Positions 1 to 64,000 of a DNA stretch of 64,000 bases are shown in pieces (position 1 is the stretch's first letter; each line of letters opens with the position of its first letter). The translations under genes were made by a program, and so were the position numbers. Source of the stretch: Pisaster brevispinus (lineage: Eukaryota > Echinodermata > Asteroidea > Forcipulatida > Asteriidae); NCBI GenBank assembly GCA_023634235.1, contig JAMKCF010000022.1, forward strand, positions 1,612,001 through 1,676,000, read 5' to 3'. Below the pieces are notes generated by a model. The model saw only the letters and a program-made list of their open reading frames with translations, ran no database searches and was not told the DNA's origin.

Positions 1-107
1 TGTTTGAAAAATTACTCCTGTGCTACCAAAGTGGTCCTGTAGCATGCACTACAGTTGGTTGCCTCCAAGTTGCCTGGAAAAGTTGCCTCGTGTGACAAGG
101 CCCTAAG
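1..107 (-). repeat. Dispersed repeat fragment, cut by the window edge
   Basis: Read on the minus strand, this segment matches 43305-43402 on the plus strand. Both run from a CCTTGTCACA-like start through AACTTGGAGGCAACCAA to a TGCATG and a TTTGGTAG. The pairing was made by eye. It is probably one copy of an interspersed element whose other end lies outside the window. Confidence 0.45.
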
Positions 108-499
108 GTAGTGACTTTTGGCTATATGTATATGATGATTTGTCAGGGTTTAGTCACATTTGACATGCATGACACTAGACCATTTTTAATATTTCCCGGC
201 ACACAAACACAGTATTACTATTAAACGTAACACAGTAACAGAAAACACTGAACAGTAGGCCTACTAGTACTACACTCAGTTTTATTAACAACGACCAAGG
301 ATATCGACTGAAATGTTGAGAAGCCCCTTCTGTGAAAACAAATTACAATATAAACTACTGGACGATGCCTTTTGTTTATTTGTTTTTAGAAGAATTTATA
401 CCCACATTTAAGTTCTAGTTCGTCGCTGTCCGTCTGCTTCGAAAACAGGTGATCATCAATCACTGAATCAGACACCACTGTTTACATTCGCAACCACAT
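108..499. other. Non-coding, no feature seen
   Basis: AT-rich sequence without a convincing reading frame, repeat or RNA gene. It ends at the target duplication of the next element. Confidence 0.4.
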
Positions 500-507
500 G
501 GTGGATT

Positions 508-1559
508 CACAGACATATAATACCTATAGACCGACAGCACCTATGGAAATCAACGTCTGGATACCGTAATTTTGAAAGTACCCGACCATACCCAAACTAT
601 GGGCAAAATCCGCGAAAACGCAAGCGAAAACACGTGTAAAGCAATGGGCGAGCGGGTGGATGATGATAGCAAATTTGTGTTTTAAGGGTGAAAAAATCAC
701 CAACAGACTTGGAAACAATGTTTAATCAAAAACTAGATACCTTTTCTCACGTTAGTTGTTTGCCGTTTCTCCTCTTTTTACTGAACTTTCTCCGAATCGA
801 TAAAAGTAGATGGAATTATTCTTCGTATCAATAAAAATTCGTTCGTCAAACACTTTCCGGCCAGTGCGCGTCGGTGCGTGTTTTGCGCGGACGCTGATGA
901 CGCGTACCGCTTATAGATTAACGTGCTACTGATATACGCGATTGTTTGAAGTGCATTCCACGCGAGCGTACGCAAAACGTGCCGAAGGCATGCATGCAAG
1001 GCGGGCCGAAGTGTGCACAACGTTGTGTTATAGAGCGAGTCCAGGGATTATTTCCCGAAAATGAAGTTATAGAAACGACGTTTTATACGGTTAAACCTCA
1101 ACGCCCAACATTGTAAACGGCTGTTATGGAAAGTTCATGAAGTGTGGTTTCTTAAATTTCAAGGTAAAAACTAGATTTTCACAATGAAAACGACACAAAC
1201 GTGTAGAAAGTGACAGTCCTGTAGGCCTTGGCCTAGGCTATATGTATAATAATTTTGTTTACAAATTTTTACGATTTCTTTCCCAAAATCAGCAAAAGTT
1301 AATCAAACAACTTTTTTGACGACTCCAGTTATTACAAGAATTTCCTTAAATTCCATCACTTAATTTACAATCCATCATCGGGTCAATATCTCCTGAAAAT
1401 TCAGAAAAACTCCATGAAAACGGGACCACTGCCTCGCGGCTATGCCTAAACGTGTACAAAAAGTGTTGACGCGTCTTCACTTCCGCCCATAGTTTGAGAA
1501 AGTCCAAAATTTCAGTTTAGCGCCCCCTGCTGTCGGTCTATAGGTATTATATGTCTGTG
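508..1559. mobile_element. Non-autonomous DNA transposon with 32-bp TIRs and 8-bp TSD
   Basis: A 32-base arm at 508-539, starting CACAGACATATAATACC, recurs as its exact reverse complement at 1528-1559. The eight bases GGTGGATT directly flank both ends (500-507 and 1560-1567), giving a perfect target duplication. No transposase frame lies inside; the interior has a CpG-rich patch around 860-1000. An 8-bp duplication is typical of hAT, P and a few related superfamilies. The ends do not let me choose among them. Perfect arms and duplication imply a recent insertion. Confidence 0.9.
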
Positions 1560-2068
1560 GGTGGATTATGCGATTGCATATCCGCAATAGCGCCCTCTAG
1601 CGTCGGTTACTCTCACTAATGTTTTTGTGAGGGCGGGGAGGCGAGGATCGATCAACCTTTCGCTTTTGGCTGGACCGTCTAACTCTGCTGCTGGGCCGCG
1701 ACAGCTCCCAATGTATTTTCCTCATTATTTCATGCCTCTTCCATGAGCTGGCTAATAAATAGTTAAGTTGTCATGATGCGAGCATTTTTATAACTTAAAT
1801 ATGAATCGGCTGAATCTGAATAATATATTCGGCAAAGCGTCCCAAAGGAAACATCACACCAACTTGCGTAATAAGTTTGGTTTGCAGGTCACTAGGGTGC
1901 GGGTGATGTTGATGTTTTATTTCCCTAAAGCAGACTGAATCTGAATTATATAGTCGGCAAAGAATATCGCTGGCCGATTGAAGTGAGACATCCTTGGAGA
2001 GATGATAACATTGATCTACCGCCAGAAGAACTAACCAGTTTCTTTTGTTCTCTTCTTCATTATAGGTG
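1560..2068. other. Non-coding flank with a short direct repeat
   Basis: About 26 bases reading roughly CTGAATCTGAATAATATATTCGG at 1813-1838 recur with small changes at 1936-1961. A minus-strand frame spans 1795-2121, but it crosses the end of the downstream transposon and reads the two repeat copies in different frames, so I do not call it a gene. Confidence 0.4.
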
Positions 2069-2125
2069 CACGGCTGTTTCGCTCCCATAGACCGTGCGTA
2101 AAAAAGTATTAACAAACGCACGGTG
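2069..2125. repeat. Left terminus: inverted repeat plus subterminal hairpin
   Basis: The 12-bp terminal repeat is followed by ACCGTGCGT (2091-2099) and, after 16 bases, its exact reverse complement ACGCACGGT. The A-tract AAAAAAGTA sits in the hairpin loop. Such subterminal inverted repeats are common transposase-binding sites; that use is inferred here. Confidence 0.6.
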
Positions 2126-2161
2126 GTGTTTGTTCACTCCAGTGACGCACGAACCAAAACC

Positions 2162-2172
2162 AAGATGGCGGC
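2162..2172 (+). promoter_or_regulatory. YY1-like motif
   Basis: AAGATGGCGGC matches the known YY1 binding consensus, which often lies at or just after transcription starts in animals. It falls 93 bases inside the element and upstream of the transposase start codon, so the element may carry its own promoter. Confidence 0.4.
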
Positions 2173-2613
2173 CCCCATAAACGTTAAAAACTATACGATC
2201 GGACGATCGTCTTTCACCATTTCTTTTTAAATACTCTGAAACTTTCATCACCAGGAATACAGTGCTTTTTCTTAGTTATTTTATATTTGATAAGTTTCTG
2301 ATGATTAAAATGTTTTAAATAAAAAAAACGGAAAATCTGACGTCTTTTGTGTAACTTTTTGTGTTATTTTATTTTAATCTCTCATTATCAAAACACTTTA
2401 GAAAAACGTCGAAATTAATTTCCTCTCCAATTATACAGATATACACAAACGTGAATACAAATATTTACAATCATGTTTTTATTAAAATTTAGGTTACAAA
2501 ACTGGGCCAGAAAATTTTAGAGACTTATAGGCGTTTGTTTGGGGGAACTTTGTACGCCGCCTTCTGAAATGAACGCACGGGCTGCGTGGTAGTTGTGTGT
2601 CAATCAATACGAG

Positions 2614-2621
2614 TGACGTCA
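2614..2621 (+). promoter_or_regulatory. CRE-like site
   Basis: The perfect palindrome TGACGTCA, the CREB/ATF consensus, lies 107 bases before the transposase ATG. A second TGACGTCA lies near the right end, around 7901-7908. A regulatory role is inferred from the motif and its position. Confidence 0.4.
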
Positions 2622-2727
2622 CAGAAAGCCCGCGGAATTGAAAAAAAGTTTTCTGTGTACAAACGAATAGGCATTGTTTGAGGTGCTTCACAGCAGCCAT
2701 CTATGCATGTTTTATACACAGTGAATA

Positions 2728-5700
2728 ATGAGCAGCTATGATTTCCATTTAAATATTCTTCATAAATTGTGCCGTTGTTGTGGAAAAAGGCTAACACACA
2801 AAGCTCAGGATACAAGGAAACTAGTAGAGGCTTCAAGCTGTAGAAAAGAAATTTCTCTGATTTTTGGAGTAAACACTTGGGAGGACAGTAGTGATACGCA
2901 CCCAAGGTATATTTGTTTAAACTGTTCGAGAAAAGTTAGACATTTACAGGCAGGGACTAGGGACTACACAACTCCAGATACACCAGCAGTAGACTGGACA
3001 ACACATACAAGAAATAAACGATGTAAAATCTGCGATTTATACCACACTAATTCTAAAACTGGACCACAACCTAAAAGTAGGACTAGTACCAAGCCGAAAT
3101 CTGCCGTGGTAGAACTTCCTTTTAACATCTCTGCGAGCAACATATTTGAGCACCTATCCCAGACAACCCAAGACGTTCCGCTCGAAAGTTCTCCAAATTT
3201 AGAAGTATTTGGAAGGAAAGCTGACGAACATTCTGTCTTTATTTGCTCAATTTGTCAGTGTATTATTTCTAAACCCTCAGTGCAAACACCCTGTGAGCAT
3301 TATTTTTGTGCAGTTTGTTTGTCCTCATATTTCAAATTTAATCGATCAACTCTACTCAAATGTCCATCTTGCATGTCACAAATTCAGTTCACTGATATTC
3401 GAGAAAGTCCACGAATTTTGAATGTACAGCTTCAAAACTTGGATGTAGCTTGTGGTCTCTGTGGGGTCATTGGTCGACTGCAAAGCCTAGCAACCCATTC
3501 GTGTAATGCATCACCGAAGTTGAATGACCCACAAAGTAAACACCGATGTACTGTCGTAGAGAGTGACGCCCCAACTAGTCCCGAGGATAGTCTCGCTGAA
3601 GCTGCTGCAATCCTCCGCAAGAGTGCCCTGTCGCATCCCCATGGGCAGCCAATTCCCCTGGCAGTTGAGAAGGCAGCTGATCGCTGGACCTGGATCAAGC
3701 TAAACCAGAGAGGAAAGGTTGCCACGTTAGAAACAGGAGGCAGGGTGAATATTTACATCAACAAATCCTCAGTGTTTTATAAATTGGTGTCACTGTCAAG
3801 GAATTGTTTTAATGTCAATGAACAATGAATATGATAGACAATGAAAATTAATATTTATTCCTTTTTACACAGCCTGCTCAAATACGCCAGGTTTCTAGCA
3901 CGAAACAAGATGAGACGAACAGTTCATGTGAAAAGGAAACTTCCCCAATGCCACCCAACAAGGCCTTAGCTATGATGAGGGATGCTCATTTGGCATGGGA
4001 CCAAGTGCGGAAAATACGACGGTATGTACATAATTAGAATTAACTTTGAAAACAAACGGCAATATTTAATATATCATAAAAAGTTATTCAGTACATGTAT
4101 TTCATCATGTCATACATTACCCCTTTTTCAGCTACATGCCGACTCCAACAATTTCGTCCGAAAGAGCTATGCGACGTAGCCAGAAAGAACTTCTTAAGAA
4201 TTATGTTGAGGGTGAAATGGTTGCTCTGCAATTTCCCAGCTCCAAAGCAGATGCAATTGCTGGTTATATACTTCAAGATGCACCCTTTGTGAGAGTAAAT
4301 GATGTTTGCGCCATGATCTTCGACTATCTTGACCGGCTGGACCTGTAAGTAATATTTAAATAAATAAAAACATAATAATTAAATAGATGCTGTTACAAGA
4401 CATACATGTAGTACCAAATAACCGTTACTATTATCTATAATTACTGACTTTTTCTTCAATTTAAACAGGACAAACTCACTCACGTGGCATAACGGCGTAA
4501 TCCCTGAAAATGAAATATGGGTGAAGTTCGGCGGGGACAAGGGTGGATCATCATTCAAAATGGCCTTCCAAATCATCAATGTAGTTCACCCCAACAGCTT
4601 AAAGAACACAGTCACGTGTGCATGCTTTTGTGGAGATGACAGCTTCTACAACCTGATGAAAACCCTTCCTCGTGTAATCGACCAAATCAGTGATCTTGCC
4701 AAGCTGGAATGGAGGTAGTTATAATAATTTGGTAATAATAGTTATAAAAACAGGATTCATTCAACCGGAGTGACCTTTATAATTAGTATTTAACAAAACT
4801 TTGTTTGATTTATCTATTTCCAGAGGGCGTAAATTTCGTCTTTTCAGCTTTGGCGATTATGCATTCCTCACGAAGCTGTATGGAGTATGCAGCTCTAATG
4901 GTACGTATACTGTGCCCATGACATGTAAACGCTATAGCACAAAGATTATTAAATTTTCAACCATGCAAAATATCATACAATTCCATTCATACTACCTTTT
5001 CTTTTTATTATATTTGTCTCTTTAGCCCGATATTGCTGCATTTACTGCAGAATAAGCAAGACCGATATGCAGCGACCACTATGTGAGCGACAAGCTTCAT
5101 TTAGAAGGTCACTGCAGTCAATCAGGGAGCAGCATCAGCTCTTTGTTGAAGATGGGCAGAGGAGAAGCAGGGCCAAGGATGTGTCGTTTAGCATAGTGAG
5201 CTCCCCTATGCTCCCTGTTGAACTTGATTATGTAAGTTATACTTGTAGTTTCAACGTAAAATCATTTTACAAAATGTGTTTAAGAAATATTTTTGTTTAA
5301 TTACTTGCAAAAAAACACTTACCCTTTTTTCAAACAACTTGATATAGGTGATCGTCCCCACACTTCACATATCCCTTGGAGTATTTAAAAGGTTGTATGA
5401 TCTCTTCGAGCAAGCGTGCCATGAGCTAGATGTAGCCATCCTGAAAGAGAGAGCCATTGCCAGAGATATAGATGACAACTTTAAGGATGATTTAACGACC
5501 GACTTTGACAAGAAAGTTGACAACGAGCAGTGCAGGAAGAGAACAATCAAAAGAGATCTTCAAGAAAAGCGAGCCCAACTTGAAGACCTCGAAGAGGACA
5601 TTCCCCTTCCCCTTCTACACAACCATCATGGAGTCAACATATTGAGGGCAGACATTGCTGAAATGGTTTGTAAATCTATACTTTTCTGTCATTGTGATTT

Positions 5701-6667
5701 AACTTGTGAGCCAATGAATAAATAAATTATTTTTTCTTTTTTTTCTTTTAGGAAAACAACCAGGGGATGACTGAACTGGAGTTTGGTACAGGGCCAATTG
5801 CCAGTAGTTTGGACGGTGTGCTGAAAAAACATAAAGTGAACAGACAGGCTTACCATGGGAAGTCTTTCGTGGGAAACCACGTTAACAAGTGTTGTCAGGT
5901 ATTACCATAACCCTCTCAGTGAAATAATTGCAAATACGTTTAATCAAATTTGATTAAACTTCCATTTTTAAGCGATTTCATAAATTTCAATGAACTTGGT
6001 ACCTTTTAGCTTCAACCTTATGTACTGCTATCATGTCCTTCACAGATACTCGTTATAGATGCCCTCACGTCTCAACCCCGACTGATGACCGACCAACTCC
6101 CACTCGATGATTTGACTCTTGTAGCATCTGCCACAATAAGAAGGACTTCGGCAGAGATAGGTCACAGATTCCATGAAGCGTTTTCTTGTTTCGCAGATGT
6201 GCACAAAGCCATAAACCACTGCAACCCTATCACGCAATCAGACATGGAACGAACAGGTAAGAATCAACAGGCTTATTTAAATAATTAAAAATGAAATAAA
6301 AAAAACACTTAAATAAATAGATCACTTTGCATTATTTTAACATAATTACAAATGCACACAATTTTCATCTTTTTCATTAGACGTGTGCATAAAACAGTTC
6401 CTACGTGTTTATCGGCGATGCTTCCCCAATGCAAGCATTACGCCTAAGCTTCATATGTTAGAGGAGCATACCATGGAACAGCTGCGGCGATTCAAGGTTG
6501 GTCTGGGGCTCCTGAATGAACAAGGCGGTGAGCTTTTGCACACCGAATTCAATAGAGCTGGACGAGCAGTGCACGGCATGAAGGATGAGCTTCAGAAGCT
6601 AATGAGTATCATGCGACGACATCTGACGACCACCTTTCCAGAAGTGCATGCAGAAATGCAGAAATAG
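2728..6667 (+). CDS. RAG1-architecture DDE transposase, ten exons, 956 aa
   Basis: Exons: 2728-3744, 3873-4021, 4132-4344, 4469-4714, 4824-4900, 5026-5231, 5348-5665, 5752-5898, 6046-6256, 6381-6667. All introns are GT-AG, phases agree at every junction, and the total is 957 codons with stop. The N-terminal part matches RAG1 in order: a CRCCG motif (15-19), HPxxxCxxC (to C66), CKIC (99-102), a C3HC4 RING (C173, C176, C189, H191, C194, C197, C212, C215) and a CxxC...HxC finger (242-259). The core has FGGDKGG (D483), an FGDY motif (D553), CxxC at 572-575, a TLHxxxG motif near 641, HxxxxH (886, 891) and EQGGE (E908 or E912). These fit the RAG1 catalytic triad and its C2H2 zinc site. It probably cuts and rejoins the element's ends in the nucleus. 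No inactivating change is visible. It could be an active transposase or a domesticated copy. Confidence 0.85.
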
Positions 6668-7969
6668 AAATATATAAATTAGTATGCCCGAAGCAAATGA
6701 TTAATTGAAATTGAATGTAGCATCATTAACAAGGCAAACACTATATATGCCCCTTCGCATAAAAATGAAAACATAAGATAATTTGTTACAACTAAAAAAT
6801 CATCTACAGTGTTAACAACATGTATTGTTTTATGGCGACATGACATGATGTAGGCCTATGTAACAAATGCGTGTTAAATTAAATTTAGAAAACTTCAAAA
6901 ATTCAATGTAGGCTGTTTGTATTTTGTACATATGTAAATAAATACCAGTGTTGTTTTTAAATTATCTAAAATGATTCATGTTCTAATTCTGCAAATAAAA
7001 TCTGTTGAATTTTTTCTAAATTAAAATAAAATTTGACCACCTTCACCAATGCAATGTGTCTTCCTTTTCTTTATTACCTCTATACAGTTGGAATATCTAG
7101 GTCCCTACTTTTTTATTTTATAAAATTATTTAATTAATTAAATTAAGAAAACTTGATATTCATACTTTAATTAAGTTTAATTTATTTAAAATTAATTAAT
7201 TTTAAAATAAATCCAAATTGTATAGATTAAATCGATGTTGGTTGAAGGTCAATATAAAATATAGGCAAGATCATGATAAGAAAGATCAGAGCAGAGCATT
7301 GTCTGGGCTCATGAAGCATTTATAAACCCATAAACCATAACACATGCATAACCTACCCCATGCATGCCATGTATAATATACATGTAAACAACACGTACAT
7401 TGCACGTGTACATACCCGATAAGCTACGTCCTCGTGTACCGCATCATGCTGTGTACACACACAACGTGCGTTCTGTACGTGTTGCTATTATATTGATTCA
7501 CGAAACTAAAAATATGACCATTTTCAATCATCCGTAATCATTGGTATTTATGTTGGCCCTTTCTTACCTTTGGGATAAAACGACTCTTGAAAACGTTATC
7601 TAACCATATGTAGACATCATTTTTTCACAGAATTGTCGAACAATGTTGAAAATCGGCATTAAATTTGCAGAAAATCGCGAGTTATGGCTTTTACGCACAA
7701 CGCGGTCACATGTACCTGAACGCCCACCCAGTTCTATAAGTAAACAAAGGTCACCGTCTTTAAAAACTGTTTATTCATGTTATTCATGTTTATTCATAAG
7801 ATTTTCTTCAGAAATTATGCAAATTTTAATAGCTGTCCAATCAAAACCCCACAAACAAAAAGGGGTCAAACGCCCATTCATGAATAGCCGCAAAGCCATC
7901 ATGACGTCACGAATAGGGTTTTAGGCGTTGGCACAATCTGACCAACAGAGGGCGTACTTTTTTAGCTGT
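6668..7969. other. 3' part of the RAG1-like element, no second gene
   Basis: AATAAA polyadenylation signals lie at 6937-6942 and 6994-6999. The stretch 7110-7215 is almost pure A/T, with ATTAATTAAT palindromes. A 93-codon frame at 7643-7924 is not recognisable and has no kelch or PHD features. I see no RAG2-like partner on either strand. Confidence 0.55.
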
Positions 7970-7981
7970 GAAACAGCCGTG

Positions 7982-8529
7982 GGTGGCAATCAATTATTCC
8001 TGTGGATAATTATTGTAATTAGCTAGCTCATTATTGAAGCCCATGGCGCCGAATTGTGACGCATTCTAATTTTCTGGACTTCACTGCGTGTACAATGCTC
8101 CAACACTCCACTGGTATTAATGTAACAAAACATAATTAACATCTGGCTTCTTCACTAATTAAAGAAAGTATCGTGGCAATCACCAGGCAGATATCTAATT
8201 TCCAACCACCTTGTTTGTGCATGAGGAGGGGGCGGTGGGCGGGGATTGGGTCCCACTCAGCCTGATAGACTCTGCTACAGTCGACTCCTGTCACAACAAG
8301 GTCCTGGGACTGGCCAATTTTATAACAGGAACGTTGTTACAAGAGGACACAAAACAAAGAAACAACACAGAGCAGAAATGAGATTCGGGAATTCAAAATG
8401 AAGTCTTTATAAACAGAAACTCGTTATAAAAGTGCTATCGAACGTTTACAATTATTCCATTGCAGAGACCGATTGTCTCAGAATGATTATAAATATTTAT
8501 ATGCAAATTCGCCCCACAGCAAGGCTAAG
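7982..8529. other. Non-coding, possible repeat debris
   Basis: No gene seen. The phrase around 8282-8350 about a GACTCCTGTCACAACAAGG core, with its later ACGTTGTTACAAGAGGAC echo, reads like an eroded interspersed repeat. Confidence 0.3.
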
Positions 8530-8544
8530 CCACTCTTGGCATGG

Positions 8545-8850
8545 AGGTAGAATTGCCTCCATGCTCTTGGTAAGTTGCTACAAGAAGAAAACATTAAGAT
8601 GGAAATAACTTGGGGAAGCTGAAGGTAGGAATTGATTCAGTCTAGATTGTGAGATGGGGGGAAACATGTACCAGGCAAGGAGTTCCAAAGAGAACTTAGC
8701 AGTACGCGGAATAAAGCTGTTGGCAATGGCTCTTTGTTCTACATCTCCGCAAAGCAACAGTGTATGGTTGAGAAGAAGCAGAAAACCTGGTTTAATATGC
8801 TCAAACATCCTGATATAGGAGGGACCGGGTCGGACACACTGGTGGCACAT
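8545..8850 (-). pseudogene. Degenerate LINE reverse-transcriptase C-terminal remnant
   Basis: On the minus strand, one frame gives RAIANSFIPRTAK and the next continues LWNSLPGTCFPPSHNL, after a frameshift near 8700. Read together they match the usual end of non-LTR retrotransposon reverse transcriptases: a 'SFFPRTxxxWNSLP' block followed by a phenylalanine-rich tail. The frameshift and an in-frame stop show it is dead. The LINE clade cannot be told from so little sequence. Confidence 0.55.
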
Positions 8851-8859
8851 TCACCATGA

Positions 8860-9614
8860 AAATATCTATCTGTAGAAAAGACAGCGGGCAGATGCAATAA
8901 GGACCAAAACTGACTGTCTGATTTTGAAGACTAGTAAAATTAGTTTTTTTTTAATGTAAAAGCCTGGATTTATTTGTGCTAACTGTGTGATCTTGAGCCG
9001 TGTTTTACACCGCACGATTTTCCCACACGATGATAAACCCAACAAAAAAAGTATGCACATTATTTTTTTTAATCAATTGCCTTGAGGGCGCCCTTCATAA
9101 ATTAACAGGTTGTTTTTTTCTGGTCAAGTTTGAAGAAACGCATGGATGGATGCACACATTGCGTGCGTATTATGTGTGTCCGTCCGTTGTGTCGGGGCGC
9201 CGTCCGCTTTAACGACGTCGTGGGATCGTACACACACGGTAATTCGTACACACACAGAGAAACGTGCACAGACGATATGACGGTGCTGTTGAATTTTAAC
9301 AAGTTTGCTATAAATGTTAGTACTCTACTGCATTCAGCTCTCATTTTACTGTAAAAACTTTCAATATGTCTCGTTGAAGTCATGCTGAACTAAGGCTACA
9401 AATAGTCAGCCATCAAACTATATGAATGTGTGGCCACTTTTTGACATAATTGGAGCAGTACTTTCAGTTTCACATTGTTTTCAGTGGCACAGTGACATCA
9501 GGTGTGACATCTGGGAGTAATACAATTAACCACCGCACCGTGCGTGAAACAGTTGGCCGTTGGGAGACGGTTTTCCCCCCGGTGTAGCGAGTGGGTTGCC
9601 CGGTCGTCTTCACC
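8860..9614. other. Non-coding, upstream of the claudin-like gene
   Basis: No gene found. The overlapping frames at 9000-9383 on both strands lie over a CA/TG-rich stretch and show no domain. A palindrome ACGACGTCGT occurs near 9211. The promoter of the gene starting at 9615 should lie near here, but no TATA box is obvious. Confidence 0.35.
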
Positions 9615-9897
9615 ATGGCTTTCGCAAAAACTTCCACTCTATTGTTGGCCCTTTTCTCCGGGTTTGCCGCATTGGTACTCAATGCCGTCGCCATCAGTTC
9701 GCCGTATTGGACCCAGACAAACTTCAGTGGTTCTGTCCGGAACTATTACATCAATGGGACGGTGGAAAACCCCGTTCCAGTGCTGATTCGGAACCGAGGA
9801 CTGTGGGTATTTTGTGGGTTTGTGTTGAATGCAAACTACACTGGCGATTTTAGTGTTGAGGATGTTTCAACTCCAAGCAGCCAAGAACCGCTGGATG
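9615..9897 (+). CDS. Claudin-like gene, coding exon 1
   Basis: Encodes residues 1-94: the first membrane helix and most of the first loop, including GLWxxC. The donor is GTAAGTG after a split glycine/alanine codon. Confidence 0.8.
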
Positions 9898-12800
9898 GTA
9901 AGTGTTTGGTGTTGCCACAACAGGTTGTTTTCACAATGTGCTCGTTAATTTAATGTTATTGTTTTTGTTAAACATGTTGTTATTGTTTTAAGTTAATTGT
10001 ATTTTAATTGTCATGGGGTTCAAACTACCACTATTCAAAGATTAAGAAACATTAAGAAATGTACATTTGACACCAAATCAAATTTTCACAATGTGGTTTG
10101 TTAAGTTAATTGTTTTATTCGAAAATATTGTCATCATGGTGAAAAAAACCCAACATTATAATTATAAAAAAAATGATGAAAATGTTCATTTGCCACCAAA
10201 TAAATCCCAAACTGAATGGAACAGTCGACCTGCAGAAGTAATTGATTCAAACTCAACATAAAAACTCAAATCTGCAGCCAAGCGCCACATGGAGCGCAAT
10301 TACATACATAAGTCAGTCTCGCTAGCACATGCGCAATCTGAGGTGATGGACCCAAGAGGTATCTGGCGGATTATTTTAACAGTCCTGAACAGAAACTAAG
10401 TTTATGTTTGCTTTGGAATCCCTCACAGTAATCACTCTTCTGTTATTTATTATCATTGCAACGAGCTTTGTCACTATAAATTTTATTGTTTGATGCTATT
10501 TAAAGAATAATTCATCTTTAATAAAACAACAAATCAAAAAGAGATTTCATGTTGGGAGGCCTACGTACCAGTTTTACCACAAACCTTAACATTACAGTTA
10601 TCGACTTTGTATTGCCATCATACATGATTTAGTCTTAAATACTTCTTACATAAAATGAATGTTATACATGAAATGATTGAACTTTAGATACATTGTAATA
10701 ATACTCAGATGATAACAAAAATGCAATAAGCTTAGCCAATATGTGATTTTATCATGCATGATTTAGTTTTAAATACTTCTTACATACATGTATATTGAAC
10801 ATGTAATACATGAAATGTATGTACATATTGAACTTTAGAATAATTTCACATTGTAATAACAAACAAATAATTTTTATACATTATTCCAATATCAACTGTG
10901 ACAGTGATTGTGACAAAATCAACTTGACACAATTCGAGCCCCCAAAACTTAAAATGTTCTGACGCTTCAAGCAGCTAATGTAAGCACATGCAATATAAAC
11001 CATAACAAATTGGCTATATCATTTTGCATTGATTTGTTGTACAACGTGAATAAGTGACAGGTTAGTATTACACTGAGCATTTAATGCCTTTTATCCCTAA
11101 GGTGATAAAAGGAATTATTGCACTAACTTGTATCCAATCGGTACCATAATAGGCACCCAAGGGCATCTCAAAGTGCTCATTATTTTTTTTAAAGGTATGC
11201 AAAGCTGCATTTGAAATATACGACCCATCTATTCACAGCACCATGTAGCGGTTTACAAGGTGCTTTGGCGCAATCCACAGCCAACTATACCACAAAACAA
11301 TGGGGCGAACCCCTTCTCTTAACAATTTAATAGGGCCTAGTGTACTGGGTTCTTTTACATTACACAACACACGGGACCAACAGCTTAATGCCCCATGATC
11401 CAAAGGATGAAGCAGTAGAGGTTAAGTGCCAAGACCGGGACTCGGACTCACACTCTGCTGGTCAGACATGTCAGAAGCACTAGAGTTGGGGGAGTGCAAT
11501 TTTTATGAGATGGCCTAACATCACAAGGCCGGATGTCCAGTTCAAGGTGAGGGCTACACTTAAGTGATTTGGGCTGTTGACCCAAATCAACTGTCACCAG
11601 GAGCACGTTGCCACCTACTCCTGGTGCTGATGAAACAGGGTTACCCCCTTCACAGTCCGTGAGGATGTAGGCATGGTATCATCCACTTAGGAGCCTGGCA
11701 GGTAGAGCAGAATGCACTACCTACCCAGCTTTTTACGAAGCAATTATGTTTAAGTGCCTTGCTCAAGGACACAAGTGTCATGACCGGGATTTGAACCCAC
11801 ACTCTGCTGCTGACAACACCAGAGCTTGGGTCCGGTGAACTAGACCGGTGAACTACAAATGTAGACATATCTGGGCCACGACACTCACAATGCGCTTGTC
11901 TTGACCACTCGGCCATGGCACACCACATGTATTCTGACATGCATGACAAAGGGAAAATGTTGATAACTTTATAGTGAGTACCATTCAATGGCAAACAGGT
12001 GCACGATTTTGATTGAAAAGTCTCAAGTAAATTAAATGTACAACATTAGGATAGTTGCTGTGATGGTAACTCTCCGATTCCTGATAGGATATTTACACAG
12101 TCATCACTAGTATAAAAACAGCTCTTTTTAATACATGTACATGTACATGGCGGTAAGAATCTACTGTATCTGCTGAATTTTTATACTTGTTCTATGGGTT
12201 TCATGTCAAAAATGCACATAACTTTGAATCAAGCCATCTTGAAAATCCACTTCTTCTTTTTTTTCCCCGTTAAACTTATGATGAAAAACATGACTGTTCT
12301 CTCATTTCTTAGTGTACAATAACAGGCTTGTGAGTTGTCTTGATTTTTTCTTGATTTCATGAATTTTCATTTGCTTCCTTTGGCCTTGACATTTTCTTGT
12401 AAGACATGTAAGAGATGAACTCGCCATCACAGGCCGGAGACAAAAGACTTGGCTCTGATCTTGGTTTGATCATTTACATCAAGCCTGTAGATTTCTGCTT
12501 GTAGGGGGTTGATGTAACGAGTCAATCAACCTCTGAAATAACATCCTATTTATTCAGGGAGTTTCATCTCCATACAAAGGGGATATTTTCATCAAATTTT
12601 CAGCATTTTCATTTATGTACAGTCTTCTAACTGATACATTATTCATCAGGTCAGAGGTCACAAGCCTTCAGGATATTATTCGCCCCCATTTTCATCTCTG
12701 CCTTGCTGACTTTTGGCTTTTAAATACAATCCCACACTCAAGATGCTGTTATGGTTCGATAGAAAACGCTATTGACCTGTCTAACAGTATTCTGGTTAAC

Positions 12801-15800
12801 AGTGACCAGTAGCTCCTGTCAGAAATAAATTCCTGTTTAGAATCTTACGGAGCGCAGACCACCTGCTGATGATTAGTTGGCATAGAATTGGTCCAGTCAG
12901 ATGAAGCCTCCTACACCAAGATCAGACCATGCAGAAAGTTTGATAGGAATTCAATAATTTTCTTTCACTATTGGGCAATGCATAATTTTCTTGAGTCCAG
13001 CAACACTCACAGCTGAGTTCTAATAAGGTATTTAAAAGTAAGCATTTATATTTGTAATCTAATATTGAGAATTTTTGTAATTATACTTACTGTGCTCTTT
13101 TAAACGTAGAGTCATAGTTTGGTAATGAACCCCCCCCCCCTCAAAAAAAGAAATACACAATTTTGAATCTGTATTGGAAAGCTTGTTTTTTATAAAGATG
13201 GTAATTGTGGTAAGCATCCTGCAAAATTATATTGCCTTACTGTAAATGCCCAGTTGATTAGAAATGAATAAAAGTAAGTTGAGCTATTTCCAAACTTCAC
13301 TTCAAGGCGAGTTTTTGGTTTTTGGAATTTCCGTGGTGACTGTAGTGTTTGTGAATGCTGCTGCGGTTGGAGATGGGGGTTGGTACCCGCTATCACCTCC
13401 CCAAACATGGATGGGTTTGAGGTTCTTGATGAAAATAAAATGATAATTCTTTACTGTTGTTCTCAACAAATAGGCCCTACATTGTAGCTACACTGTACTT
13501 AGCTGTAACTTTCATAGGTGACTGTAAATGTATTTTTCTTGATAATTTTGGCCTATAAAATCAGCATTACGTTGACAAAAACCAATCTATGACCCTACTT
13601 TCAAGGAATGAGATTGAGTGCACTGTAGTAGTTTTGTTTTTTGCTATTATTGTATTGGATTTAGATTTGTCACTTCCATGTAGCCTCTCTATGTACATGC
13701 TCTGACAGCAACTTTTCTGGTAGAAAAATCTGGTAACTCAGGGGTTCGCCATCGAGGTGCGTGTCCCCACGTATCGGAATGTTGGAGCTCGTTGTGGGAC
13801 TCATTGTGTTTCCTCACGGGAACCACCGATTCCCAAAAAGCGTTTAAATACGTGTGAGACATGTACCCACACCATTAATGTCCAATTATACATAAAAGTT
13901 GTGGACCTCTTGATTTTTAGAATCGTGTATGTTTTCCACATTGGTGATGATCAATTGAAGGTATGCAACTTTCATGCTGATTTCCTCTTAGAACTTCTTC
14001 TTTTTTCCAAAATAGTATTATTGAAAACTTATAGAAGTATGGTTGGCCATTTTCTTGGTTTTGTTGACAATTTATACAACAAGGTCTGAAATTGAAAAAT
14101 GGGAGTGTACATTAGGCTGCATTTATCCGTAGGCCTATGGAAACAACTGTAATCCAGGGTTTACAGGCAAATGTAAAATGTGTAAAAAATGAAAGGTTTA
14201 CTTTCTCAGTATGTTTCTAAATTAACAGAACATCCTTTATAACATTTCTAGTCGGTTCATGTGCGAACCGTTGTTACTGAAAGTGGGGAAAGTACAAGTT
14301 AATTGGTTCGACTGTGTATTCTACAGTAACCTTCCCAAAGTTTGCAGGAAGAAAATATCTTCTTTTTTTCTTGTGTGTGGGCTGGGGGGGGGGGGGGTTA
14401 CACCATCGATGTACAACATACATGTAGGTAAAAATACATGTCATAGTTAAGCAACAAACACTTGCAGGTCATCTTTGTAATGTACATGTAGGTCATCTTT
14501 GCTAATTTGGTGGAGAAGAGTTTAAACTTGATCATACAAAAGGTTTTGAACCATAAGTCAGTGCCCTACCTACATGTACATCATAAAAAAAGTTGAAGGG
14601 ACATTCAGCATGTATATCTAGGCTACATCCACAGTGAGTGTACCCGGTACATTAAGTTATGTATGTGTGTAGACTACAAATAATATGCACACTACAGCCA
14701 TGAAGCAAAGTAACTACAAAAATAAACATTATGTCCTGGTATGTGACGGTAACAAGTGAAAGCCCTGTTCTTACACTGTGTACACGTGTTATATGACCTG
14801 TAAGCATTGAGTATTGACATAAATGCACCTGACGTCATCATACACAATAGTTTTTGGTGTTTGGAGTCAATGGAGTGTGTTAAATAGTGTCGTACGTGTT
14901 TTACGTGTCGCGGGGTTCACATGCTTCTAAGGCTTTGTCTGAACTTTCGGTTTCGGTAGTGGCTACGGTTGTACCACTCGATTTCACAAAGCACTTTAAA
15001 GATTCATCTTTTAAAGTGAGTTTTCAGATATTGCCATAGTGATTTGACATGACATCACACTTTGCTTAGCAATTCAGATTGATAAACAGTCCAGATCAAT
15101 CTATCCCTCTTTGTGAAATCAACCCCAGGATCGGCCATGTCGGCTCATGGAAGTGCACTGCGCGTTGTGCAATGGGTCAATACAGAAAATAATAGTACGT
15201 TTGCCCATGTCCAATGAGGTCAAAGGCCAAGTTGGATAAGGCACGCAGATTTTTCCGTATTCCACAAGCTCGTGTGTGCTAACAAATTTGTCTTCAAGCA
15301 AACTTGACACTCAGCTTAACATACATGCAGCACAATTATGCAAACCGTGCAGTATGGTTTAATATCATGTCGTTAACTGTTGTTGCCATGGATTGACCAA
15401 TCAGAATCGAGGATTCAAGTTTGATTGAAGACAAAATTAATTAATTGTTGGACCTGTGAACATCAACGGCTGAATAACCATAGAGCATGTGTAACAATTG
15501 TGTTGAATACTGTATACTCACCAGTGTGTCGGCCATGCAATCTATTGATTGGGTAGCGTATGGTGATAATTGGAATGTTGTGAGAAACATGTATTTTGCT
15601 TGCGTCCATTTAAAAAATTTGTACAAAACATGATATTTGCCTTGAAGGTCTGGAATTACATGGAGGCCTTATAGGACATGGCCTCTGTTGCCCCAGGTCT
15701 TGGCCTTGTTGCCCCTTCAAAACTTTTCCAATGGAAGTGCCCTTTGCAGTATGAAAATGGCCTTACCCTCTCAAAGATGAAATTCCAGGCCAGGGTCCAA

Positions 15801-18800
15801 TTTCATAGAGCTGCTTAACGGCCGATTTTGTGCTTACTGCGCAATTTCTATTTCATAGCGCTGCTAACTGTAAGCACATGAAAAGGCATGCTAACCTTCC
15901 GGTGATTACTGTATGAAAATGAATGACGTAACAATGCAAATCCATGGTGAAAGCGCAAGATGGCTGCCTAATTTTCTTGCTAGCCTGTGAAATATGCTTA
16001 CGCTTAAGCAAATTTTTCTGCTATAGTTAGCACAAAAATTTGCTTACTGTTAAGCAGTGCTATGAAATTGGGCCCTGGCCTTGTTGCTGAAATGTGATGT
16101 TAAAATACAGAAACAAGAGTACATTCTTGTAAGACAAAATAATATGGAACTGCAAAGATGTTCTGGTACTAGTAAGCATCCTACAAAATTATTTTGTCTG
16201 AAGTGCCCCGTTAGTTAGAACTTGGTAAAAGTATGTTAAAAAAGTTGAATGTCCAAAGATTGCCGGCAGGCAACTTTTTGAGTTTTCTGTGGCGTCTCTA
16301 CAAATGCTGCCCTCTATATGGCCAGATGCGGTTGGTACCTGCTGTCACCGCCCTAAACGTGGATGGATTCGACGTTCTTGATAAAAATACAGCGACAGTT
16401 TTTTTCTTCTGTTTTTTCAGCAAGTAGACACTGTATTCAACTGAAACCTTCACAGGTGACTTTTATTGTCTTTCTTGATAACTTTGCCTGTAAATCAGCT
16501 TTACGTTGACAAAAAACAAGCAATGACCCTATCTTTACAGATTATAGGGCCTTTTCAAGCAAGGTAGCTGTCATGGCTGTATGCAAAAGGAACTCTCGAT
16601 GAACTATTACCTTGTATAGCAGAGCAAAATGCCACACAAAATGTTGCGTGTCAAGGCCCATCAAATAAGAGCACCGGACTCAAGCTCTGGTGTTTCTGAT
16701 CAGCAGAGTGTGGGTTAGAGTCCTGGTCGTGACACTTGTATCCTTAAGCAAGACACTAAACCATGATTGCTGTGTCCTTCGGACAGGACGTAAAGCCGTT
16801 GGCTCCGTGTGTTGTGTAACCCACGTAAAAGAACCCAGTGCATTTATTGAAAAGTGAAGGGGTTCGCCCCGGTGTTCCTGGTTTGATTGGCTGCATATTG
16901 TGCCACAGCACCTTGTAAACATTACATGGTGCTATGTAAAAGGAGTAGGTCTCATACTTCAAACGTATCCCCACATACCATGCAGGAAAATACTGAATGT
17001 TGAAGTGCCTTGACTGCCACTGAGTGACAGATATTAGCACTATATAAGAAGATGTACTATGACTAAAACAGCACTTAAAAACCTTGCAGGGTCATGGCCT
17101 TGTGATAAAGGACCTCGTCGGTCCGCTGTCTTACTACCACGACCCTGCAAGGTTTTATTTAAATACAGACTGTATAAGACCTCGTCACTGGTCTTTTATG
17201 CATAAAACATTATTCAGTCTAAACTTTTTGCAGCGCAAAAATAAGGGAATAAAAGAGTGGCGACTCGTTCTTCCGTTTAAGAACGAGTCACTACTCTTTT
17301 ATTCCCATTCATAAATGCCCTTTGTTAAAATATGTTATAGACAATCTATGACAATCTGTTTCGTAGCGAATTTTTAAAGTTGTACATTTTCAAAAATGTT
17401 ATAAACATTTTGTTTGGTGGGCGTTGGGTTGTGTGTGCGCGCGTGTAAAAATAGATTACGCGCTGGTACTTATAGCTATATATTGCGTCCTGCATAATTA
17501 AATTGGCATACATGAGCTTGCGTGCCCAACACGCGAAGCCAGCCGGTTTTAAACAGCTCCAGCTATGTCTTTATCAGCCGTTTAAACACCCCCATGTGAC
17601 ATGCTCTCCATCAATAGGAATAGCGAAACTGTCTGGGGTATTTATGAATGCTGGACGAAATCATTCCCTGTAATATTGTCACACTTCCCCCTTTATAAAA
17701 TTACCTTGTATAAAAAGATGAAAATTATGTGAAAATTAAAATTGGCGACTGTGGCTGTTGTTACGGCTGTTTCTAAAGGTGGCCTATGCTTTGATGCATG
17801 GTGATCTAGTCACAGCCACTCATTCTGAAACGGCCTAAGATTTGGTTGAAATGCCTTTTAAAACAAGCACTGTTTATGTACAAACTGTTCATTAAGCTAA
17901 CAAAAGAAAAAACGGGAAAAAAAACCTCCAATAATAAATACATGTAAATTAGTTGTCAGGGTTTGCCCTTAATGTTTTCAGTGACTAGCAAGCAGGTCCA
18001 GTGAGCTTGTCATTTCACTAGTCTGCAAGTTTTTCACTGGTCCATATTTCATGTAAAATAGGGATGTGTTTCAACACTGAGCAAGCCGGCTAGACCACTT
18101 GGAGATAATTTTGGCTGGTCCTCGGGTGTTTTAACCAGCATTTGGCCAGCGGACCACTGTTAAGGGAGAACCCTGGCTGTTGATATTTAGGACAAACCTT
18201 CATTTGTTCATCTGATTGCGCTACAATGCATCTGATGAGACCAGATTGAGACTGGGAAGAAAATAGACTGGTGCCTTTTGGATGTGATGAAGATTAGTAG
18301 ATAATACATTACATTTTAGGAATGAGACCAAAAGTGGCTCCACATTTGATGGGGCTTTTCAATGAAATCAATACTGGTACTATCCCACTCACCAATAAAT
18401 AAATTTCATGAGTGGGTAATTCCATAAAACTTGACCCTTCAAGGCTAACCAATATTGATGCAATTGACGCACGTACGTGTACGTATGTTGTTTGTGTGGG
18501 ATGTCCAGCATGCAGGTAATTTTGACAATGTAATAAAAATGTAATAAAAGAGTTAGCTTTGTTTAAGATTATGCACACAGTTAGATTTTGCTTCCTACAA
18601 AAATGTACATGTACTTCGCAAGGATCAAAATACCCCTGAGACTGCAGACCCATGCCAAAGGCAAAGTTCAAAAACGGAATTTATAAAATTCATTAAAAAA
18701 GAAAATTGAAAAATAATGAATTATTTTCATTCTGAAAGCTCACTGATTAGTGATTAAACTTCATGCCAGTAACCAATCTAACAGAGAAATGGAATGTGCC

Positions 18801-21800
18801 TGCTTGTCCAGGGCTTGAATTTTAGCCCCGTTAACTCATGACTGGACAAGTCCGGCGGTCTTGTGTATTTCAATTGAATAATAATACCTCACTGTATAAC
18901 ATAAATGATGTTGATGTTGACTGAGTCTGGTATATCTTTCAATTCTCATTAGGCATGTTAGGTATCAACATATACTAACCCATAAGACAAATAAGATAAA
19001 TCTTCTCTTAGTGCTTGTTCAAATACAAACAGTTCACATGTTAAACTTTGTAGAAAGTTCTTTCTTAGTCATTTAGATTCTGGTCTTGTAAAATAAATTC
19101 TGGTCCGGTAAAAAATTTGAGCTACATGTACAGGCCTTGCGGTCTTGTGGAATTTTACCCCAAATTCGATCCCTGTTATCTGAAATGCTGTCAAAGACAA
19201 AGTCAAGGAAATATTGTCTGAAGACCCCCAAATCATTGCGACTTAATTTTGATTGCCGCAATCAAATAAGTCCTATATGATTATGTACAAGCACAATAAA
19301 ACATAAATAGTTTTACCTTGTTATCTCACGAAAGCAATCACCGACATTCATTATTTTTTTTTAAAGGTTGATTGTATGATGTTGTTTATTGTTAAAAACC
19401 AGTTGTGAATGACAGGGAATGATTTTTTCCAGCAATTTTGCATCCTAGCAAAATATTAAGCCTTTTCAGGAACATCATGTGTTGTGCACACTGCTCAGGG
19501 AACGCAAAATTTTTGGACTGAACAGTTTTTGTACACACTGAATGTTAAGATTGAGTGGCGAACGATGATTTTTGGGTAGCTGCTAAGTTTGTGGGACTAT
19601 GCTATACAAGGGAAACCAGTCACTGTCTCGGAATAAATGAACTCCCCCAAGACACTTTAACATGTTTCTTTCCCTTTGAAGCATCCAAACCAAGCACCAG
19701 TGTATCTAATAATAATTTGGGAGGCTAATCATCCTTACAATGTACTTGCAGCTGAGAAGCTGAATTGCAAACAACGGGGCTACAGGGAATGCAGGCAAGC
19801 AAGGGCGCCTTTGGCAGCCAGCCACATTCACCCATTATGGCCATGGAGCACAGCCAGAGATCAAAAGTGTTTGATTTTTTCCAGAGGGGGAAAACCAGAG
19901 GGCCAGGAGTAATAATAATAATAATAACTAGAAATGAGTTTGTAACAAACACTGGGGTTTCTGCTTTGTTGTCAATGTTGAATTAATGTAATAATTAATT
20001 TGACACCTGATGACATCAGGATGATGAAAACATGTTTTTCGTACGAACTTTGTTATAAGCTACAAGACGGCACAAAGTTTTTGACTTAATGACATGTGGT
20101 TAAGGGAATGTATTTTTGTATTGAATTTTCTGTTTGGACAGGACGAAAAGATCAAAGTTGGGTTATGCTTTTAATAAAAACAAATGTATCATTAGCTCCA
20201 AGACGTCACAAAGAGTTATGAGAATTGCTATGAGAATTTTCTGAAAGAAGTATAATAATAATAATAGTGAAATAAAATAAAAAATCTCGACAAAAACAAA
20301 GGTGGTTTCGGCGGATGGCCGAAACCCCCAATAATAACTAGTTCTTATACAGCGCATTTCACAATAACGTCTCAATGCGCTTTACATTAGTAAACCCCTC
20401 GGGTCACAGGAGAAAACCAGCGCACAACTCTACTCACATATACTGTATGGCCCTAGCTGAGAATTGAACCAGGGCCACAGTGGTACATGTATTAGAGGCG
20501 TGTGCTTTACGTACTGGCCACCCTCGAGCCATACCATCCACGCAACCCCATACAAATAATGTAGTGACTAGTGGTTAGTTATCTTATATAACATGTGTAA
20601 AATTTCAATTAATAAATTTATTATTGGACCACCAGCAAAAGTCATGAGAGACTCCCACCTCTGTTCTGGTGTGAATCAAAACTCACCAGTAAAATAATGC
20701 TGGATTATTTTGATATTCTTTACAAGAATACAGACAAAAGCTTGATGCTATTGCAGCACGTGTAAACTCAGGTGCACAGTGACATAACCCTAGTCCCTAC
20801 TTGATATGATTATTTGCCATCTTATGCCCCCCTCCCCCACACTGGAGATAGTAATTAAGGTGACCCCTCTGCGATCGTAAACTTGGCTGTGTCCCTGGCT
20901 ATACAGTAGTTCTAGGTTGTATGACTTCAGACTGGCACCCTCAAACAAAAATATTGAAAAAAGGTATACCGCCAACATTAGGGCAAGACAGCTCCAGTTG
21001 GTAGAGCGCCGGCATAGTAATCTAGAGGTCGCATGTTCAAGTCCCATTCTAGTCAATTTTTCTTTGTTCAACCCAAAATACCAACTAATACACACATTTC
21101 GGTTGGTATAACTTGGGATTAAGAATCCTTTTTGCTGTAACCCGTGCAGAACTATTTTCAGTCAAAAACCTACTTTTTCCCGCTAGCCATTGATAATGTT
21201 TTTGTCCATGGAACTCAGTGTAGACACTGGTATACAGATGTTTGTTGACTTACAAACATTAATGGCTCGTATTTTTTTATGGTCATGTTTTTCAAGCGCA
21301 ATTTGGAAAGCTGTTATGTCATCGACCCATGCCTTTTCGAGCAGAAGGCATCCCAGTGAGAGAGGAAAGGCCTCATGACCACGCAGTATAATCCTTCTTT
21401 TACAAAATCTTGTCTGGTATGTAAAAGGAACAGGTCTTTGATGTAGCAGGGATGTGATTTCTCCGTTTTTAACCCCCCCCCCCAAATTTAAAAAAAAATA
21501 AAAATAAAATGTAAACCATAAAAAAAAAATGAAGATAAAAACAAATAGAATGCCCCAGAGTGCAGATAAGGGCTTTTAAAACAAAAGATAAATGCATGTA
21601 CATGTAAGTAGGCTTTGAGCTGGCAAGTTTTCGCCACTGCAAGTTTTCACACTTTGCGCTCACAGTTCAGGTTTTTTTTTTCAACAGCCTATCACATCCC
21701 TGTGTAGGCATTAGGCACGAATCCATCCAGAGAGTTCATCTGTTCATTGGTTGTAGTGCCTTTTGACCGAGTCCACCGAACCATGACCACAGGGACTCCG

Positions 21801-24800
21801 TGAAGCAGTTGCCTGAGTGCGCGTAATCTGCTCCAGTGTCTCACCACACATGGCCTGTTGACATGGCAGTCTCCAACACGCGCAGAAACTCGAATGCGAG
21901 TTTATACGATCGCTGCAGTGTGATGTGGGGAAATTTGCCTGATATTGCGTCCTCCAAAGTGTACTGATTAATACAGAAGTTGGTCACTTCCAAAATAGCA
22001 GTGTTGCTAAATACTATATTTAGGCCATCTACTGGCACAACCGTATTTGTAAGTATAGTGAGCATGACAAGTGCTTGTTTTTTCCCCTACATTACTCCTT
22101 GATTTTTGCTAATCTCTCGCTTTGATGCCATCAGCGCTGCTCACCAGTAAGCTTGCAGCCACTTCACACATTCCTGTTCCTATCCCAGAGGGGAAAACAC
22201 AAATTTTCCGAACAGGTGAGAAAACTAATTACGTCCTGTATGTTTTATTGCCTTGTGCAAATACTTGTAGACAGTGTTTTTATGTGTGAAATCCTGAAGG
22301 ATAAAAAGAGTAAAGAAAGTAACTTGGGGGCTCATCTGTAGTTTCCAACGCTTTCATGGGCATACAAAGAATGCTACGGAGGTGTGAGGAGGGGAGCAGG
22401 GTTTGCCCTTTAAGTTTTCAGTGACAAGCCAGCAGGATTAGTTAGCTCGTCATTTCACCAGTCTGCCAGCTTTTTCACTAGTCCTCAATTTCATCTTAAA
22501 CGGACAAATTTCAGCCGGACCACTTATTGTGAGGTTTGACCGGTCCTCAAGTGTTTTAACTAGCTTTTGACCAGCGGACCACTGTTTAGGGAGAATACTG
22601 CAGGGGAAAGGAGGGGGGGGGGGTTGGTGTCAGAGACCATGAATAGCCAAGTGCCACCATTTCTGAGTAGGCACTGTTCCACTATTCCATGCATTGCACC
22701 CAGCTTTGATTGTCTTAAGCCTGGTTCATACTTCCTGCGAATGTGAATGAAAATTGTGACATGACAAATTCGCAACAAACAACTCGGAAGAGCTGCCCTA
22801 TGCCCAACTCTTGCAAAACCATTCGCAGCGTAAATGGAGCTGTGACGACAAATTTGCTTCGCACAAAGCGTTTTCAGGAAGTATGAACCGGGCTACTCTT
22901 CAGAGACATCTGAAAATAGCGATTTGATGCAACATCGTAACATGAGATAAAACCTGGGCGCACGAAGCATACCCAAGAATTGTTCATCTGAGTAAGGGAG
23001 GATGCAAATGCTCAAGTATCGATTGGCCTTTAGCGATCGCTGCTGTGATCGATTTGAATGCGCTGACTACTATCGTCACTGTTTTGAGCACTTATTCAAG
23101 GTTGTGATTGGCCAAAACCCTGACCCCTTAAAGTGCTCTTCATAATAAATAGCCTTAGTTCTCCAATTTGGTGCACAGTAGTGAAGCCCGGAATTCTCTA
23201 ATTAATAACAATAGTACTCGAGTCTCATTTATAGCTGTTCACATGCTATAAGGTTGTCCTAAAGCGCTAAATTTTTTCTACTGGTATGCAGAGCTATATT
23301 TGGAATTATTTGTACTTTTGTACATGTAGCACCTTTTAACAGTTTACAAGGTACCTTGGTACAAACTTAATGCAGCCAACCATGCTAGAAATACCAGGAT
23401 CAACCCCGTTTTACAAAACACACTAGACCAACGGCTTTACGCCCCACTGAAAGGATGCAATAATAATGCTTTAGTGTCTTGCTTTTCAATATCATTCAGT
23501 TAAACCGGACTGATAGCAGCTTAGCTCTGAATCCATCAAAATTACTCAATGAGTCAAGGATCAGAAAGGATCAGAAGAATCAGAAGGGATCATGAGGGAT
23601 CAGAATTGATTGAGGGCATTGTTGCTTACAATGTTTGATAGAGAAAGTAAAGTAGGTTTTATGACAGGAAAGAGATGAAGCATCATGAAACGTAAGCTTG
23701 CGCTCTTAAATGTTTTAAATACCTTAAAGGAAAGGTACATGTTCGGTAACCACTCTAAAAATTAATGGACATATTTGCTCTGGATTTTTGGCGATATCTC
23801 AAAAAAGCTACCACTTTTTGAAATAAAACTTTCACAGGTCAGTTTGATTGTATATCTACATATAAAAAACAATCGAATGGTTCCAAAATTAAAGGTATGC
23901 TTTGCCTTAAAATGTCAAAATGCCCTCAATCTTCCCAAATCCTCCTAAACGCAAAGTTTTTAGTATTGTGGAGTGTTAGGGTTTTACATTTCAAGTGTCA
24001 GAGGTTTATACCCGGTAGTTTGGACTTAACATGTGTCTGGTTGAAATGATTTCACTGTTTGCTCTGATTGTGTTGTAGTTTGAGTTGTGTGTTCAGACAG
24101 AAGAACAAAATCATCCACTATGCCTGAAATTTACGAGTTCTACATGTGTACCAGCAAATCTGCTGTTTATCCATGGCATGCCGTGTTAGGGAATAGGGAT
24201 TTATTTTATTTTTATTACAAGGTCCATATGTAGATTATAAGTCAAATGATGATATTTTTCACTTGTACCCACCCCCACACATGTACAGAAGTATGTAAAC
24301 ACCTGCAATCGGGGACCACCTATTGTCCCTCTTTTTTTTTGTTCTTAAATTTTTCGGGTAACAGTTCCCATTGGTTTTGTACACACTTTTCCAACTGGGG
24401 ACCTTTTTCCAATTGGGAACTTCATCATCCTCTTTTGTTATAGGTCCCCAAACCGATGACTTCTCTTCACTCTCCTAAATTGTTATTTTAGTGACGACCC
24501 CATTGTCCTTTTAGTGACGAAAGCGAAGCGAGGACTTCACTCTGTCAAAAACCTGGATCTCTGTTGTTAAAGCTCTCAGTTTCAACGGGTAGAAATCCTT
24601 GCCTATATGCCTCTGTTGACCCAGTTTATCAGATACTTCTCTTTGTTCTCCCATTGTTTGGACATAGTTTTTGTTAGCGATGTCCCCCATTGGTTTTTAT
24701 ACACAAAACTGAAGCCAGGACCAAGATCCCTGTTGTTAAAGTCCTCTGTGTCCACAGTTAGACATACTCACACACAAGTTTGTAAGCACCTGCACTCGGG

Positions 24801-27800
24801 AACCTTCTATATGTCCCCCTTTTGTTTGTACTTTTTAGCAAAAGCTCCCATTGGTTTTATACACTTTTCAACTGGGGACTTCACCCAAACAGGTAATGTA
24901 TTGTCTTTTGTAGGTTCCTGGTTTGAATTCTACCCAATCCAACTTCATCTTCCACTCTTGTTTCACTGTAATGTTCTGTTAGAGCTTTTGAACTGTTTAG
25001 AGCAAAAGCGCTAAACTTTGGACACTGTGTCAAGATAAATTGATTATATAAACATTCCAGAATCTTGACAGACATCTACAGTACAGTGTAAAATACTGTG
25101 TGATAACAATGCATGTATTAATTATAAATTAAAAATGTACTGCCTGAATGAGTACCAGTAACAATATTGACTGTGTGGGTGTGTTTTGGGGGTTAGGTGC
25201 TTGGACTTGTAACCAGCATTAGTTGGTTCTTCATATACCGAATCCTCAGTTCTAAGAAAGAACCAAGAACTTGCAGATTGCATGGTTGTCTTGTTCCAAA
25301 CTACCTAGAACAAGATCATTTGGAACTATCCATAATCTTAGAGTGACCACCTGTGCTCCAAGTTTACAAGCCAACTTGTAGGAAAAAAGGAAATTTTTAG
25401 ATAATAGTCATGTAGGCATATACTCATTCTGGTTGGATTCCTGGTTTGAATCCTACCCAAAGATGCCTACAAGGTTTTTTTCACAGGACTCGGCACACCC
25501 ATGGAAAAATGTACCAATCCTGCATGTAGTTTACGTGTAATGCACACGAAGCACAAATAATATTCTATCCTTGATGCAAATTTTACATCTAGTATTAAAA
25601 GCTTTTTGTGTTCAAAAGAATGTACACTTTTGCACGCCTCGTTTGCATCATATGTGCATTCTTTATTTAAACACAACAATTAATAGGATTCATGCATGTA
25701 GTTTGCATGTAATATACACCGGAGTCTGGCAATCCAATACACCCTGTTGATTGTGTTATGCTGTACATACAATCCCTGACTGAAGCGACAGCCTGTGTCA
25801 TGCATCAATGACATTTTACATTACACATGTCAGGGTTCTGCTCGAGCTGTCAAGGTTTTGTCAACAGTTTTGTTTTCTATTCTGTCCCAATTCAAATTGA
25901 CTTTTTTTTTCTCTCTCCCCTAGACGGCCACCATGCACCCAACTTGATCTTCAGTGGGTTTGCTGATGAATGTTCATGTTTGTATTAGCTATAGGGTCAA
26001 TACGAGAGCGTGAATGCAACTGTTAGTTTTTCTATTTTATGAAGGTATAGTGACAGGCAATGCCAGGATTTACCCTTAACTTTATCAGTGACTATAGTTA
26101 GCGGGAGCATTTAACTTTGTCGTTTCACTAGTCCGCCAGTTTTTTCCTCGGTTCACGTTTCATATTAAATAGAGATGCTAGCCAGCCGGACCACTTGGAG
26201 TGAATTTTAATTGGTCCTTGGTGTTTTAAGTACATTTTATTGTGTAGCATTTTTCCAGCAGACCACTGTTAAGTCCCAAGTCTTTCAGGGCAAGTCTCAA
26301 GCCAAAATAGTCAAGTCTAAAGCTCCAAAATGCTGTGACTCAAGTCCCAAATTCCAAATTGCTTTGACTCAAGTCCCAAGTTCAAAAATGCTATGACTCA
26401 AGTCCCAAATTCCAAATTGCTATGACTCAAGTCCCAAGTTCCAAAACACTACGACTCAAGTCCCAAGTTCCAAAATGCTGTGACTCAAGTCCCAAGTTCC
26501 AAAACTCTATAACTCAAGTCCCAAGTTCCAAAATGCTATGACTCAAGTCCCAAGTTCCAAAACGCTATAACTCAAGTCCCAAGTTCCAAAACGCTATAAC
26601 TCAAGTCCCAAGTTCCAAAACGCTATAACTCAAGTCCCAAGTTCCAAAACGCTATAACTCAAGTCCCAAATTCCTAAACGCTATGACTCAAGTCCCAAGT
26701 TCCAAAACGCTATGACTCAAGTCCCAAGTTCTAAAACTCTATAACTCAAGTCCCAAGTTCCAAAACGCTATACATGTGTAACTCAAGTCCCAAGTTCCAA
26801 AATGCTGTGACTCAAGTCCCAAGTTCCAAAACGCTATAACTCAAGTCCCAAGTTTCAAAATGCTATGACTCAAGTCCCAAGTTTCGAAACGCTATAACTC
26901 AAGTCTGACTTAAGTCCATTGTCTCAGACTTGAATACCCACCTTTGTGTTTTGTCAGTAAGGTCAATCGTGACACGACCTCTCATCCACTGAGATTTTTA
27001 CTTTTTAAAAAGATTTAATGTACAACAAAGCGTTTAAACTATGTATGCGGGGTCCATGGGTTTGAATCCCACCCAAGTAGCCTGTGGATATCTTTTTTGT
27101 AAGACTCCGGAAATAATAATAACGTGCATTACAAAAATGCCTTTTTATTGCTACAATTTAGTTAAGCTCACCTGCTGGTACAGTTGCTACGTATCATAAC
27201 AAAATCACTGACAATTTAGGACTTTTCACACTGTCCAAAATCTCAGGGTCGGAACCGGTTCCGAACCGGAGATTTTGTTCACCCCGTTTCACACTGTAAG
27301 AATTTCAATCCCCCTCCGATCCGGGTAGCATGCTCTAGCCGGATAGAAATCAACCCTGGCAGGGACCAGGGTTGAAAATCTAAATTCGGATTGAAATTGC
27401 ATTTTTCGTTATACGGTTCACGCATTAGCCATGTTAGCCGGTTCACGTAAAGACCAGTGTGAATGTTGCTTATCTCTGATCCGTGTCGAAAAGAAGCGAG
27501 GCTGAGCTGGAGAGGACCCTGGTAGGTTTCAATGCGGTTCGAAATGGAGGTAGTGTGAAAAGGCCTTTTGTTTTCAATAAACTCTTCCAAAAACCAATAA
27601 TATACATTTAATGTTCTATGTAATTTGCATCCAAACATGTGAGAACTGAGATAAACCTCAGCTCATAAATGTTCCTCACTATCCCCCCAAAAGTGGGGCA
27701 TCATAGCCAAGCAGTCTAGGATGGTGGATTCAAGTTATGTGATTTACTGAATGTGGGTTTGAATCCTGGCCTGGTTAGTCGCGATGCTTGTGTCCTTGAG

Positions 27801-30800
27801 CAAGGTGCTTTATTATAATTGCTTCTCTACACCCAGGAGTACAAACGGTCACCTCCTTTCCAGAGGGGATAGAAATGATCTCAGTCGTTTTTAAATGCCA
27901 ATGAAACCAGATATAAACACCGGCCTGATGAGCCTTATTGGCTCGGAACAGACTTTATAAAATACTTTACTATCCAAACATACTGCGCTCTGGATACAAT
28001 GATGTCAGTTTTGTTTAGGGGTTGCAGGTTGATGAGCGTTTTTTTCTCCCGTGGGGGAAGTAAAGCTACATTTATGTGTATCCCAGGCACATTTTGAATG
28101 GTTGTTTCACGGTGGCATTGTTGTTGCTGTTCGAATCCCATCCGAGTAGCCTATGGATACTTTGTCCACAGGACTTTGATTGCATTAGGTTTAAAGTTCT
28201 TACCACTTTGCTTGAATGATGGAATATTCTATTATTCAACACCCAGCTTCACCTCGTTGAATGGAACATTCCATCTTTCAGCTCAAGAAAATATTCTCAC
28301 CAATGCGCTCGTAAACATTCATTATTTGTATAATATTACATTACTCAAACCAGTCAGTGTCAATCATACAGTATTCACTGAGTACATATATGTATTTAGT
28401 ACCATGGCTCTTTGAATGTATATAATACAAAGACAAGCAGAAATAAATTTATCCTTAAAACAATCGTATCCATTTATTTGACAGTGTTGTTCATTTCAAG
28501 CATGAGCAGATCCAAGTCATAACATTTATCATAAAACTTGTTTTTTGTGCATTTGTGTGTATTACAAATACATTTATTTACATGTACAGCATTCCTTTCT
28601 AATACGCCTACCAGTGTGTACGTACAGTGTATATGTAAAAAATTTATTCAAGTTAATCATACGTAATAAACAGCAGTTTCACATTCACAAAAAATGCAAG
28701 GTTTGGGGGCATAGTACAAGTTAAACGTTTGCCATTTTAGCAAAATGCTGCATAATTTATCAGTACATTTCACAGATACACTGTACATGTTGTAAACATT
28801 ATAATAAAACAGTATACATTTGTGTATAAGCTGAGCTCAACAGGTAAACATAATGTATGATCTTTAGAGGAAGATGTTGAAGAGCTGAACAATTCGATTC
28901 ATAAAATTCTTACTTTGGACACGGCTTTTGCAGAGCTGCCATGTCTCCCTGATTCTGCAGATAGTTCCCTGAAAATAAACCATTCTTTCCATGTTCTGAT
29001 GAGCAAATTTGACAATCTCCTCAATTATGGAAACTTTGTTCCTATTATGTTGAATGTAATTCTAAATATCTCCCTGATTGTTGTACAAACTCTCCCTGAT
29101 TGCAAGATGGGAATGCTGGTACTGTAGCTCTGCTTTGGGAGCAACAATTTTGATTCATAAAATTCTTACTTTGGATACGGCTTTTGGGGCAGGAAGAAGG
29201 CATGATGTGCACCTCTCACCTATCTTTCAGTGCCAAGGTGGTACATGTATGATGCATTTTATGTGTTCTGAAAGCGCCAATATCGTACATATAAAATTTT
29301 TTTTACTTACATTACTCAAAAATTGTCATCAATCACACACGTACCACTTGAGGGTATTATCACTTAGAAAATACTATTGGCTTTGGGATGTACACAAATC
29401 ATTAAGATTGTTTGGTGAGAAGGACTTTTAAAAAATTTCTTTATACAGTATTTTGAAAAACACCAAAAAATGTTGGGTTCAAAATGCAAACAAGAGGTGG
29501 CACTGAAAGAGTTATACATAGTACATGTACATGCACCATGTAAGCCCTCAAGTTCATTCACAGAGCCTAATGTTTAACACGTTGACTGCCGCCTACGAGT
29601 ATATTCGTAGTAACAGGTGTAACGGATTCTGCCACTACGAGTATACTCATAGAGAATAAAAGGTTTTTGTATTGTTAATTGAATACACTGGCATCACTGA
29701 GAACGCAACAAATATGTTCTGGCAGTGGTGAGGGTTAGGGTTAGAAATGATTGTATTACAACATGTACATGTACACACCAAAAAGTACCTATTTGGTATG
29801 CGCGCATGCGCACCACACTTGGCAACTGGGAACGCCCTATGAACCTATGACCGGCAGTCAACGTGTTAAATACAGCCACGAAATGTGGAGTTCTTAAGTG
29901 GGTTAGAGAACTAGACGCTTCAATGCCTTACAGTACTTTCAACCTGACAAGATGACAGCTCAATGTACTCCAAAATGTATTAGAAACATTAAAAACTCTT
30001 ACCCCCCTAGATGCATGTAGTTCCCATGGGAAACAGCCTCACTCACTTTAAAAATCTACGGAGCAGAGTTTGTGTAGGATCCCTACTGCCTCAATCCTCC
30101 AAAATCAATCGATGCGAGTTGTGGGGGAAAAGAGGAGCTCCACTGCCTCCAATCCAATGGTCAAATCATCCAACGTGGATAAATTCTTCAAAATCCTCTG
30201 GTTGATTTCGAGGGATTTGGGACAGTTAAGTTTTTTTTAAATGCTGAGGTTCATGGAAATGACACGTACGTCACAAAACTCTCAGTTGACAAATTAGACA
30301 TGTCCTATCATGCCTATACATACAGGTTTAAATGCAGGGTTTTCAGTAACTGCAGGGCTTTTAGTAACTGCAGGGTTTTCAGTAACTGCAGGGCTTTTAG
30401 TAACTGTCAAAGACCAGTATCCTCACTTTTACATGCATACAATATTCAAACCTGTGAACATTTGGACTCAATTGGTCATCACAGTTGCAAGAAAATATTG
30501 AAGAAGAAAAAAACAACTCTTGTTGCCTAGAATTGTGGGCTTTAAGATGCTTGAGAAAAGATTCAAATTTCTCTAAAACAACATTACTTTAAAAGGGGGG
30601 TCGTTTCTAACATTATTGTATCATATCAACAGCTCTCTAGTGCTCTTATGTTTTACCAAGTAAATTTTTGTGGCCATTAACTTGTGGAGTAGTTACCAAA
30701 AGTACACCCTGCCTTTAATGCATAGCTTTGAGAACTAGGCTGAGCTCTGAATATTAAAGTCACATGAAGAGAGTATCGATATGGTGCGCTGCCCATGTAG

Positions 30801-33800
30801 CGAGGCTGGTGGCTATTGTAGCATTCGTCAGCTCCTTAATTTGAGCGAGATTACACCCCTCAGCTGACAGTTTCTCATTTCAGTTTTCACACCTGTTTGC
30901 ACTTGTGTCCGTTTTCTTCCCCTGCAGCTCTTGTTGAATGTGCTGTGTACAACTTCACATCCAGCATCAAGCCGAATGCGCCGGGTGCTACCTACTTAAG
31001 TATAAGATTCTGTGAGTATTATTTACATATTTTTACTGAAAATAATAAATAACAGTGGCTTCTTATATAGTGCACTTTTCCGTCACATAGTGACACTCAT
31101 GGCGCTCAACCTTGCGCAAAAACACTAGTATATTAACAGAAAACTTAATACAAATCTGGAAAAGTTGATTTGAGTGTTCAATAATTTCTAATTCGAATAA
31201 AATACTCTGAATAAAATACTCTCTAACTCAGAATGGACCAACCACAGGACTCATTAAAATATCCAGTTATATTTGGATATTACAAAGTCACACTTGGGGT
31301 TACGATTAAGCAAGGCATTCTGGGGAAAAAAACGAATGGCGCAGCAAGATCGAACACCAGTGGGAACGAGGTTGAATTATGTTGGATTTTGTGAGAAAGA
31401 GGATAAGGGTGATTGTTAATCGCTCTTAAGGAAGAAACATGTAGGGTGACTTTCTATCACAATCCCATGTAAAGCATTGACGAACTGACTATTAAGATTG
31501 TACCGTATGCACACTGTAGTTTTAGGCTGTAAGCTTTTGGTTCTTTGTAAATAATTACATTTTTACATTTGTAAATAATTACATGGGGCAGTTTACACAT
31601 GTATTTCCATAATGAACCACAAATAATGCTGGACAGAAGTGTTTTACTCTCAACAATAAAGAGCGAGTCCAAACTGATTTTGACTATGGTCTTTGTGCTC
31701 TGGTTGTTCAGATTGTATTTTCTGGATGGAATTATTCAAATTTCGTTTCCCCTCGAAGGCCAAGCTGGTAATTGTTTCTGAAGGGGTTTCGTGACAATTT
31801 CTTTTGCCTACAGACACAGAGAAATGTGCTGCAATTATAGCATGTGCAGCACTCGCCATGCAGTTCTGTGCAGCCATGACTAGTATTCAGGGCACATGGA
31901 CTATGTTGACTGTACTCTTCACGGACTGTGGCATCATGTTCTTAATCGGAGGTAGGTCTTTGTTTCTCTCCCCCCTCCTTGCCCCTTGCCCCTCCCCTCC
32001 CTTAACCCTATCCAGCACCCTTCCTGATTTGCTCAAGAACCACCCAGATCACAGGGCAGGGTTCTCCCCAGGTTTTGTCAAAACTGTGAGGCAGTCTGGA
32101 CCCCATAGTTGGAAGTTTGGCCTAAGCATGCTGATTTGAAACAAGGTCCTTTAGAATGTTTTTTACTTGGTGTTTATCCTTGGTTATAAAAGCCTTCTAT
32201 GCAATCTTGGGCATTCTAAATGGTTTAATCATATATCTTAAGATATTTGTGAATTAAAAAAACCTGAAAAAAATGTGTATGGGCCGCAATTCGAACATAT
32301 CAGTCCACAATTTGGCGTATTGGCCTGCAATTCGAGTGTATTGGCCCCACAGCATGCACGTGGTGGCCCACAATTCGAGCGTATCGACCTGCAAATCGCA
32401 TAAATTGGCCTGCAGTTTGAGTTGAGCGTATTGGTCCACAGTTCGAGCATATCAGCCCGCAATTTGTGCGTATCGGCTCGCAGTTCGCAGGTATCGGCGC
32501 GATACACTTGCTAAAGTGCATGAGGAGAACTCTGCAGGGTGCAATGGGTCTAAATTTCCACCAGTATGGTGTGCTGTCCTTCACACTGGCAATCTCGAAA
32601 ATCACTCGCTGTAGTTAATAGGCTGAGGTCATTGAAGTTCCCCCAAATGAGCTAAATTCAGGTATGTTTGACAATACTCCTACATAGATGTATAAGGTCA
32701 GTTTAATCATGAAGATGACCCAATAGGAATCTGATACCAACCAGAGATGAAATATATCATAATCTGCTTGCAATGTACACTCATCCACTATTGTTTATCT
32801 CTTTGTTTGTTTATTTATATACTTGTTGATCAAAATAATTAAAAAAATTTCTCTCTTTGCCATTACTCCTTGTTCAATAATTGAGTGTTTTGGGGGTTTT
32901 GGTTTGTTCTAACGTGAACTTAGTTTTTATGTATATTCTTACGCATTCTTTAGTTCTATATTTTCTTAATGGTTTACTGATTGTTTTAAATTACATGTTA
33001 CATTTCTTTTATTGTTCTCATTTGTAAGATTGGAATGACAGACTTTCAAGTCACAGTGTTTCACTTGATATGGCCCATCCTTGTTTGTTATGTAATCCTA
33101 TTTTATATTTGTTCACTTTTTATTTGTTGTTTTCCTGTGCAATGAGACTACGTATCTGTTTATACCTGTACTTTTAGTAATAATAATAAAAATGATGATA
33201 ATAATATATAGCAGTGCTGCAAACTGATTTACGACCGATCCTTCACAGTGCAAGCTTACCTAACATAAATCTGTCTTGCTCACGTGTGCAATATGTGAAG
33301 TGATACCACAAAATGAGTTTCAAACCAGCATTTTCAGTATTGAAATGTTCATAATAGCTGGATTCAAATAGAGAGAGAGAGCTTTCAAATTGCACTCAAT
33401 GCTCTCCTGTAATGAAAGTGACATTTGCCTTTGCCTGAGAAGTCAAAGGGAACATTTAAAGTATTGGTAACTTATAGTGAATAGTTATGTGTTCCAAAAT
33501 TTCCAAAATTGTACTTACTGTAAGTGCCTCTACTCCAGACATTTTACATCTTTTAGTACTTTGGGGTCATAATACTTGTTTTTGCTAATTTTCTTGGTCC
33601 TGAATTTCAGGTTTTTACATCGTTCTAGATGACAGTTTTCCTCAAATCATAGGAAAGTTACTCTGAGAGTAAAAGTTATCAAATATTAAAAATAAAGTTT
33701 CATCCCTGTACTCATTTTGATACTCCTGTTTTTGTTGTTTTTTCTCCCTCATGAGTTGAGTACATTTTGCTCAGGCAAAAAACAAACACAAAATTCCAGT

Positions 33801-34407
33801 TTCCCGACCGACCCTAATATTCTGACAGGTTTTTGAAATGTTTGAATTAGGAGAGCAATTTATGTAGCACCTTATAAAGCTTTTATAAGGTGCGGCTGTG
33901 CGCTCAGCAGCCACTGCCAGATTGTATTTTTTGTTATTTTAGTTTTACATTTACACAAAATGTGTGGTAAGGACTACTATTTAGTTCTTTCCAAGTCCTA
34001 TATCCAGAATATCTGGAGGGTAATTGATTGGGATTTTAGCCCATGACTCTATCATTCTAGAGCAGGTGTCTTCTCTATTATATATTTTCTTATTTTTTCT
34101 TTTTTTTTAACCAGCTGTTTTCAGCCTGATGAGCTTATTGTTCTTCATGATCAGTTTCACCTTCGGGACAAACCAAGTCCCCGCAGCCTTCCCCCCTCCC
34201 CCGCATGGATACGTCCTAAACTACTCTTGGTCTTTCTACATTGCCTGGGGGTCGTTCGCCTTGACGGTTCTCAGCGGAACGTTGTATCTTCTCATAGCGA
34301 GGGCGTGGCACCTGGAGGAGGTGTGGGTGAAAGCAGAGGCGGAGAAACCGGGCGGTAAGAAGGAAGAGACTGTCAGCTCCCGAAGGAAGCTCATGGGAAA
34401 GCTATGA
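9615..34407 (+). CDS. Claudin-superfamily four-pass membrane protein, 265 aa
   Basis: Four exons: 9615-9897, 30928-31011, 31814-31951 and 34115-34407. All junctions are GT-AG in phase 1, and the total is 798 bases with stop. The start has a good context (CACCATGG) just after a GC-rich leader. Predicted layout: membrane helix 7-29; a first extracellular loop with W32, then GLW at 62-64, C67 and C99, the W-GLW-C-C signature of the PMP22/EMP/claudin fold; helices at about 128-147, 161-185 and 207-230; and a short basic tail. Possible N-glycosylation sites are N36, N47, N74 and N103. The fourth helix starts with a WSFYIAW block that recalls GSG1-like and CACNG-gamma-like members more than classical claudins. 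The role could be cell contact or channel accessory; the sequence does not decide. Superfamily membership is firm, the subfamily is not. Confidence 0.8.
11190..11480 (-). mobile_element. tRNA-derived SINE copy (family with 16655-17055)
   Basis: The reverse complement follows 16670-17055: a tRNA-like head with a GAGTCC box, the GGGGTTCGCCCC-like block (11300-11315 here) and a CACCTTGTAAAC...TACATGGTGCT tail. Many substitutions show it is old. Confidence 0.6.
11735..11880 (-). mobile_element. tRNA-derived SINE head, partial
   Basis: The reverse complement carries the same 'accggac...agctctggtg...gcagagtgtgggtt...tcctggtc...gacac' head as 16670-16760, followed by the CTTGAGCAAGG phrase. The rest of the SINE is missing. 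Confidence 0.55.
13185..13615 (+). repeat. Intronic duplication, copy 1
   Basis: Pairs with 16160-16545. Both read GTAAGCATCCT(G/A)CAAAATTAT, then GGTTGGTACC(C/T)GCT(A/G)TCACC, then a 'tttacgttgacaaaaa' phrase and AATGACCCTA-like ends, in the same order and orientation about 3 kb apart. Substitutions and small indels are many. Confidence 0.7.
14977..15127. mobile_element. Short MITE, family with 47162-47313
   Basis: Ends with the arms TCGATTTCACAAAG and CTTTGTGAAATCAACCCC. Its centre shares GACATCACACTTTGCTTAGC and AGATTGATA(A/C)ACAGT with the copy at 47162-47313. Confidence 0.75.
15790..16078. mobile_element. MITE with ~29-bp imperfect TIRs
   Basis: The left arm CCAGGGTCCAATTTCATAG, continued by an AGCTGCTTAA, is mirrored by TTAAGCAGTGCTATGAAATTGGGCCCTGG-type sequence at the right end, with three mismatches. 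Internal phrases on (T)TAAGCA(C/A)ATTTTTG are repeated in inverted order. A related left arm occurs at 61957-61985. Confidence 0.75.
16160..16545 (+). repeat. Intronic duplication, copy 2
   Basis: Second copy of the 13185-13615 segment, see there. It lies between two mobile elements, so it may have been carried by one of them or be part of a longer old element. Confidence 0.7.
16655..17055 (+). mobile_element. tRNA-derived SINE, most complete copy
   Basis: Begins with a tRNA-like head (GAGTGTGGGTTAGAGTCCTGG, a weak B box), continues through CTTAAGCAAGACAC and GGGGTTCGCCCC, and ends in CACTATATAAGAAGATG. Minus-strand relatives lie at 11190-11480, 11735-11880 and 23280-23470. Confidence 0.65.
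17078..17306. repeat. Cluster of three hairpins
   Basis: Hairpin 1 has arms 17078-17097 and 17137-17156 (20 bp, one mismatch), with a smaller GGACC/GGTCC hairpin in its loop. Hairpin 2 has ATAAGACC pairing with GGTCTT..TAT near 17172-17200. Hairpin 3 has arms 17245-17272 and 17279-17306 (28 bp, two mismatches) and a 6-base loop. It may be the folded core of a MITE or a small-RNA precursor; no expression evidence is available. Confidence 0.75.
17957..18175. mobile_element. hAT-like MITE, copy 1
   Basis: The left end CAGGGTTTGCCCTTAA and right end TTAAGGGAGAACCCTG are near-perfect inverted repeats. CAGGG ends and an 8-bp duplication fit hAT elements. Only four of eight flanking bases still match here. 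Copies at 22397-22600 and 26064-26276 share the whole length. Confidence 0.7.
20405..20535 (-). mobile_element. tRNA-like SINE fragment
   Basis: GAGAATTGAACCAGGGCCACAG is a reversed B-box-like block, with an ACGTACTGGCCACCC downstream that fits a reversed A-box region. It follows a 'tatacagcgcatttcac' phrase at 20347, common at the ends of such SINEs. Confidence 0.4.
20985..21065 (+). mobile_element. tRNA-derived SINE head
   Basis: AGCTCCAGTTGGTAGAGCGC looks like the D-arm/A box and GGTCGCATGTTCAAGTCCC like the T-arm/B box of a tRNA, at normal spacing. No pairing acceptor stem flanks it, so a SINE or pseudo-tRNA is likelier than a working tRNA gene. Confidence 0.55.
22397..22600. mobile_element. 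hAT-like MITE, copy 2
   Basis: Same element as 17957-18175. The flanks GAGGGGAG (22389-22396) and CAGGGGAA (22601-22608) agree at six of eight bases, which supports an eroded 8-bp target duplication. Confidence 0.7.
22717..22894. mobile_element. MITE with AAGCCTGGTTCATACTT ends
   Basis: The left arm AAGCCTGGTTCATACTTCC is mirrored by GGAAGTATGAACCGGGCT at the right. A related, shorter element lies at 36504-36615. Confidence 0.7.
23280..23470 (-). mobile_element. tRNA-derived SINE, 3' part
   Basis: The reverse complement matches the 3' half of the SINE at 16655-17055, including the CACCTTGTAAAC-like and GTGTGTTTTGTAA-like blocks. The head is missing. Confidence 0.5.
24262..24900 (+). repeat. 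Local duplication
   Basis: 24262-24435 and 24765-24900 share, in order, GTAAACACCTGCA(A/C)TCGGG, CTCCCATTGGTTTTAT-like and CAACTGGGGAC phrases. A third partial echo, CCCATTGGTTTTTATACAC, lies near 24687. This suggests tandem duplication of a roughly 0.5-kb unit. Confidence 0.55.
25440..25500 (+). mobile_element. SINE-like fragment with a B box
   Basis: GGTTTGAATCCTACCCAAAG, then a GCCTACAAGG and CACAGGACTCGG, is shared with 27055-27115 and 28128-28175. All three keep the order: B box, AGTAGCCT, GGATA, ACTCCGG-like. They are probably one SINE family. Confidence 0.45.
26064..26276. mobile_element. hAT-like MITE, copy 3, right end lost
   Basis: Matches the other two copies from CAGGATTTACCCTTAA to GACCACTGTTAAG. 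It runs straight into the 29-bp minisatellite, which replaces its right end. Confidence 0.6.
26270..26920 (+). repeat. 29-bp minisatellite, about 22 units
   Basis: The unit reads ACTCAAGTCCCAAGTTCC, then AAAACGCTATA. Variants alternate GCTATGACT, GCTGTGACT and GCTATAACT, and runs of identical variants sit together (for example 26555-26660), as expected from recent unequal exchange. One unit near 26770 has a short insertion. It carries no long frame, since 29 is not a multiple of three. Confidence 0.95.
27055..27115 (+). mobile_element. SINE-like fragment with a B box
   Basis: GGGTTTGAATCCCACCCAAG, then AGCCTGTGGATATC and AGACTCCGG. Same family as 25440-25500 and 28128-28175. Confidence 0.45.
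27225..27570. mobile_element. Possible MITE with TTTTCACACT ends
   Basis: GACTTTTCACACTGTCC at the left and GGTAGTGTGAAAAGGCC at the right form short inverted ends. An internal 'ccgtttcacactgtaag' repeats the end. The palindrome GGAACCGGTTCC-like block is near 27255. No target duplication was found. Confidence 0.4.
27690..27965 (+). mobile_element. tRNA-derived SINE
   Basis: CATCATAGCCAAGCAGTCTAGG resembles an A box and GTGGGTTTGAATCCTGGCC a B box. The CCTTGAGCAAGGTGCTTTA phrase and a tail around 27900-27960 follow, as in other tRNA-derived SINEs. Confidence 0.6.
28128..28175 (+). mobile_element. SINE-like fragment with a B box
   Basis: GTTCGAATCCCATCCGAG, then AGCCTATGGATAC and CACAGGACT. 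Third member of the family at 25440 and 27055. Confidence 0.45.
28890..29190 (+). repeat. 44-bp direct repeat pair
   Basis: The stretch from ATTCATAAAATTCTTACTTTGG to GGCTTTTG occurs at about 28894-28930 and again at 29150-29186 with few changes, 256 bases apart. The origin is unknown. Confidence 0.65.
29578..29865. mobile_element. piggyBac-like MITE with TTAA target duplication
   Basis: The 14-bp end CACGTTGACTGCCG is perfectly mirrored by CGGCAGTCAACGTG at the right, and TTAA flanks both ends (29574-29577 and 29866-29869). TTAA duplications are the mark of piggyBac elements. Inside, CTACGAGTATATTCGTAG and CTACGAGTATACTCATAG are two tandem palindromes. At 288 bp it cannot encode a transposase. 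Confidence 0.85.
30335..30410 (+). repeat. 18-bp tandem repeat, about 4 units
   Basis: The unit AGTAACTGCAGGGCTTTT alternates with AGTAACTGCAGGGTTTTC. Open frames across it are a result of the unit length being a multiple of three. Confidence 0.9.
30928..31011 (+). CDS. Claudin-like gene, coding exon 2
   Basis: 84 bases. Completes the first extracellular loop, including C99 and the N103 glycosylation motif. Acceptor CCCCTGCAG, donor GTGAGT. Confidence 0.75.
31814..31951 (+). CDS. Claudin-like gene, coding exon 3
   Basis: 138 bases. Encodes the end of the loop, the second membrane helix and the start of the third. Acceptor CCTACAG, donor GTAGGT. The intron before it is 802 bases and without features apart from a SINE-end-like phrase near 31058-31120. 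Confidence 0.75.
32281..32510 (-). repeat. ~21-bp degenerate tandem repeat, about 11 units
   Basis: The unit is roughly GCAATTCGAGCGTATTGGCC. All three minus-strand frames stay open over it because the unit is near 21 bases and poor in stop codons on that strand. It lies in intron 3 of the claudin-like gene. The frames give Leu/Asn/Cys-rich repeats and are not taken as protein. Confidence 0.85.
33985..34078 (-). mobile_element. tRNA-like SINE fragment
   Basis: GGGATTTTAGCCCATGACTC, then CATTCTAGAGCAGGTGTCTT, matches the reversed heads at 40505-40565 and 45880-46055. It ends 36 bases before the acceptor of claudin-like exon 4. Confidence 0.45.
34115..34407 (+). CDS. Claudin-like gene, last coding exon
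   Basis: Encodes most of helix 3, a short proline-rich loop, helix 4 and the basic C-terminal tail, ending in TGA. Its GC content is well above that of the surrounding sequence. A strong pyrimidine tract precedes the acceptor CCAG. A possible AATAAA lies near 34791. Confidence 0.8.
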
Positions 34408-35919
34408 GAGGCATGGAGAACAGGAGGTGCTCAGTGCTTTCATTTCTTTGTACTATTTTAAATTGAGCCTTACTTCTGCCCAGTATGGCAGTTTTTTGTT
34501 TTTTGTCAAAGCTATATGTATATCATTTTATATTCCAGAAGACTCATGTACAGTGTAACTGTATCAAATTTTTTATCCCTTTGTCTTCAGTCTTTCCAAG
34601 TTTCTTAACTTCTACAAATCTACTTCAAGTCTCTCTCACAAACTGAAATTTAAAAAGAAAGGACTTCCAATGCAGTAAATGCGCATGATCAGAGATACAT
34701 GTGTACATACATGTGTAAGAACATTTTCTGTACTTTATCAATAATTACAGATTTATCTTGCAATAGTTGAAGGCTTCAATGCAAAGTACAAAAATAAAAG
34801 AAAATGACCAAGGATCCCTCAAAATGAGTCGTACAAGCATTTTTTTGATTGGTTTTAAAGTAGCTCATTTAAAAGCTGAAAACATTTATGTGTTGCCAGA
34901 CTCATCGCAATTAAGTATTATAGAAGTTATAATAGGCCCCCTTACCCTGATGTCACTCGCGGTTACTGTCTGCCCAATGTAGTCAAAATCTATGTTGGGA
35001 TACCTCGGACAGGTAGGTAGCCAAAAATACACTCTGGTTGTGTAAGCCAAGGACTCTAAGAAAAGCAAACTTAATCACTGAGCCTAGAACCCAATGCAGA
35101 GAAGACAAGGAAGGAAGTTTCAGCTTTTAGATGTGGGAGGAAAAACCCCAGAGAATTATTCCAGGGAAAACCCATGCAGTCAGTTAGCGTGCAAGGAAAT
35201 AAATGGCGTGCTGCCACGTCATCTGGCATTACCTGGATAAAAAGTTGAGTAGAGGCATGAAGGCACTCTTCCAGAAACCAAATGGTGTATTACCTTTTGA
35301 GACTTATTTTGTGAGCTGGGGTTCTAATTTTGAAGTCTGAACATAAAAGCATTGAGTATGAAAAATACACGGTGTGGTGCCATTTGCATTGTTTTGAACA
35401 GTAAATTTGTAAGTCGGCAAACAAATTTGTATTTTGGTGGGTTTTTTTAAATCCCAGTTCCCTATTGAGATCTAGCCAAACAGAATGGCATATGTCAAAT
35501 TACCCTTAACATCAGTGACAACCACCTCTAGGAACTCTCATAAGAATCGTACAGTGAATCTCTTAGCCATGGGCTAACAGCCACCCCTGGCTGCAATCAA
35601 ATATGTCTTCCAGATGGCTTGAACTGGTTTTATTGGATCTACATTTAGACCATTTAAAAGGGTCACCCCACAAAAATTACACGCAATTATAAACAAAACT
35701 GTTCGAAACAGTGCGTTGGTGTAATTGTGCGTGTAGATTCCCATAATGCACCACAGTGTTTTTATCAAAAGCAGCGTGCAACCAGTCATGTTATCTTCCA
35801 GATATCCATTCTCCTATCAAGTGCACTTCACAAAGTCACAAATAGTGTCAAAAATCACCTTCATTTTGTCTGATGCTTGGGTAGGATGTGTTTAAGGTTG
35901 CTGCAGTCTTAAATTCATG
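34408..35919. other. Presumed 3' UTR then intergenic, no gene seen
   Basis: AT-rich with small scattered frames only. The 3' UTR of the claudin-like gene should begin here; its end cannot be fixed from sequence. Confidence 0.4.
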
Positions 35920-36150
35920 CACAAGCTTGCGGCAAGCTTGCAAGTTCATGTGCAATCTCCAGGTTGTATACATGTGCAAGCTTGCGTCCTGACCATGCAA
36001 GCATTGCGAGCTTGCAGCAAGCATTGCAAGCTTGCAGCAAGCTTGCAAGCGTGTGAATTGCTTGCAGGTAGATTGCATGCAAAAGGGCATGCTCATGCAA
36101 GTTTGCAGCAAGCTTATTAAGCTTGCAGCAATCTAATTACGAGCTTGCGG
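35920..36150. repeat. AAGCTTGCA-based degenerate repeat
   Basis: CAAGCTTGCAGCAAGCTTGC-like words recur about 15 times with irregular spacing and in near-palindromic form, giving many HindIII sites. Frames are open on both strands with Cys/Ala/Leu-rich products, an effect of the repeat. Confidence 0.85.
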
Positions 36151-36503
36151 CAAAGTTTTTTCTGTAAGGATGAATGCCTATTCTTCCTGAAAAGGATGTA
36201 CTGGTAAAAAGAAATATTTGTGTGTTTTCCTTGAAAGCGATCCTACTATATAACATATTGATTCCCTTCCAAGTTCCATAATTGAAAAACCATCTTTCTA
36301 TTTTGAAATACTACCTAAGTGTATCATATATATGTATACTATGAAGTAAACTATATCTATTTTTTAAGTTTTTAAACAGAAGGTGAAGTTTGTATCTCAT
36401 ATTTTAAAGGAATATTTTATTTAAGTTCCCACGGGAAAGATTAAGTGTGTTGGGTACATTTTTAAGACAAGCATGTCATTGTCTATTTAAACTGAGAAGT
36501 CTT

Positions 36504-36615
36504 AAGCCCGTTTCATACTAAGCGAATTTGCATGACGCAATTATCGGTACAATTGTTTTTCCAATTGTGATGCAAGAAAATCGCTTGGCTTTTGCATGAA
36601 GTATGAACCAGGCTT
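36504..36615. mobile_element. MITE, short relative of 22717-22894
   Basis: The ends AAGCCCGTTTCATACT and GTATGAACCAGGCTT are inverted repeats with the same outer sequence as the longer element. A palindromic TACAATTGTTTTTCCAATTGT lies inside. Confidence 0.6.
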
Positions 36616-36844
36616 TACACGTGAAATAATCTCTATGCCAACTGAGTTCAATGGCAAACTTTTGGGGACGCTAGTTGGCGGAAGACTTACCATGTAAATC
36701 CATTGTATTTTTAATTTTTTTTTTGGGGGGGGGATGTGCACAAGCCCGGAATTGAAAGCACAATGGAAATTTATGTGGAATATCTGCTGCCACCGAGGAT
36801 TACAGGATGTTGTACACTATTGGCGTAAAGTGCACAGTAAATTA

Positions 36845-37215
36845 AAGGTATATACTGGATGGGTAAGAATAAAAAACATCATTGTTTAATTTGAGTCTGA
36901 AAGCTTACCGATTATGATGTTCATGCTTGAACCATTTTTTTCTGTGAAACATTTCCGTCTGAAATGAAGTCATATTGGAGAAAACTTTTTTGAAAACCTT
37001 AAAAACGCAACAGCTTAATTCAGTGGTTACAACCAAAATGAAGGACAATGTGTTTACATGCTGAAAATTGTGCGTGGTTTTTCACTATTTTCTCCTGTCT
37101 TACACTACGGATAAAGCCCAAGTTTTCACAGGTTTGTTATTTCATGTAAATGGTTGGTCACACAAAACATGAACACTGTCTGTGACTATTTTGTATAACC
37201 AGTATAACACTTATA
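36845..37215 (+). repeat. Dispersed repeat, copy 1 (pair with 41103-41482)
   Basis: Both copies share, in order, AGTCTGAAAGCTTAC, ACAATGTGTTTACATGCTGA, ATTGTGC(G/A)TGG and CACACAAAACAT(G/A)AACACTG. The unit is about 370 bp. No inverted ends were seen. Confidence 0.75.
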
Positions 37216-37656
37216 AAGTCAACCGTTTTTATGGAATAATTCAAGCATGTATACTTGAATGGAATATGGTTGAATATTTGATATTGTTTGAAACCTGGCC
37301 ATGGACATTCAGTGCTTGAATATTTCCTTGGAGATTCTCGTTTTAATACATGCAGTGAGCGATTTCCCATTAGCAAAATGCTACTCAAAATGTACCAGTT
37401 GCTGCTCAAAAATCACCATTTGCTACTCAATATTAGCATTCAGTGTGTACAAAACATTGTCAGTCTAAAAATATCTTGCTATGCTAAATTGCTGGACGAA
37501 TTATTCCCTGACATCTACTTGATTAATTGAAGGAATGAAAAGTCAAACATTCAGCACATCCCTAGTAACGTTTGTTCCTTTTATAACTGCCTTACTCAGC
37601 TCATGAATTCTGATCAACGCTTATAATCAAAGGGGAAAAAGTAGTCTCTTTATTTT

Positions 37657-37687
<31 letters not shown>

Positions 37688-38930
37688 TTTTTTTTTTGGG
37701 GGGGGGGTTTCAATGAAGGTCTTGAAGACTGCATTTACATTTTGTACAGACATTTTACTTCAGCAATGTGTACACATCCTGTAGCTATCCATGTAAATGC
37801 TAGACTGTATTACATATTAGCATCACATAGGTCCTTTAGGACAGCTGTGGAGAGTAGACATGGATACCAGATCAATATAGTGTTCATTGTAATTAACAAC
37901 TCACAGAACGATACTGCACTTAATTAATCAATAATGGAAGGTCCACAACAATTTTATTTCTTATTTTAATTATTTGTTTTCATTCTATGAATTCATTCCG
38001 ATGTTTTCATAATTTCCGTGTTTTGGGGTTTTTTTTAATGGTTTTTATTTGCAATGTGTGTGTAGTTTGCATTGATGCTAATTTGACAAGAGATGAAACT
38101 TCTTGTGTTTGGATTGGTGGGAAGCTCATCACGTGATTTGTAAATTTAGGCAATCGGAATGCAGTTTAAACGGTGTGGTTTCAACAGGGCTGTACACATG
38201 AATGCATGCAGTGTGATGTTAAAGGCTGTATTTAAGAGCAGCTGAACTTCCATTAGGGATTTGTAAACATGTTATATACACTGTGATTGAATAAAGTTGT
38301 TCAGGATGCAGTCGCACCTTGACAGTGTTAGCACTAGCTTGGTCCACCCTCTTTTCTGAAGACCTGCACACAGCTTTAATGTTTGCTGACAGAGCCTATG
38401 ATGCTTGTGCAGAAGTTATAGCTTTTTTAATTGCTTATAAATCATGCGCCATGATAAGGTTGCTTTATAAATCATGTGCCATGATAAGATTGGTTTATAA
38501 ATCATGTGCCATGATGAGGGTGTTAAAGTATACTTGTATCAATAATTAATTATTTATTTTCACAACTCAAGGTCTAGTCTGAACCTTCTTTTTTTTTTTT
38601 TTTTTTTTTTTAGACAGCTCTTCCAAATGCAAACTGTAAATCGTAAAAGTTAATGAAGCGTACTCCTGAAGCACTCTTTATGCCTTAAAGTACATGTCAT
38701 TATATCAAAATATTTCATTAAATGTATTTTTAGACCATAGAAATGATAGAATCCGGAGAACACTGAGCGAGTTGTAAGCCACACGGCTCAGTAGTGGGAC
38801 CATTTTATTTATTCTTGCGGCCATTCTTCACTGTGTTCTTAATTGTGTATGGCCAAATAATGTCAAGTGACAAGCTTGGACCAATAAACAATAGAAAGTG
38901 CTCAGTGCACATCGCCTTTTTGCCATACAC
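37216..38930. other. Intergenic, microsatellites only
   Basis: Contains an (ATT)n tract followed by T- and G-runs at 37655-37710, a three-unit 30-bp repeat (AAATCATGTGCCATGATAAG core) at 38436-38522, and a 24-base T-run near 38590. No gene seen. Confidence 0.5.
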
Positions 38931-38936
38931 TCCTGC

Positions 38937-39486
38937 AACGTGATATTATTTTACCACACACCGCTTCACATGATATCATTTTACCACACACTGTGACGTG
39001 CTATCCTTTTACCACACTGTGTCATGTGATATAATTTTACCACCCAACGTGTCACGTGATACCATTTTACTTCACACTGTGTCACATGATGTAATTTTAC
39101 CACACACACCCCGTGTCGCATGATATCATTTTACCACACACCATGTCGCATGATATCATTTTACCACACACCATGTCACGTGATATCATTTTACCACACA
39201 ACGTGTCACGTGATATCATTTTACCACACACAGTGTCACGTGATATAATTTTACCACACACTGTGTCGCATGGTATCATTTTACCACACACCATGTCGCA
39301 TGATATCATTTTACCACACACCATGTCGCATGATATCATTTTACCACACACCATGTCGCATGATATCATTTTACCACACACTGTGTCATGTGATATCATT
39401 TTACCACACACTGTGTCAGGTGATATTATTTTACCTCACACCGTGGCACGTGATATAATTTTACCACACACAGTGTCACGTGGTAT
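38937..39486 (+). repeat. 30-bp satellite array, about 18 units
   Basis: The unit reads GATATCATTTTACCACACAC, then CATGTCGCAT with variants (GTGTCACGTG, GTGTCATGTG). Most units carry the palindrome TGATATCA, often ATGATATCAT. Because the unit is a multiple of three, both strands are open for over 100 codons, giving ten-residue repeat peptides. Nothing supports translation. The left third is the most diverged, so the array probably grew from the right. Confidence 0.95.
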
Positions 39487-39968
39487 TGATACACTGCATT
39501 GACAGCAGAAGGGGGGCTTTGTGTTCTCCGGTATCTTTTGCTATGTTTTAAACCTTACATATATGTATTAGACAATTTATGATTAGGATGCAACTTGTGT
39601 CGCAATTTAACAAAACAGTACAGAGATGAAAATGCATGTGTTGTGTTTTGTAAATGTATATGCTGTAAATCATAACATCACATACAAAGAGCCAATGTGT
39701 ATGGCTGGTCCACAGATCAAAAAGAGGCCATGAAACTTCATGTATTTTATAAGTTTTTCAACAAGAAGTACATGTCATTATGTACATGTACATGCAGTGG
39801 GGCACATTTGGCATCAATTCCAACTGTGAAGAATAGAGTATCATATGCAGATTCCCATATCAATTTCATATAAATATATGCCTGTCCTAATTGTATACAA
39901 GTCACTCTTCTTGTAAACAGTGTGACACCACATGGAAGGTGCATAAATTATACATCAATTGGGAGGGT

Positions 39969-40283
39969 ATGGATTTCAATGTGCCTCAGTTTGAGAAGAG
40001 GACAAATTGTAAAGTTGCACACAACAAAAAAAACCATAGATTTGTGGACAAGTCGGTAAATGATTGTCTTGGTGATAGTGTAACAACTCTCACGCAACTT
40101 TACTCACGATACTACTGCAATACTCTTGCACTACTGCTGCTTGTGCAAGACTTCTGCTGTCGCGAATACAGCCTTAGTAGTAGGGAGCCGTCAGTTCGAC
40201 AGCAGTATAGTCACATTAGAGCTGTTATGCATTCACTGCAAACACGTTTGAATGACTTGTCCAAAAGTCTAATGCGATATTAA
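39969..40283 (+). CDS. Unassigned reading frame, 104 codons
   Basis: Not recognised. The frame opens at 39891 and has an ATG at 39969 with a fair context (GTATGG). The C-terminal half (about residues 35-104) is rich in Leu, Ser, Arg and Gln, has four cysteines and looks helical. There is no signal peptide. A possible acceptor AAACAG lies at 39915-39920, so it could instead be the last exon of a longer gene. Its codon content is less AT-biased than its neighbours, which is the main reason to list it. It may equally be a chance frame. Confidence 0.25.
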   Translation: MDFNVPQFEKRTNCKVAHNKKNHRFVDKSVNDCLGDSVTTLTQLYSRYYCNTLALLLLVQDFCCREYSLSSREPSVRQQYSHIRAVMHSLQTRLNDLSKSLMRY

Positions 40284-40504
40284 CAGACAGCTTTTTACTA
40301 AACTTCGAAATTGTGTAATCGTCCACACATTTTTGTTGGAATCATGGAGATTTTCCTTCCCTCTTGGTGTAACAACCGGTACATTTTCTCTTTTACTGTT
40401 AAATTTGCATCAGGATAAACAATGTTATTTTTGTTTTACTCATACACTGTTTTAAGCACTCAGTACTTTCCAGAATCATGTGAGAGGAACAAAAATCCAC
40501 AGGC

Positions 40505-40565
40505 ATATTACTCCGGTGGGATTCGAACCCACGACCTTTGCCATTCTAGAGTCGATGATGTCTTA
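40505..40565 (-). mobile_element. tRNA-like SINE fragment
   Basis: GGTGGGATTCGAACCCACGA is a perfect reversed B box, followed by CTTTGCCATTCTAGAGTCG. Similar heads lie at 45880-46055 and 33985-34078. Confidence 0.55.
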
Positions 40566-41102
40566 CGGCTGAACATTGTCTCTGTTGAAGTTTTTATGGG
40601 AAAATTTATTCAGACATCACTGTAAACGGATGATTTAACTGAGCACTTCCAAAAGATTGTATATCTTCCCTTTTAGTCTAAGGTTTATAGTAGATTTATA
40701 ATGGTAAGTGGTGTTTTATCCGTAATGACTATGAACTTATCAAATGTCACTGACATTTTCTCAAGAAATTCCTGAAAATGCCTTAATAAAATTGTACAAA
40801 TCCCTGAATCACTTAATGCTGTGAAATTCATCCGTTCTTGAAATGTGTCTCCTTTCCTCACCCCTAAGGTATAAAGATGTTGCGTATCTGTTTCTTCAGC
40901 TAAAGTCAAGTAGGTTGACTGAAAATATGTCTTAACCCCACGAGTTAAAAATAGCAAATCTTGTAGTGTGATTTAAGTGTTTTGATATATCCAGAACAAC
41001 AACACAATGCAGTAAGTGCTAAACCTGTGCATGGATGAGTTTTCAAAGAGAACTTGGTGATAAGATTATCTGGTTTGTAATAGATTGTTCTCAAGGCAAA
41101 GT

Positions 41103-41482
41103 GTAAGGTATTATACAGGATTGGTAAGGTTAAACAACTTCATCATTTAGTCTGAAAGCTTACTGATTATCAAGTTCATACTACAACAATTTCTGTGTGT
41201 GAAATATTTCCGACTACAATTAAATCATGTTCGATAAAACTGTATTTGAAAACCTAAAAAGAGGCAACAAGTGATTTGGGTTGTTGCAACCAAAAATTAA
41301 GGACAATGTGTTTACATGCTGAAAATTGTGCATGGGGTTTCTCTTGTTTCACCTGACTCACCCAAAGTATTAAGCTCAATTTTTTCCTGGTTTGTTATTT
41401 GTTTATGTGTATGGTTGATCACACAAAACATAAACACTGTCTGGGACTAATTTGTCAGCTTTACCAATCCTGTATAATATCT
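41103..41482 (+). repeat. Dispersed repeat, copy 2
   Basis: Second copy of 36845-37215, same orientation, 4.26 kb away. Confidence 0.75.
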
Positions 41483-43304
41483 TTAAAAAGACTTGATGCA
41501 AGAAATATTCCAGTGTCTGCAATTGCAGGGAACTGTCAAATGTAAATATTTATACCTAAGCGGTTGTTTAAAAAAAAGGTGATGAGAGTTAGGACTGGAT
41601 GATGGATTTTTAGTTTAGTTTTTCTTAGTTTAGTTTTTTTTTCTTTATTGTGGGTATGTTGAACAATTTGTTCATACTTTTTTTTTCTCCTTTTTTTGGG
41701 TACAATAAGTGACGTGCATCTATCAAAAAATTTTCTTGTTCGCTTCATCAGTTTGTGGATTATTTAACTACTCTTGTGTTTTTTATGTAAAATGCAGTAA
41801 GTGCTTAAAATTTGCTGTTGGTTTGAACATGGTCTTATTTAAGAGCGTTATAACAAGTGCCAAACTGATAAGGTTGCACTTCTAAATTCCATTCTGGGTT
41901 CATTTTATGGCACTTTTCTTTATAGTACAGGATATGAATGAATAGATAATGCCACATTGATTATTATTATTTTTTTTTATGAAAAGATCAACCTTGTAAA
42001 TTCCAGGGCATTTTCTTGCAGACAAGATTTGTGGTCATGTCAGGAGTTCTATGTTTTGTATCATAATGACCATAACAAATTAAGAATTTAAGAAATACAA
42101 CTGAATAAGTTTTGAGATGTGGCTCCTTTTTTTGTTCATATCAAAAGGTGATAAAATTTGTATGGTGCCATTCCCATAAAATGTAAAATTTTATGTTTTC
42201 TTCCATTAAGCTGTGTACAGATCGTGCCTGTATGAAGTCCGGGCTCTGTGGCTGTTTTGTGAACATGTGACGCTGCAGGGTAACATGGTCTATAACAATA
42301 AGAATGCTGTATCATCCCTTAAATCGGCAAGAAGGGATCATTCAGACAAAGTACTGAACTTGGTTTAAACTCATGGCTCAACCCGATCAAGTTCAACTCT
42401 GTGTGTCTGATCGGCTCTGAAGTTGGGCTGAACCGGCTTTAATGCAGAACAGTTTAGACCGTCGAGCTGGAGGGTTTTTCTTTGAAGCTAGTCATGGCAA
42501 CCAAGATTTGTGGACTGAGGCACACTGTTAACTATTAACCCTGAAACTAGCCTGAATGGTAATATCTGTATGTTTGGTCTCTCTTGCGGGTGTCGTGATC
42601 TACCTCAATGGTTAATGTGTGTTGGCAACGGCCTGCTGTTTAATCAAAGGCATGGATAGTCTTTCAGGGTCCAGCAATTGATTTATTGCCTCATGAGTCC
42701 AATAACTCATTCATGGCCTCATTTTTGTTGGCGCTGCATTATACATATATGTGTATTACAGCTTGAGAAGGAGTAGTGGTACTGCATAGAAGGCTAAGAG
42801 CAATTTTTGTCTAATCATCTGGGTCTAGACAGCTTGGTTAATGCCAAGCCCATTCCCTCGAAAGTGCTTATCACAAAATTATTCCATTGAATATCACTGA
42901 TCAGTTACGACCCACTGCTCTTAAAAAACAATGGACCCAAATTCGAATAAATTTTGTACACGTTGCAGATGGTAGATAGAGTGTCAGGTTTTCTACAGGT
43001 CCTTAAAAAGTATAATTGAACTGTCCGAAAAATAAGGCTTTAAAAAGCATTAAAAAGTACTAAATTCAGTTATTTGAGGTCTTTACAAAATTGTATGAAG
43101 CGTGTAATGAATTTCCTATCAGCTCAAAAAGAACCAAATAACGCAGAGTGTAAAATAATAACAAAATGTAGCTGTTTCTTCCCTGTTTCTCTCCTGCTTC
43201 ATTATTTATTTGACTTTTTAAAGTGTGCAGACACCCTGAGTGTTTTTGATGTCATTCCGAAATTGTGCTGTTCTGAAACACTGCAAAGTCTCTACTTATT
43301 TTTT
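41483..43304. other. Intergenic, no gene seen
   Basis: AT-rich sequence with T-runs around 41630-41700. A frame at 43074-43409 overlaps an interspersed repeat and shows no domain. Confidence 0.4.
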
Positions 43305-43402
43305 AAAAGACCTTGTCACATACGACACTTTTTTACAGACAACTTGGAGGCAACCAATTGCACTGCATGCAAAAGGAACATTTTGGTAGTTCAAAATACA
43401 TT
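43305..43402 (+). repeat. Dispersed repeat fragment
   Basis: Matches 1-107 on the opposite strand. Confidence 0.45.
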
Positions 43403-43689
43403 TTACTAGCAGTATGTTACTGTCTCCAGACAATTATGTGAAGATGAAAGTTTAAATGTTTTTTTCCTTTTTGTAGATGGAACGGGTTGCCTGTAAATCT
43501 TTTTTTCCACACACTGGGAGAGAATCTTTGTTTTTTAGTGTCACTCGTTGACACTGAAGTCGATGTCAAGTTGACAGAGTGGCCACGACCGTCCACATAG
43601 GCTTCCTTCCTCCCTCCATGGTTGCACACAGGCAGGGGAGATTAATGTGCTGCAACGAGTCATTGTGTTCACGATTGTGTGCAGAAGTC

Positions 43690-44130
43690 ATTCAGTGGTG
43701 TAGCTGGGAGGGTGGGGGGGGGGGGGTAAAGGGTGCAGATACCCTGGGCACAGAGCCGTATATTGAGAGAGTTGTGACTTAGAGTTTTATTCGGGCCTGT
43801 GGTTGCTGAACGCCATTTTCGGTCCAAATGTAGCACAACCTAATGGGCAGACTAGTCTGGCACCCTGCATTCAGCCATGCATTTTTTGGGGGACTCAAAA
43901 TGTCTTCTTATCACAAGTTGTTGCAATGGGCACAGTGGCATAACCAGACGGTTTCATTTGGGGGGGGGGAGCTGGGAAACCTATAATGTGCAGGGTATTT
44001 AATTTATCAAACCATTCATTTGTGAATTTTTTTCCTCGATCTCATGGGGGGGGGGGGGGGGGTATGCAAGAAAGGGGAATGGGTTCTGACTCTAAGCAGG
44101 GGGCTCCAGCACCCCTCTGTTTACGACACT
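43690..44130. mobile_element. Possible nested element with CAGTGG(C/T)(G/A)TA ends and G-runs
   Basis: CAGTGGTGTAGCTGGGAGG (43693), CACAGTGGCATAACCAG (43930) and the reversed TTTACGACACTG (44120) look like ends of one transposon family. Runs of 12, 9 and 18 guanines follow each end. The exact borders are unclear. Confidence 0.4.
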
Positions 44131-45870
44131 GCTTGGACATCACCTTGGGGAGAGGGTTGTAAATCAACCAGTGTTTTTTTAGACGGTATTATTTTGAATA
44201 ACTCGTTTTCTTTTAGGAGGAGGATATCCGTCTTAAAATGCCAGTGCCCCTCTGGATTGTGCCTAATAATCTTAGCCTAATGGCTATTAGAAGGATTTCA
44301 AATGATGCTAAGATTTTTCAAGGGATTCTTAGAAGGACCCTCCAGTCTTCATCTTGGAACCATTTGAATGTTGCTTTGGTTTGGTTTGACATATGGAGTT
44401 GTTGCTGCGAAAGCTCATGCAGTTTTTTATGTAATTAGTTAGTCTTAAAGTGCTACCACTTCCTTGTTATATGCAAAAATACACGGCTTTGTCATATATC
44501 AGTGTGCGGGTAAAAATTACATGTACAGTGGCGTTGTACTTTAATATGCAAGAACTACAGCAATATCCAACAAGTCATTCTTAAGATTGGCGGCCTCAGC
44601 CTGAATGGAATACACACTTCCTTCACAGTATATCAGGGTCAATTTGAAGTCATGTTTTCACAGCAGCTGTTATCCAAGTGGAAATCTGGCTCAGAGCTTA
44701 AAATGCCAAGGTGCTCTCTGGCTTTGTCGTATAATGTTGGAACTTGTTGTATTGTTTTATACTGTTTAGCACTTGGGTTTGATTTAGTGCACAGTGGATG
44801 GCGCTGAGGCACAAGTTTTAGAGGCATACTGTTCAGAGACTTGAATACTCTTATTATGTGTAACTTTACAGATGGAGACTTAAACAGAAACAGAAACAAC
44901 AAGAAACAACAGACCCCTTTATATAATTAAAGTGTTTAAAACAAGGGTTTGAAATCCACACATTTTGTAGTGATAGACATCAAAAGTACAATTCAGCACA
45001 CTTCAGTCAGTTGGACTATAGTGCTAGTGGCTATCAACTTATCTCTAATGCCCTTCCCTCCTGCCTCATCTGTTCCTGAATTTGTATCAAGGTGAACAAA
45101 ACCAGATGTCTGAATCGAAAAGAATTGCAACCTTCAAGAGTCTAAGGGTTATTATTTGGGTGTTAATTCAAGCAACTGAAGGATGGGAGACTATAGTCTG
45201 ATCAAAGGAAGGATTGTGAAAGGCTTACAAACTAATCTCGTTGCTCTGTCCATTGATGTGGGATCTCTCTAAGAGCCAGTTTGACATGAAATTAACTGCG
45301 AGTTCTGTTTTCTAATGTTGAGGTTTTCTGGCAATGTATTACTCTACCAATCATGCTTTTATTAGAAGATTGGTTCCTCATGGCCATGATGGTCAGTTGG
45401 CAGTTTTTGTGCAGAGGACTGACATCATGGGATGTCAATTATGCAGGGGCTTTGTATGTGGTATGCGCTACAAAATATAAATGTGTGGGCGTTTTCCTTC
45501 CACATCAAAAATGTATATATTTTTATCAACCTCTTTACCTATGGTATCTTCAGACCTATAGCTTTAGTGCTAGATGCCTTTGAGGGTCATTGAGAATCTC
45601 TCCCTCCCCCCCCCCACATCTAAAACTGACATTTCTGTATCATCTTCTCTATACATGCTATCTTCAGGCCTGTAGATCACAGTGCTAGGTGTCTTTGAGG
45701 GTCCGGGGGGGGGGGGGGGTCTTCATCCCACATCTAAAGCTAACATTTCTTCATCATCCTCTCTACACGTATAATGTAGTGCATACAAGAATAACTGTTG
45801 AATATTGTATGTGCATACACTGATGTATTAAGCATATTGCTCAGTACTCTCCTTGACGTCCTGTGAAACG
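44131..45870. other. Intergenic, no gene seen
   Basis: Scattered short frames without domains. Around 45600 and 45700 two similar segments (CTAGATGCCTTTGAGGGTC and CTAGGTGTCTTTGAGGGTC) are each followed by a C- or G-run and a CACATCTAAA phrase, a local duplication of about 115 bases. Confidence 0.4.
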
Positions 45871-45874
45871 GGCA

Positions 45875-46060
45875 TATTGCTAGGCTGGGATTCAAACCCC
45901 AACCTTTGCCATTCTAAAGCACCTGTCTTACCCCTAGACCACCAAGCCTGCCTAGTACCTACAGGCAGCTCGAATCCTATGTGTGGGATTTTAACCCATG
46001 ACCTTTGCCATTCTGCAGCAGTGTCTTACCACTAGACCAGCTTGCCCAGTAGCACCTATT
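45875..46060 (-). mobile_element. Two tandem tRNA-like SINE heads
   Basis: Reversed B boxes GGGATTCAAACCCC (45890) and GGGATTTTAACCCATGACC (45988) are each followed by CTTTGCCATTCT and a reversed A box (CTTACCCCTAGACCA, CTTACCACTAGACCA). The two heads are about 98 bases apart. Confidence 0.65.
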
Positions 46061-46594
46061 AAAATCACTGTTGGCTTGAAAAGAAACGGCCAGTTGTGCC
46101 TTCTACGAAAAATGTTAAAAGAAAAGTACATGAGCTAACACTGGTACCCACATGTCATATAATGTTGCTTGAATTATACGAGATATCCAACGAATCTCAA
46201 AGGAATTTTTAAAAGTTGGAGACATTCCAGAACTGAAATAATTTCTTGATCCATCATTCCATGGCATTTCATTCCAGTCCAATCCATTCCCAGTGGGATT
46301 ATATTCGAAGGACACCCGAAGAGCGAAAAATCAATATTTTGTTCCCCAAAATGGCACAGGAAGTAGAATGCGGGATAGGTGTCACTGCTGCTTCTGGCAT
46401 GTGCTAGGTTGAACCTGGGAATTGCTGGATACTTGATGACTCAGTCAGTTCAAGTAATGGTGATTGAACACTGTGCTAGAAGGGGTTCTTTCGTTCCGAT
46501 CCTCGCAGTGTTCATCCCAAAGAGTGCCAGCGTTGTTTTTGTAGTACAACACATTTTGTGACTGTGCTGTCAATTAAGTACGGAAGCATCAAAG

Positions 46595-46771
46595 GGACAT
46601 TCAGAGACAGAAACAAGAAAGTCATATTTATGACTTGCATCTCATAAATCATCTCATAACTGTGACTTAGTATGATATATGTCATAGTTATAACTTATAC
46701 CAATTCATCATTATGAGATATAAGTCTAAGTTATTCTAATAATATGATATGACTTTCTTTTCTCAGTGTCC
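46595..46771. mobile_element. Possible MITE with GGACA...AGAAAGTCATAT ends
   Basis: GGACATTCAGAGACAG, then AGAAAGTCATAT, is mirrored by ATATGACTTTCTTTTCTCAG with GTGTCC at the right. The interior is AT-rich and self-complementary. Confidence 0.55.
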
Positions 46772-46874
46772 ATTTATTGCTACCGTCATTCAGTTCTCTT
46801 CTGCTGATTAAAAACAAAACTGTCCTTAGGTTTAGAATTGAATTTTCATCGGGGATCCTGGCTTGCTAGGAGTA

Positions 46875-46990
46875 TGAAGTAAACCTTCCCTTGAATGTGG
46901 AAGGTTACTGGTTCAAATTCCACCTGTGGTACGTGTGGCTGTGTGAGGTACTGAGCATGAGGTGTGGTTTACAACAGACCTTACAAGTCC
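46875..46990 (+). mobile_element. SINE-like fragment with a B box
   Basis: GGTTACTGGTTCAAATTCCACC resembles a T-arm/B box, preceded by GGCTTGCTAGGAGTATGAAG as a weak A box. The body is unrelated to the other SINEs here. Confidence 0.4.
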
Positions 46991-47027
46991 CTTGTGTATT
47001 TTGAGCATTTTAGAGAACCAGGGGTCG

Positions 47028-47164
47028 ATTTCACAAAGATAGTCCTAACTTAGGACTAGTCCTAGGAGTTATTAAAAACTTAAGGCTAGTCCTAAGTTAG
47101 GATGAGTAACTCGTCCTAACTCGAGATAAGACTAGTCTTAACTCTTTGTGAAATCCACCCCTGG
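47028..47164. mobile_element. Hairpin MITE
   Basis: The ends CCAGGGGTCGATTTCACAAAG-like and CTTTGTGAAATCCACCCCTGG-like pair. Inside, TCCTAACTTAGGACTAGTCC and its near-complement CTAGTCCTAAGTTAGGA make a second nested pair, so the element can fold along most of its length. Confidence 0.8.
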
Positions 47165-47313
47165 GCTCAATTTCACAAAGCACTAAGATTCATCTTAAGA
47201 TGAGTTGTAAACATCACCATTGTGATTTCTGTTGTGACATCACACTTTGCTTAGCAATTAAGATTGATACACAGTTAAGATCAATCTCATCTCTTTGTGA
47301 AATCGGCCCCTGG
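47162..47313. mobile_element. Short MITE, directly abutting the previous one
   Basis: Same family as 14977-15127: arms CTCAATTTCACAAAG and CTTTGTGAAATCGGCCCC, with the GACATCACACTTTGCTTAGC centre conserved. It shares outer ends with the preceding hairpin MITE. Confidence 0.8.
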
Positions 47314-50300
47314 GTTCTCATGTGCAATGTTTTGATGTGTGAAGGAAACAACATTATGCACTTTAATGGCGCTCAATATTCCACTATGATTATGATTCTT
47401 AATACAAGAGTAAACCATAATAATAGGACCACTTCACATAATATTTTACCTTGCCACTCTTAACCGTATTATAGTCCCATATCCTTCTATACCAGTGATT
47501 GCCCAAAGGTGAAGGATTCAGAAGGACTGGGGCCAGTAGGCCCACAGTACAAGTGTTTATCACTTGGTCAGGCATTCCAATCTTATCTAAGGTCCAAACA
47601 ATTTGAAGTAATCAGCATAAATTCTCCATACATGTGCCTTTGTCGGCAGTGTATTTAGCTAGCATCATGACAAATTGCCAAATATCCTTATAACAAAAAA
47701 TGGCGAAACAGTTTGTTGTTTAAATTTGTATATGAATTCAGAATAATCTCATCCTCAATGTGTGTATTTTGTGTGTGTGTGTCACTTTTATTGAGATATC
47801 ATAAATACACATGATGACTAAAGCCTAAGTGAAGTTTTACTAGCAGAGCATTATTAACACATCGTCACTTTGTCAGTGCTGGATGCCGTCTGTTTGATAC
47901 TGATGACAAAAAAAGAAACACTATTTTCATCTCCCACTTGATAGTAGTTGCCCGTTTTCATCCTGAGGGCACTTTGTTTTCTCTTCAATCTCTTGCCAGA
48001 CAGGTTGTCTCCTAGCGGCTTAGAGACATCCTGTAATTGTCTCAACCAAACTCTCAATTGATGTGACATTTTCCCTTTTCATATTAAAGCGAAATCGGTG
48101 AATCGGAACTCTCCATCAAAATTATCTTTGATTTACAGGAGTACTTTATAAGGAACAGGGTGCTTGTCTGCACTGCACTGTTTTATTAGAAAATTGATCA
48201 CAGTCAAGTAGCCTCACCTACACGTAATCTCACAAACTGGAAATCAGCCATTTTTATTACATTCCCTTTCTAAAGGTGTAAAATACAGGATAAATTGTTC
48301 TTGCAGCCAAATGGCTCATAATCCATGTATAATATGCATTCACATTCAATATGTTGCTATCATATACACACGTGAATGCATGTTGTAGCTAAATATGGTT
48401 CCTTCTTTTTTTTCTTAAAGTTTGTTAATAACACTTTTTTGGTACTTTAAATGTTTTTAAAATTGTAAATTCAAAATGCAATTCGATCGTTGGACCGCAA
48501 TTTTTTGAATGTTTTAAAATAAACCATAAACATAGTTATTGTGAATGTTGTTTGGTTTTTGCCCCATACGATATGTATTAAACCAAACAATATTTGGTAT
48601 CAAGGACAAAAGGGCCAGAAAACAACAACATAATATTCTTTATCCCCGATGCAAAAATTAACATCTAAACAATATTCAATGTAAACACATATCGATGTTC
48701 CCTCCACCGCTCCACTAAATTCTCTGCTCTCTGTTGGAGGGTAGTGGATTTAGGCAGCCATCCTTCCATGGTGAAACCATGGCTGAACCTTCCTACGTCA
48801 TTTCTATACATTCCTGCTTTACCTAACTACTTATACGCGTCAGTGTGAATTCCCTGGGGGTAAACATACACCCCCCCCCCCCCCAACATAATGCCAAGTA
48901 GATTTTACTACCGCTATAACCCGTGCGATAACTAAGCCTTGTGCAGATAGAGCTGAACCCATATATACCTGTAGGCTTTCTATCACCTCGATAGCAAGAC
49001 TAAAATGTGTACTATATTTGTGACCTTTTCATTCTGCCCTATATTTAATGCTCTGTGAAGATCATTGCTACTGAACTCATCTATCTGCAGGGGGGTTCCA
49101 TAGGATCAAGAAGCGTTCACTTACAGTCACTTTGAATTACCATACAGTTATATTGCCCTGTTGGGATTCTTCTTTCTTTTTTTCGTTTCTTTTTTTTTCT
49201 CTATTCAGTCCGGTGTGTATTTCTTGAGTTTTCTGTATTTTCCTTCCTCCATTCTGCCCTGCGGGATTGGTTATATTGATCTGTCTGCAAGATGACCTTT
49301 CCAGTTTATGTAAATCACTACGAACATTCTCTCTTATTGGGCAGTCGAATCGTTGCATCCATTCATATGCCATGGGGGTATGTCAAGATATGTTCCCCTC
49401 TCTATTCCTGCACAAATTTTCTCCAATTATCTTGGTTTGCCTAACGGCAAAGGTGAAGTCAATACTCGAAGAGAGTTATTTTACCTACTCGCGTTTGAAC
49501 TGTACTGGAAGTTGAAAGGAAGACAATTTACAATGTAGAATAGACTGCGCTCCCACGCATGAGTATTAATTTTCTTATAAATATTCCTACATTGTAGAAA
49601 CAAACTACTTTAGGACTGTGAGATTGAAGCAAAGCCTGCGTTAACTTTTCATTATTTTTAAAATTTTATTTGAGGGACAGATTTTTTAAAACAATAAATT
49701 TCTGGTACGGTAGTTGTCGGGAAACAGTTATTAGAGTTAATGCTGTTTGTCCGATTTTGTGCCAATGTGACCCCAAAATTTTGATTAAAATTTTAAATCG
49801 CTATTTTTATACATTCAAAAGTTATAAGCTTTCAATAAAGGATATAGGCCTATTGTGCATTTTTTTTTTTAATCCACCAATGTTAAGTGTTAGTTAGGTT
49901 AAAACTAAGACTTATTTATTGTCTGGATCCCACCATTATCTCACACCCATCAAACAATTAGCATATTGTTGTATGGAATGTGCATAGTGGCAGTTTTTGT
50001 ATGTTTTTCGATTTGAAACAGCATCATCTGTTAAAATTCGTTCACAGAAAAACATTATAATATTTGTTTTTCTTTCGTTCCAAAAACGCCATGCAACTTT
50101 AACTTCCGATAAATATTTTCGTCTATGAAATAATGTCAAAAACCGGAGAAAATAACATTTTGAAGACCCCCCATAAAACACCATGATTGCTTATTTCGAT
50201 TGTCGTCGTTGAAATAACCTAGTTTTGTTTACGGGTGTACATCAATATTTGGCAAAACTATGGTGTTTTTTAATGCTAAAAACGTGAGCACAAAAACTGA

Positions 50301-50790
50301 TGGCGTGTTCACAGGTTGTTTTTATAATGATGGTATATTCATGGGAAGCTAGCGGATGGGAACGAATTTACTTATTCCGCAAGAGCACTCTCTTCGCGTT
50401 CGTATTTTGAGTTGTAACCAAGGCAGAGTTTCTCCATAGTAAAACCACATCCATTTTAAACAGCTAGTTGAGCGGGGAAAAAATTAACGGGAGTGCTATT
50501 TAAACTTGCTTGTAATGTGTTTGTTTATCAAACCTGAATTTTTCGTAATTATCAATCAAACATTAGGCCCCAAACCAAAAAGGTGAAAAAAGAAAAGAAA
50601 CACTTAAAAATCTGTTTAATCTCATGTGAACTCCTGCATGTGAACTCAATTTCCTTATTGATTGGAAACATTTTAAATGAGTTTCAGCAAAGATCACTTG
50701 TAGCCGTTTTCGTTCACAATATATAGGCCTAGGTTGAAATGGTTGGGCAAAGACGGGAAATATTTGGGAGAGTGTGCCTTTGACGATACA
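47314..50790. other. Intergenic, no supported gene
   Basis: A minus-strand frame at 47854-48069 and one at 49137-49373 were read; neither has a recognisable domain, and the second is Lys/Glu-rich low complexity over a T-rich stretch. A C-run lies near 48871-48885. Nothing else seen. Confidence 0.4.
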
Positions 50791-50794
50791 AGCA

Positions 50795-50966
50795 TTGAAT
50801 TTGGCACACAGTCAGAGCATGTCATTAGACCATCGCAGATTTGAATGTCAAAAGTTTCCAAAATGGCTGCCATTTCTTGTTATTCTACCATCATTTTTTG
50901 CAAATCTGGGATGACCCTAGAGCCAAACATCTTTCTCGTGACATACTCTGACTGTGTGCCGAATTG
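50795..50966. mobile_element. MITE with GAATTTGGCACACAGTCAGAG ends, copy 1
   Basis: The left arm AATTTGGCACACAGTCAGAG is mirrored by CTCTGACTGTGTGCCGAATT with one mismatch. Homology with the copy at 55130-55336 extends outward to CACCTGCCGTACTG-like sequence past the right arm, so the true element may be near 50755-51020. Confidence 0.8.
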
Positions 50967-53900
50967 CATACGCTTGTTATCAGCAAAGGCGCAATCCTAT
51001 CACATACCTGCCGTACTGTAAAGTATTTTGCATTGGGGAAGATATTCAGGTTGGCTACATCTTCTGGGGGTGGTCATCGTTTACAGGTTGAATGTTGGTA
51101 TGTTGGCGTTCATTCTAAATAACAATTTATGTAAAGAATAGATGTCCAATAGACTACGTGATTTTCTTTAAATCCTCTTAAAAAGAGAGGATTTAACCAA
51201 TATCCAGAATTCCACATTGCACGCAATTCTGTCCCGGTAGTTTTTAGAGTGTGGTTGAACCATAGCTTCCGGTACTCCGGTCATTTTTAAATTTTAGAAA
51301 CGATATACCAAATTAGGCTTCAATAGACCTTTTTATCTTAACTCCCTTCCATTTCTGAAAGATTTATTATTATTTGTGTTTTTCAATTAATTGTTTACTA
51401 ATTTATGAAACTCTTTACCCCAAGTGTCATAAGCCTTCATTGACAGTTTCTGACACAATCCTTGCCTTGGCTAATACAGAACTTTGATTTCCGAACACAC
51501 AATATATCTAAACGCAAAACAAATGATTTGTTCACCATGTGAAAATGTTACCAGCGTTTGCAGTAGGGCCTGGTTCCCCGCTCGATTGTTCCCCTAAGCA
51601 GAAACAAGCAACATTTTCTGCCCCATCAAACACCTCAAGTCAGTCTCTTGACACATTAATTAACAACAAAATATCCCCTTCAAAGGTAACTTGTCTGTTT
51701 TGTTTTGGCATTCTGCCGTAGGACGAATGGTTTTAAAAAGGACCTTCGCACACCAATCCTTCTGCATACGATTGCACATGTTCTTATTCAAGCATGGGAT
51801 TCAACATTGTACACTGTCAAAACAATTATTATTATACTATACACTGAGCCAATGTGTAGACCTTTCAAAACGTAGACACGGCCTCTTAGAATTGTCTGTC
51901 ACAAAATTAAATTTGTTTCCGTGTAGGTAATGACTCCTTCAGTTGAGGCACTCTTGATTTTAATGAAAGGATGGAGAGCTCATTCCCTGTACACGCAGAC
52001 CATAAGGAATTTTTTCAATCTGTATGTAACCTCAGATAACCTTGTAACTAAATTGGTGTGATATGAACATTTACATATCCTCTCATAGCAGGTACGTTAT
52101 TGCTTTCATTAATTAATCTTTTGTATTTTTTTACAGTTGTATTTTAAAGGGGACTCTAACTTCAAAACAGGTTAAAATAAAATGTGGTTTTTAGGGGAGT
52201 GTCTTTGGTTTTTGTTTTCAGAAAAAGGACAATTGAAGAACCATTAGTTCAAATGGTTTTTTATGTGAATGGCGTCGGTTAAAGTTTACAATTTGAAATA
52301 CCCAGTCATTTTAAAAATTCCAGCACCGCAAGTCTCACACTTGGGAACATTTGGGGCTTGTCCCAAGCTATATACCTTATATTGATCCACGCTAAAGATA
52401 TTTTGACGCCATTTATTATGGTTTGAAGGTAGGCCTAGGCCTATAAACAGACGTAAAATAGCCACTTGTACAAACTTTGTTTGTTTTTAATGCAAGCTCC
52501 TTTATAGTAGGCTACTCGAGATGTTACCTCTTTGAATTTTTACCTTCAGCATAATTTCCGCTCACTGCAGTTCCGTCTTATAGGTAAAATTTGCTAACAA
52601 TAACAGCGGAATTGTCCGCTTCCGTATGTTTCGATTTTCGGTTGTACTGTTAACGATGAATAATTATTAATAAGTCTAATCACAAAAATGGGGAAAGTGT
52701 TTAGGCCCTACTTATAAAATTCAGCATACAGTTATAGGCAAAACCACTGTAAGTTCTAAAAGATCGAGAATTTGTAATAGCCGTGAACCAAGTTTCAAGA
52801 GTGACTGGTAATTTTGTCAGTTTAATCTTTTTTACGCGTTTATAATTACATTCCCTTCTCTGTGAATGTGTGTACATGTACATCTCCGTGCAGTCAGACG
52901 TAATTTCTGTCAATATTTATTGGCGCGAACAATGAGTACAACAAAAAGTGAATTTCCTGAGGGACTATACAAGAGTTAAGATGCAACATTGAGGGTTGCT
53001 ATGCTACTGCAGGCAATTTGAGCGCTTGTTTATGGGCTGTACGAATGTTTAAAGATAATGAAATTAAACACAGAACGCAGTCTTTAGTTATTTTTTACAA
53101 ATTTGATCAGAGGACAATAGTGATAGGTACGCATCGATTTGTATTCAAGTAACGTTTTGTTGTTTGTGCAGTCACCACCCAATAAGCTTTAGAACAACTT
53201 GCATATCTTTTATTTTGATTGTTTTGTTTATTTTTTGTTCTTTCTCGAATTTGCATGCGTTTCAAAGTGTTCAAATTAAACTTTACAGCTGATACCTTTC
53301 CCGGTAAATAGGAAGGGGGCAACGAGCACGGGAGTATTGTTTTAAGATTTTAGGTCGGATTCTTCTTTTCTTTCACAGCTTCGGCTATCACTTCGCAAAA
53401 ATATGCCTGTAATCGATCATTGTAATCGATCATTGTCACCCACATCGAAATAGGTCCTCGGGATATTGTATAATCTTTCAGGCCCAAAAGTTCCTTCTTG
53501 TGGCCCGTCTTAAAGGGATTGTGCGATTGAGAATTATTTATCTTGATGCAGTCGTCTCATTCAACTCAATGTAACCAAACCGAGGCTGCGAGGTAAAATA
53601 GTCTGGTCCCTTTTCGGTGTTATGAGAACCATTTCTGTATACAGACAGGGAACTAGGCGGTGATAATGGCCTATTATGGTGTGGGCAAACTCGACCGCAG
53701 AAAAGAAAACCTTTGGTTCTAAATATTTAGAAGCGATGTTAAAAACATTAATATGAAATTGCAAGACTAGCCTATCACACAAAAGCGTTTAAGTGTAAAA
53801 GTGGTCATCCTGTAAAATAATGTTTCAAGTCTTTATGAAATCAAACAAACTCATCTTTTTTTTTTTAGGGATACAATTGTCTTTAATTTCCTGTTCGTCT

Positions 53901-55129
53901 GGGAACGTTTTTAAAAATCTAACTTAAACAGATGTTTTCAAAGTACATAATAGATGCTCACATTTTGTGTTGCCTTGTTTGCAATATACTTTTTTTTTTT
54001 ACTTGGTTTTTTATTTCGGTATAAATTGTCATTCAATCATTTTTTAAAAGCCTGTCAATTACACTGGATCGGTAGCTCCAGCTCCTGTTGATACGCCCCC
54101 ATGGTAACATTTATTGGTCAGGTTCATTGTCATGTAGAATCCCTTGAGAGAGTGTAAAATTACCAGTGAGATATTGAAACTCACGGAGTAGACATCTATA
54201 AAGGGGCACAGTGCTTTCGAATCTCTCAAACTTTAGCTGTTTGGAATTGTTCCTTATCCTTTTCATGAGTTGTTCGTGCACAAAGACACCTACAGTGATT
54301 TGAAAATAGTGATATAAAAAAAACCTCATCAATTTGCCTCTTGAAATACAACCTGATGGGGAACATACGGCCGCCATATTCTCGAGTCAAAAATTTGGTT
54401 CTACAAAATATTGGACCGTGTTCTGTCATGAAATTACACGAAAACCACATAACTTCAAGGGATATTTATGTGAGTCACTGTTGTCCACTTTCAAAATGTC
54501 TTTTAAACCATATTCATTTCAAAATAAACGCTTTTTATAGCCCAAAGAGCCCAACCCGAAAGGCAACGCCCTTTAAGGCTGGTGCCTTAGGCTTGGGGAG
54601 GTGCCGATAAGTAAATGCTTCAAGTGAAACAGGGAGCCGCCCCAGAACCTTTCCAGAAGTTTTCACAAGACAATCCTGTGTCTATGAAACTTGATACCCG
54701 AGTATTTCAGCTGAAGAAGTTATCTCTGTTTCTGTCGGTTGTGGCGCACTGATGAGAGAGATCAATGTAATTTGAAACCCTTTTTCTACTGAAAAAAAAA
54801 AATAATAATTGGGGGAAATATTTAAATTAAATGAGGTATCGGAGAGCAGTTGAAAGTGTTTGTGTCACAAGGTGACCGTGGAGGTAGAAACATGGAGGAA
54901 GGCATTCCTTCATGGTAGAAAATAGTACCAGGGTGGTTTATTAAAGGAATTGTTGTACAAAAAGATAACATTTAAAGAGTTGATAAATGTTTAGTTTTCA
55001 GAAAAAGTCTCCCATAGGCTTAGGCCTACATTTGAAAATTTAGTTGAGATGAATATTCACTTTCTCTCATCCTTTTTTTATAGAGGATTTATTTGGAGGA
55101 ATTGTGTCTTTTTATGATGTAATTTGGCA
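50967..55129. other. Intergenic, no gene seen
   Basis: Only short frames without domains. A short near-palindrome, TTAAATCCTCTTAAAAAGAGAGGATTTAA-type, lies at 51170-51197. A tandem doublet of TGTAATCGATCAT is at 53411-53436. Confidence 0.4.
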
Positions 55130-55336
55130 CACAATCAGAGTGCAAGAGAAAGATATTTGGCTTTAATAGGACCATCGCAGATTTGTCGTTTGAAATAATA
55201 TAGGTAGAATAATAGGCAATTTTCAAAATAGCTATCGTTGGTTGTTATTCTATGATCTTTATTGTTTTCAAATGAAAAAACCGGGTTGGCCCTATAGCCA
55301 AACATCTTTCTCATGACTCTGACTGTGTGCCAAATT
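55130..55336. mobile_element. MITE, copy 2
   Basis: Arms AATTTGGCACACAATCAGAG and CTCTGACTGTGTGCCAAATT. The interior shares ACCATCGCAGATTTG and AGCCAAACATCTTTCTC with copy 1. Confidence 0.8.
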
Positions 55337-56111
55337 CAAGGCTTCATAAAAATGCAAAATCCCATCACCTACACCTGCCGTACTGATGCTATTATCCTTT
55401 ATGCATAAGTTCTATTAACTTCTTATTTTTAATGAGAAACTGTCCATCAAAAGTCCACGAATACATCGATTATCAGCAGGAAAACGTTGGTGGCGCTGTT
55501 GCTCTTCTTATGGTCGGATAAGTGTTTATTTCCCCACCAGACGCTTAGTCGTAGTGCCATTTCAACGAGAGAGAGAGAGAAAAAACTCCCTTGATTTAAT
55601 GAAGCAACTTGTATGAGGCATTCATTCAACACGCGTTATTTACTCAGCGTGGTTAACCCCACATTTCAAAACATAGCAGGAGCGTTTTTCTACCAGTAAT
55701 TTTTGGAGGGAAACATAATCAAGTTGAGCCATACTTCACCAAAGGCCATTAGCAACTTGACTACAATAAATAAACAGTGGACACGGCGGTAAAAGGACAG
55801 AGGAAACCAAAGCAGGAGAAGAGAGAGAAAGTCTGGGACCAAAAGAAGGTGAGGTGGTGATGCGGTTGAGGTAATTGCTGGATGACACCATGACAACCAC
55901 CGTTTAACGTTGACCAATGATATTTGGCAAGTCTTGGAGACAAACGCGAATCATGTTTTAATCTGTTGGCACTCCCGCCATTTGATATCACCCCTCTACT
56001 GTCCTTATATTTTTGTCATCTTGAGACAGAGGCCCAATGTCATGTCTCTGCTTACCGCCAAGCTCTGCGATAGCAATCACAATTTATCACATACAGAGCA
56101 AGCGCCGTATT

Positions 56112-56471
56112 CAAGGGCGTCGATCGCTACTGAAAAGTAGAGGGGACGGGCGAGCAAGTCTTGAAAAAATACATCTTACATAATAAGCCCAAAATACCAT
56201 TCCGCGCGTGGTCCATCAGAAAAAAAGGATGAAAATGAAAAAAAAAACAATTCACCGTTTGGAATTGTTCGCTATTTTTTTATTTGAACAAATATTGTAA
56301 TGAAATATGAAATCAAGAAAATGGTGTTTATGTTTATACTTTGTTGCATATTTCTAATGAACAGTCAATCCAAAAGTGGGGGGGGGGGACATCTGATATG
56401 CTGTCCCCTCCAGTCTAAAAAGTGAGGGGACATGCCCCCCCCCCCCCGTCCCCCACCCATCGACGCCCTTG
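56112..56471. mobile_element. MITE with 8-bp TSD and CAAGGGCGTCGAT ends
   Basis: The end CAAGGGCGTCGAT is exactly mirrored at 56459-56471. GCCGTATT flanks both sides (56104-56111 and 56472-56479), a perfect 8-bp duplication. Subterminal GGGGACGGG and CCCGTCCCC are also mirrored. The size and duplication suit a hAT-type non-autonomous element. Confidence 0.9.
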
Positions 56472-57904
56472 GCCGTATTTCTGCGCTATCTGTGTAAATG
56501 AAGAATGCCTTGTACTTGTAATAGTAACGTGCAGACGACTACGCAGGCACACACGCAGAAATCCCCTGCTTCCGTAAGCGCCGATTCTTTGCTTGCGGTA
56601 AGTAGATCCATGAAGTTGGGCCTGATAAAATAAAAGGAAATTTAATACTAGACATTTTTTGAAAGATAAATTAATTATAATTCTGTATGTACTTTATCGA
56701 CTGATTTATCATTAATGGATCTTTCGAACTTAGCTCTTTACAGATAAAAAAATTTTCTCTAAAAGAAATAAAACATTGATCCTACGTATCAGAAACACTT
56801 CGATTTTGAAAAACCCCACAAAAAACTTCGGAAGTAATCCAATTCAGCTGATCAGCTTTTGATTTCTCATTACCTCATTTCAAAAACAGTGTTCCCTGCT
56901 TCTCAGTTGCAGGAAAATATGTTAACTATCAGATGGGTGGTTTTGATTGTATCTAAATTCTCCTAACCTTTAAACTTTAGACAAAAATCTCTCTTTCGTG
57001 TCTTCCATTCTCTTTCAGGGATTTTGTACTCTCCAGAAAAGCAACATCGCCCATCATTCACAATCCCACCGGGTAAACACTCATTTTGTTGATTGCACCT
57101 CATATGTTTTGTGAGTGAACCTCCCCTTCAAAATAATTAGTCTCATCCCTTAAGTCAGAACTCCACATTATTGGTCATACTTTAGCCAAAGAGAAGGGTC
57201 GATGCTTTTGTTATGCAAATGAGAAATACATGCAGCAGAAAGCATGAGGTGATGTTGTCGGCTGCTCGTGTCTCAAGAAAAATGGACGAATTTGACAAGT
57301 CTCCATGAATTTTCCTCCAACAAAGTTGGGATTTCTGCCGCAATTCTGAAGATAAACCGGTAAAATAAATACAACGGTGAGTTGAGTATTTCCTTTCTGA
57401 AGAATTATAGTATTGAGAAGGTTTTTTGTTCACATATTTTAGAGAAATTTGGGGGTGTTTTCGGCACCAGGCGCCAACCTTTAAAAACCAAAACGTGCGG
57501 TCAAAATGACTTGATTCCGCTATTCTGACGCCATGCTGGAAATTGCGGTGTAAGCTGGTGGGATGAAAATTCTGTAAATTCTTTTAAAGTATCAAACAAG
57601 AAAATAATGTTACTACACCTTTGAAGTGGAAGGAGCGGGCCTAGTGCGTGCTAGCCCCATAAAATAGTGCGTGAACGAGCTTGCTCAAAATTGTTTTAAT
57701 GTCATGAATGTGCTCTCCATAATTAGGCAATGGTTAACAAAAATGGGCCCGGACGTGTGGCCAAGGATTCAGAGCTTGGCATTACAAAAGGGGCTTAATG
57801 CTTGCATGTTTGCCATATCAATGTTATTTAAAAAGGCTTGTGTGAGAGTCGGTTGTCTTGGTGTATCACTGTAGTACTAGGTATTAGCATTAGTAGACAA
57901 GTCT

Positions 57905-58006
57905 GAGTTACTGGACCCGACAATGCTTTTTTAACACTTGGTGTCTTGCAAATGCCACTTACTAGTGTTCAATTTTTTACAAGTTTGCTGTTGGGTCCAG
58001 TAACTC
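57905..58006. repeat. Inverted repeat / short MITE
   Basis: GAGTTACTGGACCCGACA pairs with TGTTGGGTCCAGTAACTC, with one mismatch across 18 bp and a spacer of about 66 bases. No target duplication is evident. Confidence 0.65.
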
Positions 58007-58496
58007 GCACTGCATGTGTACAACTCAGCCTAAGCTGAAATTGATTCAAAAATTGCTTTTCGCAGGGACCACCTTTAATTTCATGAGGCAAGCAGTGTGT
58101 TTAGAAATAATAACGATAAATTTAGACACCAAACAGGTGTGAGGTTGCCTGACTATTTATTGTTAATGTTACTTTAATTGTTAGTTTCCAAACTTGGCAT
58201 AGCACAGCACATTTCCCATAAATTCTGGAAAAAAATCCCATATTGAACACTCGTGTGCAGTTCACCTCTTTGATAAATTCTGAACAATTCTAAAAATCTC
58301 CTCGAGCAACTTGTAGACCATTGTGGTTGTAAAAATTGTTTCATTGATCTTTTTAACGAATTAATAAGGTAAATAAGATGGACAAATAGTGGAGGCCATA
58401 TTACAGGTTTGACACTTACTCCTTTTTCCATCTCCACCAGTGATATCTGCCTGTCCAAAATGTAGATGTCTGAGAGCTGCAAGTACTTATTATCAG

Positions 58497-61400
58497 CCTA
58501 ACGTTTACCCCATCATCAACAGATGTCTGAGGCCGATGTAAAAGTAAGTGAATCATTGTTCTTAGGCCTAATGGTTTTAGGGCTTTTATTATAGGGCCTT
58601 TGTATATATTTCTTCACACAATCTTTGTACAGTGGGTTGTTTTTGAAGCACTGTAGACTACTCCTAGAACCATGATGTTCGTTCCGCTATCATTTCAGAT
58701 AACGGAAAGAACTTCATGGTTATGTAAACTGTACACATAATACCTCAATACCACCAAACTCTGGGGACTCTATTTTGTTCAGATTTCTAAATAAAAATTT
58801 AATAATCTTGAATAATGTTTTGGTTTTATATGTGTTTTTCAACGACAAAAATAAGGTCAGTTTGAAGGGGGCACATCAGGTGCACCATTTTTCCTAAGGG
58901 GGCACTTCTGGTCAATTATATTTTCATTTTTCACAAGATCATATCCAACCCAATGTCTGGTATGATAGTTTTAGGGCTCACTTGATATAAAAATTGCATT
59001 TTATAATCTGATGTAAAGTTGCAAACTGGGGGGGGGGGCAGACATCATTGAGAGTGAGGGGGCACATTATTGCATTTTGATTTAGACAAATTAATATATG
59101 TTGCTTGGTTAGAGCAATTTTTTCAAAGAGGGGAGAATATTAACCATGAAAATTGAGAAATGTTTAAACAGTTTAAGCCATCTCATGTACTTTTCAAGAA
59201 ATGTATTTTACCCAAATGGAGCCTCCGTGACTGTGGTAATATTAAAACCACAATCATATTGTTACCGTTTCACAAATGTTGTTAGTCAATACCTATGTTC
59301 ACAATTAATGCATTAACAATATCTAAAAACTAATTTTACTCTTTCCCAGGACAGATACAAAATGTTCCTCTTACAGCAATGTTCCCATCAAAAGCTGAAA
59401 GAGTACTTGTAAATCTTAAATTGATAATTGGTTATATTATTTGTTGTGGTCTCCAAACAGAAAGGCATGCAATTCTCCAATGATGTCTATCAACTAAGCA
59501 GATATCGGAGGCATACAGATGAACCACATCAGCTGTACAACTGCTCATCTCTAATGCAGATGTCCGAAAAAGGCAGAAAGACAAAGTAAGTAATTTTCCA
59601 TTTTCTTTCTTTTCACCTGTTGTCTTAAGTATAGTGGGCTGTTTTTGCAGAACTGTACACATAATACTTTCGTATGCCATAACACTCCCGGGACTCAATA
59701 TTGCATGCATGTCTAGCCCAGATGAAGAGTGGGCGGTCGGGTTGGTGTAGTGGTGTCAGTCCTCGCCTTCCACCTCTAAGACCCTACTTCAAATCCAATC
59801 GTGGAGCTCTGTGCGGATTGGGTTTTCAGGCCCCAGCTGATTGCATGGGTTTTTCCTGGAATATTTCTCTGGGGATATCCGCCCACATCTAAAACTACAT
59901 CTTCCTTCATTGTCTTCTCACCATGGAGTTCTTGGGTAGTGTTGTGATTAAGTTTGCTTTTTTGAGAATCCTTGTGCTTCACCACTAGATTAAACTAGTC
60001 TGAAAAATGCATCTACTGTTAGTAGCTAGAGGTGATGCAATGGGCAGTGTTTGCTTCAATGCATGATTGGGGATGTGCTGATCAAACAGTAGCCATTTTC
60101 ATTGCCGTTTTCATTGGACTTTATTTTCACTGCCCACTTGCATGCCTGAATTCTTGAAAACCCACACATATCAGAAGAGTTCAATCAAGCTTGTCAAGTC
60201 AAATATTCAGATTTTGGTAATTAACAATTTACATTCCATTTTATTAGACTAGTTTCATTCTTCCTGAGAATAAACTTCATACCTACACCAATACTGAAAA
60301 AAAAAAAATATATTTCAGACAATTGAAGTCCCCCAAGTTTAATTTGGTTATTAGCTAGCTGTGCACACATTCCCCCAAACCATTTGTTCTAGTTTTCACT
60401 GAAACGTATCAAAACTTTATTAACTTGTACTTGATTATCATAGGTGTATTTACTGAAAACTCTACTTTGTGGAGAACAAATTGTGGTTCCCCAGACCAAT
60501 GATGTAATATCATTATATTCATTTAACCAACAGAGTTATTCTGTCACATTCGCAAATGCAGAAAAATCCAAACAACTTGGATGAAATAACGACTTTCACA
60601 ACTTACCATTAATTTTATTTTGTTTGCTTCTGCAGGTATGCCAGTCTTACAAGAAATCTACTCATCAACAAGTAGATGACCAAGAACCCAATGATATCGT
60701 TCCAGCTGGCTTAAAATCTGCCTCCACCGCAAGCAGGTACATTTATGAACAAGCACTTGTTTTAAAGAGGAGAATCTAACATTCAATACTTTGCATTCCA
60801 AAGCTTAGGGGCTGCCACAGAAAAAGCCTTATCATCAAATGTAGCCAACATTTTACCATTGGGATAATCTAAGAAGGGACCGTCATTCCCTGACCTAAGT
60901 TGATAAGCATAATATTCTGTCAGGATGGTAACATAATCCTGTTAGTACTTTGGAGAAAGGCCATAAACAGCAGTGCGCCCAACCAGAGATAAAAAACATC
61001 AAAATAACACTACCACTTTTAAAAAGTGGTGTTTTATCTGACAGTTACTTGGCTCATCAGTGTTTTTCTGTTAATCACATTTAAGTCAATTTGGGATTAC
61101 TTAATACTTGGGGTTGTGAGTATATACAAATCCTAAGGTAAAAGTAATTTATCCCAGACTAATTATTTTAAGTATGGGTAATATTTGTTACTTCGACCAA
61201 TTGTTGAAAAAGTTGCTTGTGTGCAGTAAATAGGCTTTGCATTTCAAAAGAGATCTACTCAACAACGAGTAGATGTCCAAGCCTTGCCTGTGTTAGAGGG
61301 GCGGCACTCTCCATTGACTTCAAAATTACAACTTTTGCTCTTTTAGCAAACTGAGCTCTGTCACTCGAACATTCACAATACACACATTCGTGGAGGCCAA

Positions 61401-63590
61401 TCTGCTCCACTCAAAATCGCCCACAGTGGGTGGTTTATTTGCCATTTAACCACTTGTTCATTCATTAAAAAAACTGCACAGTTGGTTAATATAAACCCTT
61501 ATGAATATTCAAGCCAAATTTAAAAGAAATTTTTGTAACTTTACTGTAAGTACCTGACGTAATATTTATAGACTGTATTTATCAACTAGAAAATGGTCGC
61601 CTGTATTGAAATGACCCAGTCATGCACTGCGTGCAATTTTTATGTTGCTGCATGCTGATTGGCTAATCGTCATTAACATTACATGGCACATTAACTGTTC
61701 GACACATGTCAAGCAAAGTCACCTGCTCACTGCGTGATCAATAAATATTCATTCCAAATCACTGCGTGCTGTAATTGGCTAATGTAAATGACATGACAGC
61801 TCATTAAAGTTTGTCACTCGGCATGTGCGTACTTATTGTAATGTTTACAAAGTGAGGTAATACTATTCAATTTAAAAAGCACAAGACTGCTAGACTTGGG
61901 GGGGGGGTTTATTTGAGGAAAAAGTAGTTTCTTAACAAGACTCCTCATGAAATGGGCCCAGTTTCATAGAGCTGCATAAGCACAAAAAGTAGCAAAGTGT
62001 AAGAAAATGCTCCTTACCAGAATAAGTTAACCAGCCAAATACCATTTCACATTGTACCATTTGTGACTGTTAACCTGTTCATTTTTGCTAAGCAAAATTT
62101 TGTCTCACTTACAGTAGTTTTCGAGCTTCAAACAAATTACCAGTACTATTAATAATTATTTTATTTCCATAATGAATAACATTAACAGAGAGTGGTGCTA
62201 TGATGTAGCTGCGGAAGAAGCAATACAGAAATAAACTTCATCTTTAAACAAAATCAAATAGGACGACAGTGGCACCAATGAAGTGCTTTAACACGCAAAA
62301 TTGTCCAGGTTCCTTCTGCAGGCTTTGGGCCTTTAGTGGTCTGGACTGGACCCCACGCTTTAGTATATATGTTTTTAGGATTCCCAGTGAAAAATGTTCA
62401 CCTGTAGGCCTAATGTGTATGCACCCCTTACCATACCTTGGAATGGCCTTGATAATAAACTCACAAATTGACCAGCACGTTTTTTCACATTTTAACATTT
62501 GTATCTATTTAGCTGACATTTAGCGAGTTGATTTTTGCTTGGGCTCACAAATTCCTTGAAGTTAAAAGTGTGTGAAGTGTCCTTAATTACAAAATCTTAA
62601 ATAGTGCCCCATGGCAACCAATTATGTCCTGCTGTAAATGGCCAGATGGTGCCCCTATTTTTGAGATGGAAATATTCTCAAAATCAAGGGGGGAGCACCA
62701 GGAATCACCTCAGATTGCACCAATCAGCATCTAGAATCAAAGGACCCCAATCCATAGGGGCTTTGTGCTTTGCGTTTACGATGGAAGGTGATAACTCCCA
62801 AATCTGCTTCAGAGATGGGATTGAGGAAGTACATGGAGCTTTCTATCCTATGGGCTTGTTTTTATTGCCTTCAAATAACACCTCCTCAATAGATTATTAT
62901 TCAAAGTAAATTTGGTCACCTCCTCTACACTTTGGGATTTCTGAAAATGTTTAAATTGGAAACTTACATATTGTTTTTTTCTTGAACATATACTTACCAT
63001 TTTATTTTGTTGGTATCTACAGGTACAGACATGTCAGTCTTAAAAGAAATCTACCCATCAACAAGTAGATGTCTGAAATCTCCAAGAGACTGTCCTCGGC
63101 CAAACATCTTCTCATAATTCATAGATGTTGAAGGCTGAAACAAGTATGTAAATTTTTGTGTTGATTTTTGTCATCATCAGATAGTGTACTCTGCTGTTTT
63201 TGCAGCACCTTTTGCTTGTTGAAAGCTCAAGTTCATTAACTAAATTCTTCATTTAAACAAGTTGTAACCACAGCCAATCTGAGTAACCACAACCTTAACC
63301 CAACCCTTTGATGGACTCTTCCTCTGTGCTATAAACAGATACAGAGTCCTAGATATGAGGGTCTGTTTCATTCCAAAGCAACAAAAGATACATTTGTTTC
63401 CACACAAAACTTTTTCTGATGAGGTGGGAGGGAAAGTGTGAGTTAAGTTTCCGTGTGTGTTTTTACCTAAACGGACAAATTGTTTTTCTTGTTTAATACC
63501 ATTTGGTCTTGTTTGTATGCACAGGTATATCTACCCATTAACAAGTAGATGTCTGAAACCTCCAAGATACTGTCCAAGAAACATCCTCTG
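58497..63590 (+). CDS. Candidate small gene with repeated alternative last exons
   Basis: Not recognised. Proposed exons: 58497-58543 (ATG at 58523), 59461-59585, then one of 60636-60736 (stop 60673-60675), 63023-63143 (stop 63066-63068) or 63525-63590 (open to its donor). The first two join in phase 0 and the second to any of the three in phase 2. The exon 59461-59585 is open over all 125 bases. The first two terminal exons give similar ends (a KYxx(V)SL(T/K)RNL(L/P)INK pattern), for a protein of about 62 residues. Every module contains a CATCAACAAGTAGATGTCTG-like core, so the exons look like descendants of one duplicated segment. The gene may be non-coding, and it may continue beyond the window. 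Confidence 0.3.
59735..59985 (+). mobile_element. tRNA-derived SINE
   Basis: GGTTGGTGTAGTGGTGTCAG resembles an A box and CTACTTCAAATCCAATCG an eroded B box. The body runs through GGTTTTTCCTGGAATATTTC and ends near CTTGTGCTTCACCACTAG. It sits in an intron of the candidate gene. Confidence 0.6.
61957..62120. mobile_element. MITE fragment related to 15790-16078
   Basis: GGGCCCAGTTTCATAGAGCTGCATAAGCACAAAA-type left end matches the arm of the 15790-16078 element. The right half holds GCTAAGCAAAATTTTG but no clear matching end, so it is probably truncated. Confidence 0.5.
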
Positions 63591-64000
63591 GTAAGTCATG
63601 GATGTTCAAGGCTGAAATAAATACATGTACATTTTTGTGGTGATTTTTGTCAACATCAGATTGTGTGCTGTTTTTGCAGCACTTTTTGCAACAAATAACA
63701 CACATCACATGGCACAACATTCTTAGGCTCCATGATGGCACCAGCCTTGTCAATGTACAATAAACTACAAAAAGTTAATCAATTCTATTAACTTCTTTTA
63801 ATTAGTGCTTGCAATGCAAACCTGACAAGACAGTTGTTGTCACGGCAATAACCATTATGAGTTTCATATCGTGAGTACTGGCACTGAGCTTGTCGTGAGA
63901 CTTTCTTTAAAAAATATTCTGCAAGTTGAATTTGAAATAAAATGTTGTTTCTTCATCATTGAAGGGCAAAGAATTATGAAAACAAAACACTTCAGCACTT
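63591..64000 (+). other. Intron-like flank of the last module
   Basis: GTAAGT at 63591 is followed by a GGTGATTTTTGTCAACATCAG and GTGTGCTGTTTTTGCAGCAC that also follow the module at 63023. Nothing else seen before the edge. Confidence 0.4.

Follow-up and report, generated by a model that had tools for sequence, protein, structure and literature searches.

A young, probably autonomous Chapaev-type DNA transposon in the sea star Pisaster brevispinus, with a transposase in RAG1 domain order

One gene in a 64,000-nucleotide stretch of the Pisaster brevispinus genome (the window) appears to join the N-terminal part of RAG1 to a RAG1-like catalytic core. Is this gene a direct relative of RAG1, a host gene or part of a mobile element, and what does it say about the origin of the N-terminal half of RAG1? 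We find that it is part of a young mobile element and not a domesticated gene. Judged from its sequence, the element is very probably a DNA transposon of Chapaev type, 5.9 kb long, autonomous and mobile until recently, with one recognised gene encoding a 956-residue DDE transposase. The element has clear ends, 4-bp duplications and three near-identical copies, and its transposase follows the domain order of RAG1; the core is predicted, by way of a homologue model, to adopt a RAG1-type fold.

Rebuilt from the window coordinates, the gene has ten exons that join into a single 956-residue open frame, and 9/9 of its introns are GT-AG (Table 1). This upholds the frame-consistent ten-exon gene described in the earlier note, and the residues named there (D483, D553, C572/C575, H886/H891, E908 and E912) all carry those numbers in the rebuilt protein. 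Going by the RAG1 sequence, E912 rather than E908 is most likely the third acidic residue. Two homologues from Asterias amurensis (1025 and 989 aa) each cover 100% of the query, the 989-aa protein at 49% identity, and an A. rubens prediction is 93% identical over 53% of the window protein, in its C-terminal half (the core). The homologues P0001 and P0005 represent clusters of 5 and 20 members. When L023, a member of a second family in this genome, is compared by tblastn, ten blocks result, with edges near the nine junctions, apart from an overrun of about 20 residues at junction 636 and a next block that ends 14 residues short of 742. Because of this full coverage and these block edges the ten-exon model is supported, and its splicing is probably as modelled.

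Table 1. Features of the element, its gene and its protein domains in the window, with the further copies found in the genome
Feature	Position	Strand	Remarks
Target-site duplication GGTG, left copy	2065..2068	.	boundary analysis
Element, window copy	2069-7981		5,913 bp, duplication GGTG
5' terminal inverted repeat CACGGCTGTTTC	2069..2080	+	exact, 12 bp; subterminal CT.CCATAG stretch next
5' non-coding region	2081..2727	+	no second gene recognised
Exon 1	2728..3744	+	start codon, Chapa/RAG1-CND-like domain, RING, extra C2HC finger, GGR of GGRP
Chapa / RAG1 central-non-core-like zinc domain	2737..3084	+	residues 4-119, PF12560
RING finger	3244..3372	+	residues 173-215, PF00097 E 6.9e-5, fold match
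Extra C2HC finger 3' of RING, ZFA-like	3451..3504	+	C242, C245, H257, C259
Exon 2	3873..4021	+	P of GGRP, shortened nonamer-binding-like stretch, first DDBD-like helices
Exon 3	4132..4344	+	DDBD/pre-RNase-H-like part (DUF1280)
Exon 4	4469..4714	+	acidic D483, codon 4536-4538
Exon 5	4824..4900	+	acidic D553, codon 4855-4857; column aligned to D of RAG1 chain
Exon 6	5026..5231	+	CxxC 572-575 (5037-5048); columns aligned to CxxC of RAG1 chain
Exon 7	5348..5665	+	PxLH motif (H643), long helical insert
Exon 8	5752..5898	+	conserved YHG...GNH (Y776-H785)
Exon 9	6046..6256	+	
Exon 10	6381..6667	+	H886/H891 (HxxxxH, 6452-6469), E908 (6518-6520), E912 (6530-6532), stop codon
3' non-coding region	6668..7969	+	no second gene recognised
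Subterminal AAAAAAGTACGCCCTCTG	within 6668..7969, adjoining 3' end of element	-	
3' terminal inverted repeat CACGGCTGTTTC	7970..7981	-	exact, 12 bp
Target-site duplication GGTG, right copy	7982..7985	.	boundary analysis
Copy L021			5,914 bp, duplication TCCA, 99.87% identity to window element
Copy L020			5,957 bp, duplication TTCG, 99.96% and 99.39% identity (two aligned pieces)
L022	G000:C22:6395659-6402708		second Chapaev family
L023	C85:245736-252784		second Chapaev family

The unit had initially been placed at 2728-6667. That is the span of the gene, while the whole element is larger: a 5,913-bp DNA transposon at 2069-7981, plus its 4-bp duplication, in which the transposase is the sole gene recognised. 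When the flanks were Markov-shuffled 300 times, exact 12-bp repeat pairs accompanied by a duplication of 4 bp or more turned up 0.01 times per shuffled region, against 1.93 times for 12-bp repeat pairs without the duplication condition. The boundaries are settled by two further copies at other sites.

The non-coding parts of the element measure 659 and 1314 bp. The 5' part has no ATG ORF longer than 68 aa; this one and the next longest, of 60 aa, are on the minus strand, and six frames of 42-71 aa gave no Pfam match below E 0.13. In the 3' part the longest ATG ORF is 93 aa; ten frames of 43-106 aa gave no RAG2 or kelch match, and a single match under the cut-off (E 0.015). A RAG2-like partner gene was not recognised among the ORFs and the 16 non-coding frames of 42-106 aa scanned against Pfam, a scan that could miss a gene built of many tiny exons. 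The 3' part also holds an AT-rich imperfect palindrome (75%) at 7176-7231, and the 44 extra bp of copy L020, likewise in this part, sit near 7164-7171, close to the palindrome.

A genome-wide search with the pattern CACGGCTGTTTCRC found 11 places (five end pairs and one single end), against 3 for a reversed-pattern control; resting on a single 14-base pattern, the copy number is a lower bound. The window copy, L020 and L021 lie in three places with different duplications and diverge by 0.04-0.6%. The terminal repeats CACGGCTGTTTC, of the CAC..GTG type, are present in 3/3 copies found. The 956-residue protein is the same in all three, with no internal stop, and their single coding difference is silent. 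A second Chapaev family, L022 and L023, is 7.05 kb long; its two members are 98.8% identical to each other, carry the duplications CCTT and TCTA, and have ends and a gene plan in common with the window element, with protein blocks 33-60% identical. The exon 1 that encodes Chapa and RING is stop-free in both.

These copies bear on the idea that a Chapaev element was domesticated here into a host gene, retained for a cellular function. An intact ten-exon frame, full-length homologues in A. amurensis and the 93% identical core in A. rubens are what one might expect of such a gene, but they have to be set against perfect ends with duplications, three barely diverged copies in three places, and a second family whose two copies behave likewise. 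In view of the copies we reject domestication, to which we give almost no credence.

The 5' and 3' ends have their first 12 bp in common and diverge beyond them, and do so alike in two diverged families. In the window element, TAAAAAAGTA lies 23 nt on at the 5' end and 10 nt on at the 3' end. A reading of the ends as RSS-like (CACGGCT, spacer, A-rich box) was dropped because the A run is found at the 3' end only in the second family and is broken in the one known end of a third; only the description as unlike ends is retained. That third Chapaev family, L024 (1-4763), has one recognised end, and its 3' end carries the motif CGCCCTCT. The stretch AA(G/C)ATGGCGGC begins 94 bp inside the 5' end (window 2162-2172) and 101 bp inside that of L023's element. 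We take it to be a YY1-like motif, and it is possibly a promoter.

Which transposon family does the element belong to? The Chapaev group was named in Repbase Reports in 2007, as cited in PMC4411706, and the description in PMC4079192 lists as its hallmarks CAC..GTG ends, 3-4-bp duplications and the motifs C(2)C, LH and H(4)H. The window element and its transposase show every one of those listed: the motifs are C572/C575, H643 in PTLHI and H886/H891, and the duplication is 4 bp in 3/3 copies found (GGTG, TCCA and TTCG). The Chapaev3 subgroup, for which the same description gives TWA duplications, is ruled out by these three sequences.

The core agrees with this assignment. DUF1280 (PF06918) matches residues 371-538 of the window protein (E 2.3e-18, 67.1 bits, cut-off 25) and 5/5 members of alignment A1. 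In the account of PMC3985635, DUF1280 denotes Chapaev transposases, and RAG1 is put beside it in clade II. The RAG1 recombinase model PF12940 is absent among the eight Pfam families listed for the window protein at E up to 10, bearing in mind that the HMMER filters discard most matches above about 0.1; as a positive control it finds two RAG1 pieces (E 1.3e-78 and 2.5e-63). Of the family cores that the earlier note had put forward for profile matching, the Chapaev core is thus matched and the RAG1 core model is not.

A likeness of the core to RAG1 is seen in its predicted fold. For the core we used a model of the A. amurensis homologue P0005, which is 49% identical to the window protein (pLDDT 74, pTM 0.57). 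It is predicted to have a RAG1-type fold, DDBD-preR-RNH-ZnC2-ZnH2-CTD, bearing out at the level of a homologue the suggestion of an RNase H core of RAG1 type. A Foldseek search with this model returned RAG1 and BbRAGL chains at all of ranks 1-38, and superpositions on RAG1 give a core identity of 15-16%. With a homologue profile, the D2-CxxC-LH stretch also proves remotely similar to that of RAG1. According to PMC12730594 (2025), C(2)C and H(3-4)H motifs are common to EnSpm, Mirage, Chapaev, Transib and RAG1. The predicted core of the homologue adds support at the level of fold for grouping Chapaev with Transib and RAG.

Such results might also suggest that the gene belongs to the RAG1L/ProtoRAG lineage proper, as a direct invertebrate orthologue of RAG1 with the vertebrate N-terminus. 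The domain order is the same, RAG1 and BbRAGL chains lead the structural rankings, and the central non-core domain (CND) matches that of RAG1. However, the core is DUF1280 and PF12940 goes unlisted although the control RAG1 is matched; the duplications are of 4 bp in 3/3 copies found, while those of Transib typically have 5 bp according to PMC4411706; the non-coding parts yielded no recognisable second gene; and echinoderm RAG1L is described in PMC7204232 as missing the RING/ZDD, which the window transposase has in the form of a RING. We regard orthology as most improbable. The proposal of a RAG1 relative thus stands for a transposase with a CxxC/HxxxxH RNase H core, but not for membership of RAG1L/ProtoRAG. 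From ProtoRAG/RAG1L the Chapaev-type element differs in having a 4-bp rather than a 5-bp duplication, no recognised RAG2-like gene and a different core family. Transib is set apart as well: Transib (HzTransib) is reported without the N-terminal RAG1 part (PMC7204232) and with 5-bp duplications (PMC4411706), whereas the window element has 4-bp duplications and N-terminal domains. Vertebrate RAG1 is alike in the CND, RING and finger, the core fold from DDBD to CTD and the D2-CxxC-LH stretch; it is unlike in the 15-16% identity of the core, in the unmatched PF12940 and in the nonamer-binding part, which appears shortened in the window transposase and is not demonstrable by sequence. The window element is, moreover, mobile, with no RAG2 seen.

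The N-terminal domains resemble those of RAG1 in sequence. PF12560 (RAG1_imp_bd) matches residues 4-119 with E 1.5e-4 and 21.8 bits, just under the curated cut-off of 23.3, and profile A1 matches the CND region of RAG1 chain 21wb_A with E 0.0014. This Chapa domain was recognised solely through its RAG1 counterpart. When RAG1 pieces were compared with profiles made up of homologues other than the window protein, the CND likeness was equalled by 0/5000 shuffles, that of the nonamer-binding piece by 89/5000 and that of the DDBD piece by 559/5000, so that the latter two fall short of being convincing; the test is not independent of selection, since the pieces were taken from earlier profile matches. 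A RING-free profile of NBD and DDBD (A3) had 0 matches to PDB sequences at E up to 10. The predicted RING part superposes on RAG1 1rmd over model residues 150-277, tied with TRAF6 and LNX2 in a weak model of the exon 1 N-terminus (pLDDT 70, pTM 0.40), so the fold match lacks RAG1 specificity. GGRP lies at residues 337-340, and the helices after it appear shortened in the window protein, as seen in its alignment row with the homologues. A homology search with residues 1-275 alone returned 347 candidates, 0 of them at E up to 1, which says nothing on rarity since even P0001 was missed. The full RAG1 layout claimed previously holds for the CND, the RING and finger and the core, in RAG1 order; the sequence does not demonstrate a nonamer-binding domain.

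This layout is not new, because Chapaev transposases with a Chapa domain, a RING and a core were already described in 2015 (PMC4411706). The earlier note took most invertebrate relatives of RAG1 to be well matched in one part only, N-terminal or core; this is outdated, as Chapaev has both and so, according to PMC7204232, do amphioxus and molluscan RAG1L. The element is an unusually intact addition to the Chapaev elements with Chapa and RING, from which it shows no categorical difference, being alike in the DUF1280-type core, CAC..GTG ends and 4-bp duplication. In the window family the repeats measure 12 bp, the RING is followed by an extra finger and GGRP, and the 5' and 3' subterminal sequences are unlike. 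Among the 20 best-ranked of 136 papers with at least one of the terms searched, none names both GGRPR and Chapaev. What we add is a young three-copy family with its ends, the comparison of a Chapaev core with the RAG1 fold, and the end differences common to two families.

How, then, did RAG1 acquire its N-terminal half? In a published model (PMC8355894) it came by fusion from an element with the N-terminal part only, N-RAG-TP; Chapaev would then have acquired its RING and CND independently. This concerns origin and is compatible with the Chapaev transposon explanation. RING domains are common, TRAF6 and LNX2 match the RING fold as well as RAG1 does, and one Chapaev homologue, P0003, has the Chapa part with no recognisable RING, all of which would suit independent acquisition. 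On the other side, Chapa and RING are reportedly not known from any other transposable element (PMC4411706), and the CND precedes RING and core in the same order and matches that of RAG1. Going by its description in PMC8355894, N-RAG-TP differs from the window transposase, whose N-terminal part continues in the same frame into a DDE core. We consider the fusion model rather unlikely.

Alternatively, a common ancestor of Chapaev, Transib and RAG may have had the whole RAG1 chain (CND, RING, finger, an end-binding GGRP stretch and core) together with two unlike ends, which we propose because the 5' and 3' ends differ alike in two diverged families. This is a speculative and, we think, unlikely scenario. 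If true, the N-terminal half of RAG1 and its two-signal rule would have been inherited rather than gained by fusion, and the role of that half in transposition could be studied in living elements of this sort. For the origin of RAG1, an element that is young, intact and present in several copies offers a practical experimental system: the need for CND and RING in transposition can be tested in cells, and with it the role of the RAG1 N-terminal half before immunity.

By analogy with DDE and RAG1 proteins, the Chapaev-type transposase may work as follows. D483, D553 and most likely E912 would form the RNase H core, with C572/C575 and H886/H891 as its zinc module; the core would cut at the CAC/GTG ends, with metal ions at the DDE triad as catalysts, and cut-and-paste joining to staggered cuts 4 bp apart would follow. 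RAG and Transib form a hairpin on the flank, which may occur here too. The Chapa/CND domain would serve in DNA binding or nuclear entry, both of which are ascribed to the CND of RAG1 in PMC3124419. RING and finger would contribute dimerisation and/or a ubiquitin-ligase activity that regulates the transposase, and the GGRP stretch may aid end binding.

Elsewhere in the window, positions 508-1559 hold an element of 1,052 bp that is bounded by exact inverted repeats of 32 bp (CACAGACATATAATACC...) and flanked on both sides by the 8-bp duplication GGTGGATT; by the 8-bp duplication rule, this is presumably a non-autonomous hAT-type transposon. A claudin-like open frame (9588-9950; PF13903, E 2.8e-4, below the cut-off) lies 1.6 kb downstream of the Chapaev-type element on the same strand and may be where a host gene has its first exon. 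Two tandem arrays lie further on, one of 20 copies of a 29-bp unit (26311-26905) and one of 18 copies of a 30-bp unit (38938-39486).
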